Shown here: piece by piece, positions 1 through 64,000 of the stretch
Numbering within the stretch: position 1 is the stretch's first letter
Layout: every line of letters begins with the position of its first letter
Assembly (NCBI RefSeq): GCF_028283685.1
Contig: NZ_JAPWKF010000001.1
Span: 558,001-622,000 of the forward strand
DNA: 64,000 nt
From: Edaphobacter sp.
Lineage (GTDB): Bacteria; Acidobacteriota; Terriglobia; Terriglobales; Acidobacteriaceae
Reading direction: 5' to 3'
Notes under the pieces: generated by a model
Seen by the model: only the letters and a program-made list of their open reading frames with translations
What the model was told of the DNA's origin: nothing
The model's database searches: none
Translations under genes and position numbers: made by a program

Positions 1-1899
1 GCATGGACGTCTTCGCCCTCGGCATTCAGAACCGTGGCTCCTCAGCCGTCATCGCGCCCAACATCCCCGCACAGCTCTCTCCCGACAACCTCGCTCATCT
101 CGACTGCGAACAGTGCGGCATGTGCATCGATGCCTGCCCGGTCGGCGCGCTGACCTCCGGCACCTACCGCTACAAGACCCGTCCGTGGGAGATGAACCAC
201 GTCTCAACCATCTGCACGCACTGCGGCGATGGCTGCAAGACGACCCTCGGCGTCCGCTCCACCTCAGACGGCGCGGAGATCGTTCGCGGCGACAACCGCG
301 ACAAGAGCGGCATCAATGGCGACTTCCTCTGCAACAAGGGCCGCTACGCCTTCGACTTCGCCAACAGCCCCGAGCGCATCACCTCGCCGATGATCCGGCA
401 GGCCGATGGCAGCCTCAAGGAAGTCTCCTGGGAAGAGGCCTTCACCTTCACCGGCAAAAAGCTGCGCGAGCTGCGTGACACCCGCGGTGGCAGCTCTATC
501 GGCGTTCTCGGCGGAAACCGCCTGACCAACGAAGAGGCATACCTGCTGCAGAAGTTCGCACGCACGGTCCTCGGCACCAACAACATCGATCATCACCGCA
601 CGGCAGACTACGTCACCTTCGCCCAGGCTCTCGCCGGTCAGAAGGGGCGCACCGCCTCGTGGCGCGACACGCAGAACTTCCCTGCTGTCCTGATCAGTAG
701 GTGGCGATCCCACCAACCAGGCTCCCGGAACCGCGTGGAACCTTCGCTCCGATGTCCGCCTCAACAAGGCGAAGCTTTACATCGCCAACACTGACGAGAT
801 CAAGCTTCGCCGTCAGGCCAAGGCATTCCTGCAGGTGGCTCCGTTCGGTTACGGCGCTCTCGCCGGTTACCTCGCGGGTGATTCTGCCTCCGCGGCGGGT
901 GCAGCAAACGATCCCTCCGCCCTCGGCGCCTTCACCGAAGCCGTCAAGGCAGAGGAAAAGCTCCTGATCCTCATCGGCTCCGAGCTTCGCGGCGCGGATC
1001 TGAAGCGCCTCATCGAATTCGGCCTGACGATTCCGGGAGCGAAGTTCGCCCTGCTCTCCGACTACGTCAACTCGCGCGGAGCAGCCGACATGGGCCTCTT
1101 GCCCGACATGCTTCCCGGCTACGTTCCGGTTGCGCAGCCCGGCCCCTTCGCAGAGTTCAACGCACCGGCCACCGCAGGCCTCGACATGCTCGAGATCTTC
1201 GACGCCGCCGCCGCGGGCAAGCTCTCGGCGCTCTACATCGTCAATGCGAATCCGGTCGGACGCTATGGCGTCGATCCGGCAGCGCTCAAGGATACCTTCG
1301 TCGTCGCGCAGGAGATGTTCCTGACCGAGACGGCAAAGCTTGCTGACGTGATTCTTCCCGCCGCCAATCTTTATGAGAAGGCAGGATCGGTCACCAACAG
1401 CTACGGTGACCTGCAGCTTGTCGCCAAAGCCGGCGACCGCGCCGGTGTCCGCACCGACTTTGAGATGATCGTTCGCGTCGCCGACAAGATGGGGGCCGAC
1501 GTCAAGGCGCTGGTTCCCTTCGGCAAGGGTCTTCGCGCCGACATGGGTCAGAGCCGCGGCGCTCAGTCCGGCGAGGCCGACCGTCACGCCGTCTGGCTCA
1601 CCGCCAACAACCTCGAGCCCAAGCTCTCGCCCTTCGATCCCTTCGCGATCCTGGATGAGATTCATCGCCTCGTACCGGGCTACAACCTGCTTCGGCTCCA
1701 GCTGATCAGCGGCAACGACCAGCACCTAGAGCCTGCGGCACCGCTCGTACAGATCACGAACCGCCGCGACCTGGTTCTGCCCTCCGGCGACACGCTCTTC
1801 ACCTCGGGGACTCTGGGCCGCTTCTCGCCCAACCTGAACGACGTCAAGCAGTACCAGACCAGCGAGCAGTTGGTTCGCATCCAGACCGCAGCCGACTAG
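1..1899 (+). CDS. nuoG: NADH-quinone oxidoreductase subunit G, 5' truncated, frameshifted
   Basis: This is the Fe-S and molybdopterin-fold subunit of the peripheral arm of complex I, carrying electrons from NADH toward quinone. The gene enters from before the window. Visible first is a ferredoxin-type cluster motif (CEQCGMCIDACP), then the oxidoreductase 4Fe-4S motif (CTHCGDGC) and a DFLCNKGRYAFDF segment. The protein is then read in frame 3 to about position 693 and in frame 1 from about 697 (GGDPTNQAPGTAWNLRSD) to the stop at 1897-1899. One extra base near 693-697 breaks the frame; both halves are good NuoG sequence. nuoH starts 17 bases downstream. The lesion is either a real mutation or a sequence error; nuoL and nuoN carry the same kind of lesion. 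Confidence 0.92.
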
Positions 1900-1916
1900 G
1901 AGACGAGAGCAAACAC

Positions 1917-2978
1917 GTGAGTCATCTGACTGATTTCCAGACATTCTTTCTGCTCTCGATCTTGAAGATCGTCGTCGTGCTCGTCATTACGCTGACGGCG
2001 GTGGCCTACACCGTTCTGCTCGAGCGCAAGGTCCTCGGTCGCATGCAGAACCGCTGGGGCCCCTCCCGCGTCGGTCCCTTCGGCCTGCTGCAGCCCCTCG
2101 CCGACGGTATCAAACTCTTCCTCAAGGAAGACCTGATGCCGCTTGCCACCGAGCGGCCGCTCTTCATCTTCGCGCCGATCATCGCGCTCACCTGCGCTCT
2201 GATCTCGATCGCCGTCGTTCCCTTCGGTGCAGTCACCCACATCGCTGGCGTCGATATGTTCGCCATCTCCGATATCAACATCGGTCTGCTGGTCATCCTC
2301 GGCATCACGTCAATCGGCGTCTACGGTATCGCGCTCTCCGGCTGGTCGTCGAACAACAAGTTCGCTCTCCTCGGCTCCCTGCGTGCTACCTCGCAGGTCA
2401 TCAGCTACGAGCTTGCCCTCGGACTTTCGCTGGTCGGCGTCGTCCTTCGCGCCGGTTCGCTTCGCCTCCGCGATATCGTCGACAGCCAGGCAGCGCACGG
2501 CGCACTCTCCTGGAACCTCTTCGGAGGCTTCCAGTTCATCGCCTTCTTCATCTACCTGATGGCGGCCTACGCCGAGACCAACCGCGCTCCCTTCGACCTT
2601 CCCGAGGCCGAGTCCGAGCTGGTCGCCGGCTATCACACGGAATACTCTTCGATGAAGTTCGCGATGTTCTTCATGGCTGAGTACGCCAACATGATCACCG
2701 TTGCCTGCGTCGCGACCCTCATGTTCCTGGGTGGAGCGACCAGCCCGCTGGGCAATCTCCTCCCTGCTAATTTCGGCGGACCGATCCTCTCAGCGATCTT
2801 CCCCGTGCTCTGGTTCGTCGCCAAGGTCTTCGCGTTTCTCCTGCTTTACATCTGGGTCCGCGCGACGCTTCCCCGATTCCGCTACGACCAGCTCATGGCC
2901 TTCGGCTGGAAGTTCTTGCTTCCCGTCGCCATCCTCAACATCATTGCCACCAGCCTCGTCCTTGCCCTGCGCGGATGA
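1917..2978 (+). CDS. nuoH: NADH-quinone oxidoreductase subunit H
   Basis: NuoH is the membrane subunit of complex I that holds much of the quinone chamber, at the junction of the hydrophilic arm and the proton-pumping arm. The 353-residue protein is of normal length and is mostly membrane helices. It carries the family signatures ERKVLGRMQNRWGPSRVGPFG near the N-terminus and ETNRAPFDLPEAESELVAGY in the middle. The start is the GTG at 1917 (reads MSHLTDFQ), shortly after the nuoG stop. The frame is intact, unlike its neighbour nuoG. The next gene is nuoJ, not nuoI as in the usual operon order; a small hairpin lies in the gap. Confidence 0.97.
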   Translation: MSHLTDFQTFFLLSILKIVVVLVITLTAVAYTVLLERKVLGRMQNRWGPSRVGPFGLLQPLADGIKLFLKEDLMPLATERPLFIFAPIIALTCALISIAVVPFGAVTHIAGVDMFAISDINIGLLVILGITSIGVYGIALSGWSSNNKFALLGSLRATSQVISYELALGLSLVGVVLRAGSLRLRDIVDSQAAHGALSWNLFGGFQFIAFFIYLMAAYAETNRAPFDLPEAESELVAGYHTEYSSMKFAMFFMAEYANMITVACVATLMFLGGATSPLGNLLPANFGGPILSAIFPVLWFVAKVFAFLLLYIWVRATLPRFRYDQLMAFGWKFLLPVAILNIIATSLVLALRG

Positions 2979-2985
2979 GCCCAGA

Positions 2986-3013
2986 GCTACCTGCTTTACA
3001 ATCAACAGGTAGC
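2986..3013 (+). promoter_or_regulatory. Hairpin in the nuoH-nuoJ gap
   Basis: A perfect 8-bp inverted repeat (GCTACCTG / CAGGTAGC) with a 12-base loop sits 7 bases after the nuoH stop, in the place where nuoI normally lies. No T-run follows, so it is unlikely to be a strong terminator. It may be an mRNA processing or stability element, or a scar from loss of a gene. Confidence 0.4.
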
Positions 3014-3072
3014 CCACAACAATTTAGCCCTGATTCAAGCGATTCACACTAAGAACGAATCCGCGGAGCATC

Positions 3073-3579
3073 ATGCAACTCGCATTGTTCATCATCTTTG
3101 GTTTGCTCGCCGTCGCCGGAGCGATTAACTTCCTGCTGCAGCGGCACCCCATCAACTCGGCGCTCTCGCTCGTCGTCGTGATGATGTCGCTGGCCGTCCT
3201 CTACTGGTCGCTTGGGGCTGAATTCCTCGCCGCGGCACAGGTCATCGTCTACTCCGGCGCCGTGATGGTTCTATTCGTCTTTGTCGTCATGCTCCTCAAC
3301 GCGGGCGAGGAAGAGCGAACCCACGGCAGCAAGGCCGCATACGCCGTCGGCTTCCCCGGCGCCGCCGCCATCTTCTGCCTGCTCAGCTTTGTCTTCCTCT
3401 CCAACGGCAAGAGCTTCGGTGTCACCGATCTCGGCAACCACCTGACCCACGCCGCCAACAACATCGCCGAGATCTCTCAGGTTCTGTTCCGCGACCTCCT
3501 GCTTCCCTTCGAGTCCACCAGCATTCTCATCCTCGTCGCTATCCTCGGAGCCGTCGTGCTCGCCCGAAAGGAGCACTAG
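3073..3579 (+). CDS. nuoJ: NADH-quinone oxidoreductase subunit J
   Basis: NuoJ is a small membrane subunit of complex I next to NuoH and NuoK; its bulged third helix takes part in coupling electron transfer to proton movement. The 168-residue protein shows five hydrophobic segments and the typical central stretch AAAQVIVYSGAVMVLFVFVV. The ATG at 3073 gives the normal N-terminus (MQLALFIIFGLLAVAGAINF). nuoK follows after 6 bases, indicating tight co-transcription. The frame is intact and the length is usual for the family. Confidence 0.96.
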   Translation: MQLALFIIFGLLAVAGAINFLLQRHPINSALSLVVVMMSLAVLYWSLGAEFLAAAQVIVYSGAVMVLFVFVVMLLNAGEEERTHGSKAAYAVGFPGAAAIFCLLSFVFLSNGKSFGVTDLGNHLTHAANNIAEISQVLFRDLLLPFESTSILILVAILGAVVLARKEH

Positions 3580-3585
3580 ACTACG

Positions 3586-3897
3586 ATGTCCGCAGCCGTT
3601 CCCATCTCCTGGTACCTGGTTCTCGCCGCGATCCTCTTCTCCGTCGGCATCGCCAGCTTCCTGATCAAACGCAACATCATCACCATCTTCATGTCGATTG
3701 AGCTCATGCTCAATGCCGTCAATCTGACCTTCGTCGCCTTCGCCCACATGTGGCACCAGATCACCGGTCAGATCTTCGTCTTCTTTGTCATGGTCGTCGC
3801 CGCCGCCGAGGCCGCCGTCGGTCTCGCCATCATTATCGCCATCTATCGCACGCGCCAGACCCTCAACGTCGACCAGGTCAACCTGCTCAAGAATTAA
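3586..3897 (+). CDS. nuoK: NADH-quinone oxidoreductase subunit K
   Basis: NuoK is a small antiporter-related (MrpC-like) membrane subunit of complex I with conserved buried glutamates. The 103-residue sequence has three membrane helices and the family signatures [19 protein letters not shown] and [18 protein letters not shown], both containing the expected Glu residues. It sits 6 bases after nuoJ and 17 bases before the nuoL start. The frame is intact. Confidence 0.97.
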
Positions 3898-3914
3898 GGA
3901 CACGAGAGACCCAG

Positions 3915-5898
3915 ATGCCCGCCTCCTATCTATGGCTGATTCCGCTGCTTCCCTTCGCGGGATTCCTGATTCAATGGAACCCTGGGCCGCCGCCTGCCCC
4001 GCGCACTCGTCTCCGCCGTCGCCCTGATCCCCACGGCCATTTCAGCCCTGCTCTGGATGTGGCTCTGGGCCACCATCAAGGCTCCCGGCGCGCCTGAGTC
4101 CATTCACTCCACCATCACGCTGTTCGGAAACAGCTGGATCTCGGTCTCCGGCTTCCACGCCGACTTCGCCTTTACCGTCGACCATCTGACCGCCATCATG
4201 CTCGGCGTCGTTACCTGCGTCGGCTTCCTCATCCATCTCTATTCCGTCGGCTACATGGCACACGAAGAGGGCTATTGGCGCTTCTTCGCCTACCTGAACC
4301 TGTTCATGTTCTTCATGCTGGTCCTGGTGCTCTCCGCCAACTTCCTTCTGCTCTTCGTCGGCTGGGAGGGCGTCGGTCTCGCCTCGTACCTGCTGATCGG
4401 CTTCTACTTCAAGAAGGACTCCGCTGCCAACGCAGGCAAAAAAGCCTTCATCGTCAACCGCATCGGCGACTTCGGCTTCCTCCTCGCGATGTTCCTGATG
4501 ATCTCCCACTTCGGATCACTCGACTTCGCCACGGTCTTCTCCGCGGTGTCCGCTCATCCTGAATGGCACGGTGGCTTCCTCACCGCCATCGCTCTGCTGC
4601 TCGTTGTAGGCGCCACGGGTAAATCAGCTCAGATTCCACTCTACGTCTGGCTGCCTGACGCTATGGAAGGCCCAACCCCGGTCTCCGCACTCATCCACGC
4701 CGCCACCATGGTCACAGCGGGCATCTACATGGTCGCGCGCTCCCACGTCATCTTCGACCGCTCGCCCTACGCCCTCGGCGTCGTCGCCATCATCGGTGCT
4801 GCGACTGCCTTCTTCGCGGCCTGCATCGGCATGGTGCAGCACGACATCAAGCGCGTCCTGGCCTACTCCACCGTCTCGCAGCTCGGCTACATGTTCCTGG
4901 CCTGCGGCGTCGGGGCCTACACGGCTGGTATCTTCCACCTGTTGACGCATGCCTTCTTCAAGGCTCTGCTCTTCCTCGCCGCTGGCTCCGTGATTCACGC
5001 GCTCTCGGGCGAGCAGGACATGCGTAAGATGGGCGGCCTGCGCAAGCGTATCCCCGTCACCTTCTGGACGATGACGATGGGCGTCTTCGCCATCGCCGGG
5101 CTTCCTCCCCTCGCAGGCTTTTTCTCAAAAGACGAGATCCTCTTCCAGGCCTTCGTCTCTCCGAATCCGATCGGCAAGCTGCTCTGGCTCGTTGGACTGA
5201 TCACAGCCGGAATGACCTCGTTCTACATGTTCCGCCTGTGGTTCAAGACCTTCTTCGGTGAAGAGCGCTTCGAAGAGCACACCGATCATGGCCACGGACA
5301 CGATGACCATCACGGCCACGGCGTACATGAATCGCCCCTGGTCATGACGCTGCCGCTGATGGTTCTTGCACTGCTCTCCATCATCGGCGGCTGGGTTGGC
5401 GTTCCCGCGGCACTTGGCGGACACGACGAGATCGGTGCCTTCCTCGAGCCGGTCCTCTCACCAGCCGTCACCGTGACCGAGGTCGTCAGCCACTCCACCG
5501 AGCTCGGCCTTGCAGCCGTCTCGGTTCTCGTAGCGCTGCTTGGCCTCTTCATCGCCTACGCGCTCTACTACAAGAAGCCAGGCACGGCTGCCTCCTACGC
5601 ACAGAAGTTCCCCGCCCTCTACCGCCTCGTCGACAATAAGTTCTATGTGGACGAGATCTACCAGGGCGTCATCGTGACTCCTCTGCTGATGTTCTCGCGC
5701 CTCATTCTCGGCACCATCTTCGATGGCGGCGTGGTTGGCGGTGCGGGTTATGCGGCTGGAGCCTCCACGCGCGGTCTGGGATCGCTGGTACGCCGTATTC
5801 AGTCCGGAAACATTCGTTCTTACGCAGGATGGCTCGCTCTCGGCGCCGCTGCCGTCATCGCCGTCATGATCTTCGGCCATTCACTCTGGTTGCACTAA
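3915..5898 (+). CDS. nuoL: NADH-quinone oxidoreductase subunit L, frameshifted near its start
   Basis: NuoL is the distal antiporter-like proton-pumping subunit of complex I with the long lateral helix. The start at 3915 reads MPASYLWLIPLLPFAGFLI; after position 3971 one extra base (the C at 3972) breaks the frame, and the true continuation NGTLGRRLPRALVSAVALIP runs in another frame to the stop at 5898. Rejoined, the product would be about 660 residues, normal for NuoL. Family signatures include GWEGVGLASYLLIGFY, a KSAQIPLYVWLPDAMEGPTP stretch with the conserved Lys, and KALLFLAAGSVIH. A His-rich loop (around 5278-5330) lies between late helices. As read, translation would stop early. Confidence 0.94.
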
Positions 5899-5922
5899 AA
5901 CGACAGGAAACCGACGAACTCG

Positions 5923-7509
5923 ATGAACCTCGACCACAACATCCTGACGATCATCACCTTCACTCCCCTTGTTGGAGCCATCGTCCTTGCCCTGCTGCCT
6001 GATCGGGACAAGCTCCAGCAGTGGGGAGCTCTCGCCGTCACGCTACTGACCTTCCTCTTCACGCTGCATCTGCCCTTTCACTACAACTCCGCGGTTCCCG
6101 CCGGAAGCTTCCAGTTCGAGCAGAGCTGCCCCTGGATCACCTCGCCCGCCATCGGCTATCACCTTGGCGTGGATGGGCTCTCCATGTGGTTCGTCGTGCT
6201 CACCGGCCTTCTGGCGCCGCTTGGCGTGCTCATCTCCTGGCGTGCCATCGACAGCCGCCGCCGCCTCTTCTACGTTCTCTTCCTGCTGCAGCAGGTCGCA
6301 ATGCTTGGCATCTTCGTCTCGCTCGACCTCTTCCTCTACTACGCCTACTGGGAGCTCTCCCTGGTCCCCATGGCGTTGCTGATCGCAGCCTTCGGCCGGA
6401 CGGAGAACCGCCGCCGCGCCGCCATCAAGTTTTTCCTCTACGCTTTCATCCCTTCAGCCATCCTGCTGGTCGCTGTGCTCTGGCTCTACGCGCGTACCGG
6501 CACCTTCGACTATCCGCGTCTCGCAGAGCTTGCCGTCTCGCACGGCATCTCATCGAACCCGACCGCACTCTGGCTCGCATCGCTTGCTTTCCTGGCCGCC
6601 TTCGCCGTCAAGGTTCCAATCTTCCCGCTGCATGGCTGGCTGGCGGACGCTGTCTCCGAAGCTCCCACCGCTGCCGTCATGGTTATCGCCGGCAAGCTGG
6701 GCCTCTACTCCCTGCTGCGCTTCTACCTCGGCATCTTCCCCGGACAGGCTCACCGTATCGCGCCGCTGATGATCGCACTCGGCGCCATCGGCATCGTCTA
6801 CGGAGCGCTGCTCGCCCTCGTCCAAAAGGACCTCAAGCGCCTCGCGGCCTTCGGTACTCTCGGGCACGTCTCTGTCGTCATCCTCGGCATCTTCGCCTTC
6901 ACCGTCTCCGGCATCGACGGCGGCATCTACCAGACGCTCAACGAAGGCATCGGCGGCTCGGCGCTCTTTATGCTCCTCGGCCTGCTCTACGAGCGCTACC
7001 GCACCTACGATATGCGCGAATACGGCGGTCTGGCAGCTCGTCTGCCCTGGGTCGTCACCATGTTCGTCCTCACGGCGCTCTCCGTCACCGGCCTTCCACT
7101 GCTGAATGGCTTCGTCGGTGAGTTCCTCGTTCTCTCCGGTTCCATGCAGTCGACGATCTCGCACCACATCGGATGGACGACACTCGCCACCACCGGAGTC
7201 ATCCTCACCGCCTCCTATATGCTCTGGATGATCCAGCGCGTCTTCTACGGCGATCTCGGACCGCGCTCCGAATCCATCACGGCCCCCGACCTCGAACTGC
7301 GCGAGCATCTCGCTCTCTGGCCCCTGGTGGCTCTCTTCCTCTTCATGGGCGTAGCCTCCCCGGTCTTTATGAATGTCATCGACACCGCAGGCACGAAGAT
7401 CGCCGAAAGAGTTAATCACATTCAGGCAGTCAACATGAACTTTGACGCATCGGCTAAGCCCGCAGCAACGACACAGACCATGACCGCTTCGACGAAAGGA
7501 GCTCGCTAG
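5923..7509 (+). CDS. nuoM: NADH-quinone oxidoreductase subunit M
   Basis: NuoM is one of the three antiporter-like proton-pumping membrane subunits of complex I. The 528-residue protein has about 14 hydrophobic segments. It shows WELSLVPMALLIAAFG with the key Glu, and AFAVKVPIFPLHGWLADAVS with the conserved Lys before the LPDA-like motif. The ATG at 5923 gives MNLDHNILTIITFTPLVGA. The stop at 7507-7509 directly abuts the nuoN ATG at 7510, suggesting translational coupling. The frame is intact along its whole length. Confidence 0.97.
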   Translation: MNLDHNILTIITFTPLVGAIVLALLPDRDKLQQWGALAVTLLTFLFTLHLPFHYNSAVPAGSFQFEQSCPWITSPAIGYHLGVDGLSMWFVVLTGLLAPLGVLISWRAIDSRRRLFYVLFLLQQVAMLGIFVSLDLFLYYAYWELSLVPMALLIAAFGRTENRRRAAIKFFLYAFIPSAILLVAVLWLYARTGTFDYPRLAELAVSHGISSNPTALWLASLAFLAAFAVKVPIFPLHGWLADAVSEAPTAAVMVIAGKLGLYSLLRFYLGIFPGQAHRIAPLMIALGAIGIVYGALLALVQKDLKRLAAFGTLGHVSVVILGIFAFTVSGIDGGIYQTLNEGIGGSALFMLLGLLYERYRTYDMREYGGLAARLPWVVTMFVLTALSVTGLPLLNGFVGEFLVLSGSMQSTISHHIGWTTLATTGVILTASYMLWMIQRVFYGDLGPRSESITAPDLELREHLALWPLVALFLFMGVASPVFMNVIDTAGTKIAERVNHIQAVNMNFDASAKPAATTQTMTASTKGAR

Positions 7510-9019
7510 ATGTCTCCCAACGTCCTCGCTCTTCTGCCTGAGTACATCCTCACCATCACCGGCGTCCTCGTAATGCTGGGTGATCCCCTGATTCCGGCTC
7601 AGCAGAACCGCAAGTCGCTCGGCCTCCTCGCCATCCTTGGCACCATCGCCGCAGGCTTCGCCAGCTGGTACCAGCTCGGCTTCGGTACCATCCATGCGTT
7701 CTTCGGCACCATCCAGGCCGACTCGTTCTCCGTCTTCTTTCATCTGCTCATCTGCGCCGTCGTCCTCATCACGCTTCTCAGCTCGCTGGACTACTTCCAG
7801 GGTCACGCCAACGTCGCGGGTGAGTACTATGCCCTCGTGCTCTTCGGCGCAACGGGCATGATGCTGATGACCTGCTCGGTTGAGCTGTTGATGGTCTTCG
7901 TCGGCCTTGAGATCTCCTCGATTTCGAGCTACATCATGGCTGGCTTCCGCAAGGGCAAGGCCGCCACCAGCCGAGTCCTCGATCAAGTACTTCCTGCTCG
8001 GCTCCTTCGCCACGGCTTTCTTCCTGTATGGCATCGCCCTCGCCTTCGGTGCAACCGGCTCCACACGTATCGATATCCTCTCGCAGGGACTCGCGACCAC
8101 AGCGACACCGATGCTCGCCTTGCTGGCGCTAGCGATGATCGTCATCGGCATCGGCTTCAAGGTCTCCGCGGCTCCCTTCCACGTCTGGACCCCCGACGTC
8201 TACCAGGGAGCTCCCGCTCCTGTTGTTGGCCTGATGTCCACCGCGCCCAAAGCCGCAGCGTTCGCCGTTCTTCTGCGTGTCCTCTTCTCCGGCTTTCCCT
8301 CGTACGAGCCGCGCTGGGCTGGCCTCATCTGGATCATCGCCGTCCTCTCCATGTTCACCGGCAACCTCGGCGCCCTGATGCAGCGCGACGTCAAGCGCAT
8401 GCTCGCCTACTCCTCGATCGCGCATGCCGGTTACCTCCTCGTCGCCTTTACCGCGTTCCCAGCCGATGGCATCGCCTCGGCCTGCTTCTACACCGCAGCC
8501 TACGCAGCCATGAACGTCGGTGCCTTCACCGTCATCACGCAGCTCTCCGGCTACGACGAGAACGCTCGCACCATCGACGACTACGCCGGCCTCGCGCTCA
8601 AGCGTCCCGTCCTCACCGCGCTGCTCGGATTCTTCCTCCTCTCGCTGATCGGAATCCCCTTCACCGGCGGCTTCTTCGGCAAGTTCTATGTCTTCTCGGC
8701 AGCGCTGCACGCGGGCAACGTCTGGCTTGCATTATTTGGCCTGCTCAACAGCGGCATCGCCTGCTTCTACTACCTTCGCCTCCTGGCCGCAATGTACAGC
8801 CGCCCCGCAACCGACACCGGACACATCAAGGTGAGTGCTCCGGTGTCCATCCCGGCGGCCATCGCGCTCACCTTCACAGCTGTCGCCACACTGCTGCTCG
8901 GTATCGCTCCGAACCGCGTTCTGGCGCTGGCCCGCAGTGGAGCCGAGGTCACCATGAAGGCGATCCCTGCATCTTCGCTGCAGCAGACCACAGCCGATAC
9001 CAGCCGCCTGCCTCGTTAG
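7510..9019 (+). CDS. nuoN: NADH-quinone oxidoreductase subunit N, frameshifted
   Basis: NuoN is the third antiporter-like proton-pumping subunit of complex I. The 5' part ([20 protein letters not shown] to KGKAATS) is read from 7510 to about 7971. One extra C at 7971/7972 then breaks the frame, and the natural continuation [20 protein letters not shown] runs in another frame to the stop at 9017-9019. Rejoined, the length is about 502 residues, usual for NuoN. Signatures include [16 protein letters not shown] and [20 protein letters not shown]. The out-of-frame reading continues open to 9048 and would give an arginine-rich, non-membrane tail. This is the last gene of the operon; its stop codon lies inside a terminator hairpin. 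Confidence 0.93.
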
Positions 9020-9030
9020 GCGGCTGTTTT
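9001..9030 (+). terminator. Intrinsic terminator overlapping the nuoN stop codon
   Basis: A perfect 9-bp GC-rich stem (CAGCCGCCT / AGGCGGCTG) with an 8-base loop is followed by TTTT. The nuoN TAG lies at the loop/3'-arm junction, so the hairpin is built partly from coding sequence. It ends the nuo operon before the tRNA gene. Confidence 0.8.
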
Positions 9031-9044
9031 CCTCAACCGTACGT

Positions 9045-9073
9045 TTGATCTGATTCCAAAGATCATGTATTCT
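9045..9073 (+). promoter_or_regulatory. Sigma-70 type promoter of tRNA-Arg
   Basis: TTGATC (9045-9050) and TATTCT (9068-9073) are separated by exactly 17 bases and end 25 bases before the mature tRNA. The hexamers match the sigma-70 consensus at most positions and lie just after the nuo terminator. Confidence 0.55.
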
Positions 9074-9098
9074 TATCTAGTTGCAGTCAACGCAATGT

Positions 9099-9175
9099 GC
9101 GCCCGTAGCTCAGCTGGATAGAGCAACTGGCTACGAACCAGTAGGTCGGGTGTTCGAATCACTCCGGGCGCACCA
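9099..9175 (+). tRNA. tRNA-Arg (anticodon ACG)
   Basis: The sequence folds as a full cloverleaf. The acceptor stem GCGCCCG pairs with CGGGCGC, the anticodon stem ACTGG/CCAGT encloses the loop CTACGAA (anticodon ACG), and the T-loop is TTCGAAT. The discriminator base A and an encoded CCA (9173-9175) follow. ACG is read as ICG after A34 deamination and decodes CGU, CGC and CGA. Confidence 0.97.
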
Positions 9176-9261
9176 TCCCTCCCCCAGCAAATCAAATCCC
9201 TTCAATCTGCTACTCACAGAACACGCCTCGAAATGATTGCGCGTATAACGGCCTTTCCCGA

Positions 9262-9290
9262 TTGACGACCAATTTAGTCCTCAATAGACT
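9262..9290 (+). promoter_or_regulatory. Candidate promoter of the iron-uptake operon
   Basis: TTGACG (9262-9267) and TAGACT (9285-9290) are spaced by 17 bases, about 100 bases upstream of the FTR1 start. A short dyad (TAGTC, 7 bases, GACTA) overlaps the -10 box and could be an operator, but I cannot assign it to Fur or another iron regulator. Confidence 0.5.
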
Positions 9291-9388
9291 AGAATGCAGG
9301 ACAGGTCGACTTCGACGCCATGCTTTGATCAAGGGTGACCAGCAGGCGGTTCGTCGCGTATCGCGGCCCTGAGGAAGAGAAACACCTT

Positions 9389-10663
9389 ATGCTGCAGGCA
9401 TTTATCATTACCCTCCGCGAGGGCGTGGAAGCTTCGCTGATCGTTGGCATCATCTTCGCCTATCTGGTTAAGATCGGCCGCGAAGAGCTCAAGAAAATCG
9501 TCTTCTGGGCCATCGCAGCCGCTGTGGGCTGCAGCGTCGCCGGGGCCATCGTTCTGGCCCATCTCGAACTCAATACCGACATCTTTGAGGGCTGGGTCAT
9601 GCTCGCCGCAGCCGTCTTCGTCATCAGCATGATCTGGTTCATGCATAAGACGGCCCGCACCATGCGCGGCGATATCGAAGAAAAAGTCTCGCAGTACACC
9701 AGCGAAAAGGGCGTTTCGACGACCGGCCTCTTCTTCTTCGTCTTCCTCATGGTGCTGCGCGAAGGCGTCGAGACGGTTCTGATTCTCTCTGCCGTCACGC
9801 TCAACTCCACTGAGCTGCTAAGCTTCACCGGAACCGTCCTCGGCATCGCCGTCGCCGTCGTCTTCGGTGTTCTCTTTGTCCGTGGCAGTGTCAAGATCAA
9901 TCTTCAGCGCTTCTTCCGCGTCACCACCGTCATCCTCTACTTCGTGGCCTTCCAGCTCATCGTCAGCGGCCTGCACGAGCTGAGCGAAAACGGCGCCCTT
10001 CCCTCCAGCAAAGCGGAGATGCGCCTGATCGGCCCCATCGTCCGCAACGACCTCTTCTTCTTCGTTACGATGCTTGCCCTCGCCGGCCTGATGATTCTGA
10101 TGGAATACCGTCGGCGCGCTCCCGTTCAGCTCGCCTCCGATGCCACCCCGGCAGACCGCCGCCGCATCGAGTGGACCCAGCGCCGCGAGAAGCTCTGGAT
10201 GAACGCTGTCGTCATCACCAGCTTCCTGTTCATCTTCCTCTCCACCGCCGAGTTCATCTACGCCAAGAGCACCACGGCTCTCTCGCCCACCACCGCCGTC
10301 ACACTCGTTGGCTCCGAGGTCACCGTCCCCGCATCCGAGATCAACGACGACCAGCTCCACCGCTTCGGCGTCCACGTCGAAGATGGCAAGGGCGGCAGCA
10401 CCGAGGTTCGCTTCCTGCTCTTCAAGAAGCCGGACGGCAACATCGTCGCCGTCGGCGATGCCTGCCGCATCTGCGGTCCCGTAGGCTTCTACATTGGCGA
10501 TCAGGGCATCACCTGCAAGATGTGCGCCTCTCCCCTCAACGCCGGCTCCATGGGCCAGGAGGGCGGCTGCAATCCCATCCCGCTGAAGAGCGCTGTCACC
10601 GCAGGTCAGGTCACCATCCAGGCCGACGCTCTGCGCTCTCTCATCCCGATCTTCCAGCAATAA
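9389..10663 (+). CDS. FTR1-family high-affinity iron permease fused to a DUF2318 domain
   Basis: This inner-membrane iron permease has 424 residues from the ATG at 9389, which has a GAGGAAGAGA ribosome site 8 bases upstream. Residues 1 to about 240 form the FTR1 domain, with two iron-binding REGVE motifs (residues 10-14 and 124-128) in membrane helices. One more helix (about 271-290) leads to a C-terminal DUF2318 domain (about 300-424) with Cys pairs C359-x2-C362 and C376-x2-C379 and the motif GGCNPIP at 392-398, typical of a metal- or Fe-S-binding periplasmic domain. In Campylobacter-type P19/FetM systems these two parts are separate proteins. Two permeases and an ATPase follow in one operon. 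Iron rather than another metal is inferred from the family. Confidence 0.88.
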   Translation: MLQAFIITLREGVEASLIVGIIFAYLVKIGREELKKIVFWAIAAAVGCSVAGAIVLAHLELNTDIFEGWVMLAAAVFVISMIWFMHKTARTMRGDIEEKVSQYTSEKGVSTTGLFFFVFLMVLREGVETVLILSAVTLNSTELLSFTGTVLGIAVAVVFGVLFVRGSVKINLQRFFRVTTVILYFVAFQLIVSGLHELSENGALPSSKAEMRLIGPIVRNDLFFFVTMLALAGLMILMEYRRRAPVQLASDATPADRRRIEWTQRREKLWMNAVVITSFLFIFLSTAEFIYAKSTTALSPTTAVTLVGSEVTVPASEINDDQLHRFGVHVEDGKGGSTEVRFLLFKKPDGNIVAVGDACRICGPVGFYIGDQGITCKMCASPLNAGSMGQEGGCNPIPLKSAVTAGQVTIQADALRSLIPIFQQ

Positions 10664-10681
10664 GGACACAAGGCACGCATC

Positions 10682-12007
10682 ATGTTCCTTCGGCTTTTGA
10701 TTGAGAGTTTTCGGCGGCAGCGGAGACGCAAGATCCTCGCCGGCATCGCCATACTTCTCGGCACAACAGCCGTAACCGCGATGCTCGCCCTGGCGACCAC
10801 CATCGGCGACCGCATTCAAGATGAGCTGGCCGTCTACGGAGCTAACATCGTTGTCACTCCCGCGGCAGAGCAGCTAGACGTCCAAGTCGGTGGCATCGAC
10901 GTGCGTCCCGACTCCGGCGGAGCCACCCTCAAGGAATCAGATCTCAAGAAGCTTCGCGGCATCTTCTGGGCCAACAACATCACCGGCGTCTCTCCTCAAC
11001 TGCCCGTCCACATCCTCGGAACCACCTCAGAAGGCGAGACACTCGACGTTGCGGCCACCGGCCTCTGGTTTCGTCACTCCCTCTCCAACGGCGGCCCAGC
11101 CATCGTCACCGGAGCTCCCGCGCTGCATCCTCTCTGGAAGCTGACCGGTGAATGGCCGAAAGAGACTTCCCCTACAGCCAACAGCGCTGATGCCGTCATT
11201 GGCAGTGCGCTGGCGACGAGCAAAGGCATCCACACAGGCGATACGATTCAACTGACGCCGTCCCCTCAAAATCCCGGCGCTCTCCACAGCCTTCACGTGA
11301 CCGGCATCGTCGCCACGGGAGATACCGTCGACAATCAGATTCTCTTGCCGCTCTCCACCGCGCAAAGCATCGCCGGAACGCCGGATGCCGTCAAGCGCGT
11401 CGAGGTCTCCGCCCGCACCAAGCCCGAAGACTCCTTCGCCCGCAAAGACCCCGATTCCCTCTCCGCCAAGCAGAAGGAGATCTGGTACTGCCGTCCCTAC
11501 GCCAACTCCATCGCCTATCAGATTCGTGAAGCCATCCCCGGAGCCCGCGCCGAGCAGATCCGCCGCGTGGAACAAAGCCAGGGCACCGTTCTCAGCCGCA
11601 TCAGCGGCCTCATGTGGCTCATCAGTGCAGCAGCCATGCTCGCCGCGGCCTTCGCCGTCAGCGCCGCCATGGCGACCGCCATCCTCGAACGGCAGGTAGA
11701 GATCGGCCTGATGCGCTCACTCGGCGCCAGCAAGACCTCCATCGCACTGCTCTTCTATACCGAGTCCGGCCTGCTGGCCTTCATCACAGGAGCCATCGGC
11801 TACATTATCGGCTCAGGGGTCGCCGCATGGGTTGGCATTAAGATCTTTGGGGCATCGGCAACCCCTGCCCTGACGGACATCCTCAACCCCGTTCTGCTGC
11901 CCGTCATCGTCAGCCTGTCGCTTCTTATCGCAATCGCAGGCAGTACACCCGCCATTCGCAGGGCACTCTCCATGGAACCGTCCTCGATCCTCCGGACGGG
12001 CGCATGA
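10682..12007 (+). CDS. ABC transporter permease, MacB/FtsX-like, iron system
   Basis: The 441-residue protein has one N-terminal membrane helix (around residues 20-40), a large periplasmic MacB-type core, and three C-terminal helices with the FtsX-like stretch LERQVEIGLMRSLGASKTSIALLFYTES. It starts 18 bases after the FTR1-DUF2318 gene and overlaps the next permease by 4 bases (ATGA). Homologous permeases accompany FTR1/P19 iron systems, where they are thought to work on the periplasmic side of iron uptake rather than as classic importers. The pairing with the next gene suggests a heterodimer. Confidence 0.85.
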   Translation: MFLRLLIESFRRQRRRKILAGIAILLGTTAVTAMLALATTIGDRIQDELAVYGANIVVTPAAEQLDVQVGGIDVRPDSGGATLKESDLKKLRGIFWANNITGVSPQLPVHILGTTSEGETLDVAATGLWFRHSLSNGGPAIVTGAPALHPLWKLTGEWPKETSPTANSADAVIGSALATSKGIHTGDTIQLTPSPQNPGALHSLHVTGIVATGDTVDNQILLPLSTAQSIAGTPDAVKRVEVSARTKPEDSFARKDPDSLSAKQKEIWYCRPYANSIAYQIREAIPGARAEQIRRVEQSQGTVLSRISGLMWLISAAAMLAAAFAVSAAMATAILERQVEIGLMRSLGASKTSIALLFYTESGLLAFITGAIGYIIGSGVAAWVGIKIFGASATPALTDILNPVLLPVIVSLSLLIAIAGSTPAIRRALSMEPSSILRTGA

Positions 12008-13113
12008 GCCATCGCATCAGCCTCTTCCAGATGATCCGGCGGTCGATCATGCACCGCAGGGCGCGCAGTCTCTCGGCGCTTCTCGCCATGACCATCTCTG
12101 CCGCTGTGGCAACGGCGCTGCTCACGCTCTACACCAGCCTTGATGCCAAGCTGCATCACGAGTTCCGCGGCTTCGGCGCCAACATCGTCATCACTCCCGC
12201 AAAGGGTGAAAAGCACTTCGCCGATGGAACGCTCGACAAGGTACAGGCACTCGCGGGACCGGATGCCAACGCAGCCGAGTTCGGCTATGCCGTCGCAACC
12301 ACTGATCGCGGCACTCCTGTCGTCGTCGCAGGAACCGACTTCGCCGCTGTACGCCGCCTCGACTCCTGGTGGCAGGTCACGGCGTGGCCTACGCCCGCTG
12401 AAACCTCAAGTGCACTCCTGGGTCAGCACGCCGCGCAATTCATCGGCGATGAAAACAACGTGCAGCTCACCTTCGCAGACCGTCCCATCACGCTGCACGG
12501 CGCCGGACGACTGAATACCGGCGGAGACGAAGATAACCGCATCTACATGCCGCTCGCATCTTTTACCGCGTGGACTGGTGCTCTGCCCAGCGTCATCGAA
12601 CTCCAGGTTCCCGGCGGAGCAGCGCAGGTCGAATCCGTCATCGGCGACCTTCGCAAACAGCTTCCCGGCATCAAGGTCGATCCGGTGCGACAGTTGGTCG
12701 AAGGCGAAAACCGCATCGTCGATAAGACGCATGCGCTGATGTACGCCGCCATGATCCTCATCGCGCTCACTGTGGCCATCAGCGTTCTGGCCACGTTGTC
12801 CGCGAGCGTCCTGGAGCGTCGTCGAGACTTTGCGTTAATGAAAGCACTCGGCAGCTCGACGATTCACATGGTTGGGCTATTCGTCTGCGAGGCCGTGGTT
12901 CTCTCCATCGGCGGAGTAATGATCGGCTACATCCTCGGCTCGGGAGCATCCTCTCTCATCAGCCAGCTCAACTTTCACACCGCAACCATGCCACGGCTAA
13001 GCGTCCTGCCCGCCATCCTTCTGCTGAATGTGTCCATCGCAGTCCTGGCAGCATTGCTTCCCGTCCGTCTGCTGCGCGGCCTTCAACCCGCGGCACTGCT
13101 GAAAGGCGAATGA
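12004..13113 (+). CDS. ABC transporter permease, MacB/FtsX-like, iron system (second)
   Basis: The 369-residue second permease has the same layout as its partner: a helix near residues 25-45, a periplasmic domain, then three helices with LERRRDFALMKALGSSTIHMVGLFVCE. Its ATG overlaps the stop of the first permease (ATGA), and its own stop overlaps the ATPase start, so the three genes are translationally coupled. The periplasmic domain is shorter than that of the first permease, which fits a heterodimer with divided roles. The substrate cannot be read from the sequence. Confidence 0.85.
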   Translation: MSHRISLFQMIRRSIMHRRARSLSALLAMTISAAVATALLTLYTSLDAKLHHEFRGFGANIVITPAKGEKHFADGTLDKVQALAGPDANAAEFGYAVATTDRGTPVVVAGTDFAAVRRLDSWWQVTAWPTPAETSSALLGQHAAQFIGDENNVQLTFADRPITLHGAGRLNTGGDEDNRIYMPLASFTAWTGALPSVIELQVPGGAAQVESVIGDLRKQLPGIKVDPVRQLVEGENRIVDKTHALMYAAMILIALTVAISVLATLSASVLERRRDFALMKALGSSTIHMVGLFVCEAVVLSIGGVMIGYILGSGASSLISQLNFHTATMPRLSVLPAILLLNVSIAVLAALLPVRLLRGLQPAALLKGE

Positions 13114-13865
13114 TCATGATGGTAAAAGAGAACCTCGCGATGATAAATCCCAACGATCTCACGCGACCCGATTGCGCCGTGATCTCCCTCAAGGAGGTCA
13201 CGCGAGACTACTCCGGTCATGCTGGCAAGGTCTGCGCACTCAACGCTGCCTCCTTCTCCATCGTCGCCGGCGAATGGGTCGCCATCACCGGTCCCTCGGG
13301 CTCCGGCAAGAGCACTCTGGTCAACATGATCGGCTGTCTCGACCGTCCCACGCAGGGCGCCCTGATGATTGACGGCGTCGACGTCGCTTCCATGTCGGCG
13401 ACCGATCTCGACCGCTTTCGCGCCGACAAGATCGGCTTCATCTTCCAGCAGTTTCATCTGATCCCCTACCTGTCGGCGCTGGAAAATGTCATGCTGGCGC
13501 AGTACTTCCACTCGATGACCGACGAGAAGGAAGCCCGCGCTGCGCTTGAGCGCGTCGGCCTCGGCAACCGCGCCGATCATCTCCCCAGCGAGCTTTCAGG
13601 CGGCGAACAACAGCGCGTCTGCGTGGCCCGCGCTCTCATCAACAACCCGCCGATTCTCCTCGCCGATGAGCCAACCGGCAACCTCGACGAAGCCAATCAG
13701 AAGATTGTCGCGGGGTTGCTCAAGGACCTGCACGCACAGGGACACACCATCGTGATGGTGACGCACGACCCCGAGATGGCCTCTCTCGCCCAGCGCCGTA
13801 TCGCGCTCAGCCACGGCAAGGTCTTCTGCCATCCCGTCGGCGGAGCGATCGTCCCGATCCGTTAG
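13110..13865 (+). CDS. ABC transporter ATP-binding protein, iron system
   Basis: This LolD/MacB-type ATPase energises the two upstream permeases at the cytoplasmic face. All motifs are intact, counted from the ATG at 13110: Walker [10 protein letters not shown] (61-69), Q-loop in FQQFHL, signature LSGGEQQR (162-169), Walker B ILLADE (182-187) and the switch His in MVTHD (219). The ATG at 13110 overlaps the previous stop; in-frame ATGs at 13116, 13119 and 13140 are possible alternatives. Its TAG stop (13863-13865) interlocks with the stop of the convergent nadK gene, leaving no room for a terminator between them. Confidence 0.9.
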
Positions 13866-14719
13866 CGTTCGCCCCAGCTCAGCTTGCTCCGCAACACGCT
13901 GAAGAGACCATTGCGCCGCGGCCGCAACAGGCGAACGCTGTGCTCCGAACGGCAACAGACGATCTCGTCTCCCAGCTCCAGTTCGATCGCCTCCTGCCCA
14001 TCTACGGTCAGGTAGGTCAGGTTCGGCACGCCCTCAATGTGAATGGTGATGGTCGCATCCCCCGGCACCACAATCGGCCGGATCGTCAGCAGATGAGGAC
14101 AGATCGGCGTCACCGTCATGGCACTCACCGAAGGCATCACGATCGGCCCATTCGCTGCAAGGTTGTAGGCAGTCGATCCTGTCGGCGTCGAGACAATAAT
14201 GCCATCCGCTCGCATCGACCCGACAAACTGCTGGTCGATCTCCACCGAAAAATCCGCCATACGTGCAATAGCGCCCTTTGAGACCACAATGTCGTTGAGC
14301 GCGTCCCAGTGCTTGACGATCTTTGCAGACCGGCGCAGCTCGATATGCATCATGTCGCGCGTCTCGATGCTCGCGCAGTTATCGCACCATGCCTCAAGAG
14401 CCAGATACAGCTCCGCCAGCGGTACCTCGGTCAGAAAGCCCAGCGAACCCAGATTCACACCCAGGATCGGCGTCGGGAAGTGAGCGAACGCCCGCGCCGC
14501 GGCCAGCAGCGTTCCATCGCCGCCAAGCACGATCACCAGGTTGGGATGATGCTTCGGCAGTTCACTGCGCTGTACCGACACCTTCGCGCCGACGTAAGCC
14601 GCACTATGCGGGTCGAGAAACGCCTCATAGCCATGACTGGTTAGCCAGTCCATCAGCTCGCTCAGAATCGAAGCAAGCTCAGGCTTCTGCGGCTTGGAGA
14701 TAATTGCGGCCTTGTACAT
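13862..14719 (-). CDS. nadK: NAD kinase
   Basis: NadK phosphorylates NAD+ to NADP+ in the cytoplasm. The 285-residue length is usual. The GGDGT phosphate-binding motif is at residues 66-70, followed by GVNLGSLGFLTEV, and the glycine-rich region DGIIVSTPTGSTAYNLAANGPIV is well conserved. The usual NE dipeptide appears here as ND (LNDIVV). The gene lies 5 bases downstream of tlyA, a pairing seen in many bacteria, so the two are probably co-transcribed. Its stop overlaps that of the ABC ATPase on the other strand. Confidence 0.95.
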   Translation of the reverse strand: MYKAAIISKPQKPELASILSELMDWLTSHGYEAFLDPHSAAYVGAKVSVQRSELPKHHPNLVIVLGGDGTLLAAARAFAHFPTPILGVNLGSLGFLTEVPLAELYLALEAWCDNCASIETRDMMHIELRRSAKIVKHWDALNDIVVSKGAIARMADFSVEIDQQFVGSMRADGIIVSTPTGSTAYNLAANGPIVMPSVSAMTVTPICPHLLTIRPIVVPGDATITIHIEGVPNLTYLTVDGQEAIELELGDEIVCCRSEHSVRLLRPRRNGLFSVLRSKLSWGER

Positions 14720-14724
14720 TTCTG

Positions 14725-15516
14725 TTAGTTTACCGGCTCCGGGCTCTCATCGCTCGCTCCATCGAATACAGCACGCAGGAGATATTCATGATTGCCCTCC
14801 ATCCCTTTGATCGGCGAGTCAATCACCTCGAGATCGGCAGCTCCCAGCTCTCGCGCACACTCCGTAACGCGTTCAATCGCCTGCTGGCGTGCAGACTCTT
14901 CCCGCACGATTCCACCTTTGCCCACATTGTGCCTTCCGGCCTCAAACTGGGGCTTAATCAGCACTACCGCCGTTCCGCTCCATCTCTCCCCCTCGACCGC
15001 CAACGCCGCGATCACGGCAGGCAGCACCAGCGTCGCCGAGATAAACGACACATCCATCGCCAGAAAGACAGGCGCAGCCTTCTCAGGTGAGCGCAGGCTA
15101 CCCGGTTCCAGCAAGCGCGCATTCGTGCGCTCAAGCAGCGTGACGCGTGCATCGCTGCGCAGCTTCTGCGCAATCTGCCCGTAGCCGGTATCTACAGCCA
15201 ACACCGAGACTGCCCCGGCCTGCAGCATACAATCCGTGAAGCCCCCCGTGGAAGCGCCGACATCCACTGCAGGAACACCCGTCAGATCAATCTTCCAGTG
15301 CTGCAGCGCCTTCTCCAGCTTCAGGCCGCCCCGGCTGACATACTTCAGGTCTTCTCCCAGCATACGAATGGCTGCGTCTTCCGTAACGGCGGCTCCAGGC
15401 TTCTCCACCTTCTGTTCGTTCACCAGCACGCGTCCTGCAAGGATGAGGGCCTGCGCCCTCTCCCGCGATGCGGCATGCCCTTGGTCCACCAGTAATTTGT
15501 CCAGACGTATCTTCAT
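14725..15516 (-). CDS. tlyA: TlyA-family rRNA (cytidine-2'-O)-methyltransferase
   Basis: The 263-residue protein has an N-terminal S4 RNA-binding domain (MKIRLDKLLVDQGHAASRER) and a FtsJ-like SAM methyltransferase domain with the SAM motif VDVGASTGGFTDCML. TlyA proteins methylate 16S and/or 23S rRNA; the older label hemolysin is misleading. It heads the tlyA-nadK pair. The upstream region (15517-15642) is shared with the divergent ECF sigma gene and should hold both promoters. Confidence 0.9.
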   Translation of the reverse strand: MKIRLDKLLVDQGHAASRERAQALILAGRVLVNEQKVEKPGAAVTEDAAIRMLGEDLKYVSRGGLKLEKALQHWKIDLTGVPAVDVGASTGGFTDCMLQAGAVSVLAVDTGYGQIAQKLRSDARVTLLERTNARLLEPGSLRSPEKAAPVFLAMDVSFISATLVLPAVIAALAVEGERWSGTAVVLIKPQFEAGRHNVGKGGIVREESARQQAIERVTECARELGAADLEVIDSPIKGMEGNHEYLLRAVFDGASDESPEPVN

Positions 15517-15642
15517 GCAAACTCAATCGATATCCGACACAGAGGTCGTTCATTGGTTAAGGTACATTGTCTGGCCTCATGCGTTAGAGTTGCTAGGACA
15601 AGACTTAATCGAAAAATTCAGCAGAACCTCAGGAATTGATTG

Positions 15643-16212
15643 ATGTACAGAGAGTTGGGACCAGCGAATCATGCATCCCGTTCCACATCGAACGATGACG
15701 CCGACCTCCTCGCGCTCATACGACGCGGTGACGAGCACGCCATGGCCTCTCTCTACGATCGCTACGCAAAGATTGTTTATTCCACCGCACTCCGCGTCCT
15801 CCGCGATCCCACCTCCGCCGAAGAGATTCTGGAAGCTGTCTTCCTCCAGATCTGGCGTACGCCGGAACAGTTCGTTGCCATTCGCGGAAGCCTTGGAGCG
15901 TGGCTGACCCTCCTCACACGTAACCGCTCCATCGATGCCATCCGGCGTAAGAAGCCGGTAGAAGCGATCAGCGACATTGCACTCGCCGGTCAATATGATC
16001 TCAGCGTCGAATCGGAGCGACAGCTGATGGCGAATCAGGCAGCCACGGCCCTGCTCCAGCTCGGCGCCGATCAGCGAAAGACACTCGACATGGCGTTCTT
16101 CGACGGCCTGACGCATGCAGAGATCAGCGAGATGACCAGCGACTCTCCCGCCATCGTAAGCGCCAGGATCACCGGCACACTCCATGCGCTGAGAAAGGCC
16201 TTTCTCGCATGA
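15643..16212 (+). CDS. ECF RNA polymerase sigma factor
   Basis: This 189-residue ECF sigma factor has region 2 (YDRYAKIVYSTALRVLRDPTSAEEI) and a region 4 helix-turn-helix (LTHAEISEMTSDSPAIVSARI). The ATG at 15643 has an AGGA about 9 bases upstream; an adjacent TTG at 15640 is less likely. It overlaps by 4 bases (ATGA) an RskA-like anti-sigma gene, so it resembles SigK/RskA-type units in which the sigma factor is released by proteolysis of its membrane anchor. The target regulon is unknown. The pair may autoregulate from the tlyA-facing intergenic region. Confidence 0.9.
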   Translation: MYRELGPANHASRSTSNDDADLLALIRRGDEHAMASLYDRYAKIVYSTALRVLRDPTSAEEILEAVFLQIWRTPEQFVAIRGSLGAWLTLLTRNRSIDAIRRKKPVEAISDIALAGQYDLSVESERQLMANQAATALLQLGADQRKTLDMAFFDGLTHAEISEMTSDSPAIVSARITGTLHALRKAFLA

Positions 16213-17192
16213 GTTCCCTCGCCCATTACGATCAAGCCGATCTCGCACTGTTCGCCTTGCAGCTGCTGCCTTCCGCCGAATCGGCGTCCATGACGATGCA
16301 CGTCTCCGGCTGCAGCTACTGCCGTCAGGAGCTCGCCCAGCTGCAGGGCGATCTTGCCTCTTTCGCCTCCATCGTCGAACCCCATTCCCCTCCGTCCCAG
16401 GTGCGCGACCGCCTGCTGAATCAGGTGGCTCGCGAAAAGAAACTTGCCCCCATCGAGCAGCTGGAACCCACCCCGAAGGACGTGTCCGCCCCTCCCGAGC
16501 AGCCAGTACGATACGAGCGCTCCGAGCGGGCACCTCGTCCTGTCACCGCACCACCGCCGCCGGCGGTGGGAGGACGATTGCACTCCCGCTCAGCAAGCCT
16601 GGGGAGCGCACGTTATCTTGACGAGGACAAGCTCCCAAAGACGGACGAAGACGCGACCGTCACCAGGCTGCTCCCGCGCATCGCTTCCTGGCTGGGATGG
16701 ATCGCAGCCGCTGGCATTGCGATCACAGCTGGCAATCTCTATCACCAGCGCGAGAGCCAGAAGTTACGAATCGCCGATCAGACCAACATCATCAATCGCC
16801 TCCGCGCCGACTCCGAGGGTGCTCGCCAGCTCCTCGAGACCATCACCGACCCCACTGCCCGTCAGGTCACCCTCACCCCCTCCATGGGTGCTCCCGTCTC
16901 ATCCGGCCCGCAGGGACGAGTGATCTACGTCACCTCAAAGGGAGCCCTTATCTTCCTGGGCAGCAGCCTCGAGCCGGTCGAAACCTACAAGACCTACGAG
17001 CTTTGGCTGATCCCCGCCGATGGACGCGATCCTATCCCTGCCGGCACCTTCCATCCCGACCCGCGCGGAAACGCCAGCGTGATTCTGCCGCCGCTTCCCA
17101 AGGGCATTCAGGCCAAGGCCTTTGGAATCACCCTCGAAGACGACGGAGGCTCCCAGACACCTACCATGCCCATCGTGATGGCAGGTAACTGA
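16209..17192 (+). CDS. Zinc-finger, RskA-family anti-sigma factor
   Basis: The 327-residue membrane anti-sigma factor has a cytoplasmic N-terminal domain with the zinc motif H-x3-C-x2-C (HVSGCSYC). A Pro-rich linker, one membrane helix (around residues 157-177, IASWLGWIAAAGIAITAGNL) and a periplasmic RskA C-terminal domain (YELWLIPADGRDPIPAGTF) follow. It should bind and hold the sigma factor encoded by the overlapping upstream gene. A heptad-like stretch after the membrane helix (NIINRLRADSEGARQLLETI) may form a short coiled coil. The signal sensed outside is unknown. Confidence 0.88.
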   Translation: MSSLAHYDQADLALFALQLLPSAESASMTMHVSGCSYCRQELAQLQGDLASFASIVEPHSPPSQVRDRLLNQVAREKKLAPIEQLEPTPKDVSAPPEQPVRYERSERAPRPVTAPPPPAVGGRLHSRSASLGSARYLDEDKLPKTDEDATVTRLLPRIASWLGWIAAAGIAITAGNLYHQRESQKLRIADQTNIINRLRADSEGARQLLETITDPTARQVTLTPSMGAPVSSGPQGRVIYVTSKGALIFLGSSLEPVETYKTYELWLIPADGRDPIPAGTFHPDPRGNASVILPPLPKGIQAKAFGITLEDDGGSQTPTMPIVMAGN

Positions 17193-17227
17193 CTGAGAGC
17201 CTCTGTTCTAATCTTTGATCGAGTTGT

Positions 17228-18529
17228 TTACGGAAGCTGCGCGCGAACCTGAACGCCGTATCCCTGCAGCGGAATCGTCGTCTCCACAATATCCGTATCT
17301 GTACGAATAATCGTCATGTTCGTCGACTCCGGTGAGGTCACATAGATCTTTCCGGTTGGCGTGCCGTTGATCGCCGCGATGAAGTTCGGATGGATTGTGT
17401 TCGGCACCGGAATCGTCGCTGTGACGGTATTGGACGTCAGATTCACCACCGAGACCGTGCTGTCCGCCTTGTTCACCACATAGGCGCGCGAGCCGTCCTG
17501 CAACACTGCCACCATCTGCGGATTCACACCCACAGGCACCGTCGCCAGCACCTGGCCGAAGCCAGTCGCATCAATCGGGTTGGTCGCATCGCAATTCGCA
17601 TTGCCCGGCAGTGCAGCCGTCGAGCAGAGCGGGATGTTGATGATGCTCGCCGACCCCTTGTTGACGCCGTCACCTGAGTTCAGCACCACCAACTCGTTCT
17701 TCGTCGTTGCAAGGTCAGCCCAGATCGGCGCTGTTCCAACAGGAATCGGATTGACGGCCGGAGACGGAACCGCATCCAGTGCATTCGCCTGGGCATTGAT
17801 GACAGAAACGGTGCCATCTGCCTTGTTCATGATGAAGACTCTCTTTCCATCCGAGGTCATCACGCCATAAACAGGGGTATTGCCGAGAGGCACCGTACCG
17901 GAGATCGTGCTGCTCGTCGTATCGATCGACGAGGCCAAGCCATTTCCACCACTCGCATTCTGATTGATGACATACTGCCGCGCCGCGCCCGCGTATCCGG
18001 CGATATAGACAGGGGTATATCCCGTCGTAATCGGCAGTTCCTGCTTCAGCGCCGGAGGAGCTCCTGTCAACTGGGCGACTGCGCCTCGACCAGCCTCTGT
18101 CAGGTAGGTCGACGCCGTATCCGCGAAGATGCTGTTCGGTGCAGCGCCATTCAACAGCGTCGTCTCCACCATGTCTCTCGTCTGCAGGCTAGTCGAGACA
18201 TCGAAACTCGTCATGGTTGCGTCGCCGTTCAACGTATAGCCTGTAGTGCCCGTTGCATTCAGCCAGAAAAAGTACGGAGCAACGCCAACATTTGCCGTAA
18301 TCAGCACCGTATCACCGGAAAAATCGACGATCGTCACAATACCGGGAAGTCCGCCGCCAGGATCGGAGATGGCAAGCGCAAACCGCTGCGGCTGCGAGGC
18401 CGGTCCTACGGGATTGATGGCCGTCACTACTGGGCGATACGTGTTGCCGCAGCCTGCTGCCGCCACAAGCGCAGCCAGAACGCCGGCTGCAGCTGCAGCC
18501 TTGGCTTTCATACCCATTCTGGACCGCAT
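17228..18529 (-). CDS. YVTN/beta-propeller surface lipoprotein
   Basis: The 433-residue lipoprotein starts at the first ATG (18529); the open frame extends upstream only through a TTG at 18589. A basic n-region and hydrophobic stretch end in the lipobox LVAAAGC, so the mature protein is lipid-anchored. The rest consists of repeated beta-propeller units with YncE/YVTN-style phrases (RVFIMNKADGTVSVINA, RAYVVNKADSTVSVVNL, KIYVTSPESTNMTIIRT). Such proteins sit in the outer membrane or periplasm; the ligand is unknown. It is convergent with the anti-sigma gene and divergent from the DUF92 gene. Confidence 0.78.
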   Translation of the reverse strand: MRSRMGMKAKAAAAAGVLAALVAAAGCGNTYRPVVTAINPVGPASQPQRFALAISDPGGGLPGIVTIVDFSGDTVLITANVGVAPYFFWLNATGTTGYTLNGDATMTSFDVSTSLQTRDMVETTLLNGAAPNSIFADTASTYLTEAGRGAVAQLTGAPPALKQELPITTGYTPVYIAGYAGAARQYVINQNASGGNGLASSIDTTSSTISGTVPLGNTPVYGVMTSDGKRVFIMNKADGTVSVINAQANALDAVPSPAVNPIPVGTAPIWADLATTKNELVVLNSGDGVNKGSASIINIPLCSTAALPGNANCDATNPIDATGFGQVLATVPVGVNPQMVAVLQDGSRAYVVNKADSTVSVVNLTSNTVTATIPVPNTIHPNFIAAINGTPTGKIYVTSPESTNMTIIRTDTDIVETTIPLQGYGVQVRAQLP

Positions 18530-18645
18530 GGAACGCCGTTCTGAACGGCCTTCGATAGTTCTCTCTGCTTCGATTCTTGCTAAACGCAAAACTGCTCCCG
18601 CCGTGCAACTGGTGTTGGCTATGCTATGTCAGATTGTAAATCACA

Positions 18646-19512
18646 GTGAGCACAAGATTAGACATCCACAGGAACTCCGGGGCGGGAAAGAAATGTATCC
18701 CGCCGAGCCGTGACCGGGCGCAGTCCGCGGCTCTGACCGCGCTCGTCTGCCTGCTGCTCGGCCTCTGTGCCCTGTGGCGTATGGCAATCACTCTCCGGAA
18801 CGGCCACGATCTCTGGTTTTTTGCTATCCCCGCAGCCATCAGCGTTGTCTTCGGCGCTATCGTCTGGAGCCTTCGGGCCGCCACGCCGGGGGGTATCGCC
18901 GCGGGAACCCTTATTTGCTTTGTTCTCATTGAACCCAGGCCCGCTGCTGCAACTGGGGCGCCGCAAACCTCATATGCGGGACTCATCGCCTTGATCGTCC
19001 TGTTCCTGCTCTCTTTCGCCGCGACCAGGTTCGGTCGCTCCCGCAAAGAGGCTCGAGGCCTGGCCGAGGGACGCCGGGGACGGCAGGCCTCGCAGATCGT
19101 CGCCAACCTCGGTGCAGCAGCCCTCTTCGCCGCTGCGGGTAGCCCTGTCGGCTGCATCGCGGCCCTCGCCGAAGCCGCTGCCGATACCAACTCCTCTGAG
19201 ATCGGCCAGGCGCTGGGAGGCCCCGTCCGCATGATCACCACCTGGCAAACCGTTCCGCCCGGCACCGATGGGGGCATCACTATCCGCGGCACAATGGCAG
19301 GCATCCTCGCCGCCATCGTTGTAGCAGCCCTCAGCACCATCGGTCATACCACCTGGCATCAGCGGATCATCATCTGCCTGGCCGCGTGGTTGGGGCTCTT
19401 CTTCGACAGTCTGCTCGGCGCGACCGTTGAGCGAAAAGGCTGGCTGGGAAATGATCTCGTCAACTTCCTGTCAACCGTCGCTGCCGCTCTCATTGCCGTC
19501 GCGTTGAGCTAA
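18646..19512 (+). CDS. DUF92 family integral membrane protein
   Basis: The 288-residue polytopic protein has about seven hydrophobic segments and DUF92/TMEM19 signatures: AALAEAAADTNSSEIGQALG, the TDGGITIRGTMAG segment, and a C-terminal FDSLLGATVERKGWLGNDLVN. The family includes plant VTE6 (phytyl-phosphate kinase), and bacterial members may act on polyprenyl phosphates, but this is not shown here. GTG at 18646 is the best start, because the next in-frame Met is residue 46. The stop overlaps that of the convergent YdcF-like gene. Confidence 0.82.
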   Translation: MSTRLDIHRNSGAGKKCIPPSRDRAQSAALTALVCLLLGLCALWRMAITLRNGHDLWFFAIPAAISVVFGAIVWSLRAATPGGIAAGTLICFVLIEPRPAAATGAPQTSYAGLIALIVLFLLSFAATRFGRSRKEARGLAEGRRGRQASQIVANLGAAALFAAAGSPVGCIAALAEAAADTNSSEIGQALGGPVRMITTWQTVPPGTDGGITIRGTMAGILAAIVVAALSTIGHTTWHQRIIICLAAWLGLFFDSLLGATVERKGWLGNDLVNFLSTVAAALIAVALS

Positions 19513-20186
19513 AAGTCGTCTTCCCCGGTAATCCATCGCCGAGGAAGCCCAACGTCCAGATGAAGCTTCCACGCCGTGTAGCTCGCAATCTCATGCAGAT
19601 AGCGCTTGGCTGACTCAAACCATCCGAGGTGCCCCACCGTCGCCCGCGGTGAAGTATAGACATCCAGATTCACATCCCGGCACATCTCTCGAATCCGGAA
19701 CAGATGCGTCCCGTCCGAAACCACCACAATATGGTGCAGGTTGTACTCGCGCGCGATCGCGGCAAGCCGATGAACCTGCTGTTCCGTATCGAAAGAGTTT
19801 GTCTCCGCGATGATATTGCCGAACGGGATGCCATGCGCCAGCAGATAATCCCGTCCCACGGCCCCTTCCGTATTGCCCCGGTCTTTATCCGCACCGCCAC
19901 CCAGCGTAATAACGATCGGTGCAATCTGCATCCGGTAGAGATCCACCGCATGATCCAGGCGAAAGTGTAGCGTTGGCGAGGGACGTCCCGCATACTCCGC
20001 GGCGCCAAAGACGGCAATCGCATCCGCCTTCTGCGCCTCATCCTGGTCCGCAACCGCAGAGATCTGCTGTGCGACATACATACTCCAGCCAATCCCCACC
20101 AGGACCAGCGCCAGGATCAGGCTGCGAGCAATAACGAGCGCCGCAGACGGTTGGCTACCGCGCAGTTTTTTATCCGAAACGGTCAT
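19509..20186 (-). CDS. YdcF/DUF218 family membrane-anchored protein
   Basis: The 225-residue protein has one N-terminal membrane anchor (residues 16-38) and a DUF218 domain: ADAIAVFGAAEYAGRPSPTL, ITLGGGADKDRGNTEGAVGRDYL, a TNSFDTEQQVHRLA segment, and VSDGTHLFR. DUF218 proteins (YdcF, SanA, ElyC) are linked to envelope and lipid-carrier metabolism, with no firm reaction known. It lies 63 bases downstream of the Sua5-like gene on the same strand. Confidence 0.85.
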   Translation of the reverse strand: MTVSDKKLRGSQPSAALVIARSLILALVLVGIGWSMYVAQQISAVADQDEAQKADAIAVFGAAEYAGRPSPTLHFRLDHAVDLYRMQIAPIVITLGGGADKDRGNTEGAVGRDYLLAHGIPFGNIIAETNSFDTEQQVHRLAAIAREYNLHHIVVVSDGTHLFRIREMCRDVNLDVYTSPRATVGHLGWFESAKRYLHEIASYTAWKLHLDVGLPRRWITGEDDF

Positions 20187-20249
20187 GTCAGTGTGCGTCT
20201 TGAGTGTACGGTATCGTCCACACGATGATGAGTCGATGTGACAAAACGG

Positions 20250-20927
20250 TCAGCGCTGCAACGTCAATGCGATCTCATGTGTCGGGATCGCCCCTTCACG
20301 CAGGATCATCCAGGAGTTGCCGCCGCCCGAAAGGTCGACAATTGTTGTAGCGACCGAACGAGCCGTCGGACCGCCATCGACGATCAGCGGAATCTTGTCG
20401 CCCAACTGGTCCCGCACGCCATTGGCATAAGTGCACTCCGGCATCCCCGACAGATTCGCCGACGTCGCCGTAATCGGCAGTCCAAATGCCTTCACCACGG
20501 CACGCGGAATCGCGGCCTCCGGCACACGCAGAGCCACGTTACCGGTATTGGCCGTAACCCGCAGCGGCAACTTCGATCCTGCCTTCACCACCAGCGTCAG
20601 CGGCCCCGGCCAGAATCGCTCCGCCAGCCGATCGAATGCGGTATCCAATCCGCGTGCAAGCTCATACGCCTGCGCAACTTCGCCGATCAGCAACGATAGC
20701 GGCTTATGCCGAGCGCGCGATTTGATCTCGTAGATACGGTCCACGGCATGCAGATTCACAGGATCGACGGCAAGTCCGTAAAACGTGTCCGTAGGCAGGG
20801 CAACTACGTGACCGCTCTGAAGTCGATCGGCAACCTGGGAGACAAGCCCTGGTTCTGGCTCATCGGGATGAATGCGGAGGGTTTCGGCAGTCAACGTTTC
20901 CAACACTCCTGTGCCGTGTCCGGCCAT
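20250..20927 (-). CDS. L-threonylcarbamoyladenylate synthase (Sua5/YrdC/YciO)
   Basis: The enzyme makes threonylcarbamoyl-AMP from threonine, bicarbonate and ATP for the t6A37 modification of ANN-decoding tRNAs. The 225-residue sequence carries VVALPTDTFYGLAVD, the KxR motif in EIKSRARHKPLSLLI, WPGPLTLV, ALRVPE and PITATSANLSG, all typical. It lacks the long C-terminal Sua5 domain and so is of YrdC/YciO length. The ATG at 20927 is preferred over a GTG at 20942. It is divergent from the SpoU methyltransferase. Confidence 0.9.
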   Translation of the reverse strand: MAGHGTGVLETLTAETLRIHPDEPEPGLVSQVADRLQSGHVVALPTDTFYGLAVDPVNLHAVDRIYEIKSRARHKPLSLLIGEVAQAYELARGLDTAFDRLAERFWPGPLTLVVKAGSKLPLRVTANTGNVALRVPEAAIPRAVVKAFGLPITATSANLSGMPECTYANGVRDQLGDKIPLIVDGGPTARSVATTIVDLSGGGNSWMILREGAIPTHEIALTLQR

Positions 20928-20994
20928 CTCGGAACATAGCACACTGCCGTGGAGCGCTCAAAACGCACAATGCGGACCATCGTAAAATCATCAG

Positions 20995-21861
20995 ATGGCT
21001 GTATCCTCCGAGATCATCTCGAGCCGCTCCAATCAACGCGTCAAACAGCTGCGAGCAGCCTTCACCGCAAATCCCCGTCTCAGCGAGGGATTGATTGCCA
21101 TCGAAGGCGAACACCTGCTCGAGGAGGCCCTGCGCAGCGGCATCGTTCCGCAAACGCTCTATCTCACGCCACAACGCCCTCTTCCCGCAGGCATTCCCTC
21201 CTGCGTCGACATCATCCGCCTGAGCGACGACGTCTTCCGCAGCGCCGTCGAGACCCAGTCCCCACAGGGCATCGCCGCGCTCATCCAGCCGCCCCTGCAG
21301 TCGATCGACGATCTCTTCCAGAACAACGCACCTCTCCTGCTCATCGCCGCAGGCCTTCAGGACCCCGGCAACCTGGGCACACTCGTCCGCTCCGCCGAAG
21401 CCTTCGGTGCCTCCGGCATCATCACCACCCCCGGCACGGTCAGCCCATGGAATCAGAAGGCGATACGTTCCAGCGTCGGCAGCGTCTTTCGTCTTCCCGT
21501 CATCGCCTGCGACGAAGATGAGATCGCCGCTCTCCCACGCCGCGGCATCCGCCTCTTCGCCGCCGTCGGAGCGCAGGATGCCGGCGTGCTCCCCGCACAG
21601 GACTCCGACATGCGCCCTGCTTCCGCGATCATGATCGGTAACGAAGGAAGCGGCCTCTCGGAGACATGGCTGCGCATGGCGACGGCCCGTATCACCATCC
21701 CCTGTCCTGGCCCCGTCGAAAGCCTCAACGCCGCCATCGCCGGTTCCCTGCTTCTCTACGAGGCATCAAGGCAACGCAGCCTCTCGATCCATACGACAGT
21801 GAAGAAGACCCAACGCATTCCCAACCCGCAGCAGCGGCGTCCCACAGGGGCAACACGATGA
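20995..21861 (+). CDS. SpoU-family RNA 2'-O-methyltransferase (RlmB-like)
   Basis: The 288-residue SPOUT methyltransferase has an N-terminal substrate-binding domain (SNQRVKQLRAAF, EGEHLLEEAL) and the three knot motifs: DPGNLGTLVRSAEAFGASGI, IGNEGSGLS and ESLNAAIAGSLLLYEASRQR. It probably methylates a ribose in 23S rRNA or tRNA; the exact site cannot be read from sequence. The last about 30 residues are basic and poorly conserved. Its stop overlaps the rarA start (ATGA), so the two are translationally coupled. Confidence 0.88.
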   Translation: MAVSSEIISSRSNQRVKQLRAAFTANPRLSEGLIAIEGEHLLEEALRSGIVPQTLYLTPQRPLPAGIPSCVDIIRLSDDVFRSAVETQSPQGIAALIQPPLQSIDDLFQNNAPLLLIAAGLQDPGNLGTLVRSAEAFGASGIITTPGTVSPWNQKAIRSSVGSVFRLPVIACDEDEIAALPRRGIRLFAAVGAQDAGVLPAQDSDMRPASAIMIGNEGSGLSETWLRMATARITIPCPGPVESLNAAIAGSLLLYEASRQRSLSIHTTVKKTQRIPNPQQRRPTGATR

Positions 21862-23195
21862 GCCTCTTCGACGCAACTCCCATCGCCTCATCAGTACCGG
21901 ACAGGCAAGCGCCTCTCGCTGAGAAAATGCGCCCTCGCACGCTCGAGGAGTACATGGGCCAGGAGCATCTCCTCGGCCCCGGCAAGCCTCTTCGCATCGC
22001 CATCGAAAACGACGACGCCACCTCCATGATCTTCTGGGGACCTCCGGGAACCGGAAAGACCACGCTCGCCAAGATCATCGCGCACCGCACCCAGTCCAGC
22101 TTCATCGAGTTCTCCGCCGTGCTCAGCGGCATCAAGGAGATCAAGCAGGTGATGGCCGACGCCGAGAAGGCCTCTCACCTCGGCTCGCGCACCATCCTCT
22201 TCATCGACGAGATTCACCGCTTCAACAAAGCACAGCAGGACGCCTTCCTTCCTTACGTCGAACGCGGCACCATCCGTCTGATCGGCGCGACGACCGAGAA
22301 CCCCTCCTTCGAAATCATCGCCGCGCTCCTCTCACGCTCCCGCGTCTACACGCTGCGCGCGCTCACCGAGGAGCAGATCGTCGCTCTCCTCGAGCGTGCT
22401 CTCGAAGACAAGGAACGCGGCCTCGGCACCCTCGGTTTATCCGCCAATCCCGAAGCCCTCGCGCTGATCGCCTCGTACTCCAGCGGCGACGCCCGTCACT
22501 CCCTCAACGCTCTCGATGCAGCCTCCCGTCTCACGCGTGGACGCAAAGAGACCGTGCTGACCAAGGAGATCGCGGCCGAGGCATTGCAGCAGCGCGTGTT
22601 GCTCTACGACAAGCAGGGCGAGCAGCACTACGACATCATCTCCGCGCTTCACAAGAGCGTTCGCAACTCTGACGCCGACGCTGCGCTCTACTGGCTGGGC
22701 CGCATGCTCGAGGCCGGCGAAGATCCCATGTACGTCGCCCGCCGCGTCGTGCGCATGGCCATCGAAGACATCGGCCTCGCCGCCCCCGAAGCCCTCAATC
22801 TTTGTCTCTCCGCAAAAGACGCCATGCACTTCCTCGGTCATCCCGAAGGCGAACTTGCCCTCGCACAGGCCGTCGTTTACCTTGCGCTCGCACCAAAGTC
22901 CAACGCTGTCTACAGCGCCTACAACACCGTACGCGGCGATATCCAGGCCACTGCCGCCGAGCCCGTTCCGCTGCATCTGCGCAACGCACCCACCAAACTG
23001 ATGAAGGAGCTCGACTACGGGAAGGGCTATCAGTATGCGCACGACGTTGAAGGCCGCATCGCTGACATGGAGTGCCTGCCGCCCTCACTCAAGGGACGCC
23101 GCTACTACCAGCCGGCCGGAGAAGGACGCGAGAAACTTCTCGCGCAACGCATGGAAGAGATTGCGCGTATCAAAGCCGAAAAGCGCGGCCGCTAG
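21858..23195 (+). CDS. rarA: Replication-associated recombination protein A
   Basis: RarA (MgsA) is an AAA+ ATPase of the clamp-loader group that acts at stalled replication forks. The 445-residue product starts at the ATG at 21858, which overlaps the upstream stop; the open frame runs further upstream but inside the methyltransferase gene. Walker A is GPPGTGKTT (61-69), Walker B is FIDEIHRFN, and the sensor region RLIGATTENPSFEI is intact. The C-terminal tetramerisation part (PVPLHLRNAPTKLMKELDYG) is present. Length is normal. Confidence 0.95.
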   Translation: MSLFDATPIASSVPDRQAPLAEKMRPRTLEEYMGQEHLLGPGKPLRIAIENDDATSMIFWGPPGTGKTTLAKIIAHRTQSSFIEFSAVLSGIKEIKQVMADAEKASHLGSRTILFIDEIHRFNKAQQDAFLPYVERGTIRLIGATTENPSFEIIAALLSRSRVYTLRALTEEQIVALLERALEDKERGLGTLGLSANPEALALIASYSSGDARHSLNALDAASRLTRGRKETVLTKEIAAEALQQRVLLYDKQGEQHYDIISALHKSVRNSDADAALYWLGRMLEAGEDPMYVARRVVRMAIEDIGLAAPEALNLCLSAKDAMHFLGHPEGELALAQAVVYLALAPKSNAVYSAYNTVRGDIQATAAEPVPLHLRNAPTKLMKELDYGKGYQYAHDVEGRIADMECLPPSLKGRRYYQPAGEGREKLLAQRMEEIARIKAEKRGR

Positions 23196-23228
23196 GTCTT
23201 ATCTTTCGCAGAGCCGGTTCTGTACGTC

Positions 23229-23831
23229 TCAATCTTTGTACTTCACAGAACAACCATACGGCCGCGTGCTCTGTGTCGCCACCGGCCTACCCGCCATCGC
23301 AGCATTCAAAGCATCGTTCAGATAGTTGTTGGCGCCCTTGATATCTGCCTGATCGGTCGTCGGCCTGTCATCGATCGCACCCTGGTAGATCAGCTGTCCC
23401 TTCGGGTCTATAACAAAGATGTGCGGCGTCGTCTTCGCTTGATAAAGATGACCGATCGCACCATCGCCATCCAGCAGCGCCGCCGTCGGAGAAGCCTTCA
23501 TCTGCTTCAGGTACTGGTTCTCCTCCGCAGGAGTCATATTTCCCTGCTCGCCCGGCCCTGACGACAACACTGAGAGCCACACAACGCCCTTGGAGGTCCA
23601 CTCCTTCTGCAGAGCCTCCATGTTGCCGCTCAGATAGTGTTTTTGATCGAATGGGCAGCCCTTGTTCGCCCACTCGAGAACAACATACTTACCGCGGTAC
23701 TGCGATAACGTGTGAGCGACCCCGTTAGAGTCTGTTCCCTTGAAGTCCGGTGCCTGCGTCCCAGGCGTCAAGGCCAGCAACGGGATGGCTGCGAACAGGA
23801 ATGCGATGGAAAGAGAGTGGCGAGGAATCAT
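23229..23831 (-). CDS. Exported redoxin (AhpC/TSA-like)
   Basis: The 200-residue protein has a signal peptide (MIPRHSLSIAFLFAAIPLLA) and a thioredoxin-fold redoxin domain: APDFKGTDSNGVAHTLSQYR, then VLEWANKGCPFDQKHY with a single active-site Cys59. A second Cys lies near the C-terminus (C195), far from the first. The CxxC of ordinary thioredoxins is missing, so it resembles one-Cys peroxiredoxin-like redoxins that act in the periplasm. It lies downstream of dsbD and DUF4440 on the same strand and may be kept reduced by DsbD; that link is inferred. Confidence 0.8.
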   Translation of the reverse strand: MIPRHSLSIAFLFAAIPLLALTPGTQAPDFKGTDSNGVAHTLSQYRGKYVVLEWANKGCPFDQKHYLSGNMEALQKEWTSKGVVWLSVLSSGPGEQGNMTPAEENQYLKQMKASPTAALLDGDGAIGHLYQAKTTPHIFVIDPKGQLIYQGAIDDRPTTDQADIKGANNYLNDALNAAMAGRPVATQSTRPYGCSVKYKD

Positions 23832-23896
23832 GGCACGGCACCTCCACGCTGCTATTGTGCGCTCAATCCTTCAGACGCCGCAATGCTCGCCGTGGC

Positions 23897-24277
23897 CTAC
23901 GCCGGAGCCAGCAGATTAGCGTCGCGCCACAGCCGCCAGCGGCCATCCTCACCGCGACGAAAGACCGTCAACACGTTCCCTGCGTGCAGCATCTCACTCG
24001 CACCCGGCGGCTTGATTCTGATCTCGAGCTTGTTCCAGCAGACCGCCAGATCACCCTCAACCGTAACCTCCTGAACATCAGGAGTTCCGTCAATCTCTAC
24101 CTTCCCGGCCATGCCGCGGAACGATGCTGCAAAGTCCTGCCGCGTCATCAACCCATTCCGGGTAAAGAACAACGCATCATCCGTCATCAGCGACAGGATG
24201 CTATCCAGATCGCCTGCCTTCGACGCAATCAGCCATGCGTCGATCACGTCCCGGACAGCCTTTTGATCGTCGGTCAT
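23897..24277 (-). CDS. SgcJ/EcaC-like DUF4440 protein (NTF2 fold)
   Basis: The 126-residue protein has the SnoaL/DUF4440 pattern: AVRDVIDAWLIASKAGDLDSI, LMTDDALFF, then VWNKLEI-like beta strands and the ending VFRRGEDGRWRLWRDANLLAP. These small cone-shaped proteins bind diverse ligands and have no single reaction. Its ATG overlaps the dsbD stop (ATGA on the minus strand), so the two are translationally coupled. Confidence 0.82.
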   Translation of the reverse strand: MTDDQKAVRDVIDAWLIASKAGDLDSILSLMTDDALFFTRNGLMTRQDFAASFRGMAGKVEIDGTPDVQEVTVEGDLAVCWNKLEIRIKPPGASEMLHAGNVLTVFRRGEDGRWRLWRDANLLAPA

Positions 24278-26370
24278 TGCGTATCCTTCTTCAACGCAGT
24301 TAACACAACAGCCTTGGTAAGCAACTCCGGCAGCACATCCGCCGGCTTGCTTCCCATCGGATAGATCACATATGTCGGCACTCCGCTGCGTCCTACCGAA
24401 GCAAGCTGCTTGGTGATCTCGGCATCGTACTGCGTCCAGTCGGCGCGCAACAGCGTCACGTTCTTATCGCGAAACTCCTTCTGAACATCCGACGACTTCA
24501 ACACCACGCGCTCATTCACCTGGCAGCTCAGGCACCATGCCGCCGTGAAGTCGATAAACACGGGATGCCCCGCCGCTCGCGCCTGGTCAAGCGCCTGCTG
24601 CGTGTAAGGCTGCCACACCAGCGTCGTGTCCTTCGGCTGATACAGCGGCACCGACAGCGCCACCGCACCGATGAGCAGTGCAGCAATTGAACTCGACCAC
24701 CGCGCCGGCCATCTGCCCAAAACCCAGCCCGCCACCGTAAGCAGCAGGAAGCAGGTCAACAGCAGCGCCATGCGATAGACTCCACCGGTCGGGAAGAGGC
24801 TTCCGTAGACGTAGGCCAGCCAGATCACCGTCGCGAAGAAGATCACCGCCGTAACCTGCTTGAAGATCTCCATCCAAGCCCCGGGCTTCGGCAGCAGCTT
24901 CGTCCACGAAGGCTGGAAGCTCAGTAACAGGTAGGGTGCTGCAAGTCCTGCCGCAAGAGCCGTGAAGACCGCAAACGTAATCCACGCCGGCTGCGAGATC
25001 GCAAAACCGATCGCCGCGCCCATGAACGGAGCCGTGCAAGGCGTCGCCACCACGGTAGCCAGCACTCCGGTAAAGAAGCTGCCAGCATAACCCTGCTTCT
25101 GCGCCAGTTCGCCACCAACGCTCGTCAGCGACAGACCAATATCAAACAATCCCGCCAGCGAGAGAGCAAACAGGAAGATTCCCGACGCCAGAATCGTCAG
25201 GAACGTCGGAGACTGCAGCTGGAAGCCCCATCCCGCCTCGCTGCCGCCCGCACGCACAATCAACAACGCCGCCACAATCGCCCAGAACGAGACCAGGATG
25301 CCCAGCGCGTAGACCAGCCCATGCTGTCGAATGCGCCCGCGCTCCTCATTCGACGACTGCACCAGTGACAGCCCCTTCAGGAAAAGCACCGGAAAGACAC
25401 ACGGCATCAGGTTCAGAATGATGCCGCCGACAAACGCAAGCCCAATCGCAGCAACCGCCGTCAGTTGCTGCCCTCCGCCCTTGGCCGCGGGACTGCCCGA
25501 TCGCGCCACTTCACCCGGAATGACCGGAGCCGTCACATCGAAGGCATGCTCGTCGTCCAGCTTCACAACGCCATGCAGCGTTGCAGGAAGCTTGGTCAGC
25601 TCCGGCGCCCGCGGAATCCTGATCCGGACACCGTTCGGCAGCGCGTCGACATCCTGATCCGCTGCATTCGCGATCTGCTCTTCGTCAAAGGGATAGAACT
25701 CGGCATCGTCCGTCGATTGGCCGGTGATCAGATCCAGTACAAATTCTTTCTGTCCGCCATGAACCGTGACCTTCGTCTCCGGCCCGGGTTTCTGCGGCAG
25801 AAGCCCCAGTGCCTCTCCCAGCGCGCCAACGCGCGCAGGAGCAGTCGGCGCCTGCGCATCGACCGTCAGGTTCAGCCCCAGGTTCGCCTTGCCCGGAATG
25901 CAGACCTCGCGGCAGACCAGCCAGCTCACCTTCGCATCCAGATGGACCGGGCCCGTCTTTAGATCCTTGGCCGCGCTGAGCTGTACCGGAAACGCAACTT
26001 CATCTTCATAGCCGAAGTCCATCAACGGTCCAAGCGGCAGCCGCGACGGAATGGGAAAGCGCATCGGCCCTGCCGTAACACCCTTCGGCAGTCCCCATGT
26101 AATCTTCGGTGGCTCGCCCGAATCGCCGGCGTTGATCCAGTAAACGTGCCACTTCTCTTCGAGCGTGATCACCAGTCCCACTTCGAGCGTGCCGCCCGGA
26201 GCAATCGATGGCGCGAGAGAGACCATCTCGACCGTCATGTGCTGCGCCTTCACCGGACCCGGGCCACCATCGCCCACCGGCTGAATCTGCGCCCGCGCAG
26301 GAGCACATGCAAAAAGGACACACACCAACCCCAAAAGCGCGGTAACGTGACGGCTAATCTTCATAAACAT
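24274..26370 (-). CDS. dsbD: Thiol:disulfide interchange protein DsbD family
   Basis: This inner-membrane reductant conduit moves electrons from cytoplasmic thioredoxin to periplasmic thiol proteins. In order it shows: a signal peptide (MKISRHVTALLGLVCVLFAC); an N-terminal periplasmic immunoglobulin-like domain with a C-x3-C pair (VCREVCIPG); the eight-helix DsbD core with the redox cysteines in LNLMPCVFPVLFLKG and VATPCTAPFMGAAIG; and a C-terminal thioredoxin domain with WCLSC. An ATG at 26370 (or 26364) fits the signal peptide better than the upstream 26394. Length is about 698 residues, larger than E. coli DsbD and like ScsB-type relatives. Confidence 0.9.
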   Translation of the reverse strand: MFMKISRHVTALLGLVCVLFACAPARAQIQPVGDGGPGPVKAQHMTVEMVSLAPSIAPGGTLEVGLVITLEEKWHVYWINAGDSGEPPKITWGLPKGVTAGPMRFPIPSRLPLGPLMDFGYEDEVAFPVQLSAAKDLKTGPVHLDAKVSWLVCREVCIPGKANLGLNLTVDAQAPTAPARVGALGEALGLLPQKPGPETKVTVHGGQKEFVLDLITGQSTDDAEFYPFDEEQIANAADQDVDALPNGVRIRIPRAPELTKLPATLHGVVKLDDEHAFDVTAPVIPGEVARSGSPAAKGGGQQLTAVAAIGLAFVGGIILNLMPCVFPVLFLKGLSLVQSSNEERGRIRQHGLVYALGILVSFWAIVAALLIVRAGGSEAGWGFQLQSPTFLTILASGIFLFALSLAGLFDIGLSLTSVGGELAQKQGYAGSFFTGVLATVVATPCTAPFMGAAIGFAISQPAWITFAVFTALAAGLAAPYLLLSFQPSWTKLLPKPGAWMEIFKQVTAVIFFATVIWLAYVYGSLFPTGGVYRMALLLTCFLLLTVAGWVLGRWPARWSSSIAALLIGAVALSVPLYQPKDTTLVWQPYTQQALDQARAAGHPVFIDFTAAWCLSCQVNERVVLKSSDVQKEFRDKNVTLLRADWTQYDAEITKQLASVGRSGVPTYVIYPMGSKPADVLPELLTKAVVLTALKKDTQ

Positions 26371-26397
26371 TAATTGTAGGGCTCGGACAGGCATCGC

Positions 26398-26826
26398 TCA
26401 AACCCGCATCGATCCGAGGATCATCCGGTGCTCCACCATGATGCAGCGATCCATCACCACGCCGATCCCGGCCGCCTCGGCTCGAGCCGCCGCCTCCTGG
26501 TGCACAATTCCCTGCTGCACCCAGATATTCTTCAGCCCCAACGCCACCATCTCCTCGACGATCGCCGGAATAAACTTCGGCAGACGAAACACGTTCACCA
26601 CATCCGGCTTCACTGGCAGCTCCGACAGCGAAGCATAGGCCTTTTCGCCCAGCACGCTTTCGATCGAAGGATTCACCGGCAATATGCGGTATCCGTACTC
26701 CTGCATATAGGCCGGCACATAATGACTCGGCTTATCCGGGTTTTCCGAAAGCCCAATCACCGCAATCGTGCGTGGCTCCTCGGGAGGCCTTCCCAGCATG
26801 GCGCGCACCACCGAAGCTTCATTCAT
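26398..26826 (-). CDS. CoA-binding domain protein (YccU-like)
   Basis: The 142-residue protein is a single Rossmann CoA-binding domain: TIAVIGLSENPDKPSHYVPA, GYRILPVNPSIESVLGEKAY, DVVNVFRLPKFIPAIVEE and a final MDRCIMVEHR. It is the stand-alone form of the succinyl-CoA-synthetase-like CoA domain; its role is not known. The ATG at 26826 has AAGGA 9 bases upstream, which decides it over the GTG at 26847. It lies just upstream of dsbD on the same strand. Confidence 0.88.
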   Translation of the reverse strand: MNEASVVRAMLGRPPEEPRTIAVIGLSENPDKPSHYVPAYMQEYGYRILPVNPSIESVLGEKAYASLSELPVKPDVVNVFRLPKFIPAIVEEMVALGLKNIWVQQGIVHQEAAARAEAAGIGVVMDRCIMVEHRMILGSMRV

Positions 26827-26873
26827 CGCACTCGTCCTTACTTGCACCGCGTCAGACTTGCACCTGCGCCAGA

Positions 26874-27368
26874 TTACTTATGCCAGATTCCCAGCAAACG
26901 CCGCAACACGATCAGTTCGCCCGTGTGATACGAGGTGTGATCCGCAATCAACATCGCCTCGCGCAGCAGGTTCTGTCCTTCGCCCCAACGAAACGGCTTG
27001 TACAGATCGACTCCCGGCTTCGTAATCAAGGCTTCAAATGTCTTCCTGTCTTTTTCGATGGCATCGACCGAAGCGTCCCAGGCGTGCGCCGATGCTGGTA
27101 CCGCCGTCTCCGGCCAATACCCCTTCGGCCACTCCATCGGCTGATATCCACCTGTCGGCGGCGAGCTGAAGTCCAGGATGTCCCGCTGCGTAATGCGAAT
27201 ATGTTCGACAATCTGCCAGGCCGAATAGGGCAGCCCCTCCGGCACCACTCCCCGCTTCTCCTTCGGAAAGTCCTTTACTGCATCCTCGAAGCTGGCATGA
27301 GCCTGTCCGCCCCGCAACAGCGCCAGCAGCTCCTTCTGCAACTCCGGCAAACCCTTTGCTTCCGACAT
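26874..27368 (-). CDS. DinB family metal-dependent protein
   Basis: The 164-residue four-helix-bundle protein has the three-His metal site of the DinB/YfiT group, seen as the His in WQIVEHIRI and two in ADHTSYHTGEL. Members include mycothiol- and bacillithiol-type thiol transferases, but the substrate is unknown here. The start at 27368 is chosen because a GGAGG lies 5 bases upstream; the earlier in-frame ATG at 27380 sits before that ribosome site. Confidence 0.85.
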   Translation of the reverse strand: MSEAKGLPELQKELLALLRGGQAHASFEDAVKDFPKEKRGVVPEGLPYSAWQIVEHIRITQRDILDFSSPPTGGYQPMEWPKGYWPETAVPASAHAWDASVDAIEKDRKTFEALITKPGVDLYKPFRWGEGQNLLREAMLIADHTSYHTGELIVLRRLLGIWHK

Positions 27369-27417
27369 CAACACCTCCATACCGCTCAGCCTTTGGATGC
27401 TCGACGCCCACCTCTGG

Positions 27418-28176
27418 TCACAACGGCTTTCGCGCTACAACAATCGTGAGCGGAGGAAAGGTCGAAAAGAAGCCTCCGCGCTCCTTCGAGACAGCAAGCC
27501 CCATGCCCTCAAAAGCTTTGGCATACTCGCCCGTTTTCTTATAGTCCGAGATCAGCGCGACACCTCCCGGCTTCAGCACCCGCACAAGGTTTCGCAGCGC
27601 CAGCTCTCTCGTCGGCCGATCATAGATGTTGTGCAGGCATAGGTTCGACACGATGACATCGAAGCTCTCATCGGCAAACGACATCTCCTGAGCCGCTACG
27701 CTTTCAAGGCTGCACAGCTGCCTGACGCCCTCAATCTCAAGATTGCGCAACGTCGCCGCCTCGGAGTTGGCGCCCATATCGACGCTCGACCAGATATCGA
27801 TGCCAAAGGCATGACCGCTGCCCTTCAGATCCCGGATCTTCTTTGCCGCCCCAGCCAGCAGAAGACCGCGTCCACATCCCACGTCCAGAACCTGCTCCGC
27901 GCCCGTCCAGGAGTGAAGCGCCAGCATCCGGTCGCGATGCCTGAACTTACCCCACTTCACATACAGGAGATAGAGCAGCCCCTCGGCCAGCAAAAAGAAC
28001 GAGGTCCATAGAAACATCGGCCGTGGAACAAAAAGCACCGGCCCCATATGAAGAGTCCTCGGTAATGACAAACCCAGGACGAGGCATAGACCGCCGAACA
28101 GGAAAAGATTGCGAAGCACCGCTGGCGCATCGATGCCATAGTCCGGTTTTGCCTGCAACGAAGACGAACCCGCCAT
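27418..28176 (-). CDS. Membrane-anchored class I SAM methyltransferase
   Basis: The 252-residue protein has two N-terminal hydrophobic segments (about residues 22-43 and 54-72) followed by a class I methyltransferase with motif I VLDVGCGRGLLL, a motif IV region SFDVIVSNLCLHNIYD and VLKPGGVALISDY. Membrane attachment suggests a lipid, quinone or other hydrophobic substrate, but nothing identifies it. It sits between prfB and dinB on the same strand. Confidence 0.85.
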   Translation of the reverse strand: MAGSSSLQAKPDYGIDAPAVLRNLFLFGGLCLVLGLSLPRTLHMGPVLFVPRPMFLWTSFFLLAEGLLYLLYVKWGKFRHRDRMLALHSWTGAEQVLDVGCGRGLLLAGAAKKIRDLKGSGHAFGIDIWSSVDMGANSEAATLRNLEIEGVRQLCSLESVAAQEMSFADESFDVIVSNLCLHNIYDRPTRELALRNLVRVLKPGGVALISDYKKTGEYAKAFEGMGLAVSKERGGFFSTFPPLTIVVARKPL

Positions 28177-28227
28177 AGTGGCTACGAGTATGCCTTACTG
28201 CAAGCTCGTAGCCAATGGCAGTTATCT

Positions 28228-29365
28228 CTACAACTCGTCGTCCGCCGCCTCGGCCGCTGGAATACCACCCTCACGGCGAGCCCGCAGGTAGCCACGGATA
28301 AACGGCTCCAGGTCGCCATCCAGCACGCGATCCACGTCGCCGATCTCCACCCGCGTGCGCAGGTCCTTCACCATCCGGTAAGGCTGCATCACGTAGCTGC
28401 GAATCTGCGAACCGAACTTGATGTCGAGCTTCGAGTCTTCCAGCTTCTTACTGACAGCCTTCTTCTTCTCCAGCTCATATTCGTAGAGGCGCGAACGCAG
28501 CAGCTTCATCGCCTTCTCTTTGTTTTTGTGCTGCGACCGCTCGTTCTGGCAGCCCGCCACCAGTCCGGTCGGAAGATGCGTAATACGCACCGCAGAGTCC
28601 GTCGTATTCACATGCTGACCGCCCTTACCACCCGAGCGGTACGTATCGATCCGGAGATCCTCCGGCTTGATGTCGATCACGATGGTATCGTCGATCTCCG
28701 GCGACACATACACCGAAGCGAAGCTCGTATGACGCCGCTTGGCCGAATCGAACGGCGAGATGCGCACCAGCCGGTGCACGCCGGTCTCACCCGACAGCAG
28801 GCCATAGGCAAACTCGCCCGAGATGGTGAACGTCGCCGACTTGATCCCGGCCTCATCCCCATCCTGAATTTCGTTGATCTCCACCTTGAAGCTCTGTCGC
28901 TCGCCCCAGCGCACGTACATGCGCATCAGCATCTCTGCCCAGTCCTGCGACTCCGTACCACCCGCGCCAGGATGCACGACGACAACCGCGTTCAGAGGAT
29001 CGCTCTCCTCCGACAGCATCGTCTTCGACTCCAGCTTCTCGGCAAAATCCACCAGCGCCGGAATCTCCCGCGCCAGCTCGGCCTCCGTATCCTCGCCCTC
29101 GCGGGCAAGCTCGAAGTAGGCCTCGATATCATCGGTCCGTCGCGCCAGCTCCGTGTCATCCGCCAGCAGGTTCTCCACCCGCTTACGATCGCGCATCAGC
29201 GGCTGCGAACGCGCGGGATCGGCCCACACGGAAGGATCGGAGGTCTTCTCTTCGATAACGGCTAGTTCACGACGAAGGCGGGGCGCGTCAAAGATACTCC
29301 CGCAGATCGCGAATCTTTTCGCGCACCGGGGAGTACGTGTATTCCAGGTCACTCAGCATAGCCAT
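28228..29365 (-). CDS. prfB: Peptide chain release factor 2, with programmed +1 frameshift
   Basis: RF2 terminates translation at UGA and UAA. The gene begins at ATG 29365 (or 29359) with [20 protein letters not shown], meets an in-frame TGA at 29290-29288, and continues in the +1 frame ([20 protein letters not shown]) to 28228. The slippery site CTTTGAC and an upstream purine-rich CGGGAG match the classic RF2 autoregulatory frameshift. The GGQ peptide-release motif ([17 protein letters not shown]) is intact. The anticodon-like tripeptide region fits RF2. Annotated as a simple open frame, the gene would lose about 25 N-terminal residues. The ATG overlaps the lnt stop (TAATG). Confidence 0.95.
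29287..29293 (-). promoter_or_regulatory. prfB programmed +1 frameshift site
   Basis: On the minus strand the site reads CTTTGAC, with TGA as the in-frame stop after codon 25 (counting from 29365). TAT precedes CTT as in E. coli, and a Shine-Dalgarno-like CGGGAG lies 3 bases before CTT. When RF2 is scarce, ribosomes slip +1 and make full-length RF2. Confidence 0.93.
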
Positions 29366-31005
29366 TAGTTTACGGCAAAGCGCCTGCGCAGCCCCGTCCA
29401 GGCAGCGGCTGCCGTTACCAACGCGCAGAGATACGCAAACAGATCACCGTGCGCCGCATAGAACGTCACGTCGTGCTCATAGCCAAACCCCACCCGTATG
29501 CTCGTCCGGATATGCCGCTGCGCCGCCTCCACTACGCGGCCGTACGGGTTGATCGAAGCCGTCACCCCGGTATTCGTTGCGCGCAGAACCCAGCGGTGAT
29601 TTTCAATGGCACGCATGCGCACCATATTCAGGTGCTGCCACGGCGCGCTCGTGTCTCCGTACCATCCATCGTTCGAGATATTCACCAGCACATCCGCACC
29701 AGACTTCACAAACTGGCGGATCTCATCTCCAAAGATCGATTCGTAGCAGATAAACGTGCCGTACTTGTGGCCGTTCACCGCAAACACCACCCGATGCCTC
29801 CCCGCATCAAAGGTCCCGGCCTCATGCAGAAGATTCTGCGCAAAGAAGAAGAGATCCTTGAACGGCACATACTCCCCGAATGGCACCAGGTGCATCTTGT
29901 CGTAACGGCCGGCGAACTCTCCCTGCGGGGTCACGAACGAGGCGGAGTTGTACAACTGAAATCCGCGCTTCGTCCCGGGATCACGGTCCATGCCGATATT
30001 TCCGACGATCACCGGAGCCTTCGCCTCCTGAGCCAGCCTGGCCAGCGCAGCCTGAAACCCAGAGTCCTTCTCCTCAAACGGTGCGGGCGACTCCGGCCAA
30101 ACGATCAGATCCACATCGCGCGGCTCGCCTCTATCTAAAAACCGCACCGCCGGCGTATGCGGCATCTCCGGAATCCCCAGGTACATCCGCTCTCCTGGAT
30201 ACCGGCTCAGGTACGAGAACGACTCCAGCAGCTCCTGCTCCGAGTTCTCTGGCCCCGTCGCCGCCGCGCCCACCTCGAGATTCTCCTGCACCAGCGTTGC
30301 CGTTGCCGTCGCAGCCGAACGTCCCGGCGTCTGGATACGTCGCAACCCCAGCATGTAGAACACGACCAGTGCCACCCCCGCCACCGTCAGCGTCACCCTC
30401 GTATACCGGCGCTCGCGAATCCTGATCCGCACCAGCCACAACGCATTCACTGCGGCGATCACAAACGAAATGCCATAAGCTCCCGTAAACGGAGCCAGGC
30501 GAATCAGCAGAGGATTATCCACCTGCGTAATCCCCAGCAGGTCCCACGGCAGTCCGGTGATCCGAGCCCGAGCCAGCTCCACCGCCACCCAGACGAACGG
30601 ACTCAGCAGCAGCGCACCCTGCACCCCGAACCTGCGGCGCGCCAGACCGATCAGCCAGCCGAACAGCGCATGATAAAGCCCTAAGTACAGGCAGAAGAGC
30701 ACCAGGATCATCACCGCGATCGGCTTTGCCAGACCGCCGTAGAGATACATCGTCTGGTAGATCCAGTAACAGTTTCCCAGGTACCAGACAATGCCCGAGG
30801 CATATCCAAGCGCGGCGCACGCTCCCGCGGTAAGCTCTTTTCCGTTGCTATCGGTGCGCGTCAACGCCCACAACAGCGGCAGCGTCGCTACCCAGCAAAA
30901 CCCTGTCCGCCAGACCGGAACCGGTCCCGCGATCGGAAATGGCAGGACCTGCAGTATCCCCGAAAGAACCGCCGCAGCCCATAATCGCGCTGGTAGAACT
31001 CGCAT
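29365..31005 (-). CDS. lnt: Apolipoprotein N-acyltransferase
   Basis: Lnt adds the third acyl chain to the N-terminal Cys of lipoproteins in the inner membrane. The 546-residue protein has about seven N-terminal membrane helices, then a periplasmic nitrilase-fold domain. The catalytic elements are visible: WPESPAPFEE with the Glu, the Lys region around YDKMHLVPFGEYVPF, and the nucleophile Cys in GTFICYESIFGDEIRQ. NISNDGWYG and RAIENHRWVLRATNTG are also typical. It is upstream of and overlaps prfB by one base. Confidence 0.95.
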   Translation of the reverse strand: MRVLPARLWAAAVLSGILQVLPFPIAGPVPVWRTGFCWVATLPLLWALTRTDSNGKELTAGACAALGYASGIVWYLGNCYWIYQTMYLYGGLAKPIAVMILVLFCLYLGLYHALFGWLIGLARRRFGVQGALLLSPFVWVAVELARARITGLPWDLLGITQVDNPLLIRLAPFTGAYGISFVIAAVNALWLVRIRIRERRYTRVTLTVAGVALVVFYMLGLRRIQTPGRSAATATATLVQENLEVGAAATGPENSEQELLESFSYLSRYPGERMYLGIPEMPHTPAVRFLDRGEPRDVDLIVWPESPAPFEEKDSGFQAALARLAQEAKAPVIVGNIGMDRDPGTKRGFQLYNSASFVTPQGEFAGRYDKMHLVPFGEYVPFKDLFFFAQNLLHEAGTFDAGRHRVVFAVNGHKYGTFICYESIFGDEIRQFVKSGADVLVNISNDGWYGDTSAPWQHLNMVRMRAIENHRWVLRATNTGVTASINPYGRVVEAAQRHIRTSIRVGFGYEHDVTFYAAHGDLFAYLCALVTAAAAWTGLRRRFAVN

Positions 31006-31056
31006 CGCAGATGAAGTCTAGCATCCGCATTTCAAGCGGCTTACAATAGGACACGT

Positions 31057-31197
31057 ATGGATGCCCTCGTCCGCCTTCTGTCCGCGATCCTCGTTCCGCT
31101 CTTCTTCGCCGGGATGATCGGCTCTCTTCTGGTCGTGATCTTTACGGTCATCCGCGACCTGAGCGAGATCTTTACCAGCGACGACGAGGCGGAATAA
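31057..31197 (+). CDS. Small single-helix membrane protein, 46 residues
   Basis: The ATG at 31057 has TAGGA about 7 bases upstream and opens a 46-codon frame: MDALVRLLSAILVPLFFAGM, then a continuous hydrophobic segment through IGSLLVVIFTVI, and an acidic tail ending SDDEAE. The pattern of one or two tight membrane turns and an acidic cytoplasmic tail looks like a real small protein, not random sequence. It is divergent from lnt and in tandem with the APC transporter. Function is unknown. Confidence 0.6.
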   Translation: MDALVRLLSAILVPLFFAGMIGSLLVVIFTVIRDLSEIFTSDDEAE

Positions 31198-31320
31198 TCT
31201 CCCGCTGCGGCTTCCTCCCGCAAAAGAGATCATTGACGCTGCGATGCGGCCCTCTTAAACTAGATAGCTGATGGATGGGTGGTTTATGGACGCAAAGGCT
31301 GCAACGGCGTCCGCATAATA

Positions 31321-33693
31321 ATGGCTTCTGAAAAGCAAACTGTCGCTCTCCCACAATCCAACCGCGTGCGCCTGGTGGTGGCGTCCTCGGTGATGCTCAC
31401 GTTTATTTCTTTCTGGCGTGCAGCGGCGATTGTTCTCAATGACTTAGGCTCTTCCGCATTCTATGCGGGCGGTCTCGCGGAAGAGGCCGTCGGCAAATCC
31501 GCCCCCTGGCTCATCCTCGGCGTCGTCTTTTTTGCCTACGCCGTGCGTGCCGTGTACGTCGAAAGCTGTTCGATGTACACCCGCGGCGGAGTCTACCGCA
31601 TCGTCAAGGAAGCCCTCGGCGGCACCTTCGCCAAGATCAGCGTCTCGGCGCTGATGTTCGATTACGTTCTCACCGGCCCCATCTCCGGCGTCTCAGCCGG
31701 CCAATACATCGTTGGCATGCTGAACGATCTCTTCGCCTACGGAGCGCATTACTTCCATTGGGTGACCATCCCCTATATGAGGCCCGACTTCTCCTCGGCT
31801 GGCATCGCCGTCATCATCACCATTTATTTCTGGTGGCAAAACATCAAGGGCATCGAGGAGTCCAGCCAGCGCGCCCTCGACATCATGAAGATCACCACCG
31901 TCATGGTGGTCATCCTTCTGGGCTGGGGAACCTATACCGTCGTTCATCGCGGAGCGCAGCTGCCCCCGCTGCCCCTCCCCTCCAATCTTCACTTCAGCGC
32001 CGACGCACTCGGCTTCCTGAAGGGCACCCACTTTGCCACCTCGCTCGGCCTCTTCGGCGTTCTGATGGCCTTTGGCCACTCCGTCCTCGCCATGAGCGGC
32101 GAAGAGTCGCTCGCCCAGGTCAATCGCGAGATCGAGCACCCCAAGCTCAAGAACCTCAAGCGCGCCGCTCTCGTCATCGCGACCTACAGCTTCTTCTTCA
32201 CCGGCCTTTGCTCTTTGCTCGCCGTGATGATCATCCCCGACGACGTCCGCGTTCACGTCTATCGTGACAATCTCATCGCCGGCATGGCCATGTACATGGT
32301 CGGCCCCGATGTGCTGAAGCTTATCTTCCGCGGCTTCGTCGTCGTCGTCGGTTTCCTCATCCTCGGCGGAGCGGTCAACACCGCCATCGTCGGCTCCACC
32401 GGCGTCCTCATGCGCATCGCCGAAGACGGCGTGCTCACCGACTGGTTTCGCAAGCCGCAGAAAAAGTACGGCACCAGCTACCGCATCGTGAACCTCGTCG
32501 CGGGAATGCAGCTGCTGGTCATCCTGATGACACACGGCAACGTCGTCGTCATCGGCGAGGCCTATGCCTTCGGCGTTATCTGGAGCTTCACCTTCAACGC
32601 CCTCGCCATGCTCGTACTGCGCTGGAAGTACAAGGGCGAACGCGGCTCCAAGGTTCCGTTGAACCTTCGTCTCGGTAAGGTAGAGATTCCCTTCGGCCTC
32701 TTCTCCGTCTTCCTTGTTCTGCTCACCACGGCTATCGTCAATCTCTTCACCAAATCTGTGGCCACGGTCAGCGGCATCATCTTCGCCGCCGCGTTCTTCA
32801 TCATCTTCTCGCTCTCAGAACGCAACAACAAAAAGCGCCACGATCTCGCCACCCGCCAGATGCGCGAGCACTTCCAGCTCGAGCACCAGGACACCGTCGG
32901 CTGCTCCGCTCTTGAGATCCGGCCCGGCTCCGTCATCGTCACGATGCGCGACTCCGCGTCTCCCTTCGCGCTCAAGTGGGCCCTCACCCACACCAACGCC
33001 GAAGAGCAGGACATCGTCGTCCTCGCCGCGCGCATGATGGGCGCCGGAGGTCCCGAGTACGTCGACGCCTCCGAACAGCTCTTCAGCGAGCACGAGCAAA
33101 TGCTCTTTACCAAGGCGGTGTCTGTCGCAGAGAGCTTCGGCAAGCACATTTCCCTGCTCGTCGTCCCCGCGGGCGATATCTTCGCCGCACTGGTGCAGAC
33201 CGCAAACTCCCTCGACGCCGCAGCCGTCATCTCCGGCCTTTCCAGCAAACTCACCGCTGAAGAGCAGGCTTACCACGTCGGCCAGGCATGGGAGGCTCTC
33301 GCCGAACCCAAGCGTCAGTTCACCTTCTACGTCATCAAGCCAGACGGTGAATCCCTCAGCTTCCACATCGGTCCGCACGCTCCCACGATCCAGCCCGATG
33401 AGGTTCAGTTAGTACATCGCCTCTGGCTCAATCTCCGCCGCCAGCCCGAGATGCGCAACCTGCATCACAGCGATATCGTCACCTATGCACTCACACGCAT
33501 GGCCAACGAATTTTCCCGTGACAAGCAAGCCACGCTGCAGGGCCTGAAGCAGTGCATCGAACAGACGAACCATCGACGCAAGTTAGGCAGCACCTATCGC
33601 GAAGAGATGGACGAATCTGGACCTGGCTATGCAATCCGCCCCCGGCCAGAAGTTAGCCAGTCCAAAGAAGTTAGTACGGCTTCAAAAGCCTAA
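31321..33693 (+). CDS. APC-superfamily amino-acid permease with USP-like C-terminal domain
   Basis: The 790-residue protein has an N-terminal APC transporter of about 12 helices (VRLVVASSVMLTFISFWRAA, SMYTRGGVYRIVKEALGGTF, a TGPISGVSAGQYIVGML segment) and a cytoplasmic C-terminal domain of about 270 residues that resembles universal stress proteins (SVIVTMRDSASPFALKWALT, VVLAARMMG, DAAAVISGLSSKL). Such fusions occur in acidobacterial amino-acid/polyamine permeases; the USP part probably senses nucleotide or energy state. Start at ATG 31321 is preferred over GTG 31279, though neither has a strong ribosome site. The substrate is unknown. Confidence 0.83.
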   Translation: MASEKQTVALPQSNRVRLVVASSVMLTFISFWRAAAIVLNDLGSSAFYAGGLAEEAVGKSAPWLILGVVFFAYAVRAVYVESCSMYTRGGVYRIVKEALGGTFAKISVSALMFDYVLTGPISGVSAGQYIVGMLNDLFAYGAHYFHWVTIPYMRPDFSSAGIAVIITIYFWWQNIKGIEESSQRALDIMKITTVMVVILLGWGTYTVVHRGAQLPPLPLPSNLHFSADALGFLKGTHFATSLGLFGVLMAFGHSVLAMSGEESLAQVNREIEHPKLKNLKRAALVIATYSFFFTGLCSLLAVMIIPDDVRVHVYRDNLIAGMAMYMVGPDVLKLIFRGFVVVVGFLILGGAVNTAIVGSTGVLMRIAEDGVLTDWFRKPQKKYGTSYRIVNLVAGMQLLVILMTHGNVVVIGEAYAFGVIWSFTFNALAMLVLRWKYKGERGSKVPLNLRLGKVEIPFGLFSVFLVLLTTAIVNLFTKSVATVSGIIFAAAFFIIFSLSERNNKKRHDLATRQMREHFQLEHQDTVGCSALEIRPGSVIVTMRDSASPFALKWALTHTNAEEQDIVVLAARMMGAGGPEYVDASEQLFSEHEQMLFTKAVSVAESFGKHISLLVVPAGDIFAALVQTANSLDAAAVISGLSSKLTAEEQAYHVGQAWEALAEPKRQFTFYVIKPDGESLSFHIGPHAPTIQPDEVQLVHRLWLNLRRQPEMRNLHHSDIVTYALTRMANEFSRDKQATLQGLKQCIEQTNHRRKLGSTYREEMDESGPGYAIRPRPEVSQSKEVSTASKA

Positions 33694-33748
33694 CCCATTC
33701 TCTGCCGTGATTTGCAGGTTCTATCTGACTTCTGTATGGTCAATGTGA

Positions 33749-33785
33749 GAGATCTTACTCTCCGAGTAACTTGCTGTAAGATCTC
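33749..33785 (+). promoter_or_regulatory. Long inverted repeat upstream of the AT-hook gene
   Basis: GAGATCTTAC and GTAAGATCTC form a perfect 10-bp dyad with a 17-base spacer, 48 bases before the AT-hook protein start. No T-run follows, so it is more likely an operator or mRNA structure than a terminator of the upstream transporter. Confidence 0.4.
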
Positions 33786-33833
33786 CTAACAACAATTTCA
33801 TATGTTCTAGGTTGAAGTTCCAGGAGGCTCTTC

Positions 33834-34094
33834 GTGGAAGTTAGTCGCATTCTCGCTGAGATTGATGCTCAGATTCTCAAACTGCAGCAAGCCCGTGCAC
33901 TCCTTGCGGGAGCGGATGCGCCCGTTCGCATCGGCCGCGGCCGTCCCAAGGGAAGCACGAAGGCAGCTACCGTCAAGGCCGCAGCCGCCAAGCCTAAGGG
34001 CAAGAGAAAGCTCACGCCGGAAGGCCGCAAGCGCATCGCAGACGCCATGAAAAAGCGCTGGGCAGACAGGCGTAAGCAGGCAGCCAAGAGCTAA
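33834..34094 (+). CDS. Small basic AT-hook DNA-binding protein
   Basis: The 86-residue protein starts at GTG 33834, supported by a strong AGGAGG 7-12 bases upstream. It has an N-terminal helix likely to dimerise (ILAEIDAQILKLQQARALL), an AT-hook core GRGRPKGS (34-41), a Lys/Ala-rich middle, and a C-terminal RKLTPEGRKRIADAMKKRW segment. The composition is histone- or H-NS-like, so it probably coats or bends AT-rich DNA. It is a single-gene unit ending in a very strong hairpin terminator, which suggests high expression. Confidence 0.78.
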   Translation: MEVSRILAEIDAQILKLQQARALLAGADAPVRIGRGRPKGSTKAATVKAAAAKPKGKRKLTPEGRKRIADAMKKRWADRRKQAAKS

Positions 34095-34101
34095 CACATC
34101 C

Positions 34102-34151
34102 TGTAGCAATAAATAGAGCGCGGCCATCGCCGCGCTCTATTTATTGCTACA
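34102..34151. terminator. Bidirectional hairpin terminator, 23-bp perfect stem
   Basis: A perfect 23-bp stem closes a CATC tetraloop, 7 bases after the AT-hook gene stop and 27 bases from the end of the convergent methyltransferase gene. The lower part of the stem is AT-rich (AATAAATA / TATTTATT), so each strand supplies its own U-rich tract. It should serve both genes. Confidence 0.85.
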
Positions 34152-34178
34152 TTCGACTTACCGGAAAGCACCGTGACA

Positions 34179-34814
34179 CTAACGCGTCACAATCACCTCG
34201 CGCAGATTATCCTTCGCCAGAAAAAACCGGTACGCGCTATAGTCCTTCAGCAAAGTCTCCACCTTGCGGTTGCTATAGATCTGCACCACCGGATAACTCC
34301 CCGCCTTCTGAATCTCCACCATCTCAGTGTCCGTGAGGTGGTATCGGCAAAAGCTAGCCGCAGGATCTGCCGTGGCATGAAAGAACGCCAGCATCAGACC
34401 GCCGGGCTCCATCACCTCATGCAGTCTCGATAGCACAGGCTCAACCAGGGACTCCGGCAAATAATCGGCTGTGTCCCATAGGATGACCACATCGAACTTG
34501 CGTCCGGAAAAGTTCAGGTTCGATTCCAGAAAGCTTCCTACATCGAACTTCGTCTCTCCGTCCTCACCCGCAACCATCCACTCCGGCTTCAGAGCCTCTT
34601 CCACAAGATTCGCCATGTAGATGCTGTGGCCGAGGCTCGTAATGTAATTGATATTGGTCGAAGACGTTGGTCCAATATCCAGCACCCGCAGCGATTCCTG
34701 CGACTTCAGGTGCTTCAAAAGTTCCTTCCACCCACTGGAATGCCTCGGTACGCGGTTTGCAGAGGCGCCTTTATTCCCACCGGAGCCTTCACTGCCACCG
34801 AAGATATTACGCAT
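34179..34814 (-). CDS. Class I SAM-dependent methyltransferase-like protein
   Basis: The 211-residue protein has a weak motif I (LRVLDIGPTSSTNINYITSL), then FDVVILWDTADYLPES and MEPGGLMLAFFH, matching a class I methyltransferase fold. The glycine-rich loop is degenerate (DIGPTSS instead of DxGxGxG), so cofactor binding is uncertain. It starts 24 bases after the bactofilin gene on the same strand. Substrate unknown. Confidence 0.7.
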   Translation of the reverse strand: MRNIFGGSEGSGGNKGASANRVPRHSSGWKELLKHLKSQESLRVLDIGPTSSTNINYITSLGHSIYMANLVEEALKPEWMVAGEDGETKFDVGSFLESNLNFSGRKFDVVILWDTADYLPESLVEPVLSRLHEVMEPGGLMLAFFHATADPAASFCRYHLTDTEMVEIQKAGSYPVVQIYSNRKVETLLKDYSAYRFFLAKDNLREVIVTR

Positions 34815-34838
34815 ATCGTCGCTTGGTTCCCTTCTTGT

Positions 34839-35261
34839 CTAGGACTGCGATTCCAGAATCAGCGGCTTCTGCCCCGCATGCGTCTCTGTATGGTGAGCAA
34901 CCGGCGGCATCACTTCGACCTGCCGCTCCGGCGCGCCCGAAAGCTCTACTTTGCCCTTCAGCTGGGCGTTCTCCTCGATCGAAAGGCGTCCGCCGAAGAT
35001 ATCTCCCTCCACAACCGCCGAATGCCTCAGATCGACACGGCCCGAAACATGCAGCGTGCCCTTCAGCCGTCCGTACACCACCAGGTTCCGTACCTTGATG
35101 TCCGCGGCCACCCGTGCATTCGGGCCGATCGTCAGGCTATTCTCCGGCAGCGAGATCGTGCCTTCGATATCTCCGTCCATCACAAGATCTTCGTTCCCCG
35201 AGACCTCGCCTCGTATGGTGACCGACTTCCCAATCACGGTAGAACCCTCTGCTGGCTTCAT
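34839..35261 (-). CDS. Bactofilin family protein
   Basis: Bactofilins polymerise without nucleotide into filaments that position cell-wall and envelope factors. The 140-residue protein is one right-handed beta-helix (DUF583) with regular short repeats: GKSVTIRGEVSGNEDLVMDG, SLTIGPNARVAADIKVRN, LKGTLHVSGRVDLRHSAVVE and FGGRLSIEENAQLKGKVEL. Short N- and C-terminal tails (the latter Pro- and His-containing) are usual. It is upstream of the methyltransferase-like gene on the same strand. Confidence 0.92.
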   Translation of the reverse strand: MKPAEGSTVIGKSVTIRGEVSGNEDLVMDGDIEGTISLPENSLTIGPNARVAADIKVRNLVVYGRLKGTLHVSGRVDLRHSAVVEGDIFGGRLSIEENAQLKGKVELSGAPERQVEVMPPVAHHTETHAGQKPLILESQS

Positions 35262-35378
35262 CTGTCTCTCGCTCTCTTATGTCGATCTGCACGATTACGT
35301 CTGGCGGAAGAATACCCAACGCCCACCCCGTGAAGCAAACTTGAAAACTTCTCAGGCCTCTTCAGCGTCACACGTAAG

Positions 35379-36413
35379 ATGGGGTTGTCACTCTTTAAAG
35401 AGGAGCAGCTCGGCAGGCAAAGAGCACGCGGGGGCCGATTGGTTCGTTTACATTCAGCAGGAAGGTACACCGTCGGGGATCGCCACCTCGTTTCGACATC
35501 GCTTTCGACATCGCATCGTCTGCGCTCTCTCTCAGCTCTGCCCGCAGCATTCGCTTTCGTGCTCGTTGTGGCTCTAAACGCTCTCGCAGCCTGTGCGCAG
35601 ACAGCTACCCTTAGTCCCGGCATACCCGATTGGCTGCAGAAGATCCCGCCCCGCACCTGGGCCTCCGACGTCACCGCGAACACCCTCAACAATCTCCACC
35701 GCGAAGGTTCCTTCCTGCGTTACCGCGTCCATATCGTCGACGCAAAAAGCGACCGTGTGCGGGAGGTCATCGAAAGCCGCGACGGCAACGTCGCCCGACT
35801 CATCCTGTTCAACGGAAAACCACTCACCCCGGAGCAGGATAAAGCCGAGCGCGACCGTCTCACCGCGATGCTCAGCGATCCCTCAGGATTTGCCAAACAC
35901 GCCAGGGGAGACGACTCCGGCAAGAAGATCGCCGATCAGCTGATCCATCTCATGCCGGAAGCCATGAATTACACCTATGTCCCAGGTCAGCCGCAGACGG
36001 GCCACAATCCGGCGGTGACCGAGATTGTCATCGACTTTGAGCCGAACCCGAAGTTTCACCCGCCGACCACCACGGCCGAGTCGCTCACAGGCCTCAGGGG
36101 ACGCACCTGGATCGACCCCCAATCGCGTCAGATCGTCCGGATGGAAGGAACCATCTTCAAGGGCATCAACTTCGGATGGGGCATGCTGGCCCACATTTAT
36201 CCTGGCGGCAAGCTCGTCTACGAACAATCCGACGCCGGCAACGGGCGCTGGGTTTACTCAAAGTTCGTCGAACGCATCAGCGTGCGCGCCCTCATGGTGA
36301 AGTCGCTCAACATCAGCACCGACGTCGATGCCAGCGACTTCAAGAGCATTCCGTCCATGAGCTACCAGGAGGCTATCCAACTTCTGCTTAGCACTCCCCT
36401 GCCCACAAAATAG
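35379..36413 (+). CDS. Exported protein of unknown function
   Basis: From ATG 35379 the frame codes for 344 residues. A signal segment is seen late, after about 48 residues (RLRSLSALPAAFAFVLVVAL), ending in AACAQ, so the true start may be further inside at a non-ATG codon, or the protein may have a long cytoplasmic lead. The mature part (from about residue 75) has no motif I recognise; it contains a lipid-sensor-like beta-rich pattern (RTWIDPQSRQIVRMEGTIFK) typical of periplasmic outer-membrane lipoprotein-sorting-like folds. It is convergent with the racemase gene. Family membership is uncertain. Confidence 0.6.
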   Translation: MGLSLFKEEQLGRQRARGGRLVRLHSAGRYTVGDRHLVSTSLSTSHRLRSLSALPAAFAFVLVVALNALAACAQTATLSPGIPDWLQKIPPRTWASDVTANTLNNLHREGSFLRYRVHIVDAKSDRVREVIESRDGNVARLILFNGKPLTPEQDKAERDRLTAMLSDPSGFAKHARGDDSGKKIADQLIHLMPEAMNYTYVPGQPQTGHNPAVTEIVIDFEPNPKFHPPTTTAESLTGLRGRTWIDPQSRQIVRMEGTIFKGINFGWGMLAHIYPGGKLVYEQSDAGNGRWVYSKFVERISVRALMVKSLNISTDVDASDFKSIPSMSYQEAIQLLLSTPLPTK

Positions 36414-36419
36414 CTTTGC

Positions 36420-37556
36420 TTACGCTGAGACCCGCGCCTTCGCCCGTAGCGTCTGCCGCCGCACCGTCAGCGCCTCGATGCGCTCCGGCAAAACGGTGTA
36501 TCCGGAACCGATCGTCGTAGGCACAACGATCTCGCCCTTGCCGCTCACCGTCACCTCAGGCTCGATGATGTCCTGCGCCCAGTAGCGCGCCGAGGCGGAG
36601 ACATCGCCCGGCAGCTTGAAGTTCGACAGCGACGACAGCGCGATATTGTGCGCCCTGCCGATGCCCGTCTCCAGCATGCCACCGCACCACACCGGAATCC
36701 CGCGCTCTGCCGCGACGTTGTGTACCGCGATCGCCTCGCTGAAGCCACCCACGCGGCCTACCTTGATGTTGATGATCCGGCACGACTCCATATCGATCGC
36801 CGCCAGCGCATCGCGCCGGTTGCGAATCGACTCATCCAGGCAGATCGCCGTCTCAATCCTCTTCTGCAGCATCGAGTGGAAGTAAAAGTCGTCGAACCAC
36901 AACGGCTGCTCTGCCATCAGAAGCTTGAACTGGTCCCACGACGCAATATGGTCGAAGTCCTTCATCCGGTAAGCCGAGTTCGCATCGCAGCTCAACAGGA
37001 TCTCCGGCCATCGCTTCCGCACCATCTCGAAGATCTTCGTGTCCCAGCCCGGCTTGCACTTCAGCTTGATGCGCTGATAGCCCGCCGCTAGCTCCGTCTC
37101 GATCTTCTCCATCAGCTTCTCCGGCGTCGGCTGAATCCCGATCGAGACCCCACACGGAATTACCTCGCGCGTACCGCCCAGCAGCTGCGCCAGCGAAATC
37201 TTCTCCATCTGCGACTCAAGATCCCAGACCGCGCTCTCCAGAGCGGCCTTCGCCATCCTGTGCCCGCGCACCTGCTTCAGCGCATCCGGCACACTCCCGC
37301 CACCATCGAGCTCCGCCTCCAGCAGACGCGGAATCAGCTCTGTCTCCGTAATGATCCACGCCGTATCGATCATCTCGTCGCTGAAGTACGGATGCTCGCC
37401 GGCCACGCACTCGCCCCACGCCGTCAGCCCTTCGGCCTCAATCTCTACCAGCAGGATCCTGCGCGTCGTCGTCAGCCCGAAGCTGGTCTCAAAGGGATGA
37501 GCCAGCGGCATATTGATCTCCCGCATGTGAATCGCATCAATGTGAATCATCGTCAT
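36420..37556 (-). CDS. Enolase-superfamily N-acylamino-acid racemase / o-succinylbenzoate synthase
   Basis: The 378-residue protein has all catalytic residues of the OSBS/NSAR family of the enolase superfamily: the KxK pair (K164, K166 in RIKLKCKPGW), metal ligands D191 (SCDANSAY), E216 (AEQPLWFDD) and D241 (CLDESI), and the second Lys K265 (INIKVGRVGG). It could make o-succinylbenzoate for menaquinone (MenC) or racemise N-acyl amino acids. No other men gene is near, whereas a GNAT acyltransferase lies 27 bases upstream in the same operon, which favours the racemase role. Start at ATG 37556. Confidence 0.88.
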   Translation of the reverse strand: MTMIHIDAIHMREINMPLAHPFETSFGLTTTRRILLVEIEAEGLTAWGECVAGEHPYFSDEMIDTAWIITETELIPRLLEAELDGGGSVPDALKQVRGHRMAKAALESAVWDLESQMEKISLAQLLGGTREVIPCGVSIGIQPTPEKLMEKIETELAAGYQRIKLKCKPGWDTKIFEMVRKRWPEILLSCDANSAYRMKDFDHIASWDQFKLLMAEQPLWFDDFYFHSMLQKRIETAICLDESIRNRRDALAAIDMESCRIINIKVGRVGGFSEAIAVHNVAAERGIPVWCGGMLETGIGRAHNIALSSLSNFKLPGDVSASARYWAQDIIEPEVTVSGKGEIVVPTTIGSGYTVLPERIEALTVRRQTLRAKARVSA

Positions 37557-37583
37557 CCCGTCTTTCCGAACGTCGCCGTTCCG

Positions 37584-38393
37584 TTACCTGCTCTTCTCTT
37601 CAGGACGCCTCGCATCGTAGCTGCGGGTCTGCTCCAGTTCGTCGTTCCACGGTGCCAGCACAAAGCTTCCATTGCCCTCACCGTCGCGCTCATATCCCAC
37701 GACCGCCAGGCCCCGCGCAAACGCCGACTCCAGCGCGTGGCGATTGTCCATCTGCACCTGCTGCGCCTTTCCCCTCAGCTCCGGGTCCTGCTTCCACTGG
37801 TAAATCGTGTGCGGAACGTCGATGCGTTCCACCGACTCTCTCGGCGTCGCCTCCCCGCGCAGCGTCTCCAGCACGCGCGGCGAGTTCAACCACCACTCCG
37901 CATACAGCCTATCCGTCGGCAGACCGCCCTGCAACGGAGACGACGACGGCCCATAAAAATCCGCCTTGTACCGCCTGCAGATCGCCCCAAGACGCGCAAT
38001 ATTCAGATACGAGTTCTTAATCTCCAGAGGATCGAAGGTCCACTCCATCAGGTCGAACCCACGCGCCATCGCATCCTCACGCTGCGCCAGCTTCAACCTC
38101 CGGCCCAGCCCGAAGTTTCTGTACTCCGGCAGTACCGCCAGCATGTGCGAGTGGATATACGAGTACCCATTCCGGTATCCCGGCAGCCCCATTGCAAAGC
38201 CGATGATCGTGTCGCCATCGAAGGCGCCCAGTACCTGCCCGCCAATCCTCTGCGCCACCAGGAACACCCGCCGCGGAATCAGGTCGCCATCGCTGTAACC
38301 CCACACCTCAAGCTGGAGCACCACGCAGCGCTCAAACTGCTCCATCGTCGTCAGCGTTTCAATGCGAATGTTGTCGCCAGTCTTCGTACTCAT
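37584..38393 (-). CDS. GNAT-family N-acetyl/acyltransferase
   Basis: The 269-residue protein carries a GNAT core (MLAVLPEYRNFGLGRRLKLA is the acyl-CoA pyrophosphate loop; upstream LGAFDGDTIIGFAMG) with a long C-terminal extension (WWLNSPRVLETLRGEATPRE) seen in amino-acid N-acyltransferases that partner NSAR racemases. The ATG at 38393 overlaps the mazG stop (ATGA). Together with the downstream racemase it suggests N-acylation followed by stereoinversion of amino acids, as described for Geobacillus; a deacylase of the M20 type is not in this window. Confidence 0.82.
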   Translation of the reverse strand: MSTKTGDNIRIETLTTMEQFERCVVLQLEVWGYSDGDLIPRRVFLVAQRIGGQVLGAFDGDTIIGFAMGLPGYRNGYSYIHSHMLAVLPEYRNFGLGRRLKLAQREDAMARGFDLMEWTFDPLEIKNSYLNIARLGAICRRYKADFYGPSSSPLQGGLPTDRLYAEWWLNSPRVLETLRGEATPRESVERIDVPHTIYQWKQDPELRGKAQQVQMDNRHALESAFARGLAVVGYERDGEGNGSFVLAPWNDELEQTRSYDARRPEEKSR

Positions 38394-39223
38394 GCCTTCT
38401 CGTCCCGTATCTCGTCTGTCTTTGCCCGGCGCCATTCATCTTCCAACGCGTCGGCGCTCATCGCCCGCAGCTCATCCTGACCACCTGCGGATCTCTCCAT
38501 TGCGCTAAACCGTCGCCGGAACTTTGCATTCGTCGCCCGTAGCGCCGACTCCGGGTCCACCTTCAAATGCCGTGCCAGGTTCACCACCGTAAACAGCAGG
38601 TCGCCCAGCTCGCCTTCTATCGCATCCTGCTTCTTCGTCTCAGCCGTCAGCTCTGCCCGCAGCTCGCCAATCTCCTCATCCAGCTTGGCAAACAGTCCCT
38701 CAGCATCCGGCCAGTCGAATCCGACCTTCGCCGCACGCGATCCCAGCTTTCCCGCCTCCAGCATCGACGGCATGGTTCGCGGCACATCTGCCAGCAGCGA
38801 CTGCTCCCCCACGGCGGATGCCTTCTTCTCCTCGCGCTTGATCGCGTCCCAGTTCTTCAGCACCGTGTCGGCATCTTCAGCCTTCACGTCGCCGAAGATA
38901 TGCGGATGCCGCCGGATCAGCTTCGCGTTCAAACCCGCCGCCACATCGTCGATATCGAAGTACCCGGCCTCTGCCGCCATCTGCGCATAAAACAGCACCT
39001 GCAGCAGAAGATCGCCCAGCTCATCCTTGAGCTCCGGCCACGCCCGGCGCTCAATCGCGTCGAAGACCTCGTACGTCTCCTCCAGCGTATGCCGCTTGAT
39101 CGTATCGAAGGTCTGCTCCCGGTCCCACGGACAACCATCCGGCCCGCGCAGGCGAGCCATAATCGCCACCGCCTCAGCCAGCGGCGCCTTATCCTTCTGA
39201 TCGTTTGAAGCCATCGCTTTCAT
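38390..39223 (-). CDS. mazG: Nucleoside triphosphate pyrophosphohydrolase MazG
   Basis: MazG hydrolyses NTPs to NMP and pyrophosphate, as a house-cleaning enzyme and a modulator of ppGpp levels. The 277-residue protein has two MazG domains. The first has GCPWDREQTFDTIKRHTLEE with the EExxE metal motif and ELGDLLLQVLFYAQMA; the second has AKLDEEIGELRAEL and ELGDLLFTVVNLARHL. ATG 39223 is preferred; an upstream TTG at 39250 is unlikely. It heads the mazG-GNAT-racemase run. Confidence 0.92.
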   Translation of the reverse strand: MKAMASNDQKDKAPLAEAVAIMARLRGPDGCPWDREQTFDTIKRHTLEETYEVFDAIERRAWPELKDELGDLLLQVLFYAQMAAEAGYFDIDDVAAGLNAKLIRRHPHIFGDVKAEDADTVLKNWDAIKREEKKASAVGEQSLLADVPRTMPSMLEAGKLGSRAAKVGFDWPDAEGLFAKLDEEIGELRAELTAETKKQDAIEGELGDLLFTVVNLARHLKVDPESALRATNAKFRRRFSAMERSAGGQDELRAMSADALEDEWRRAKTDEIRDEKA

Positions 39224-39293
39224 TACTTTACCCGATGCCCTTCCGGGCAATTTCGCTCGCCCCCGGCCATCAATTCAAGTATCCTGTGCCTGC

Positions 39294-39542
39294 ATGCACA
39301 CGCCCTCATCCAGCGCCCCCCGGCCAGTCACGCCTCCAACCGCTGGCGGCAGCAAAATCGGCTGGAAGCTGCTGCTCATCATCCCCTATCTGGGTCTCTG
39401 CTTCCCGGCGTTCTACGCGCGCCTCACGCCCACGTTCTTTGGATTCCCCTTCTTCTACTGGTACCAGTTCCTCTGGGTCATCCTCACCTCTGCCCTCCTC
39501 GGCTTCATCTACCTCAAGCTCAAAGACCCCCAGAACGACTGA
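39294..39542 (+). CDS. DUF3311 small membrane protein
   Basis: The 82-residue protein has a Pro-rich N-terminal tail and two membrane helices with the DUF3311 pattern YLGLCFPAFYARLTPTFFG followed by FFYWYQFLWVILTSALLGFI. In many bacteria DUF3311 proteins are encoded with sodium:solute symporters of the SSS family and are thought to assist them. No symporter is adjacent here. It is divergent from mazG. Confidence 0.85.
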   Translation: MHTPSSSAPRPVTPPTAGGSKIGWKLLLIIPYLGLCFPAFYARLTPTFFGFPFFYWYQFLWVILTSALLGFIYLKLKDPQND

Positions 39543-39571
39543 CCCCCGCCCTATCCAGCTAACATAGTTAC

Positions 39572-40717
39572 GTGACGCAGCGTTTCTCTTCACGCACCAG
39601 CTGGGACCTCGGCGAGAGCAGCTTCGCCCGTTCCATCCGCGAGGCCCGCGCCGCCGGACGGCCCCTCCTCGACCTCACCGCCTCCAACCCCACCGCCTGC
39701 GGCTTTACCTACGACCGCGACGCCATTCTCGCCCCCCTCTCCGATCCCCGCGCCCTCGACTACGATCCCGACCCTCGCGGCATGCTCTTCGCCCGCCAGG
39801 CCGTCTCCGCCTACTACGCCGACCACAGCGCCGCCGTCGATCCCGCCGCCATCAACCTCACCACCAGCACCAGCGAGGCCTACGGCTACCTCTTCCGCCT
39901 CCTCTGCAACGCCGGCGACGAGATCCTCGTCCCCCAGCCCAGCTACCCCCTCTTCGACTACCTCGCAGACCTCCAGGACGTCCGCCTCCAGCCCTACCCC
40001 CTCTTCTACGACTACGGCTGGTGGATCGACCTCGCGCTCCTTGAGCAGCGCATCACCTCCCGCACCCGGGCCATCCTCCTCGTCCACCCCAACAACCCCA
40101 CCGGCCACGCCACCCGCCGCCACGAACGCGAATGCCTCGAGGCCATCTGCCTCCGCCACAACCTCGCTCTCATCGTCGACGAAGTCTTCCTCGACTACCC
40201 CCATCCCTCCAGCGCCGTCGAGAGCTTCACCCTTGGCCCCCATCCCGCCCTCACCTTCGTCCTCAGCGGCATCAGCAAGATCGCCGCACTCCCCCAGATG
40301 AAGGTCGGCTGGATCGCCTCCCTCGGCCCCGCCGACCTCCGCGACGAGGCCCTCGCCCGCCTCGAGGTCATCGCCGACACCTTCCTCTCCATGAACGCCC
40401 CCGCCCAGTACGCCCTGCCGCACTGGCTGGGGTCCCGCGCGAAGATCCAGCAACAGATCCTCCAGCGCGTCTCCTCTAACCTGGACACCCTGCGCCGCTC
40501 CAGCCTCACAGCGCTCGCCTCCGACGGAGGCTGGAGCAACATCCTCCGCCTGCCTCGCCTCGGCCTCGAGACCCACGACCTCCTCGACGCAGGCGTCATC
40601 GTCCACCCCGGCTCCTTCTACGGCATCGCCGAAGCCGGACGCATCGTCGTCAGCCTCATCACCCCGGAAGAGGTATTTCGTGCCGGAATTGCACAGATCG
40701 AAAAAGACGCAAAATAA
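39572..40717 (+). CDS. PLP-dependent class I/II aminotransferase
   Basis: The 381-residue fold-type I enzyme has TTSTSEAYGYLFRLLCNAGD (cofactor phosphate loop), VHPNNPTG, the VDEVFLDY aspartate/tyrosine region and the Schiff-base Lys in SGISKIAALPQMKVGW. The start is GTG 39572, 29 bases after the DUF3311 gene. The amino-acid substrate cannot be read; the MalY/aspartate-transaminase group is nearest in pattern. Codon use is strongly C-ending, which produces long spurious frames on the other strand. Confidence 0.87.
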   Translation: MTQRFSSRTSWDLGESSFARSIREARAAGRPLLDLTASNPTACGFTYDRDAILAPLSDPRALDYDPDPRGMLFARQAVSAYYADHSAAVDPAAINLTTSTSEAYGYLFRLLCNAGDEILVPQPSYPLFDYLADLQDVRLQPYPLFYDYGWWIDLALLEQRITSRTRAILLVHPNNPTGHATRRHERECLEAICLRHNLALIVDEVFLDYPHPSSAVESFTLGPHPALTFVLSGISKIAALPQMKVGWIASLGPADLRDEALARLEVIADTFLSMNAPAQYALPHWLGSRAKIQQQILQRVSSNLDTLRRSSLTALASDGGWSNILRLPRLGLETHDLLDAGVIVHPGSFYGIAEAGRIVVSLITPEEVFRAGIAQIEKDAK

Positions 40718-40783
40718 TCGGTTAGCGCCCTTGGTTCACATCAAGTTTAACTTCACTAAATTCAATATAAGTATCTGAAAAAG

Positions 40784-41413
40784 CTAGTTTTGAAGAAATG
40801 GATTCATGACACGCTCTTCACCGATCGTCGTGTTCGGGCCGTGACCCGGAACCACGTACACGTCATCCGGCAGCACCAGCAGCCGGTCATGAATCGACCG
40901 GATCAGCTGCCTCGTATCCCCACCCGGCAGGTCCGTACGCCCCACCGATCCCGCAAACAGCGTATCCCCCGCGATCAGAACCGAATGCTCCGGCAGGTAC
41001 AGGCAGCTGCTCCCCTGCGTATGCCCCGGCGTGTGCAGCACAACGCCTGAGATCCCTTCCACCGTCACCGTCTGCCCATCCGTTATGGCAATATCAGGCG
41101 GGAGAACCTCGGGGGTCGCGATGCGCAGCCACGAGGCCTGCTCGTCCATCATCTTCACCAGCGGGATGTCGTTCTGGTTGTAGAGAATCGGAGCTCCGGT
41201 CAGCCGCTTCAGCTCCTGCGCCCCGGCGATGTGATCGATGTGGGCGTGCGTAATGACAATCTGTTTGACCGTCAAGCCATGACGATCCAGCACCGCCTGA
41301 ATCGCCGGAATGTCATCTCCGGGATCGACGACGATCGCCTCGCGTGAGGTCTCGTCTCCAAGAATCGAACAGTTACACTGCAGCAGGCCGACGGGCAGAA
41401 TCTCGTGAATCAT
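40784..41413 (-). CDS. MBL-fold metallohydrolase (glyoxalase II-like)
   Basis: The 209-residue zinc hydrolase has the HxHxDH motif (THAHIDHIAG), the metal His in HTPGHTQGSSCLYL, the bridging Asp in LIAGDTLFAGSVGRTDL and the final His in VVPGHGP. This pattern is that of hydroxyacylglutathione hydrolase-like proteins; the real thioester substrate is unknown. It lies downstream of secG, separated by a terminator, and is convergent with the aminotransferase gene. Confidence 0.9.
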   Translation of the reverse strand: MIHEILPVGLLQCNCSILGDETSREAIVVDPGDDIPAIQAVLDRHGLTVKQIVITHAHIDHIAGAQELKRLTGAPILYNQNDIPLVKMMDEQASWLRIATPEVLPPDIAITDGQTVTVEGISGVVLHTPGHTQGSSCLYLPEHSVLIAGDTLFAGSVGRTDLPGGDTRQLIRSIHDRLLVLPDDVYVVPGHGPNTTIGEERVMNPFLQN

Positions 41414-41437
41414 AGGAAAAGGTTACGGCAAAAAGAA

Positions 41438-41460
41438 AACGCAGGCACAAGGCCTGCGTT
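41438..41460 (-). terminator. Intrinsic terminator downstream of secG
   Basis: AACGCAGGC and GCCTGCGTT form a perfect 9-bp stem with a 5-base loop, and on the minus strand the hairpin is followed by TTCTTTTTG. It lies 22 bases after the secG stop and 24 bases before the MBL gene start. Confidence 0.8.
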
Positions 41461-41482
41461 CTTTTCAAAATCCGTTTGCCGA

Positions 41483-41776
41483 TTACTTGGCCGGGGTGCT
41501 CTGCTGAGTCGGCGTGTGCCCCGAGAGGACCGAGTCGTTCGCCGAAGCACGCGACATAAGTATCGTGAGACCGATCGAGGTCAGCATGAAGACGATCGCC
41601 GAGTAGGTCGTGAGGCGCGTCAGCAGGTTGGCTGCGCCGCGAGGACCGAATGCGGTCTGCGAACCCTGGCCACCGAATGCTGCTGCCAGATCAGCCGACT
41701 TGCCCTGCTGCAACAGAACCACGCCAACCATGAACAGCGCGACCAGAACATGAATGACGACGAGCGCGATAACCAT
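41483..41776 (-). CDS. secG: Preprotein translocase subunit SecG
   Basis: SecG supports protein export by the SecYEG channel. The 97-residue protein has two membrane helices (residues 2-22 and about 52-75) linked by the conserved cytoplasmic loop VVLLQQGKSADLAAAFGGQG with the SQTAFGPRG motif. Length is normal. A tRNA-Leu gene lies 35 bases upstream on the same strand, so the two may share a transcript, as often seen for secG. Confidence 0.95.
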   Translation of the reverse strand: MVIALVVIHVLVALFMVGVVLLQQGKSADLAAAFGGQGSQTAFGPRGAANLLTRLTTYSAIVFMLTSIGLTILMSRASANDSVLSGHTPTQQSTPAK

Positions 41777-41811
41777 CGGTGGGGTAAACCCTTCCCAGAA
41801 AATATGTGGAT

Positions 41812-41896
41812 TGGTGCGGAGGAGGGGACTTGAACCCCTATGCCTTGCGGCGCAAGCACCTCAAGCTTGTGCGTCTGCCAATTTCGCCACCTCCGC
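41812..41896 (-). tRNA. tRNA-Leu (anticodon GAG)
   Basis: On the minus strand the acceptor GCGGAGG pairs with CCTCCGC, the anticodon stem CAAGC/GCTTG encloses the loop TTGAGGT (anticodon GAG), and the long variable arm (around GCGCCGCAAGGCAT) marks a class II tRNA. The T-loop is TTCAAGT. CCA is encoded (41814-41812). It decodes CUC and CUU. Confidence 0.96.
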
Positions 41897-42042
41897 ATTG
41901 GCTCTGCACTGCAGGCTGCCATGTAAAGCGGTGAGCAATCCGAGATTCAGTATAGCACCACGAAGCTGTTTGTGTGCGAGTGAGTTAGGGGTTTCCTTTT
42001 CAACAACTCGTACCTCAAAAAATGCCCCGGGGCTCCTGCCCT

Positions 42043-42612
42043 TTACGGCTGCGTCGGCTGAGCACAGCTGCAATCCAGGCACCCCGCCCCTGCGCAGCTT
42101 CCGCATATCTGTTGCAGGCTCTTCGCCAGCGCCTTTCGCGCACGAAACACCCTCACCGCCGCATTACCGGTAGTGATCCCCGCCCCCTGCGCGTACCGGT
42201 CCACCCCGCCCTCAGTCAGATCGATGCCCCGCAGCGCGTCCGCATACTCCGGCTTCATCGCATCAACTGCCCGATCCATGCATCGGCAAAGGTTCGGCTG
42301 TATCACCGGAATTGCGGCCGCATCAAACCCCTCTGCCATCGGTTCCACCACCCGAGTCTCCACTGCGCGACGCCGGTAGTCGTCGATAATGGCGTTGCGC
42401 AGCATCCGGTAAAACCACGCCCGCCCCGCCGCCAGGTCTCGAAGGCCTTCGACCTGCGCCAGAGCACGCAGATACACCGTCTGCAACAGGTCTTCCGCGG
42501 CTGCCCTATCGTTCAGACGCCGCTGCACAAACCCCAGAAACTGCTCACGCTCCGCCAGCAGCTCCTCGATGACCGCCTTTGTCGCCTGCTCACGCACCGT
42601 CTCTCCACACAT
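42043..42612 (-). CDS. ECF sigma factor with C-terminal cysteine motif
   Basis: The 189-residue sigma factor has region 2 (RRLNDRAAAEDLLQTVYLRA, WFYRMLRNAIIDDYRRRAVE) and region 4 (LTEGGVDRYAQGAGITTGNA). Unusually, the C-terminus carries CGSCAGAGCLDCSC, a Cys cluster that could bind zinc and sense redox or metals; it also has a Cys pair between the two regions (NLCRCMDRA). There is no adjacent anti-sigma gene, so the Cys tail may replace one. Flanked by tRNA-Leu and a HAD hydrolase gene. Confidence 0.87.
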   Translation of the reverse strand: MCGETVREQATKAVIEELLAEREQFLGFVQRRLNDRAAAEDLLQTVYLRALAQVEGLRDLAAGRAWFYRMLRNAIIDDYRRRAVETRVVEPMAEGFDAAAIPVIQPNLCRCMDRAVDAMKPEYADALRGIDLTEGGVDRYAQGAGITTGNAAVRVFRARKALAKSLQQICGSCAGAGCLDCSCAQPTQP

Positions 42613-42657
42613 CCCTGTTTAAACAGATGCTCCAAGGCCACCAAACGAACGTAGCTG

Positions 42658-43371
42658 CTAGAAATGATCCAGCAGGTCGCCGAACCGGCTCAACTGCAGC
42701 AGCTGCTGGCCTGCCGGAGCGACCTGCACCGTCTCATGCTCCAGTACCCACGTAAACTCGTGCGGAATAAAGACCGCATGCAGCCCCGCGCTCAGCGCCG
42801 GATTGATATCCGACCGCGGACTGTTCCCGATCATCCACGTCCGCTCCCGCTCAAAAAGATGCCGCTCTGTCAGCTCCAGATACGCCTCGGGATGCTTCTC
42901 CGGCAGAACCTCGACACCCGCGAAGTGGCGCTCCAGCCCGGAGCGCTTCAGCTTCCCTGTCTGCTCCGCACTATCGCCCTTGGTCACCAGCACCAGACGA
43001 TGACGCCTCGCAAGCTCCGCCAGCGTATCGCCCACGGTAGGCAGCAGCTCAATGTCGTGTTCATGGATGATGTCCGCAAACCTGTCGATCTGCGCCCGCT
43101 GCTCGCCCGTCACCGTCTCCGACGAGAGCTCCGCAAAGCAGTCCGCCAGCGACTGGCGAAAGCTCACCAGCCCATAGCCCCGCGCTGCGATCGTCCTGTG
43201 CTCGCAATGATTCAGGTGCTCTCTTACCTCTGCCGGCGTATGCACCTTGTGATCGAGATACGAGATGAAACCCGCAATCGCCCGCTCGAAGTAGACATTG
43301 TTCTCCCACAGCGTATCGTCGGCGTCGATCAGCAGGGTCTGCGGCAGCGTGCGGGTCAGGGGAAAGTTCAC
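42658..43371 (-). CDS. HAD-superfamily hydrolase
   Basis: The 237-residue phosphatase-like enzyme has the nucleophile motif LLIDADDTLWENN, a motif II LVLVTKGD, the motif III Lys and the motif IV WMIGNSPRSDINPALSAG. It belongs to the haloacid-dehalogenase group with a helical cap; the substrate is unknown. The start is GTG 43371. A TATAAT box ends only 6 bases before it, so the mRNA may begin at or very near the start codon. Confidence 0.87.
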   Translation of the reverse strand: MNFPLTRTLPQTLLIDADDTLWENNVYFERAIAGFISYLDHKVHTPAEVREHLNHCEHRTIAARGYGLVSFRQSLADCFAELSSETVTGEQRAQIDRFADIIHEHDIELLPTVGDTLAELARRHRLVLVTKGDSAEQTGKLKRSGLERHFAGVEVLPEKHPEAYLELTERHLFERERTWMIGNSPRSDINPALSAGLHAVFIPHEFTWVLEHETVQVAPAGQQLLQLSRFGDLLDHF

Positions 43372-43376
43372 ACGGC

Positions 43377-43406
43377 ATTATAAAAGACCCATTACCTCTT
43401 TAGTAA
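43377..43406 (-). promoter_or_regulatory. Candidate promoter of the HAD hydrolase gene (possible leaderless start)
   Basis: On the minus strand a TTACTA box (43406-43401) and a perfect TATAAT (43382-43377) are spaced by 18 bases. The expected transcription start falls about on the GTG at 43371, and no ribosome site can fit. Confidence 0.5.
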
Positions 43407-43505
43407 ACACCGCTAACGGGTCATGGCTCCCCCTCCCCTGGGTCGATATCCTGTCCACGCGGCCGGAGATTCCGGTCCTCGATCCCTCCTGCTTCTCAGA
43501 GGCGC

Positions 43506-46500
43506 ATGACACCTGAAGTCGGCCAGATGTTCGGGCCCTACGAGATTCTCGGCAGACTCGGTTCCGGCGGCATGGGCATCGTCTTCCTGGCCTGGGATCG
43601 CCGCCTTCACCGTGAAGTCGCCATCAAGGTCATTCGGCAGAACCACCACCTCCCCGGAATCGAGCAGCGCTTTCTGCAGGAGGCGCGCACCTCCTCCCGT
43701 CTCAACCACCCCAACATCTGCACAATCTTCGACATCGGGGAGCAGGACAGCATTCCCTACTTCGTCATGGAGCTGCTCGAAGGCGAGACGCTCAAAGAAC
43801 GCATCCGCCGCAGCGTTCTGACGATCGACGAACTGCTGATGTACACCCGCGAGGTCGCCGATGCCCTCGTTGCCGCACACGCCCGCAATATCGTGCATCG
43901 CGATATCAAGCCAGCCAACATCTTCCTCGTCCGCAACCCCAAAGCCCCCGCGCAGGTTAAGGTGCTCGACTTCGGACTCGCCAAGATCGATCGCAAGGCT
44001 GCACCGCCGAGTGTACTTTCCAGTACCACAGCATCCTCTTCACTCGACCTCACCGTCGAAGGCCTCACCGTCGGCACCGTGGCCTACATGTCGCCCGAAC
44101 AGACTCGCGGCGAGGATCTCGACATCCGCTCCGACCTCTTCTCGCTCGGCGTCGTCATGTACGAGATGGCGACTCGCCGCCTGCCCTTTGTCGGCAACAA
44201 TAACGACGACGTCTACGCGCAGATCCTCAACGGCCAACCGGAGTCCCCGCGCAACTGGAACGACTCCATCTCGCGCGACCTCGAACGCATCATCCTGAAG
44301 CTGCTCGCCAAGGAACGTGGCGAACGCTTCCAGTCCGCCACCGAACTTCTGACGGCGCTCGACCGCCTTCCCGGCCGGATCTCTCTCGGCAGCTGGCTCC
44401 GAAAGCAGGAGGCCGCTCCCGTCGTTCCGCTCGTTCCTGCCTTCGAGCCGGTCGCGCGCGACCGCCGTCGCAGCCGTCGCAGCAGCGGCTCTCATCACAT
44501 CGCGGCAGGCCAGACTCCCAATGAACCATCCCCGGCGCCGCAGCTCGCCTCTCAAGCAGCTACCATCCATAGCTCGGACGCCAACAAGATAGACCCCCTC
44601 CCGCCCGCTCCCGTACTTCGCGGCTCAGGCATCAATCAGTTCGAATTCGAAGACAGGGATCCCGTCGCAATGAGCGCTGCTCCCTCTTCCCCTCCACCCG
44701 CCTCTCGACGCCGAGTGACGTTACGCCTCATCGGGTTGGCCGCTGCCCTCGCCGTCGTCGCTGGAGCCAGCATCATCAGCCACGGTGGCCCCTTCCACCC
44801 CTCTTCGCTCGACTCCAGAGACGTCCTCCTGCTCACGCGCATCGAAGATCGAACCGGCGAAAAGCTCGATGGCGTAGCCCTTGAAGGGCTCTCGCTCTCG
44901 CTCTCCCAATCGCAGACCCTGGCCACGCGCGGCGAAGGCACCTACCTGGCCGGGCTTCGTCAGCTCAATGCCAGCACCAGCGACACCGCCTTCCCGCGCG
45001 CCGTCGCGCAACGGGTCAACGCCAGCGCGTACCTTACAGGCGAAGTGACCCACCCAGACGGACCCGATCACAAGGCCTACAGCCTCCACATCGAGGTGCG
45101 GCGAACCAGCTCCGACGCCATCCTCTCTTCACTGACGGAGAAGGCGGCAACTCCCGCGGAGATCCCCTCCGCGCTCGACCGGATCAGCCATATCTTGCGT
45201 CGCCAGCTCGGCGAGCCCCGCACAGCGCTCACTCGCTCCGACCAACCTCTTCGCGTGATGGCGACCAGCAACCTCGCGGCTCTGCGCAGCTACTCCGAAG
45301 GCGATATCGCCGCTCAGTCCGGCCGCCCCCTCGATGCCATCGTGGCCTTCCGCAACGCCACAGCGCAAGCTCCAGCCTTCTCGCAGGCGCATCTCCAACT
45401 GGCGTGGCTCTACTCGGCGCAGCACGCCGAGGTCGCAGCCGCCGAATCGGCGAAGCTTGCCAGCTCCAATGCGAAGGAGAGCGGCCAACGCATACAGTTG
45501 CTGGCAAGCTTTGCCTCACAGATGCTTGAGTCCGGAGATTACAGCCGCGCCGAGCAGACCATCCGCGACTACAACCGCAGCTTCCCCAACGATCCAGACG
45601 GCATGCTCGGCCTCGCCCGCGTCCTCCGCGCTCAAGGCCATCCCGTCGAATCCCTCCTCGCCGCGCAACAGGCTTACAGCGACGACCCCTTCCGCGGCGG
45701 CGCCTACACTGAAGCGGAGTTCGACATGATCGCGCTCGATCGCTTCCTCGATGCACTTCATCTTGAGCAGCACGCCAGCACCCTCGGCGTCCTTCCCGAA
45801 CACGCCGGCATCCCCGCCAGCTACCTCGCCAACCGCCCCGATCTGCTCCTGCAGCAGGCGCACGCGATCGAAGATCCCTCCTCCGCTCACCGCTCGCCCA
45901 CCCCCGGGGAACTCGCCGCCTACGCCGTCTCCCTCGATAACGCCGAGCGATGGGATGAGGCCGAGCAGGTCTGGACCCGCGCCGCCGCCATGGCTTCCAC
46001 CGTGCCCGGCCTGCAATCGGCGGCCGTCTATATCCTCAATCTCGCCGCCCTCAATCGCTCCCTCGCAGGCCGCTGCTCCGACGTCGCAGATCTGCTTCGC
46101 ATGAACAACACCGTCGATCGCGGGCCCGTCGCCACCTTCCGGGGTGGCATGGCTGCTGCCATCTGCGGTCACGACGAAGAGGCCGTAGCCGCCATCGACG
46201 CTCTGCAGCGCATCCCCGCCAACAGCTCTCCCGTCACCCACTACGGACCGGCGGAGCTTCGCGCCGCCATCGCCATCAATCACAAAGAGCCTGAGCAGGC
46301 GCTGCGGCTTCTCGATCGCGCCGACTCACCGTCAGACCCCACCCTGCTCCCGTACCTGCGCGCCTGCGCCTTCGGCCAGCAGGGTCGCCTTCAGCAGCAG
46401 GACGACAACCTTCGCTCCATCGCCGATCACCAGGGCATCATCTATCTCACCGGCATCAGCATCTATCGCCAGGCAAAGATGTCACTCGATCACACCACAC

Positions 46501-46529
46501 CACCCACGCAGGTCGCCCTGAGACAGTAA
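43506..46529 (+). CDS. Transmembrane Ser/Thr protein kinase with TPR-like sensor region
   Basis: The 1007-residue protein begins with a PknB-type kinase domain (about 11-285): GSGGMG (19-24), catalytic Lys41 in [14 protein letters not shown] (131-138) and DFG (155-157), with [21 protein letters not shown] Ser/Pro-rich juxtamembrane stretch and one helix (about 402-425) follow, then an external region of some 580 residues with a beta-rich part ([20 protein letters not shown]) and TPR-like helices. All kinase residues are present, so it should be active. The Cys-poor external part fits a periplasmic sensor. Convergent with uvrC. Confidence 0.92.
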
Positions 46530-46553
46530 CTGCATGCTGACACTCGTCTCCCG

Positions 46554-48533
46554 CTACGGCTCCTGCGGCCACACCGGCAGCACCGCGCGGCTCTCCTGCT
46601 CGAAGTAGCCACGGATACGTTCCGCAGTCGCTGCATTCACCACCGCCGTCAACGCATCTGGCGACGCCTGTCGAATCCCGCGCAAACTTCCGAAGTGCTC
46701 CAGCAGACGCTGCCTCGTCCGCGGCCCCACTCCCGGAATCGCCAGCAGCTCCGAGTCGCGGTCGCGCATCTCGCGGCGCTTGCGGTGATAATTGATCGCA
46801 AACCGATGGCTCTCATCGCGGATCTTCTGCACCAGGTGCAGCACCGGCGATCGACGATCCAGCACCACAGGATCATTCTCCTGCCCGTACACGTAGATCA
46901 CTTCCTCTCGTTTCGCAATCGACGCCAAAGGCTGCAGCGTCACGCCAATCTCATTCAACGCATCCGCCGCTGCGTGCAGCTGTCCCAGGCCACCGTCGAT
47001 CAGAATCAGCGAAGGAAACGGCTTCTTCTCCTCCAGCAGGCGCTTGTACCGGCGATGGATAATCTCGCGCATCGAAGCAAAGTCATCCACGCCCGTCACC
47101 GTCTTCACCTGGAACTTGCGGTAGTCTGACTTCTTCATCGCGCCGTCTTCCCACACCACCATCGAAGCAACCGTCTCCGCTCCCTGGATATGCGAGATAT
47201 CGAAGCACTCGATCCGCTTCGGCGTCTCCTCCAGCATCAGCGCATCCTGCAACGCCTCCGCGATCATCTTCTGCGAAGGCTGCAGCACACGGAACCGCTG
47301 ATCGAATGACTGCTTCGCATTCTGCCCCACTAGATCCACCAGCGAACGCTTCTCGCCGCGTTGTGGAGCGGCGATCTCTACGCGATGCCCCGTTCTCTCT
47401 GCCAGCAGCTCCGTCAGCACCGCGCGATCCGGAAAGTCCACCGGCACCAGGATGGATCGCGGCACATACCCCTGGTCCAGATACAGCTGCTTCAGCAGAG
47501 CCGAGAAAAATCCGGACGGACTGAACGGAACTCCCGGCTCGGACACTGCGCCATGCTGCATCGCCGCTGCTCCCTCTCCAGCCTCCGGTGCGGAGACGCG
47601 AGGATCGGGCTCCATCGACGAACTCTCTTCCTCATCACTCTCCTCCGCGACATCGCCCAGGTTCGCAAGGTCCGGCAGATCCTCCCAGAAAAAATCGCGA
47701 CGGTCCACGATCTTGCCCGAGCGCATATGAAACAGATTCACCGCCAGCATCTCGTTCTCATAATGAAAGCCGAAGACATCGGCATCTTCGTTCTCCGCCG
47801 TCGCAATCCTCTGCTTGTCCAGCATCTGGTGGACCGTCGTCACCTGATCCCGCAGGCGCGCCGCCATCTCATACTGCTCTGCTGCAGCCGCCTCCTGCAT
47901 TCGCTCCGTCAGACGACGCTCCAGCTCCCCCGGACGCCCTTCGAGAAACAACTGCACATCCCGAATCGCCTGCCGGTAGTCTTCCGGCGTCGTCAGCCCC
48001 TCGACGCACGGCCCCAGGCAGCGCTTGATGTAGTACTGCAGGCAGGCCCGCGGATGATAACGCGACAGATCCACCTTGCAGCTCGGAATAAGAAAGCTGC
48101 GATGGATCAGGTCCACCAGCCGGTAAGCCAGGTTCCCCGGAAAGTACGGGCCGAAGTATGCGCTGCCGTCCTTGCGCAGCTTGCGCGTCACAAACACCTT
48201 CGGGTAGCGGTCCCCCATCGTCAGCTTGATGTATGGATATGTCTTGTCGTCCCGCAGCAGGATGTTGAAGCGCGGCTTGCGCTGCTTGATCAGGTTGTTC
48301 TCAAGTGCCAGCGCCTCGTGCTCATTGGCCACCGTGATGTAGTCCACATCGACGGCCTCGCGCATCAGCGTGCCGGTCTTCGCGTTCGCCTGCGACGCCT
48401 CCAGAAAATACGACCGCACCCTCGCCCGCAGGTTCTTGGCCTTGCCGACATAGATCACCTCTCCCTCGGCGTTCTTGTACAGGTAGCAGCCGGGAGAGGT
48501 GGGAAGCGTTCGTATCTTCTGGTGCAGGTCCAT
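46554..48533 (-). CDS. uvrC: Excinuclease ABC subunit C
   Basis: UvrC makes both incisions in nucleotide excision repair. From ATG 48533 (MDLHQKIRTLPTSPGCYLYK) it has the GIY-YIG domain (VIYVGKAKNLRARVRSYF), a UVR motif, the RNase-H-like domain (IECFDISHIQGAETVASMVV, LILIDGGLGQLHAA) and a C-terminal double helix-hairpin-helix (AIPGVGPRTRQRLLEHFGSL). The longer open frame from 48563 adds a poor N-terminus. An acidic insert (about residues 290-330, ESDEEESSSMEPDPRVSAPE) is unusual. Length 659. Confidence 0.95.
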   Translation of the reverse strand: MDLHQKIRTLPTSPGCYLYKNAEGEVIYVGKAKNLRARVRSYFLEASQANAKTGTLMREAVDVDYITVANEHEALALENNLIKQRKPRFNILLRDDKTYPYIKLTMGDRYPKVFVTRKLRKDGSAYFGPYFPGNLAYRLVDLIHRSFLIPSCKVDLSRYHPRACLQYYIKRCLGPCVEGLTTPEDYRQAIRDVQLFLEGRPGELERRLTERMQEAAAAEQYEMAARLRDQVTTVHQMLDKQRIATAENEDADVFGFHYENEMLAVNLFHMRSGKIVDRRDFFWEDLPDLANLGDVAEESDEEESSSMEPDPRVSAPEAGEGAAAMQHGAVSEPGVPFSPSGFFSALLKQLYLDQGYVPRSILVPVDFPDRAVLTELLAERTGHRVEIAAPQRGEKRSLVDLVGQNAKQSFDQRFRVLQPSQKMIAEALQDALMLEETPKRIECFDISHIQGAETVASMVVWEDGAMKKSDYRKFQVKTVTGVDDFASMREIIHRRYKRLLEEKKPFPSLILIDGGLGQLHAAADALNEIGVTLQPLASIAKREEVIYVYGQENDPVVLDRRSPVLHLVQKIRDESHRFAINYHRKRREMRDRDSELLAIPGVGPRTRQRLLEHFGSLRGIRQASPDALTAVVNAATAERIRGYFEQESRAVLPVWPQEP

Positions 48534-48628
48534 AGCAGTTTTCTTTAGGCCGCGGAAACGCAAGTGACGGCGGAGTGTGCACTTACCTCACCAGTCTATT
48601 CGTGTTTTCGTCGCCGGGTTGCCCGGGT

Positions 48629-48645
48629 AGATTTGACGCAAATCT
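48629..48645 (+). promoter_or_regulatory. Palindrome upstream of the sigma-54 promoter
   Basis: AGATTTG and CAAATCT are a perfect 7-bp dyad with a 3-base spacer, centred about 136 bases before the predicted sigma-54 start. The spacing fits an enhancer-binding-protein site, but the protein is unknown. Confidence 0.4.
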
Positions 48646-48745
48646 GCAACAAAAGTTCCAGGTGCCGCCCCAACCCCAACGACAGGCCCTAAAAATCATC
48701 AAAAGATAACCAATTTATATGCAACCACTTACAAGCAAAAAGCAT

Positions 48746-48761
48746 TTGGCACAACGATTGC
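48746..48761 (+). promoter_or_regulatory. Sigma-54 (-24/-12) promoter for the OmpA lipoprotein gene
   Basis: TTGGCAC-AACGA-TTGC matches the sigma-54 consensus, with GG (48748-48749) and GC (48760-48761) exactly 10 bases apart. Transcription would start near 48773, about 60 bases before the gene. Flanking DNA from 48534 to 48833 holds no other gene; it is AT-rich around 48690-48750. Confidence 0.7.
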
Positions 48762-48833
48762 ATCTCAACATGATGTAGTTGACAGTTCATCTGCATCAAG
48801 CAGGTCGCTGCAACATAAGAGGAGATGACGCAA

Positions 48834-49601
48834 ATGAGCTCCACCCAGCGCACGGAACTTGCAGTAGCTTCTATCATCAAGCCCGGTTCATTGGCCACTG
48901 CGGCCATCGCCGGAGCCCTTCTGCTCACCTTTACCACCGGCTGCTCCAGCAAGAATTACGTCAAGTCGCAGACCGCTCCCCTGGTCAACCAGACCAACAA
49001 CCTCGACGCCAAGACAGCCTCCGATCACCGCACCATCGTCGACACCGACGACCGCGCCCAGAAGGGCATCGCCAAGGCACAGGGTGCGGCTGATACCGCC
49101 GACCAGCACGCCATGGCAGCAGGCCAGTCCGCAGACACCGCAGGCCGCTCCGCGCAGGAAGCCTACAACCGTGTCGACACGCTCAACGGCGTCATCGCCA
49201 ACCTCGACAACTACAAGTCCATCGGCGATGTCAGCGTGACCTTCGGCTTCGATAAGTCTGCCCTCACCGCCAACGACAAGAAGACCCTCGATGACTTCGC
49301 CGCCGGCCTCGCCGACAAGCGCAGCTATATCCTGGCCGTCACCGGCGGCACCGACTCCACCGGCGACGCGAACTACAACTACGGCCTCAGCCAGCGTCGC
49401 GCCGACGCCGTCGTCAACTACCTGGCGACCAAGTATGGCATCGCTCCCCACAAGTTCTACCTGATCGGCATCGGCAAGGATCAGCAGGTTGCGACCGATG
49501 CAACCTCCGCAGGCCGTGCCAAGAATCGTCGCGTCGAAGTCAAGCTGATGACCAACATGGATCAGTCTGGCGCACCGACCACCGCGATGAACGCTCACTA
49601 A
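48834..49601 (+). CDS. OmpA-family lipoprotein
   Basis: The 255-residue protein has a signal peptide ending in the lipobox LTFTTGC, an Ala/Asp/Gln-rich coiled linker (TADQHAMAAGQSADTAGRSA) and a C-terminal OmpA/Pal peptidoglycan-binding domain (VSVTFGFDKSALTANDKKTL, LSQRRADAVVNYLATKYGI, SAGRAKNRRVEVKL). It should tie the outer membrane to peptidoglycan. The AAGAGGAG site at 48817-48824 is directly adjacent to an ATG at 48825, so the ATG at 48834 with 9-base spacing is the better start. It is the only gene here with a clear sigma-54 promoter. Confidence 0.9.
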   Translation: MSSTQRTELAVASIIKPGSLATAAIAGALLLTFTTGCSSKNYVKSQTAPLVNQTNNLDAKTASDHRTIVDTDDRAQKGIAKAQGAADTADQHAMAAGQSADTAGRSAQEAYNRVDTLNGVIANLDNYKSIGDVSVTFGFDKSALTANDKKTLDDFAAGLADKRSYILAVTGGTDSTGDANYNYGLSQRRADAVVNYLATKYGIAPHKFYLIGIGKDQQVATDATSAGRAKNRRVEVKLMTNMDQSGAPTTAMNAH

Positions 49602-49646
49602 TCAAACCGTCAACCCGCAACCCAACCGCAGCCCTCCCCCAACAGA

Positions 49647-49690
49647 AAAAGCGTCGAGCCGCCGTAATCGGCTCGACGCTTTTCTTCATG
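49647..49690 (+). terminator. Intrinsic terminator after the OmpA gene
   Basis: A perfect 15-bp stem (49647-49661 with 49669-49683) with a 7-base loop starts AAAAGCGTCGAGCCG and ends in CTTTTC. The A-run in the stem gives a T-run on both strands. Confidence 0.85.
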
Positions 49691-49739
49691 TAGCGGTGAC
49701 CACGCCTCCCCTGCGATAGCCCTACAATGGCATCAACCC

Positions 49740-50408
49740 ATGACTTCCAATCAGACTGCACCTGTTCACGCCATCCTCTTCGACTACGGCATGGTCCTCT
49801 CCGCTCCCCCCGATCCCAGCCAGTGGCAGCGCATGCTCGATGTCTCCGGCCTCGGACAGCAGGCCTTTGAACACGGCTACTGGGCCTACCGCCACGCCTA
49901 CGACCGCGGCGAGCTCAACGCCGCCGACTACTGGCCCAGGGTCGCAGAGAGCGCCGGTGTCTCCTTCGACGCCTCCCAGATCGAGCAGCTCATCGACGCC
50001 GACGTCGAGCTCTGGACCATCCCCAACACGCCAATGATCGAGTGGGCGCAGAAGCTGCAGGACTCAGGCATCCGCACCGGCATCCTCTCCAACATCGGCG
50101 ATGCCATGACCGATGGCCTGCTCCGCAAGCTCGAATGGCTCTCCGGCTTCGACCATCACACCTGGTCCTACCGTCTCCTGCTCGCCAAACCCGAGATCGC
50201 CATCTACGAAGCAGCCGCGCGCGGACTCGAGACCCCGGCCGCCAACATCCTCTTCATCGACGACAAGCCCGAGAACATCGCCGCCGCCCAGGCTTCCGGC
50301 ATGCAGGCCATCCAGTACACAGACCACGATCTCTTCCTCAACCAGATGCAGCAGCGCGGATTCAGCCACCTTCTCAGCGCCTCCCCGGCCACTCAAGAAA
50401 GGCTGTAA
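49740..50408 (+). CDS. HAD-superfamily phosphatase-like hydrolase
   Basis: The 222-residue protein follows the HAD IA group pattern: HAILFDYGMVLSAPP (nucleophile Asp), ILSNIGDAM (motif II), a motif III Lys in YRLLLAKPEIAIYEAAARGL and motif IV ANILFIDDKPENIAAAQASG. The order and spacing resemble YihX-type sugar-phosphate phosphatases. It stands alone between two hairpins and is convergent with ribBA. Substrate unknown. Confidence 0.87.
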   Translation: MTSNQTAPVHAILFDYGMVLSAPPDPSQWQRMLDVSGLGQQAFEHGYWAYRHAYDRGELNAADYWPRVAESAGVSFDASQIEQLIDADVELWTIPNTPMIEWAQKLQDSGIRTGILSNIGDAMTDGLLRKLEWLSGFDHHTWSYRLLLAKPEIAIYEAAARGLETPAANILFIDDKPENIAAAQASGMQAIQYTDHDLFLNQMQQRGFSHLLSASPATQERL

Positions 50409-50438
50409 GGCAATCAAAAAGCAATTTCCTTAAACACA

Positions 50439-50467
50439 GAGCGGCGGCAGAAAATCTGCCGCCGCTC
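50439..50467. terminator. Hairpin between convergent HAD and ribBA genes
   Basis: GAGCGGCGGCAG and CTGCCGCCGCTC make a perfect 12-bp GC-rich stem with loop AAAAT. The T-tracts are weak on both strands, so termination is likely but may need Rho. Confidence 0.6.
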
Positions 50468-50488
50468 CTCCATCATCCCCTGAAAAAT

Positions 50489-51637
50489 TTACCGCACGAC
50501 CGTCCGTGTCTCCGTAACCGGAACCTGCTCCACAATCTCGATTCCGAAGCCCTGCAGCGCAGGTACGTGGGTCGGCGTGTTGGTCAGCAGTCGGATCTTA
50601 TGAATGCCAAGGTCAGAGAGAATCTGCCCGCCCAGACCAACCTGGCGCAGCGTTCTCTGGCTCTTCTCCTCGGTCGAATCCTTCGCCCTCTGCTCGCGAT
50701 GCAGCACCACGCGGTGCGGCGTTACGCCGCGGTCGATCCCGAATCCAGCGCCACCGTTATGCAGATACAGCAACGCGCCGCGTCCGGCCCGCGCAATCTT
50801 CTCCAGCGCCCCCGCCACCACCTCCCTGCAATCGCATAACGTCGTCCCGAAGACATCCCCCGCCAGGCAGTGCGTATGCACGCGCACCAGCACCGGCTCG
50901 TCCCCCGTCACATCGCCGTACACCAGCGCAACGTGCGACTCACCGCCCTGTACCTCGCTCTCGTACGCAATCATGCGAAACTCGCCATGCTGGGTCGGCA
51001 TCACCGACTCCGCCACGCGATGGATGTAGCGCTCGTTCTGCAGCCGGTAGCGGATCAGGTCGGCCACCGTCACCATCAGCAGATCGTGCTCCTGGCAGAA
51101 CGTCACCAGGTCCGGCACCCTCGCCATCGTGCCGTCGTCGTTCATGATCTCGCAGATCACCCCCGCAGGAACCAGCCCGGCCATGCGTGCCAGGTCCACC
51201 GACGCCTCGGTCTGTCCCGCGCGCACCAGGACACCGCCCTTGCGCGCCCGCAGCGGAAACACATGTCCCGGCCGCGCCAGGTCCTGCGCCGTCGACTTCG
51301 GATCGATCGCCACACGAATCGTATGCGCACGGTCTGCAGCCGAGATACCCGTCGTCACGCCCTCTCGCGCCTCGATGGTCTCCGTAAAGGCTGTCCCGAA
51401 CCGCGACGTGTTGTCCTGCGTCATCGGCCCCAGCCGCAGATAATCGGCACGGTCCTCCGTCAGCGTCAGGCAGATCAGTCCGCGACCGTACTTGGCCATG
51501 AAATTGATCGCCTCCGGCGTCACAAACTCCGCCGCCAGCGTCAGATCGCCTTCGTTCTCGCGGTCCTCGTCATCGACCACGACGACCATCTTGCCCGCCC
51601 GAATCGCCGCAATCGCGTCTTTTACATTCGCAAACAT
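50489..51637 (-). CDS. ribBA: RibBA: DHBP synthase with a degenerate GTP cyclohydrolase II domain
   Basis: The N-terminal half (1-205) is 3,4-dihydroxy-2-butanone 4-phosphate synthase, with intact [10 protein letters not shown] and [11 protein letters not shown]. The C-terminal half resembles GTP cyclohydrolase II: the zinc ligands C257, C268 and C270 are kept ([15 protein letters not shown]), as is [20 protein letters not shown]. However the catalytic RQEGRGIGL region reads HNGGAGFGI (293-301), and the following KxxAYxLQDxGxDTVEAN stretch is replaced by basic, Gln/Glu-rich sequence. It resembles RibBX-type proteins that keep only RibB activity. A true RibA should be encoded elsewhere. No FMN riboswitch is seen upstream. 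Confidence 0.88.
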
Positions 51638-51722
51638 CGTCGTTCAACCCTCTCCGGCAGGCATCCGGGCCCGGCCGTTGTATCTGTCTCTTTCGACTCA
51701 CTTCATCATACGTTCGACGCAA

Positions 51723-51756
51723 AAAGAGATGCCGCCCATCTGGACGGCATCTCTTT
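51723..51756 (-). terminator. Intrinsic terminator of the 75-residue protein gene
   Basis: AAAGAGATGCCG and CGGCATCTCTTT form a perfect 12-bp stem with a 10-base loop; on the minus strand it ends in TTTTTGCG, 30 bases after the stop of the 75-residue gene. Confidence 0.8.
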
Positions 51757-51785
51757 CAGAAATCTCTACTCAGGAAGTCTACAGT

Positions 51786-52013
51786 TTAGAGTGTTGACTC
51801 GATCTCGAAGCCCCAGGCCTCAAGCAGCGCCTCAGGGATATACTTCGAATTCTTGTTCCGCCGAGCCCACTCACGCAATCTGGTCGACCGGATGTACTGG
51901 TCCGGGGTCAGCTTGAACTCCTTCACAACCTGCTCAAACGATGTCACCGTTGGGACAACCGGTCCAATAGGTTCCGGCTTACCCCAATTCGGATTTCCAC
52001 GACGCTTTGCCAT
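51786..52013 (-). CDS. Conserved-looking small protein, 75 residues
   Basis: The protein [20 protein letters not shown] is basic at the N-terminus, then has a helix with [20 protein letters not shown] followed by [20 protein letters not shown] and a hydrophobic C-terminus ([12 protein letters not shown]). It could be a small helical nucleic-acid-binding protein, but no family is recognised. The gene is a complete unit with its own promoter (52088-52116) and a good terminator, so it is likely real and well expressed. Confidence 0.75.
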
Positions 52014-52087
52014 AGGTTAACAGTTACCTCTTCCTAGATGATGTCCTACCCGAAATGGTCGGGGGAGAGAACAAGACCACGCCTTAC

Positions 52088-52116
52088 AGTTTAGGCCATT
52101 TTCCCTTGAAAATCAA
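52088..52116 (-). promoter_or_regulatory. Sigma-70 promoter of the 75-residue protein gene
   Basis: On the minus strand TTGATT (52116-52111) and TAAACT (52093-52088) are spaced by exactly 17 bases. The start would be near 52081, giving a leader of about 68 bases. Confidence 0.6.
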
Positions 52117-52128
52117 GGGTTTCGCCTT

Positions 52129-52142
52129 CACGGTATACCGTG
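52129..52142. promoter_or_regulatory. 14-bp perfect palindrome upstream of the 75-residue gene
   Basis: CACGGTATACCGTG is fully self-complementary. It lies just upstream (minus strand) of the -35 box, in the usual place for an operator. A second dyad (CCCTTGA AAA TCAAGGG, 52103-52119) overlaps the -35 box. Confidence 0.45.
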
Positions 52143-52188
52143 TTCCTTAACCAGGAAAGGTGCACTCCGCGCAAACTCTTTCAATGCT

Positions 52189-53742
52189 TCAGTTGTGCTG
52201 GGCCGAGGCATAAAACTTCACCATATCGGCCTTCAGCTCACGCAGCGCTTCCACATTCAGATACACCATGTGGCCCGCCGGATAGTACCCAAAACTCACA
52301 TTCCCCACCAGCGGCTCCGGCAGGCTCATATGGCTCAGGTCATACTCCGTCGCAAAGAACGGTGTCGCCAGGTCGAAGTACCCATTCGCCGAAAACACCT
52401 TCAGCTTCGGATTCTTTCGCATCGCATCCGCGAGGTCCATCGCCGTATCCGGGTTCGCCTGGTCCCCCCGGCCTCCCTGCCCGCCCGAGGGCTTGTGCTT
52501 GAAGTCCCAGGCGCCGTTCACCCCCGGCCCCGACGTGTAGTACGTCTCCTGGCTCATGTACTTCAACTCCCGTTCCAGGTAGTCATGGAACGCCCCGACA
52601 AACGCCCCGCTGATCCCTGTATCCGATGGATCGTACCCCGGCGTCTCTCCTGCCTCATCCACATCCCAGCCCAGGAACCGGGCATCGTAGCGGCCCAGCG
52701 TCCGGTCATCCCCACGCATCAGCTCCTTGCGGAACCGGGACGCAGAGATCCGCAGCCGCGCTTCCTTCACATAATTCACATTCAAACCGGTAAATGCTGC
52801 CACTTTCGCCGCCACCGAATCCAGCTCCGCCTTCGAGATCCGGTCCCCCTGCGCCAGCGCCTGGGCATACGGCCCCCGGGCAAACTCTCTCGCCTGCTGC
52901 ACCCATTCCGCCAGCGACCCCGGAGCCTTGACCTTCTTGTAGTAGTAGGCGATAGCGGCATACGACGGGAAATACCCAATATTTTCTATGTCATAGCCTG
53001 GATTTCGAATGCTGTAGTTGAGAATCGACGACAGCAGCACCACGCCATTGAACGACACGCCATCGTTCTGAAGAGCCGCCACCAGGCCAGCCGACCGCGT
53101 CGTCCCATACGACTCGCCAAACAGGAACTTCGGCGAACTCCAGCGCTGATTCGCCGTAATGTACCGCTCGATAAACTTCCGGAACGCCGCGATGTCCTGA
53201 TCGGTTCCGGCAAAGTCCTTGATCGTTCCCTTGCCCACCGCCCGCGAGAAGCCGCACATTGGCGCGTCGATAAACACCAGGTCGCTCTTGTCCAGCAGGC
53301 TGTGCTCGTTCGGCACATAGCTGTAAGGCGCGGGAGCCGTCGCCTCCGGAGCCTGCGTCACCACCCGCACCGGCCCAAACGACCCCATGTGCAGCCAGAT
53401 CGTCGCCGCACCCGGCCCGCCGTTGTAGAAGAACGTCACCGGCCGGTTCCTGGCATCGACGCCATCCTCCGTGTAGGCCACGTAGAAGAGGCTCGCGTTC
53501 GCCTTGCCCTGCTCGTCCCGAATCAGCAGATTCCCGGCGGTCGCCGTGTAGTGGATCGTCCGCCCGCCAACCGTCAGGTCGTGCTTGGTCGTGGTGTTTG
53601 TCTCAGGAGGAATCGGAATCCCGGCATCGTCCTTGGCTTCCTTGGCTGCTGGCTTGTCATCCGCCTTCGCCGTCTGCGCAACTGCCGTCCCCGCCAGCAG
53701 CGCCAGTAGCACCGCCCCGCCAAACCTCGCAAATCTGTTCAA
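52189..53742 (-). CDS. Secreted S10 serine carboxypeptidase
   Basis: The 517-residue alpha/beta-hydrolase has a signal peptide (MNRFARFGGAVLLALLAGTA) ending in VAQ. Catalytic parts of family S10 are present: the NGGPG oxyanion segment (107-111), nucleophile Ser211 in FGESYGTTR, Asp in SANGYFDLATPF and His in YPAGHMVYL. It should trim C-terminal residues from peptides in the periplasm or outside. It stands alone; a palindrome and promoter for the next minus-strand gene lie downstream. Confidence 0.92.
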   Translation of the reverse strand: MNRFARFGGAVLLALLAGTAVAQTAKADDKPAAKEAKDDAGIPIPPETNTTTKHDLTVGGRTIHYTATAGNLLIRDEQGKANASLFYVAYTEDGVDARNRPVTFFYNGGPGAATIWLHMGSFGPVRVVTQAPEATAPAPYSYVPNEHSLLDKSDLVFIDAPMCGFSRAVGKGTIKDFAGTDQDIAAFRKFIERYITANQRWSSPKFLFGESYGTTRSAGLVAALQNDGVSFNGVVLLSSILNYSIRNPGYDIENIGYFPSYAAIAYYYKKVKAPGSLAEWVQQAREFARGPYAQALAQGDRISKAELDSVAAKVAAFTGLNVNYVKEARLRISASRFRKELMRGDDRTLGRYDARFLGWDVDEAGETPGYDPSDTGISGAFVGAFHDYLERELKYMSQETYYTSGPGVNGAWDFKHKPSGGQGGRGDQANPDTAMDLADAMRKNPKLKVFSANGYFDLATPFFATEYDLSHMSLPEPLVGNVSFGYYPAGHMVYLNVEALRELKADMVKFYASAQHN

Positions 53743-53807
53743 ACCAACACTCCCGTGTCTGTATTCAGACTGCAGCGATCTTCCGTGCAGCCATCATACC
53801 GTCACGG

Positions 53808-54254
53808 TCATACCGCTGTATCTAAACGGAAAGCTTCGCGGTACACCTCCACCGGATATCCCTTCGCCTTCCACGCCGCCAGCCCGCCGTGCAGCACCTT
53901 CAGACGCGAGTAGCCCAGATCCTTTGCCTTGCGCACAATCTCAAGGCTCGTCTTCTGCCCGTCGCATGTGCAGTACAGGACAACGTCCGTATCCCGCGGA
54001 ATCAACGCCGGATCGGCTTCCACCTGCTTCGGCGGCAGCCGCAGCGCCCCTGGAATCATCTCCGAGTACGCCAGCAGGTCCAGCGGCTGACGCACGTCGA
54101 ACAGCTTCACCGAAGCCTGCTGCTCCAGCAGAGCCCGTAGCGCATCCGCATCGATCGTGTTCTCCCTGTACTCGCGGGCATCCTTCGCTCTCTTCGCGCT
54201 CACCGCGCCGAAGACCACAGCAATCAGAACAACAGCCACCACAACCCAGAGCAT
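53808..54254 (-). CDS. Membrane-anchored rhodanese-like protein
   Basis: The 148-residue protein has one N-terminal membrane helix (MLWVVVAVVLIAVVFGAVSA) and a rhodanese domain with the catalytic loop YCTCDGQKTS; VKLFDVRQPLDLLAYSEMIP is the substrate-side part. It should handle sulfane sulfur at the membrane. The ATG at 54254 is decided by AGGAGG 6 bases upstream; the longer frame to 54338 has no such site. Confidence 0.88.
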   Translation of the reverse strand: MLWVVVAVVLIAVVFGAVSAKRAKDAREYRENTIDADALRALLEQQASVKLFDVRQPLDLLAYSEMIPGALRLPPKQVEADPALIPRDTDVVLYCTCDGQKTSLEIVRKAKDLGYSRLKVLHGGLAAWKAKGYPVEVYREAFRLDTAV

Positions 54255-54432
54255 TTCGAGCCTCCTGTCCTGTACGACTATCAGATTCTCCTCACGCCTG
54301 CTCGGATTCTGACAAAGAACGAGCAGATCAGTCCACACACCGTCCCTTCCTTCCCCGGCCTGCCTCTAATTGCCTTCACGGATTCCCCGGCCCACCCGCA
54401 GGCAAACAATATGCGAAGATGACCCAAGGCCC

Positions 54433-56985
54433 ATGCACTCCGCACCTCGTCCCCAGGACCTCTCTCAGCTGCTTCACCAGGTCTTCGGCTTCCCCGGCTT
54501 TCGTGCCAATCAGGAGGCCGTCTGCCGCGCCGCCTCTGACGGCCGCGACGTGCTGCTCGTCATGCCCACCGGTGCGGGCAAATCTCTCTGCTACCAGCTC
54601 CCCGCCATCGCCCGAGGAGGCACCGCCCTCGTCATCTCCCCGCTCATCGCTCTGATGGACGATCAGGCCGCCAAGCTCTCCGCCCTCGGCCTCAAAGTCG
54701 CCCGCATCCACTCCGGCCTCTCCCGCGACGAATCCCGCCAGGCCTGCCGCGACTACCTCTCCGGCGACCTCCAGTTCCTCTTCATCGCACCCGAGCGCAT
54801 GCGCGTTCCCGGCTTCCCCGAGATGCTCGCCAAACGCAAGCCTGCCCTCATCGCCATCGACGAAGCCCACTGCATCTCGCAATGGGGCCACGACTTCCGC
54901 CCCGACTACCGCACCCTCGGCGACCACCTGCCCGCGCTGCGCCCCGCGCCCGTCATCGCCCTCACCGCCACCGCCACCCCCACCGTGCAGAAGGACATCG
55001 CCGCACAGCTACGCCTCTCAGACCCTGCACTCTTCATCCACGGCTTCCGCCGCCACAACCTCGCCATCGAGGTCGTCGAGATGTCGAAGCCGCAGCGCAG
55101 CCAGTTCACCGTCAACCTGCTCAAGGCCTCCGAGAGCCGCCCCGCCATCGTCTACGCCCCATCGCGCAAGGCCGCCGAAGAGCTTGCCTCGCAACTTGGT
55201 CGCGGTGCCGCCGCCTACCACGCCGGTCTCGAGCCAGCCACACGCGAGCGCATCCAGCGTCACTTCCTCGGCGGTAACCTCGAGGTCGTCGTCGCCACCA
55301 TCGCCTTCGGCATGGGCATCGATAAAGCCGACGTCCGCACCGTCGTCCACATCGCCCTTCCCGGCTCCGTCGAGGCCTACTACCAGGAGATCGGCCGCGC
55401 CGGACGCGACGGCAACCCCTCCCGCACCGTGCTCCTGCACTCCTTCGCCGATCGCAAGATGCACGACTTCTTCCTCGAGCGCGACTACCCCGAGCCCACC
55501 GAGCTCGCCCGCCTCGCCCGCGTCCTCTCCGAAGAGTTCCAGGAGCCCGAAGCGCTGCGCAAGAAGCTCCGCATGGACCTCGAGACCTTCGAACGCACCG
55601 CCGAAAAGCTCGTCGCCCAGTCCGCCGCCGCCTTCGACATCGCCGGAAACCTTCGCGCCGGCGAGAACAAGAGCTGGCAATCCGGCTACGATCGTCAGCT
55701 CTCCTTCCGCCGCTCACAGATCGACATGATGGCCCGCTTCGCCGAGACCCCGCAGTGCCGCATGAGCGCACTCATCCAGCACTTCGGCGACACCGAAGAC
55801 GGCCTCCGCCCCTGCGGTCACTGCGACTTCTGTTCCCCCGAGCGCGCCACCGCGCAGACCTTTCGCGAACCCAGCTCCCAGGAAGACCGCCACCTTCGCG
55901 CCATCCTGCGCACCCTCGACGGCCAGTCCCCGCGCGCCACCGGCAAGCTCCACTCCGACCTCGCCCTCGGTGTCGACCGGCGCCAGTTCGACGCCTATCT
56001 CAACGCCCTCACCCGCGCCGGTCTCGTCTCGCTCACACAGGACAGCTTCACCAACGCCGAAGGCGACACCATCAACTTCAAGCGTGCCGGCCTCACCTAC
56101 GAAGGCCGCAACATCGAGGCCGGCGATCCGCTCGGCGTACACCTCACCGACAGCGCCGTCACTGCCTCCAGCTCGCGGAAACGCAACGGCCGTTCCTCTT
56201 CCTCATCGAAACATCTGTCATCTCGACCGGAGCGCAGCGGAGCGGAGAGACCTGCTTCTCCACCTCTGACTCCAGCCCAGCAGACCCTCGAAAAAGGCCT
56301 CCGCGACTGGCGCAAGGCCGAGGCCGCCAAGACCGGCAAGCCCGCCTTCATCATCTTCGGCGACGCCGTCCTCACCAACATCGTCATCGCCGCCCCGCAG
56401 ACCATCAACGAGCTCCTCACCGTCAACGGCATCGGCCCCGAAAAAGCCGACCGCTACGGCGCAGAGATCATCGCCCTCTGCCGCGGCACTGAGCCTTCTG
56501 CGAACGCGACTCAGCGCAAAGCCGAACCCGAACGCAAAGCCGCCTCCTCACGCAGCTCCACAACCCCGCCACCCTCTCGCAGCAAAGACCTGCCCTTCGC
56601 GAAGCAAAACGCCTCATCGCAAGATAAAGATGTGTCCTTCCGAGCGAAGCGAAGCGCAGCCGAGGAACCCCCGCATTTTGCTCGCACCGCCGAGAGTGCC
56701 CCGCGTCCGCAGCAGTTCACGCGGCCAGTCGCCCCGACACAAAAAGCGCCAGAGGCAGATCTCTCCCCTACCCAGCAGTCCCTCGATCAAAAACTACGCC
56801 AATGGCGCACCAGCGAAGCCGAGCGCCTCGGTCTGCCGCAGTTCTTCGTCCTCGGCAGCTCCGCCCTGCGCAACATCGTCCTCGCCCGCCCGCAGACGCT
56901 GGCCGATCTCCGCAAAATCGAAGGCCTCACCCTCGACAAGGCAGAGCGCTTCGGCCCCGCCATCATCGAGCTCTGTATCGCCTGA
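54433..56985 (+). CDS. recQ: RecQ-family ATP-dependent DNA helicase with two HRDC domains
   Basis: RecQ unwinds DNA 3' to 5' in recombination and repair. From ATG 54433 (MHSAPRPQDLSQLLHQVFGF) the 850-residue protein has a helicase core: Walker A PTGAGKS (45-51), DEAH (143-146), and motif VI IGRAGRDGNPSRT. The zinc motif is CGHCDFC, and a winged-helix region and two HRDC domains follow (TLEKGLRDWRKAEAAKTGKP and LDQKLRQWRTSEAERLGLPQ). Two low-complexity linkers (about residues 594-612 and 733-752) are translated from repeat-like DNA. Convergent with the phosphatase-superfamily gene. Confidence 0.93.
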   Translation: MHSAPRPQDLSQLLHQVFGFPGFRANQEAVCRAASDGRDVLLVMPTGAGKSLCYQLPAIARGGTALVISPLIALMDDQAAKLSALGLKVARIHSGLSRDESRQACRDYLSGDLQFLFIAPERMRVPGFPEMLAKRKPALIAIDEAHCISQWGHDFRPDYRTLGDHLPALRPAPVIALTATATPTVQKDIAAQLRLSDPALFIHGFRRHNLAIEVVEMSKPQRSQFTVNLLKASESRPAIVYAPSRKAAEELASQLGRGAAAYHAGLEPATRERIQRHFLGGNLEVVVATIAFGMGIDKADVRTVVHIALPGSVEAYYQEIGRAGRDGNPSRTVLLHSFADRKMHDFFLERDYPEPTELARLARVLSEEFQEPEALRKKLRMDLETFERTAEKLVAQSAAAFDIAGNLRAGENKSWQSGYDRQLSFRRSQIDMMARFAETPQCRMSALIQHFGDTEDGLRPCGHCDFCSPERATAQTFREPSSQEDRHLRAILRTLDGQSPRATGKLHSDLALGVDRRQFDAYLNALTRAGLVSLTQDSFTNAEGDTINFKRAGLTYEGRNIEAGDPLGVHLTDSAVTASSSRKRNGRSSSSSKHLSSRPERSGAERPASPPLTPAQQTLEKGLRDWRKAEAAKTGKPAFIIFGDAVLTNIVIAAPQTINELLTVNGIGPEKADRYGAEIIALCRGTEPSANATQRKAEPERKAASSRSSTTPPPSRSKDLPFAKQNASSQDKDVSFRAKRSAAEEPPHFARTAESAPRPQQFTRPVAPTQKAPEADLSPTQQSLDQKLRQWRTSEAERLGLPQFFVLGSSALRNIVLARPQTLADLRKIEGLTLDKAERFGPAIIELCIA
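56212..56269 (+). repeat. Dispersed repeat-like segment in recQ, first
   Basis: The DNA CATCTGTCATCTCGACCGGA and the following GCGCAGCGGAGCGGAGAGAC match the pattern of dispersed intergenic repeats common in acidobacterial genomes (my recollection, not searched). It is read in frame as HLSSRPERSGAERPASPPL between the winged-helix and first HRDC domains. Confidence 0.5.
56629..56688 (+). repeat. Dispersed repeat-like segment in recQ, second
   Basis: GATGTGTCCTTCCGAGCGAA and GCGAAGCGCAGCCGAGGAAC have the same style as intergenic repeats that begin TGTC-TTCCGAGCGAAGCG. It is read in frame as DVSFRAKRSAAEEPPHFAR, between the two HRDC domains. Confidence 0.5.
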
Positions 56986-56986
56986 G

Positions 56987-58087
56987 TTACTTCACCGCCG
57001 CATCGATCGGCTTTCCAGCCTGCTTCTCCGCCGCATCCCAATCCAGCCCCAGGTACTTCGCCAGCGTCGCCGCCGCCTGCGATTGCGTCACCGGTGCCAC
57101 GTTCTTTTCGACGCCCACCGCAGGCACGCCATGCCCGGTAAAGCCCATAAAGATCGACTTCGACTCCGGCACCTTCTGCCCATGCGACTTCCACTCCTCC
57201 GGAGCCGAACCGCGTCCGTGGTCCACCATGAAGATCATCGTCGTCTTGCCCTTGTACTCCGGCATCGCCTGCAGCGTCTCCCACATGCGCTTTAGATAAC
57301 CATCCACGCGATGCGACGCCTCCAGGTACTCGCCATAGTTGCCAGCATGCGCCCACTCGTCCGTCTCCCCCAGCGACAGGAAGATCACCCTCGGCTTCTT
57401 GATCCGTATGTACTCCATCGCCGACTCAAACACGGGAGCGTCGTACGCCTCGTCCTCCCACCCTCTGGGCGAGTTCGCCTTGACGTCGTTCAGGATCTTC
57501 ATCTCCCTCGTCATCGGAGACATCGCCACCGGATCATAGCCCGCGTTCACCATGCAGGCCATGCACATCTCCGGGTTCACCACGTTGGCGATCACATGCC
57601 ATGCTCCGAAGGCCGCTACCTTGCCCTGGAACCCCGGCTGCTTCGCCACCCACGCCAGCACCGTCAGGTTCGGGTTCGGCTTGTCGTCGTTCGAATCGAT
57701 CCGCGAATCGCCGTGCCCCGTCAGCGTCTCGTTATATCCCGGATACGAAAAGTTGAACCCATTCGTCACCGACGCCTCCGATCCGGCATCGCGGTCGCCG
57801 TAAATCTGCCCCTGCGGAATAAACGTGCTCCACAGAAACGGCATCAACTTCTGTCGCCTCTCGTCCGGCGTCGCCGCCAGGTACTTCGTCTTCAACTCGT
57901 CCACGCTGCGACCGTTGTAGTAACGCTCCTTGGTCAGCAGACTCTCATCGGCGCCGCGAAAGATCTCCTGCCAACGCATCCCGTCCGTCATCACCAGAAC
58001 GACACGCGCATCGTTCTCTGCGGCCTTCGCTCCCGCCGTCAGGCCTACCGTCATGGCTGCGAACAGCCACGCTCTCCATCCCCTCAT
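56987..58087 (-). CDS. Exported alkaline-phosphatase-superfamily (sulfatase-like) enzyme
   Basis: The 366-residue protein has a signal peptide (MRGWRAWLFAAMTVGLTAGA, cleaved near KAA) and an alkaline phosphatase-type metal site: VLVMTDGMRW near the N-terminus, the nucleophile region around EASVTNGFNFSYPGYNETLT, SLGETDEWAH, and the late HGRG with metal His (MVDHGRGS). It is nearest the phosphodiesterase/nucleotide pyrophosphatase group; the substrate is unknown. The ATG at 58087 has GGAGG 8 bases upstream. Convergent with recQ. Confidence 0.82.
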   Translation of the reverse strand: MRGWRAWLFAAMTVGLTAGAKAAENDARVVLVMTDGMRWQEIFRGADESLLTKERYYNGRSVDELKTKYLAATPDERRQKLMPFLWSTFIPQGQIYGDRDAGSEASVTNGFNFSYPGYNETLTGHGDSRIDSNDDKPNPNLTVLAWVAKQPGFQGKVAAFGAWHVIANVVNPEMCMACMVNAGYDPVAMSPMTREMKILNDVKANSPRGWEDEAYDAPVFESAMEYIRIKKPRVIFLSLGETDEWAHAGNYGEYLEASHRVDGYLKRMWETLQAMPEYKGKTTMIFMVDHGRGSAPEEWKSHGQKVPESKSIFMGFTGHGVPAVGVEKNVAPVTQSQAAATLAKYLGLDWDAAEKQAGKPIDAAVK

Positions 58088-58183
58088 GAACACATCCTCC
58101 GACGAAGGTCATCCTCGCAGATCACGACGCCTCACGCCAACCGTCAGGCATCTTTCTCCCGTCATCTGCCGTCCCTCCAGAAG

Positions 58184-58696
58184 ATGGCCACATCCCCGGA
58201 AACTACAACCACCACCTCACACGCCACCGCGCTGTCCACGCTCGACAAGCGCGCCAACCACTGCTTCGGCTGCGGCCCCGACAACCCCAGCGGCCTCCAT
58301 CTCACCTTTACCGTCGACACCGGCACAAACGCCAGGCCCACCGCCTCCGCGCAGGCTACCTTCGACCGACGCTACGAAGGCCCACCCGGCTACCTGCACG
58401 GCGGCATCATCGCCACGTTGCTCGACGAGGCCATGAGCAAGCTCAACCGCCCGCTCGGCCTCATCGCCGTCACCCGCAACATGCAGATCGACTACCGGCG
58501 TCCCGTGCCCCTCAACCAGCCCCTCACCGTCACCGGACACCACCTTCGCCGCGAAGGCCGCAAGCTCTTCCACCGCGCCGAGATCACCCTCGCCAACGGC
58601 ACCGTGCTCGCCGAAGCCCAGGGCCTCTTCATCGCCATCGACGAAAAACTCCTCGCCGCTGCCGGCCTCACACCCCCAACCGAAGAGACAGCCTAG
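58184..58696 (+). CDS. PaaI-family hotdog thioesterase
   Basis: The 170-residue protein has the 4HBT hotdog fold with NHCFGCGPDNPSGLHLTF, GPPGYLHGGIIATLLDEAMS and RNMQIDYRRPVPLNQPLTVT. It probably hydrolyses acyl- or aryl-CoA thioesters; the substrate is not apparent. The larger open frame from 57311 is not used: the ATG at 58184 starts a normal-length protein. Its stop overlaps that of the convergent glycosyltransferase. Confidence 0.85.
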   Translation: MATSPETTTTTSHATALSTLDKRANHCFGCGPDNPSGLHLTFTVDTGTNARPTASAQATFDRRYEGPPGYLHGGIIATLLDEAMSKLNRPLGLIAVTRNMQIDYRRPVPLNQPLTVTGHHLRREGRKLFHRAEITLANGTVLAEAQGLFIAIDEKLLAAAGLTPPTEETA

Positions 58697-59415
58697 ACCT
58701 CCGACTCCTCCCAATACCCCTGGTCCTTCAGAAAGTACTTGTCGTTCCAGCTGTGCAGCATCGTCTTGAAGAACATCCAGACCATGCGACCATGCCCCAG
58801 CTTCTGAAACCGCCGATTCGTCGTGACCACCCCGCCACGCACGATCCGGAACCGCACCCGCGCCACGCCCTTCGACAACAGGTAGTCCTCCGCAAACAGC
58901 GCCCGCTCATTGAACCCACCCAGCTGCCAGAACGCCTCCCGGTCGAACAGCATAAACATCCCCGTCGCAAACGGCTTCAGCAGCGAGCCCACATACTGCA
59001 TAAAGTTGTTCCCCGCATACAGCGCGTCGTCGAAGACGCTCCCCTCCCTGCACGAGATATTCGTCGTCGCCAGGTGCAGCCGTCTCCTTCGCATCCGCCA
59101 CAACGCCCGCCGCAGCAGCGTAGGTTCCGGCAGCTCCACATCGGCATCCAGAAACAGCACATACGGTGTCGTCGCCAGCCGTGCCCCCGCGTTCCGTCCC
59201 ACCGACGGCAGCCCGCCCTCGATCACCTCAACCGCCAGCCTGCCGCGAAAGCTCAGCGCCGCCTCCACCGTGCCGTCCGTCGACTTCGCATCCGCGACGA
59301 TCACCCTCGTCTCGCACATCCCCTCGTAGTCCTGCCTGGTCAACGATTCCAGCAGACGCGGCAGCGTCTCCCGTTCGTTCTTCGCCGGAATCACGATCGT
59401 CAGTTCAGCGCTCAT
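58693..59415 (-). CDS. Family 2 glycosyltransferase
   Basis: The 240-residue GT-A enzyme has ELTIVIPAKNERETLPRLLE, DAKSTDGTVEAAL, the DxD metal motif in YVLFLDADVELPEPTL, and GGFNERALFAEDYLLSKG. It uses a nucleotide-sugar donor; acceptor and product are unknown, probably a surface glycan. The ATG at 59415 is chosen because GAGAGG lies 9-14 bases upstream; the longer frame to 59613 has poor coding character. A hydrophobic C-terminal segment may bind the membrane. Confidence 0.88.
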   Translation of the reverse strand: MSAELTIVIPAKNERETLPRLLESLTRQDYEGMCETRVIVADAKSTDGTVEAALSFRGRLAVEVIEGGLPSVGRNAGARLATTPYVLFLDADVELPEPTLLRRALWRMRRRRLHLATTNISCREGSVFDDALYAGNNFMQYVGSLLKPFATGMFMLFDREAFWQLGGFNERALFAEDYLLSKGVARVRFRIVRGGVVTTNRRFQKLGHGRMVWMFFKTMLHSWNDKYFLKDQGYWEESEV

Positions 59416-59645
59416 GCGACCACCTCTCGGGAGCTGCACCGCTCCCTCTGCCCACCTTGCGCCCACGCCGCTCCAGCCACATAAACGCCATTTGAATTCT
59501 CTGCAAAACCTCGCGCCGCGTTCCCCAGCCATTAACCTCCACCCAGGGCCTTCATCCTGCGTCAACAAAACTGATAAACTGAAGCCTCCCGCGGCAAATC
59601 CTGCACATCCCAACAGGTTCCGCGCTGCTCCAAGGAGAAACTGTC

Positions 59646-60599
59646 ATGGCTGACCACACCTCGAACGGCAACTTCGGATCCTCCACCCTTCGCCTCAAGA
59701 CCGGCCTCGCCGAGATGCTCAAGGGTGGAGTCATCATGGACGTCATGAACGTCGAGCAGGCGCGCATCGCTGAAGAGGCCGGCGCCATCTCCGTTATGGC
59801 GCTCGAGCGCGTCCCCGCCATGATCCGCGCCGAAGGCGGCGTCGCCCGCATGGCCAATCCCAAGCTCATCAAACAGATCATCGGCGCCGTCTCCATCCCC
59901 GTCATGGCCAAGGCACGCATCGGCCACTTCGCCGAAGCCCAGGTGCTCCAGACCCTCGGCGTCGACTTCATCGACGAGTCCGAGGTCCTCACCCCTGCCG
60001 ACGAAGCGCACCACATCGACAAGCACGCCTTCACCACCCCCTTCGTCTGCGGCGCCAAGAACCTCGGCGAGGCCCTCCGCCGCATCACCGAAGGCGCGGC
60101 CATGATCCGCACCAAGGGTGAGCCCGGCACCGGCGACGTCGTCCACGCCGTCACCCACATGCGCACCATCGTCCGCGAGATGAAGGCCCTCACCGTCCTC
60201 TCCGATGACGAGCTCTACGCCGCGGCCAAGAATCTTCAGGCCCCTTACGACCTGGTCCGCATGGTTGCCAAGGCGGGCAAGCTCCCCGTGCCCAACTTCT
60301 CCGCCGGCGGCATCGCCACCCCCGCCGACGCCGCCCTCATGATGCAGCTCGGCGCCGAGACCGTCTTCGTCGGCTCCGGCATCTTCATGAAGGAGCGGGC
60401 AACGCCGCTTGATGTGGAGAACAACCCCCTCGAGCGCGAAGAGGCCGTCTCCCGCGCCAAGGCCATCGTCATCGCAACCACCCACTTCAACGATCCCAAG
60501 ATCGTCGCCGAGGCCTCCGAACTGGTCATCGGCTCCATGAAGGGACTCGCCGCAGCTGCCATCGAAGAAGCACAGCTGATGCAGACCCGCGGCTGGTAA
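59646..60599 (+). CDS. pdxS: Pyridoxal 5'-phosphate synthase, lyase subunit
   Basis: PdxS joins ribose 5-phosphate, glyceraldehyde 3-phosphate and ammonia from PdxT to make PLP. The 317-residue TIM barrel has the chromophore Lys89 ([10 protein letters not shown]), Lys157 (TKGEPGTGD), the Asp in [10 protein letters not shown], and [26 protein letters not shown] lies 7 bases before the ATG. It is separated from pdxT by two genes and a repeat region, unlike the usual adjacent pair. A hairpin follows the stop. Confidence 0.96.
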
Positions 60600-60604
60600 A
60601 CGAC

Positions 60605-60630
60605 TCGGGCTGCAATCTTTTGCAGCCCGA
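60605..60630 (+). terminator. Hairpin after pdxS
   Basis: TCGGGCTGCAA and TTGCAGCCCGA form a perfect 11-bp stem with loop TCTT, 5 bases after the pdxS stop. No T-run follows, so it is probably a weak or Rho-assisted terminator. From 60631 to 60826 I see no gene or clear signal. Confidence 0.6.
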
Positions 60631-60826
60631 AATCCGGCCCATGCCGCAAGCCGGGCGCTTGATAATGTTCGGCCGTACGAAGCCCGGATTCCGGAGCGGA
60701 TGACACGAACGTTGCAATGGATAGGACTTAGCGTTGGGTTCTTTTTAAGATCCCGGAGATCCAGGACTTAATTCGAGTTCCCCCTTCTAAAATCCGCCAG
60801 AAAAGTTAGAATCTTATAGATTCTTG

Positions 60827-60854
60827 TCGCCAGCACGATGTGTAGTGCTGGCGA
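60827..60854 (+). terminator. Hairpin upstream of the DUF2059 gene
   Basis: TCGCCAGCAC and GTGCTGGCGA form a perfect 10-bp stem with an 8-base loop, followed by TGTTCTTTAA. It may be an attenuator in the DUF2059 leader or a second stop for pdxS transcription. Confidence 0.5.
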
Positions 60855-60895
60855 TGTTCTTTAACTCAAAAAAACAACTACACAGGTTGGTCATT

Positions 60896-61453
60896 ATGCG
60901 TCGAATCGCTCTCCTCCCCCTCGTTCTCTGCGCTTCATTCACCGCAGCACACGCCGACGAAGCTTCCAAGCGTGTCAAGGCGCAGGAGATGTTGACCATG
61001 CTGCACACAGAGCGGGTCAGCCAGCAGATTGAAGGCAACATCATGAAGCAGGCCGCGGCCATGCCGCAGCAGCTCTTCGGCGGCCAGGTTCCGCCCGACT
61101 CCAAGGCAAAGTTCGATGCCTTCGAGCTGCAGCTGAAGCAGGCCACCGAAGCCCAGATCGGCTGGAAGGTTCTTGGACCTGAATACGTCGACCTCTACGC
61201 CAAGACCTACACCGAGCCCGAGCTGGACGCCATCCTCTCCTTCTACAAGTCCCCCGCCGGGCAGAGCATGCTCACCAAGAGCCCCGAGCTCTCCGCGCAG
61301 AGCATGCAGCTGGTGCAGGCCAAGATGACCACCCTGCAGCCGCAGCTGCAGAAGCTGGCGCAGGACTTCGTGCAGAGCACCAAGCCCGCGGCGACCCAGC
61401 CCCCGCCCACCCTGAACCCGACCCCCAAGACGGCACCCAAGTCCAACCAGTAA
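60896..61453 (+). CDS. DUF2059 exported protein
   Basis: The 185-residue protein has a signal peptide (MRRIALLPLVLCASFTAAHA) cut before DEAS, then a helical DUF2059 domain with YVDLYAKTYTEPELDAILSF and YKSPAGQSMLTKSPELSAQS. The C-terminal tail is Pro/Thr-rich (PAATQPPPTLNPTPKTAPKS). The function of DUF2059 is unknown. The ATG at 60896 is preferred to a longer frame from 60824 because the signal peptide starts here. Confidence 0.88.
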   Translation: MRRIALLPLVLCASFTAAHADEASKRVKAQEMLTMLHTERVSQQIEGNIMKQAAAMPQQLFGGQVPPDSKAKFDAFELQLKQATEAQIGWKVLGPEYVDLYAKTYTEPELDAILSFYKSPAGQSMLTKSPELSAQSMQLVQAKMTTLQPQLQKLAQDFVQSTKPAATQPPPTLNPTPKTAPKSNQ

Positions 61454-61571
61454 TTCCGTCCGCAACCTCTTCGTTACAACCCGCCGGGAATGATTCTTGA
61501 ATCGTTCCCGGCTTTCTTCGTCTCCAATATTCAGAGCGTGCGTCCACCGCTTCAGGAAGGGGCCAGGAAAC

Positions 61572-62216
61572 ATGGCCCACCAGTTCTCCGCACTCACCTT
61601 CACCGACAACGTCAAAGACGTCCAGCGCGAGATGGGCAGCCGTCCCGCCAACGAGAAGCTCACCGAGCGCGGCTCCCCCAACGACACCCTCGGCGACTTC
61701 GAAAAAGACTTCATCTCCCGCCGCGACGGCTTCTACCTCTCCACCGTCGGTGAAACCGGCTGGCCCTATATCCAGTTTCGCGGCGGACCCGTCGGCTTTC
61801 TGCACGTCGTCGACGATCACACCCTGGCCTACGCCGACGTCACCGGGAACCGCCAGTACATCAGCACCGGCAACCTGCGCTCCAATCCTCGCGCCGCCCT
61901 CTTCCTGATGGACTACCCGCACCAGGCCCGCCTCAAAATCCTCGGTACCACTGAGGTCATCCCCTGGGGCAAAGCCCCTGCCTGGAAGGATCAGCTCCCT
62001 CTCCCGGACCGCGGCCGCCCCGAGCGTGTCGTCCTCATCCACCTCGCCGCCTTCGACTGGAACTGTCCCCAGCACATCCCCCAACGCTGGACCGTCGACG
62101 AGCTGAAGCAGACACCCCTCTTCGCACGCATCCAGTCCCTCGAGACCGAGGTAAAAAATCTCCGCGCCCAGCTCGCCGAAGCTCAGGGATCGAATAAGCC
62201 TGCATCCCTCACCTGA
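61572..62216 (+). CDS. Pyridoxamine 5'-phosphate oxidase-like FMN-binding protein
   Basis: The 214-residue split-barrel protein has FISRRDGFYLSTVGETGWPY, QFRGGPVGFLHVVDDHTLAY and NRQYISTGNLRSNPRAALFL, typical of the PNPOx-like FMN/F420-binding family. The C-terminus carries a coiled segment (IQSLETEVKNLRAQLAEAQG). AGGAAAC precedes the ATG at 61572. It lies between pdxS and pdxT, but family members are too diverse to assign it a step in vitamin B6 metabolism. Confidence 0.85.
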   Translation: MAHQFSALTFTDNVKDVQREMGSRPANEKLTERGSPNDTLGDFEKDFISRRDGFYLSTVGETGWPYIQFRGGPVGFLHVVDDHTLAYADVTGNRQYISTGNLRSNPRAALFLMDYPHQARLKILGTTEVIPWGKAPAWKDQLPLPDRGRPERVVLIHLAAFDWNCPQHIPQRWTVDELKQTPLFARIQSLETEVKNLRAQLAEAQGSNKPASLT

Positions 62217-62251
62217 TCGCCAAAACACCGGACCAGGCTGTCAAGCTTCGC

Positions 62252-62410
62252 TCACAAGCCGGGTGCCCCATTCATGCAGTCTCATCGCATGAGTGGGCAT
62301 TCGAGCGAAGCTCGAACCCTCCCACCAACCGGAGCGGAGATGAGCTTCTGCGTTCGTTTGAAATATATGTTTGGTGGGTCCGTCGGATTCGATAGGAACG
62401 ATGCCCATCC
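62252..62410 (+). repeat. Repeat copy 1, 159 bases
   Basis: Begins TCACAAGCCGGGTGCCCCAT and ends AACGATGCCCATCC. It differs from copy 2 at six bases and one single-base gap. It contains the dyad TTCGAGC GAA GCTCGAA and a second dyad near CATGCAGTCTCATCGCATG, so the RNA would fold strongly. Confidence 0.85.
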
Positions 62411-62449
62411 GCAAAATTGATTGGAGTCCTTGCTCGTCTTCGAGCGGAG

Positions 62450-62607
62450 TCACAAGCCGGGTGCCCCATTCATGCAGTCTCATCGCATGAGTGGGCATTC
62501 GAGCGAAGCTCGAATCCTTCGACCAGCCGAAGCGGAGATGAGCTTCTGCGTTCGTTTGAAATATATGTTTGGTGGTCCGCCGGATTCGATAGGAACGATG
62601 CCCATCC
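62450..62607 (+). repeat. Repeat copy 2, 158 bases
   Basis: Near-identical direct repeat of copy 1, starting 198 bases later. The changes relative to copy 1 fall mainly in a short spacer after the first dyad, and one G is missing in TTTGGTGG. Confidence 0.85.
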
Positions 62608-62693
62608 ACAGAAACAGGCTGTCAAGCCTCATTCCAGTGCAAGCTCATCAAAGTAAGACACTTGCCGGATGCCGATTCATCTCCACGTTTCTC

Positions 62694-62699
62694 TATACT
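62694..62699 (+). promoter_or_regulatory. Candidate -10 box of pdxT
   Basis: TATACT lies about 110 bases before the pdxT start, after the repeats. No good -35 box is present at 16-18 bases, so this is tentative. Confidence 0.3.
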
Positions 62700-62807
62700 G
62701 GAAGTGGGGCCTTCCATCGTGAAGAGCCGCGAGCGGCATACCACTTTGGTAACCGTCGAAATAAGTTCAATCGTTCGAAGATTTTGCGCAAAAACAAGGG
62801 GAGGGTC

Positions 62808-63425
62808 ATGACCACCAGCAGCACCGAGACAGCGACCAAAGGACCGATCATAGGAGTCCTCGCCCTGCAGGGCGCCTACGACGCTCACGCTAAAACCATC
62901 GCTGCCCTCGGAGCTACGCCCCGTCTCGTCCGCCTGCCCACCGAGCTCAAAGGACTCGACGGCCTCATCATGCCCGGCGGTGAATCCACCACCATGCTCA
63001 AGTTCCTCGAGCAGCGCGGCTTCTTCGACCTTCTCAAGGACTTCGTCCACAAGGTTCCCACCTTCGGCACCTGCGCCGGCGTCATCCTTCTCGCCAAAGA
63101 CGTCACCAATCCTGCCCAGAAGTCCCTCGGCGCGCTCGACGTCACCGTCGAACGCAACGCCTACGGCCGCCAGATCGACTCCGCCATTCTCCACGCCGAA
63201 TCCAAACTCCCCGGCGGCCCGCTGGAGATGGTCTTCATCCGCGCCCCCCGCATCACCAGAACCGGCGCTCCCGTCGAAGTCCTCGCCTCCCGCGACGAGA
63301 ACCCCGTCCTCGTCCGCGAAGGCCACCTCCTGGCCGCGACCTTCCATCCCGAGCTCAGCCACGATAGCCGCGTCCACCAGCTCTTCCTCAACATGGTCCG
63401 CGACCACAAGGAAAATCCGGCGTAG
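62808..63425 (+). CDS. pdxT: Pyridoxal 5'-phosphate synthase, glutaminase subunit
   Basis: PdxT hydrolyses glutamine and channels ammonia to PdxS. The 205-residue class I glutaminase has the nucleophile Cys89 (TFGTCAG), the catalytic His180 and Glu182 (ATFHPELS), and GGESTTMLKFL. The start at ATG 62808 follows GGGGAGGG by 3 bases. A longer open frame reaches back into the repeats but is not used. It is in the same orientation as pdxS, about 2.2 kb away. Confidence 0.95.
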   Translation: MTTSSTETATKGPIIGVLALQGAYDAHAKTIAALGATPRLVRLPTELKGLDGLIMPGGESTTMLKFLEQRGFFDLLKDFVHKVPTFGTCAGVILLAKDVTNPAQKSLGALDVTVERNAYGRQIDSAILHAESKLPGGPLEMVFIRAPRITRTGAPVEVLASRDENPVLVREGHLLAATFHPELSHDSRVHQLFLNMVRDHKENPA

Positions 63426-63431
63426 ACAGGT

Positions 63432-63797
63432 CTACCCCTCGCGCCAGCGCCTGACGCTCAACCAGCCGACAATCGCCACAAACTGCGCCAGCAGCACACA
63501 TTCCACCGTCATCGTCCCCATCGTCTGACCAAGGCGGCTGGCCGAAACAGCCATCAACACCGCAAGCAGCGCCGCCAGACCGATCCACATCGACGCCCGC
63601 CCATAGCTCGTCGCTCGCACCGAGACAGGCCTCTTCACCGGAGCCTTCGCCGCCACACGAGCCGCAAAGTCTTCAGGAATTGTGACCGTAAAATCTGGCC
63701 CTTTCTCCAGCACAGAGATCACACGCTCGTCGAAGGCGCGCTCCTCCATCAAACGAAGCTTCTCCTCCGTCATCGGCTCCAGACTGTCGTCCCGCAT
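63432..63797 (-). CDS. Two-helix membrane protein, probable partner of the adjacent ECF sigma factor
   Basis: The 121-residue protein has a charged cytoplasmic N-terminal half (EEKLRLMEERAFDERVISVL) and two membrane helices (WIGLAALLAVLMAV and VLLAQFVAIVGW). It has no zinc motif. Its start overlaps the end of the upstream sigma gene by 28 bases, a layout typical of sigma/anti-sigma pairs, so it may anchor or inhibit that sigma factor; this is an inference. Confidence 0.75.
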   Translation of the reverse strand: MRDDSLEPMTEEKLRLMEERAFDERVISVLEKGPDFTVTIPEDFAARVAAKAPVKRPVSVRATSYGRASMWIGLAALLAVLMAVSASRLGQTMGTMTVECVLLAQFVAIVGWLSVRRWREG

Positions 63798-64000
63798 ACC
63801 GCCCTCCCTTCCTTGGATGACTGCAAACGCTCCCGCAGCTTCTTTCGTCCGCGATGCAGATGCGTCCTGATCGTTCCGATCGGCATGCTGAGCGCCGCCG
63901 CGATCTGCTCATAAGTCCGCTCTTCCTGGTGATACAGCACGAGCACCGTACGCTCAATCGCGCTCAACTCCTGCAACTGCGCCTCGACCAGCACACGAAA
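63770..64000 (-). CDS. ECF sigma factor, partial (cut by the window edge)
   Basis: Only the C-terminal part is in the window. It carries sigma region 4: ELSAIERTVLVLYHQEERTY followed by the helix-turn-helix EQIAAALSMPIGTIRTHLHR with the basic tail RGRKKLRERL. The gene continues beyond 64000. It overlaps the membrane partner gene by 28 bases. Confidence 0.88.
   Translation of the reverse strand, partial: FRVLVEAQLQELSAIERTVLVLYHQEERTYEQIAAALSMPIGTIRTHLHRGRKKLRERLQSSKEGRAVCGTTVWSR

Follow-up and report, generated by a model that had tools for sequence, protein, structure and literature searches.

The ordinary nuo operon of Edaphobacter and its relatives, which encodes respiratory complex I, has the gene order nuoG-H-J-K-L-M-N. 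The operon studied here has the same order, all of its genes match their families, and same-genus loci are strongly similar to it. It differs from the ordinary operon only by three extra bases, one each in nuoG, nuoL and nuoN. Indels that fragment genes in long-read assemblies are described in the Kastor paper (PMC12007338), mostly in homopolymers, with some insertions lying outside them. Those errors resemble the present case in that single-base indels interrupt a large number of genes in a contiguous assembly, which then appears less complete. They are largely tied to homopolymers, whereas the candidates described here are mostly +1 and lie outside homopolymers longer than 3.

The analysis is based on a window of 64,000 bases (G000:C9:558001-622000) from a genome of 4,787,281 bases in 10 contigs, with a completeness of 93.5%. 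We find that the three extra bases very probably arose by error in sequencing or assembly, and that the nuo operon of this Edaphobacter-like acidobacterium is otherwise normal and unique. The best named matches of its NuoM protein are from Acidobacteriaceae, including Edaphobacter and Granulicella.

Extra bases in nuoG, nuoL and nuoN

The first 9 kb of the window contain nuoG, nuoH, nuoJ, nuoK, nuoL, nuoM and nuoN, all on the forward strand. The start of nuoG lies upstream of the window, as placed by tblastn. Its part before the break (3-692) matches positions 180-341 of the 606 positions of the NuoG profile TIGR01973, and its part after the break (700-1899) matches positions 370-594. In nuoL, a pre-break part of 18 codons (3915-3968), delimited by tblastn against relatives and by the frame model described below, precedes a long post-break part (3976-5898) that matches positions 23-612 of the 615 in PRK06590. 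The two parts of nuoN (7510-7968 and 7976-9019) match positions 2-149 and 156-471 of the 472 in TIGR01770. Both pieces of nuoG and of nuoN lie in order on their profiles. As originally predicted, nuoH (1917-2978), nuoJ (3073-3579), nuoK (3586-3897) and nuoM (5923-7509) are intact, with open frames and family matches.

The original prediction that each of the three broken genes holds exactly one extra base was confirmed by comparing the gene's own pieces with related loci, by tblastn and by the frame model. Between the pieces there are 7 bases in the window (693-699 in nuoG, 3969-3975 in nuoL and 7969-7975 in nuoN). In all scorable related loci there are 6, that is two codons, within one open frame (45/45 loci for nuoG, 50/50 for nuoL and 55/55 for nuoN). 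The placement set comprised 56 of 78 fetched related nuo loci, the other 22, mostly from other phyla, being left out; the gene pieces were absent or partial at 11 loci for nuoG, 6 for nuoL and 1 for nuoN. Searches by tblastn with the open reading frames (ORFs) of seven same-genus genomes placed the same +1 sites in 7/7 cases for each gene, after numerous frame changes in ORFs that overlap or run antisense had been discounted. A frame-switch model that relies on codon statistics rather than homology also flags all three genes, with weak support (4) on the short 5′ side of nuoL. No long homopolymer is present at any of the sites, the longest run within 8 bases being 2 or 3, again as predicted.

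The remainder of the window had been predicted to contain no frame break other than the programmed one in prfB. This holds insofar as the model flags only four further switches (11942, 16208, 21849 and 63807), each an ordinary 4-base gene overlap. The prfB break itself was not flagged by the model, which performs poorly at breaks close to gene ends. The motif CTTTGAC occurs near the 5′ end of a minus-strand ORF at 28228-29352, which is a candidate for that prfB.

Several other features of the operon and its surroundings were observed. The starting frame of nuoN stays open past the break for 512 codons (7510-9048), nearly to the end of the gene, and automatic annotation of this interval would yield one long, partly meaningless ORF that masks the truncation of nuoN. 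A tRNA-Arg gene (anticodon ACG) lies immediately 3′ of nuoN at 9099-9175; an RNA family search of window positions 1-12000 found no RNA family other than this one tRNA. Directly upstream of nuoG, three ORFs of relatives (428, 194 and 441 residues) each find their match within one frame, the 428-residue match being nuoD (PF00346). nuoI is absent between nuoH and nuoJ (window 2979-3072). The sole NuoI match above the cut-off is at G000:C9:684823-685221 (L217), approximately 118 kb farther along the contig and on the opposite strand.

Copy number and constraint of the complex I genes

One reading put forward in the original prediction was that the lesions mark the decay of a dispensable second copy of complex I. 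A profile search of the genome found no second nuoL, nuoM or nuoN set and no second nuoD. There are three matches to PF00361, all in nuoL, nuoM and nuoN of this operon, and one match to PF00346. Several same-genus genomes carry a second NuoM-like gene cluster, approximately 32-38% identical to this NuoM (for example G010 C74, G017 C8 and C26, and G015 C25), and the genome of the window is without such a cluster.

We compared dN between the operon's own pieces and eight relatives with the mean dN within that set of relatives, using five pieces of the broken genes (all except the 18-codon start of nuoL). Mean dN is 0.082 for the 5′ piece of nuoG (relatives 0.096), 0.129 for its 3′ piece (0.131), 0.094 for the 3′ piece of nuoL (0.109), and 0.143 and 0.139 for the 5′ and 3′ pieces of nuoN (0.124 and 0.131). 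For the intact genes the values are 0.067 for nuoH (0.090), 0.087 for nuoJ (0.078), 0.056 for nuoK (0.052) and 0.134 for nuoM (0.127). The 5′ piece of nuoN is slightly above the relatives, with one of eight values (0.226) outside their range; the intact nuoJ and nuoM likewise slightly exceed the ranges of the relatives. Against these eight relatives, the pieces of nuoG, nuoL and nuoN show no clear rise in dN of the kind expected from relaxed constraint. Broken and intact nuo genes are alike in dN, and thus there is no sign of long-standing decay, although the result is compatible with a very recent loss of complex I. With one nuoL/M/N set, one nuoD and no clear loss of constraint in the pieces, decay of a redundant copy is not borne out.

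Frame breaks in the rest of the genome

The frame-switch hidden Markov model, trained jointly on the first part of the genome sample and of the control set, was applied to 25% of the genome including the window (1,215,383 bases) and to 760,000 control bases drawn from seven relatives. Candidates exclude blocks of <50 bases and any switch that an ordinary gene overlap accounts for. The genome sample contains 29 candidate breaks (22 +1 and 7 -1) and the controls 9 (4 +1 and 5 -1). Some of the 29 are thus background, given the 9 found in 0.76 Mb of controls. The +1 rate is 18.1/Mb, compared with 5.3/Mb in the controls, whereas the -1 rate is 5.8/Mb compared with 6.6/Mb. Requiring support of ≥20 on each side leaves 9 +1 and 3 -1 candidates in the genome, compared with 0 and 1 in the controls. 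The excess over related assemblies is therefore confined to insertions, and -1 breaks show none. Within 8 bases of each of the 22 +1 candidates, the longest homopolymer is 2 or 3 (mean 2.32, compared with 2.49 at randomly chosen coding positions). Enrichment of 4-mers and 5-mers at these candidates does not go beyond that expected from multiple testing (lowest p 0.025 among 136 tests and 0.005 among 512), the break positions being known only to within several bases. A motif linked to recoding or modification was rejected on this ground.

Family models were applied to 20 of the 26 candidates outside nuo; those left out were position 74037 of the window contig, L038, L079, L083 at 2277, L088 and L095. 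Nine of the 20, all of them +1, match a single family, or consecutive domains of a single enzyme, whose order is kept from one side of the break to the other. These are ClpB (profile positions 1-544, then 548-852), IF-2 (2-479, then 481-581), CtaD (4-77, then 80-491), DusB (16-83, then 86-304), ProS (catalytic and editing domains, then the anticodon domain), a lysylphosphatidylglycerol synthase (4-123, then 155-302), a short-chain dehydrogenase (1-140, then 144-194), a 3-keto-disaccharide hydrolase (1-54, then 56-187) and a Cupin_5 protein (5-94, then 102-137). The remaining 11 show no single family in order on both sides, and some of them may be separate genes. Seven of them match on one side only (L043, L073, L107 at 16975, L040, L050, L046, and RuvA at L107 5330, for which the 5′ piece alone was scanned), the two sides of L076 and of L077 belong to different families, and L083 at 990 has no family on either side. 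At L042 (10778-11894), a FAD-dependent oxidoreductase (DAO), the upstream block matches profile positions 291-348 and the downstream block 2-288, in reversed order; the locus may hold a permuted protein or two adjacent genes, and a +1 break may separate the blocks. Pfam was applied to five of the nine control candidates, and none of the five has one family on both sides. One control, L126, matches an aminotransferase profile over positions 4-306 of 361, followed by 37 unmatched residues, and may be a true late break.

Two of the nine family-supported breaks lie in genes that cells are expected to need. IF-2 (infB) has one locus in the genome, and it is split at C1:315487/315489. Among 40 other same-genus genomes, 39 have an infB match, and in 38 of these the break position is spanned in one frame; the match in G050 stops short of that position, and G018 has no match. 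The prolyl-tRNA synthetase gene (proS) is also present at one locus, divided between two frames near 31,000 on C9; its other matches in the genome are weaker and partial. A living cell with both infB and proS broken is not expected, which makes sequence error the likely cause. The completeness of the genome (93.5% in 10 contigs, compared with 96-100% in 17 listed same-genus genomes with ≤20 contigs) fits this cause.

To judge the cluster of three, we considered a range of break rates. The nine homology-confirmed breaks outside nuo correspond to 7.4/Mb in the sample, a minimum given that breaks near gene ends escape the model. At 18.1/Mb, the raw +1 rate serves as an upper figure, as the controls also give 5.3/Mb. 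The simulated chance of any triple within 7.28 kb genome-wide is 0.05, 0.11, 0.27 and 0.46 at 7.4, 10, 14 and 18 breaks/Mb. For the whole genome the triple is thus mildly unusual to ordinary, and at the homology-confirmed rate it falls on the unlikely side (probability 0.05). These simulations are genome-wide, and the triple would be much rarer for any single randomly chosen window. Zero further unexplained breaks in the remaining 55 kb of the window is expected, because the rates predict 0.4 to 1.

Origin of the extra bases

The nuo breaks are most likely not a biological feature. The same kind of extra base also splits genes that a cell is expected to require, which argues for errors rather than a decaying operon. 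In the explanation that we favor, the assembly is long in its contigs but under-corrected, and single-base errors, mostly insertions outside long homopolymers, occur roughly once in every 55-135 kb. By chance, or with a local contribution such as reduced read depth, three such insertions landed within 7.3 kb. Older, incompletely corrected single-molecule reads typically carry random insertions outside homopolymers. We infer that the reads came from an insertion-prone single-molecule platform and would presumably lack support for the extra bases.

The alternatives have to account both for the cluster and for the breaks elsewhere. A real and recent loss of complex I, in which three +1 mutations inactivated nuoG, nuoL and nuoN before other substitutions gathered, would agree with the presence of all three lesions in one operon, and the unrelaxed dN is compatible with a very recent inactivation. 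However, a single mutation would suffice to lose the complex, and this scenario leaves the like breaks in clpB, infB, proS, ctaD and other genes unexplained, infB and proS being single-copy and expected to be needed. We therefore regard it as highly improbable. The same breaks weigh on the idea of a purely local assembly fault at nuo in an otherwise clean genome, for example from very low depth or a strain mixture. Such a fault would suit the grouping of three breaks in 7.3 kb and the lack of further unexplained breaks in the window, but same-sign candidates occur on other contigs and nine of them are family-supported, so that a fault restricted to nuo is very unlikely. Lower local depth may nevertheless have acted on top of genome-wide errors, and could contribute to the cluster.

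It is also conceivable that the extra bases are genuine and tolerated. Programmed +1 frameshifting at the three sites would yield full-length NuoG, NuoL and NuoN, in keeping with the clean resumption of the frame on both sides and with constraint like that of relatives. Yet none of the scorable related loci carries the shift, and the 22 +1 candidates share no 4-mer or 5-mer that survives multiple testing, which makes this reading extremely unlikely. We give almost no credence to a lineage that tolerates many real +1 insertions, including those in infB and proS, by means of exceptionally efficient +1 translational recoding.

We return to sequencing or assembly error as the best explanation. The original prediction had offered locally poor assembly as the alternative to decay, and had named lesions scattered equally through other parts of the genome as an outcome that would refute it. 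Such lesions were found, as same-sign breaks on other contigs that include infB and proS. Of the two interpretations first offered, poor assembly is therefore the one that stands, as a genome-wide condition rather than a fault of this locus.

Single frame breaks in this genome are thus a poor basis for concluding that genes, such as those of respiratory complex I, have been lost. Pseudogene or missing-function calls made on this assembly need a check against the reads first, and the breaks in nuoG, nuoL and nuoN would gain biological significance only if the reads confirm the extra bases.
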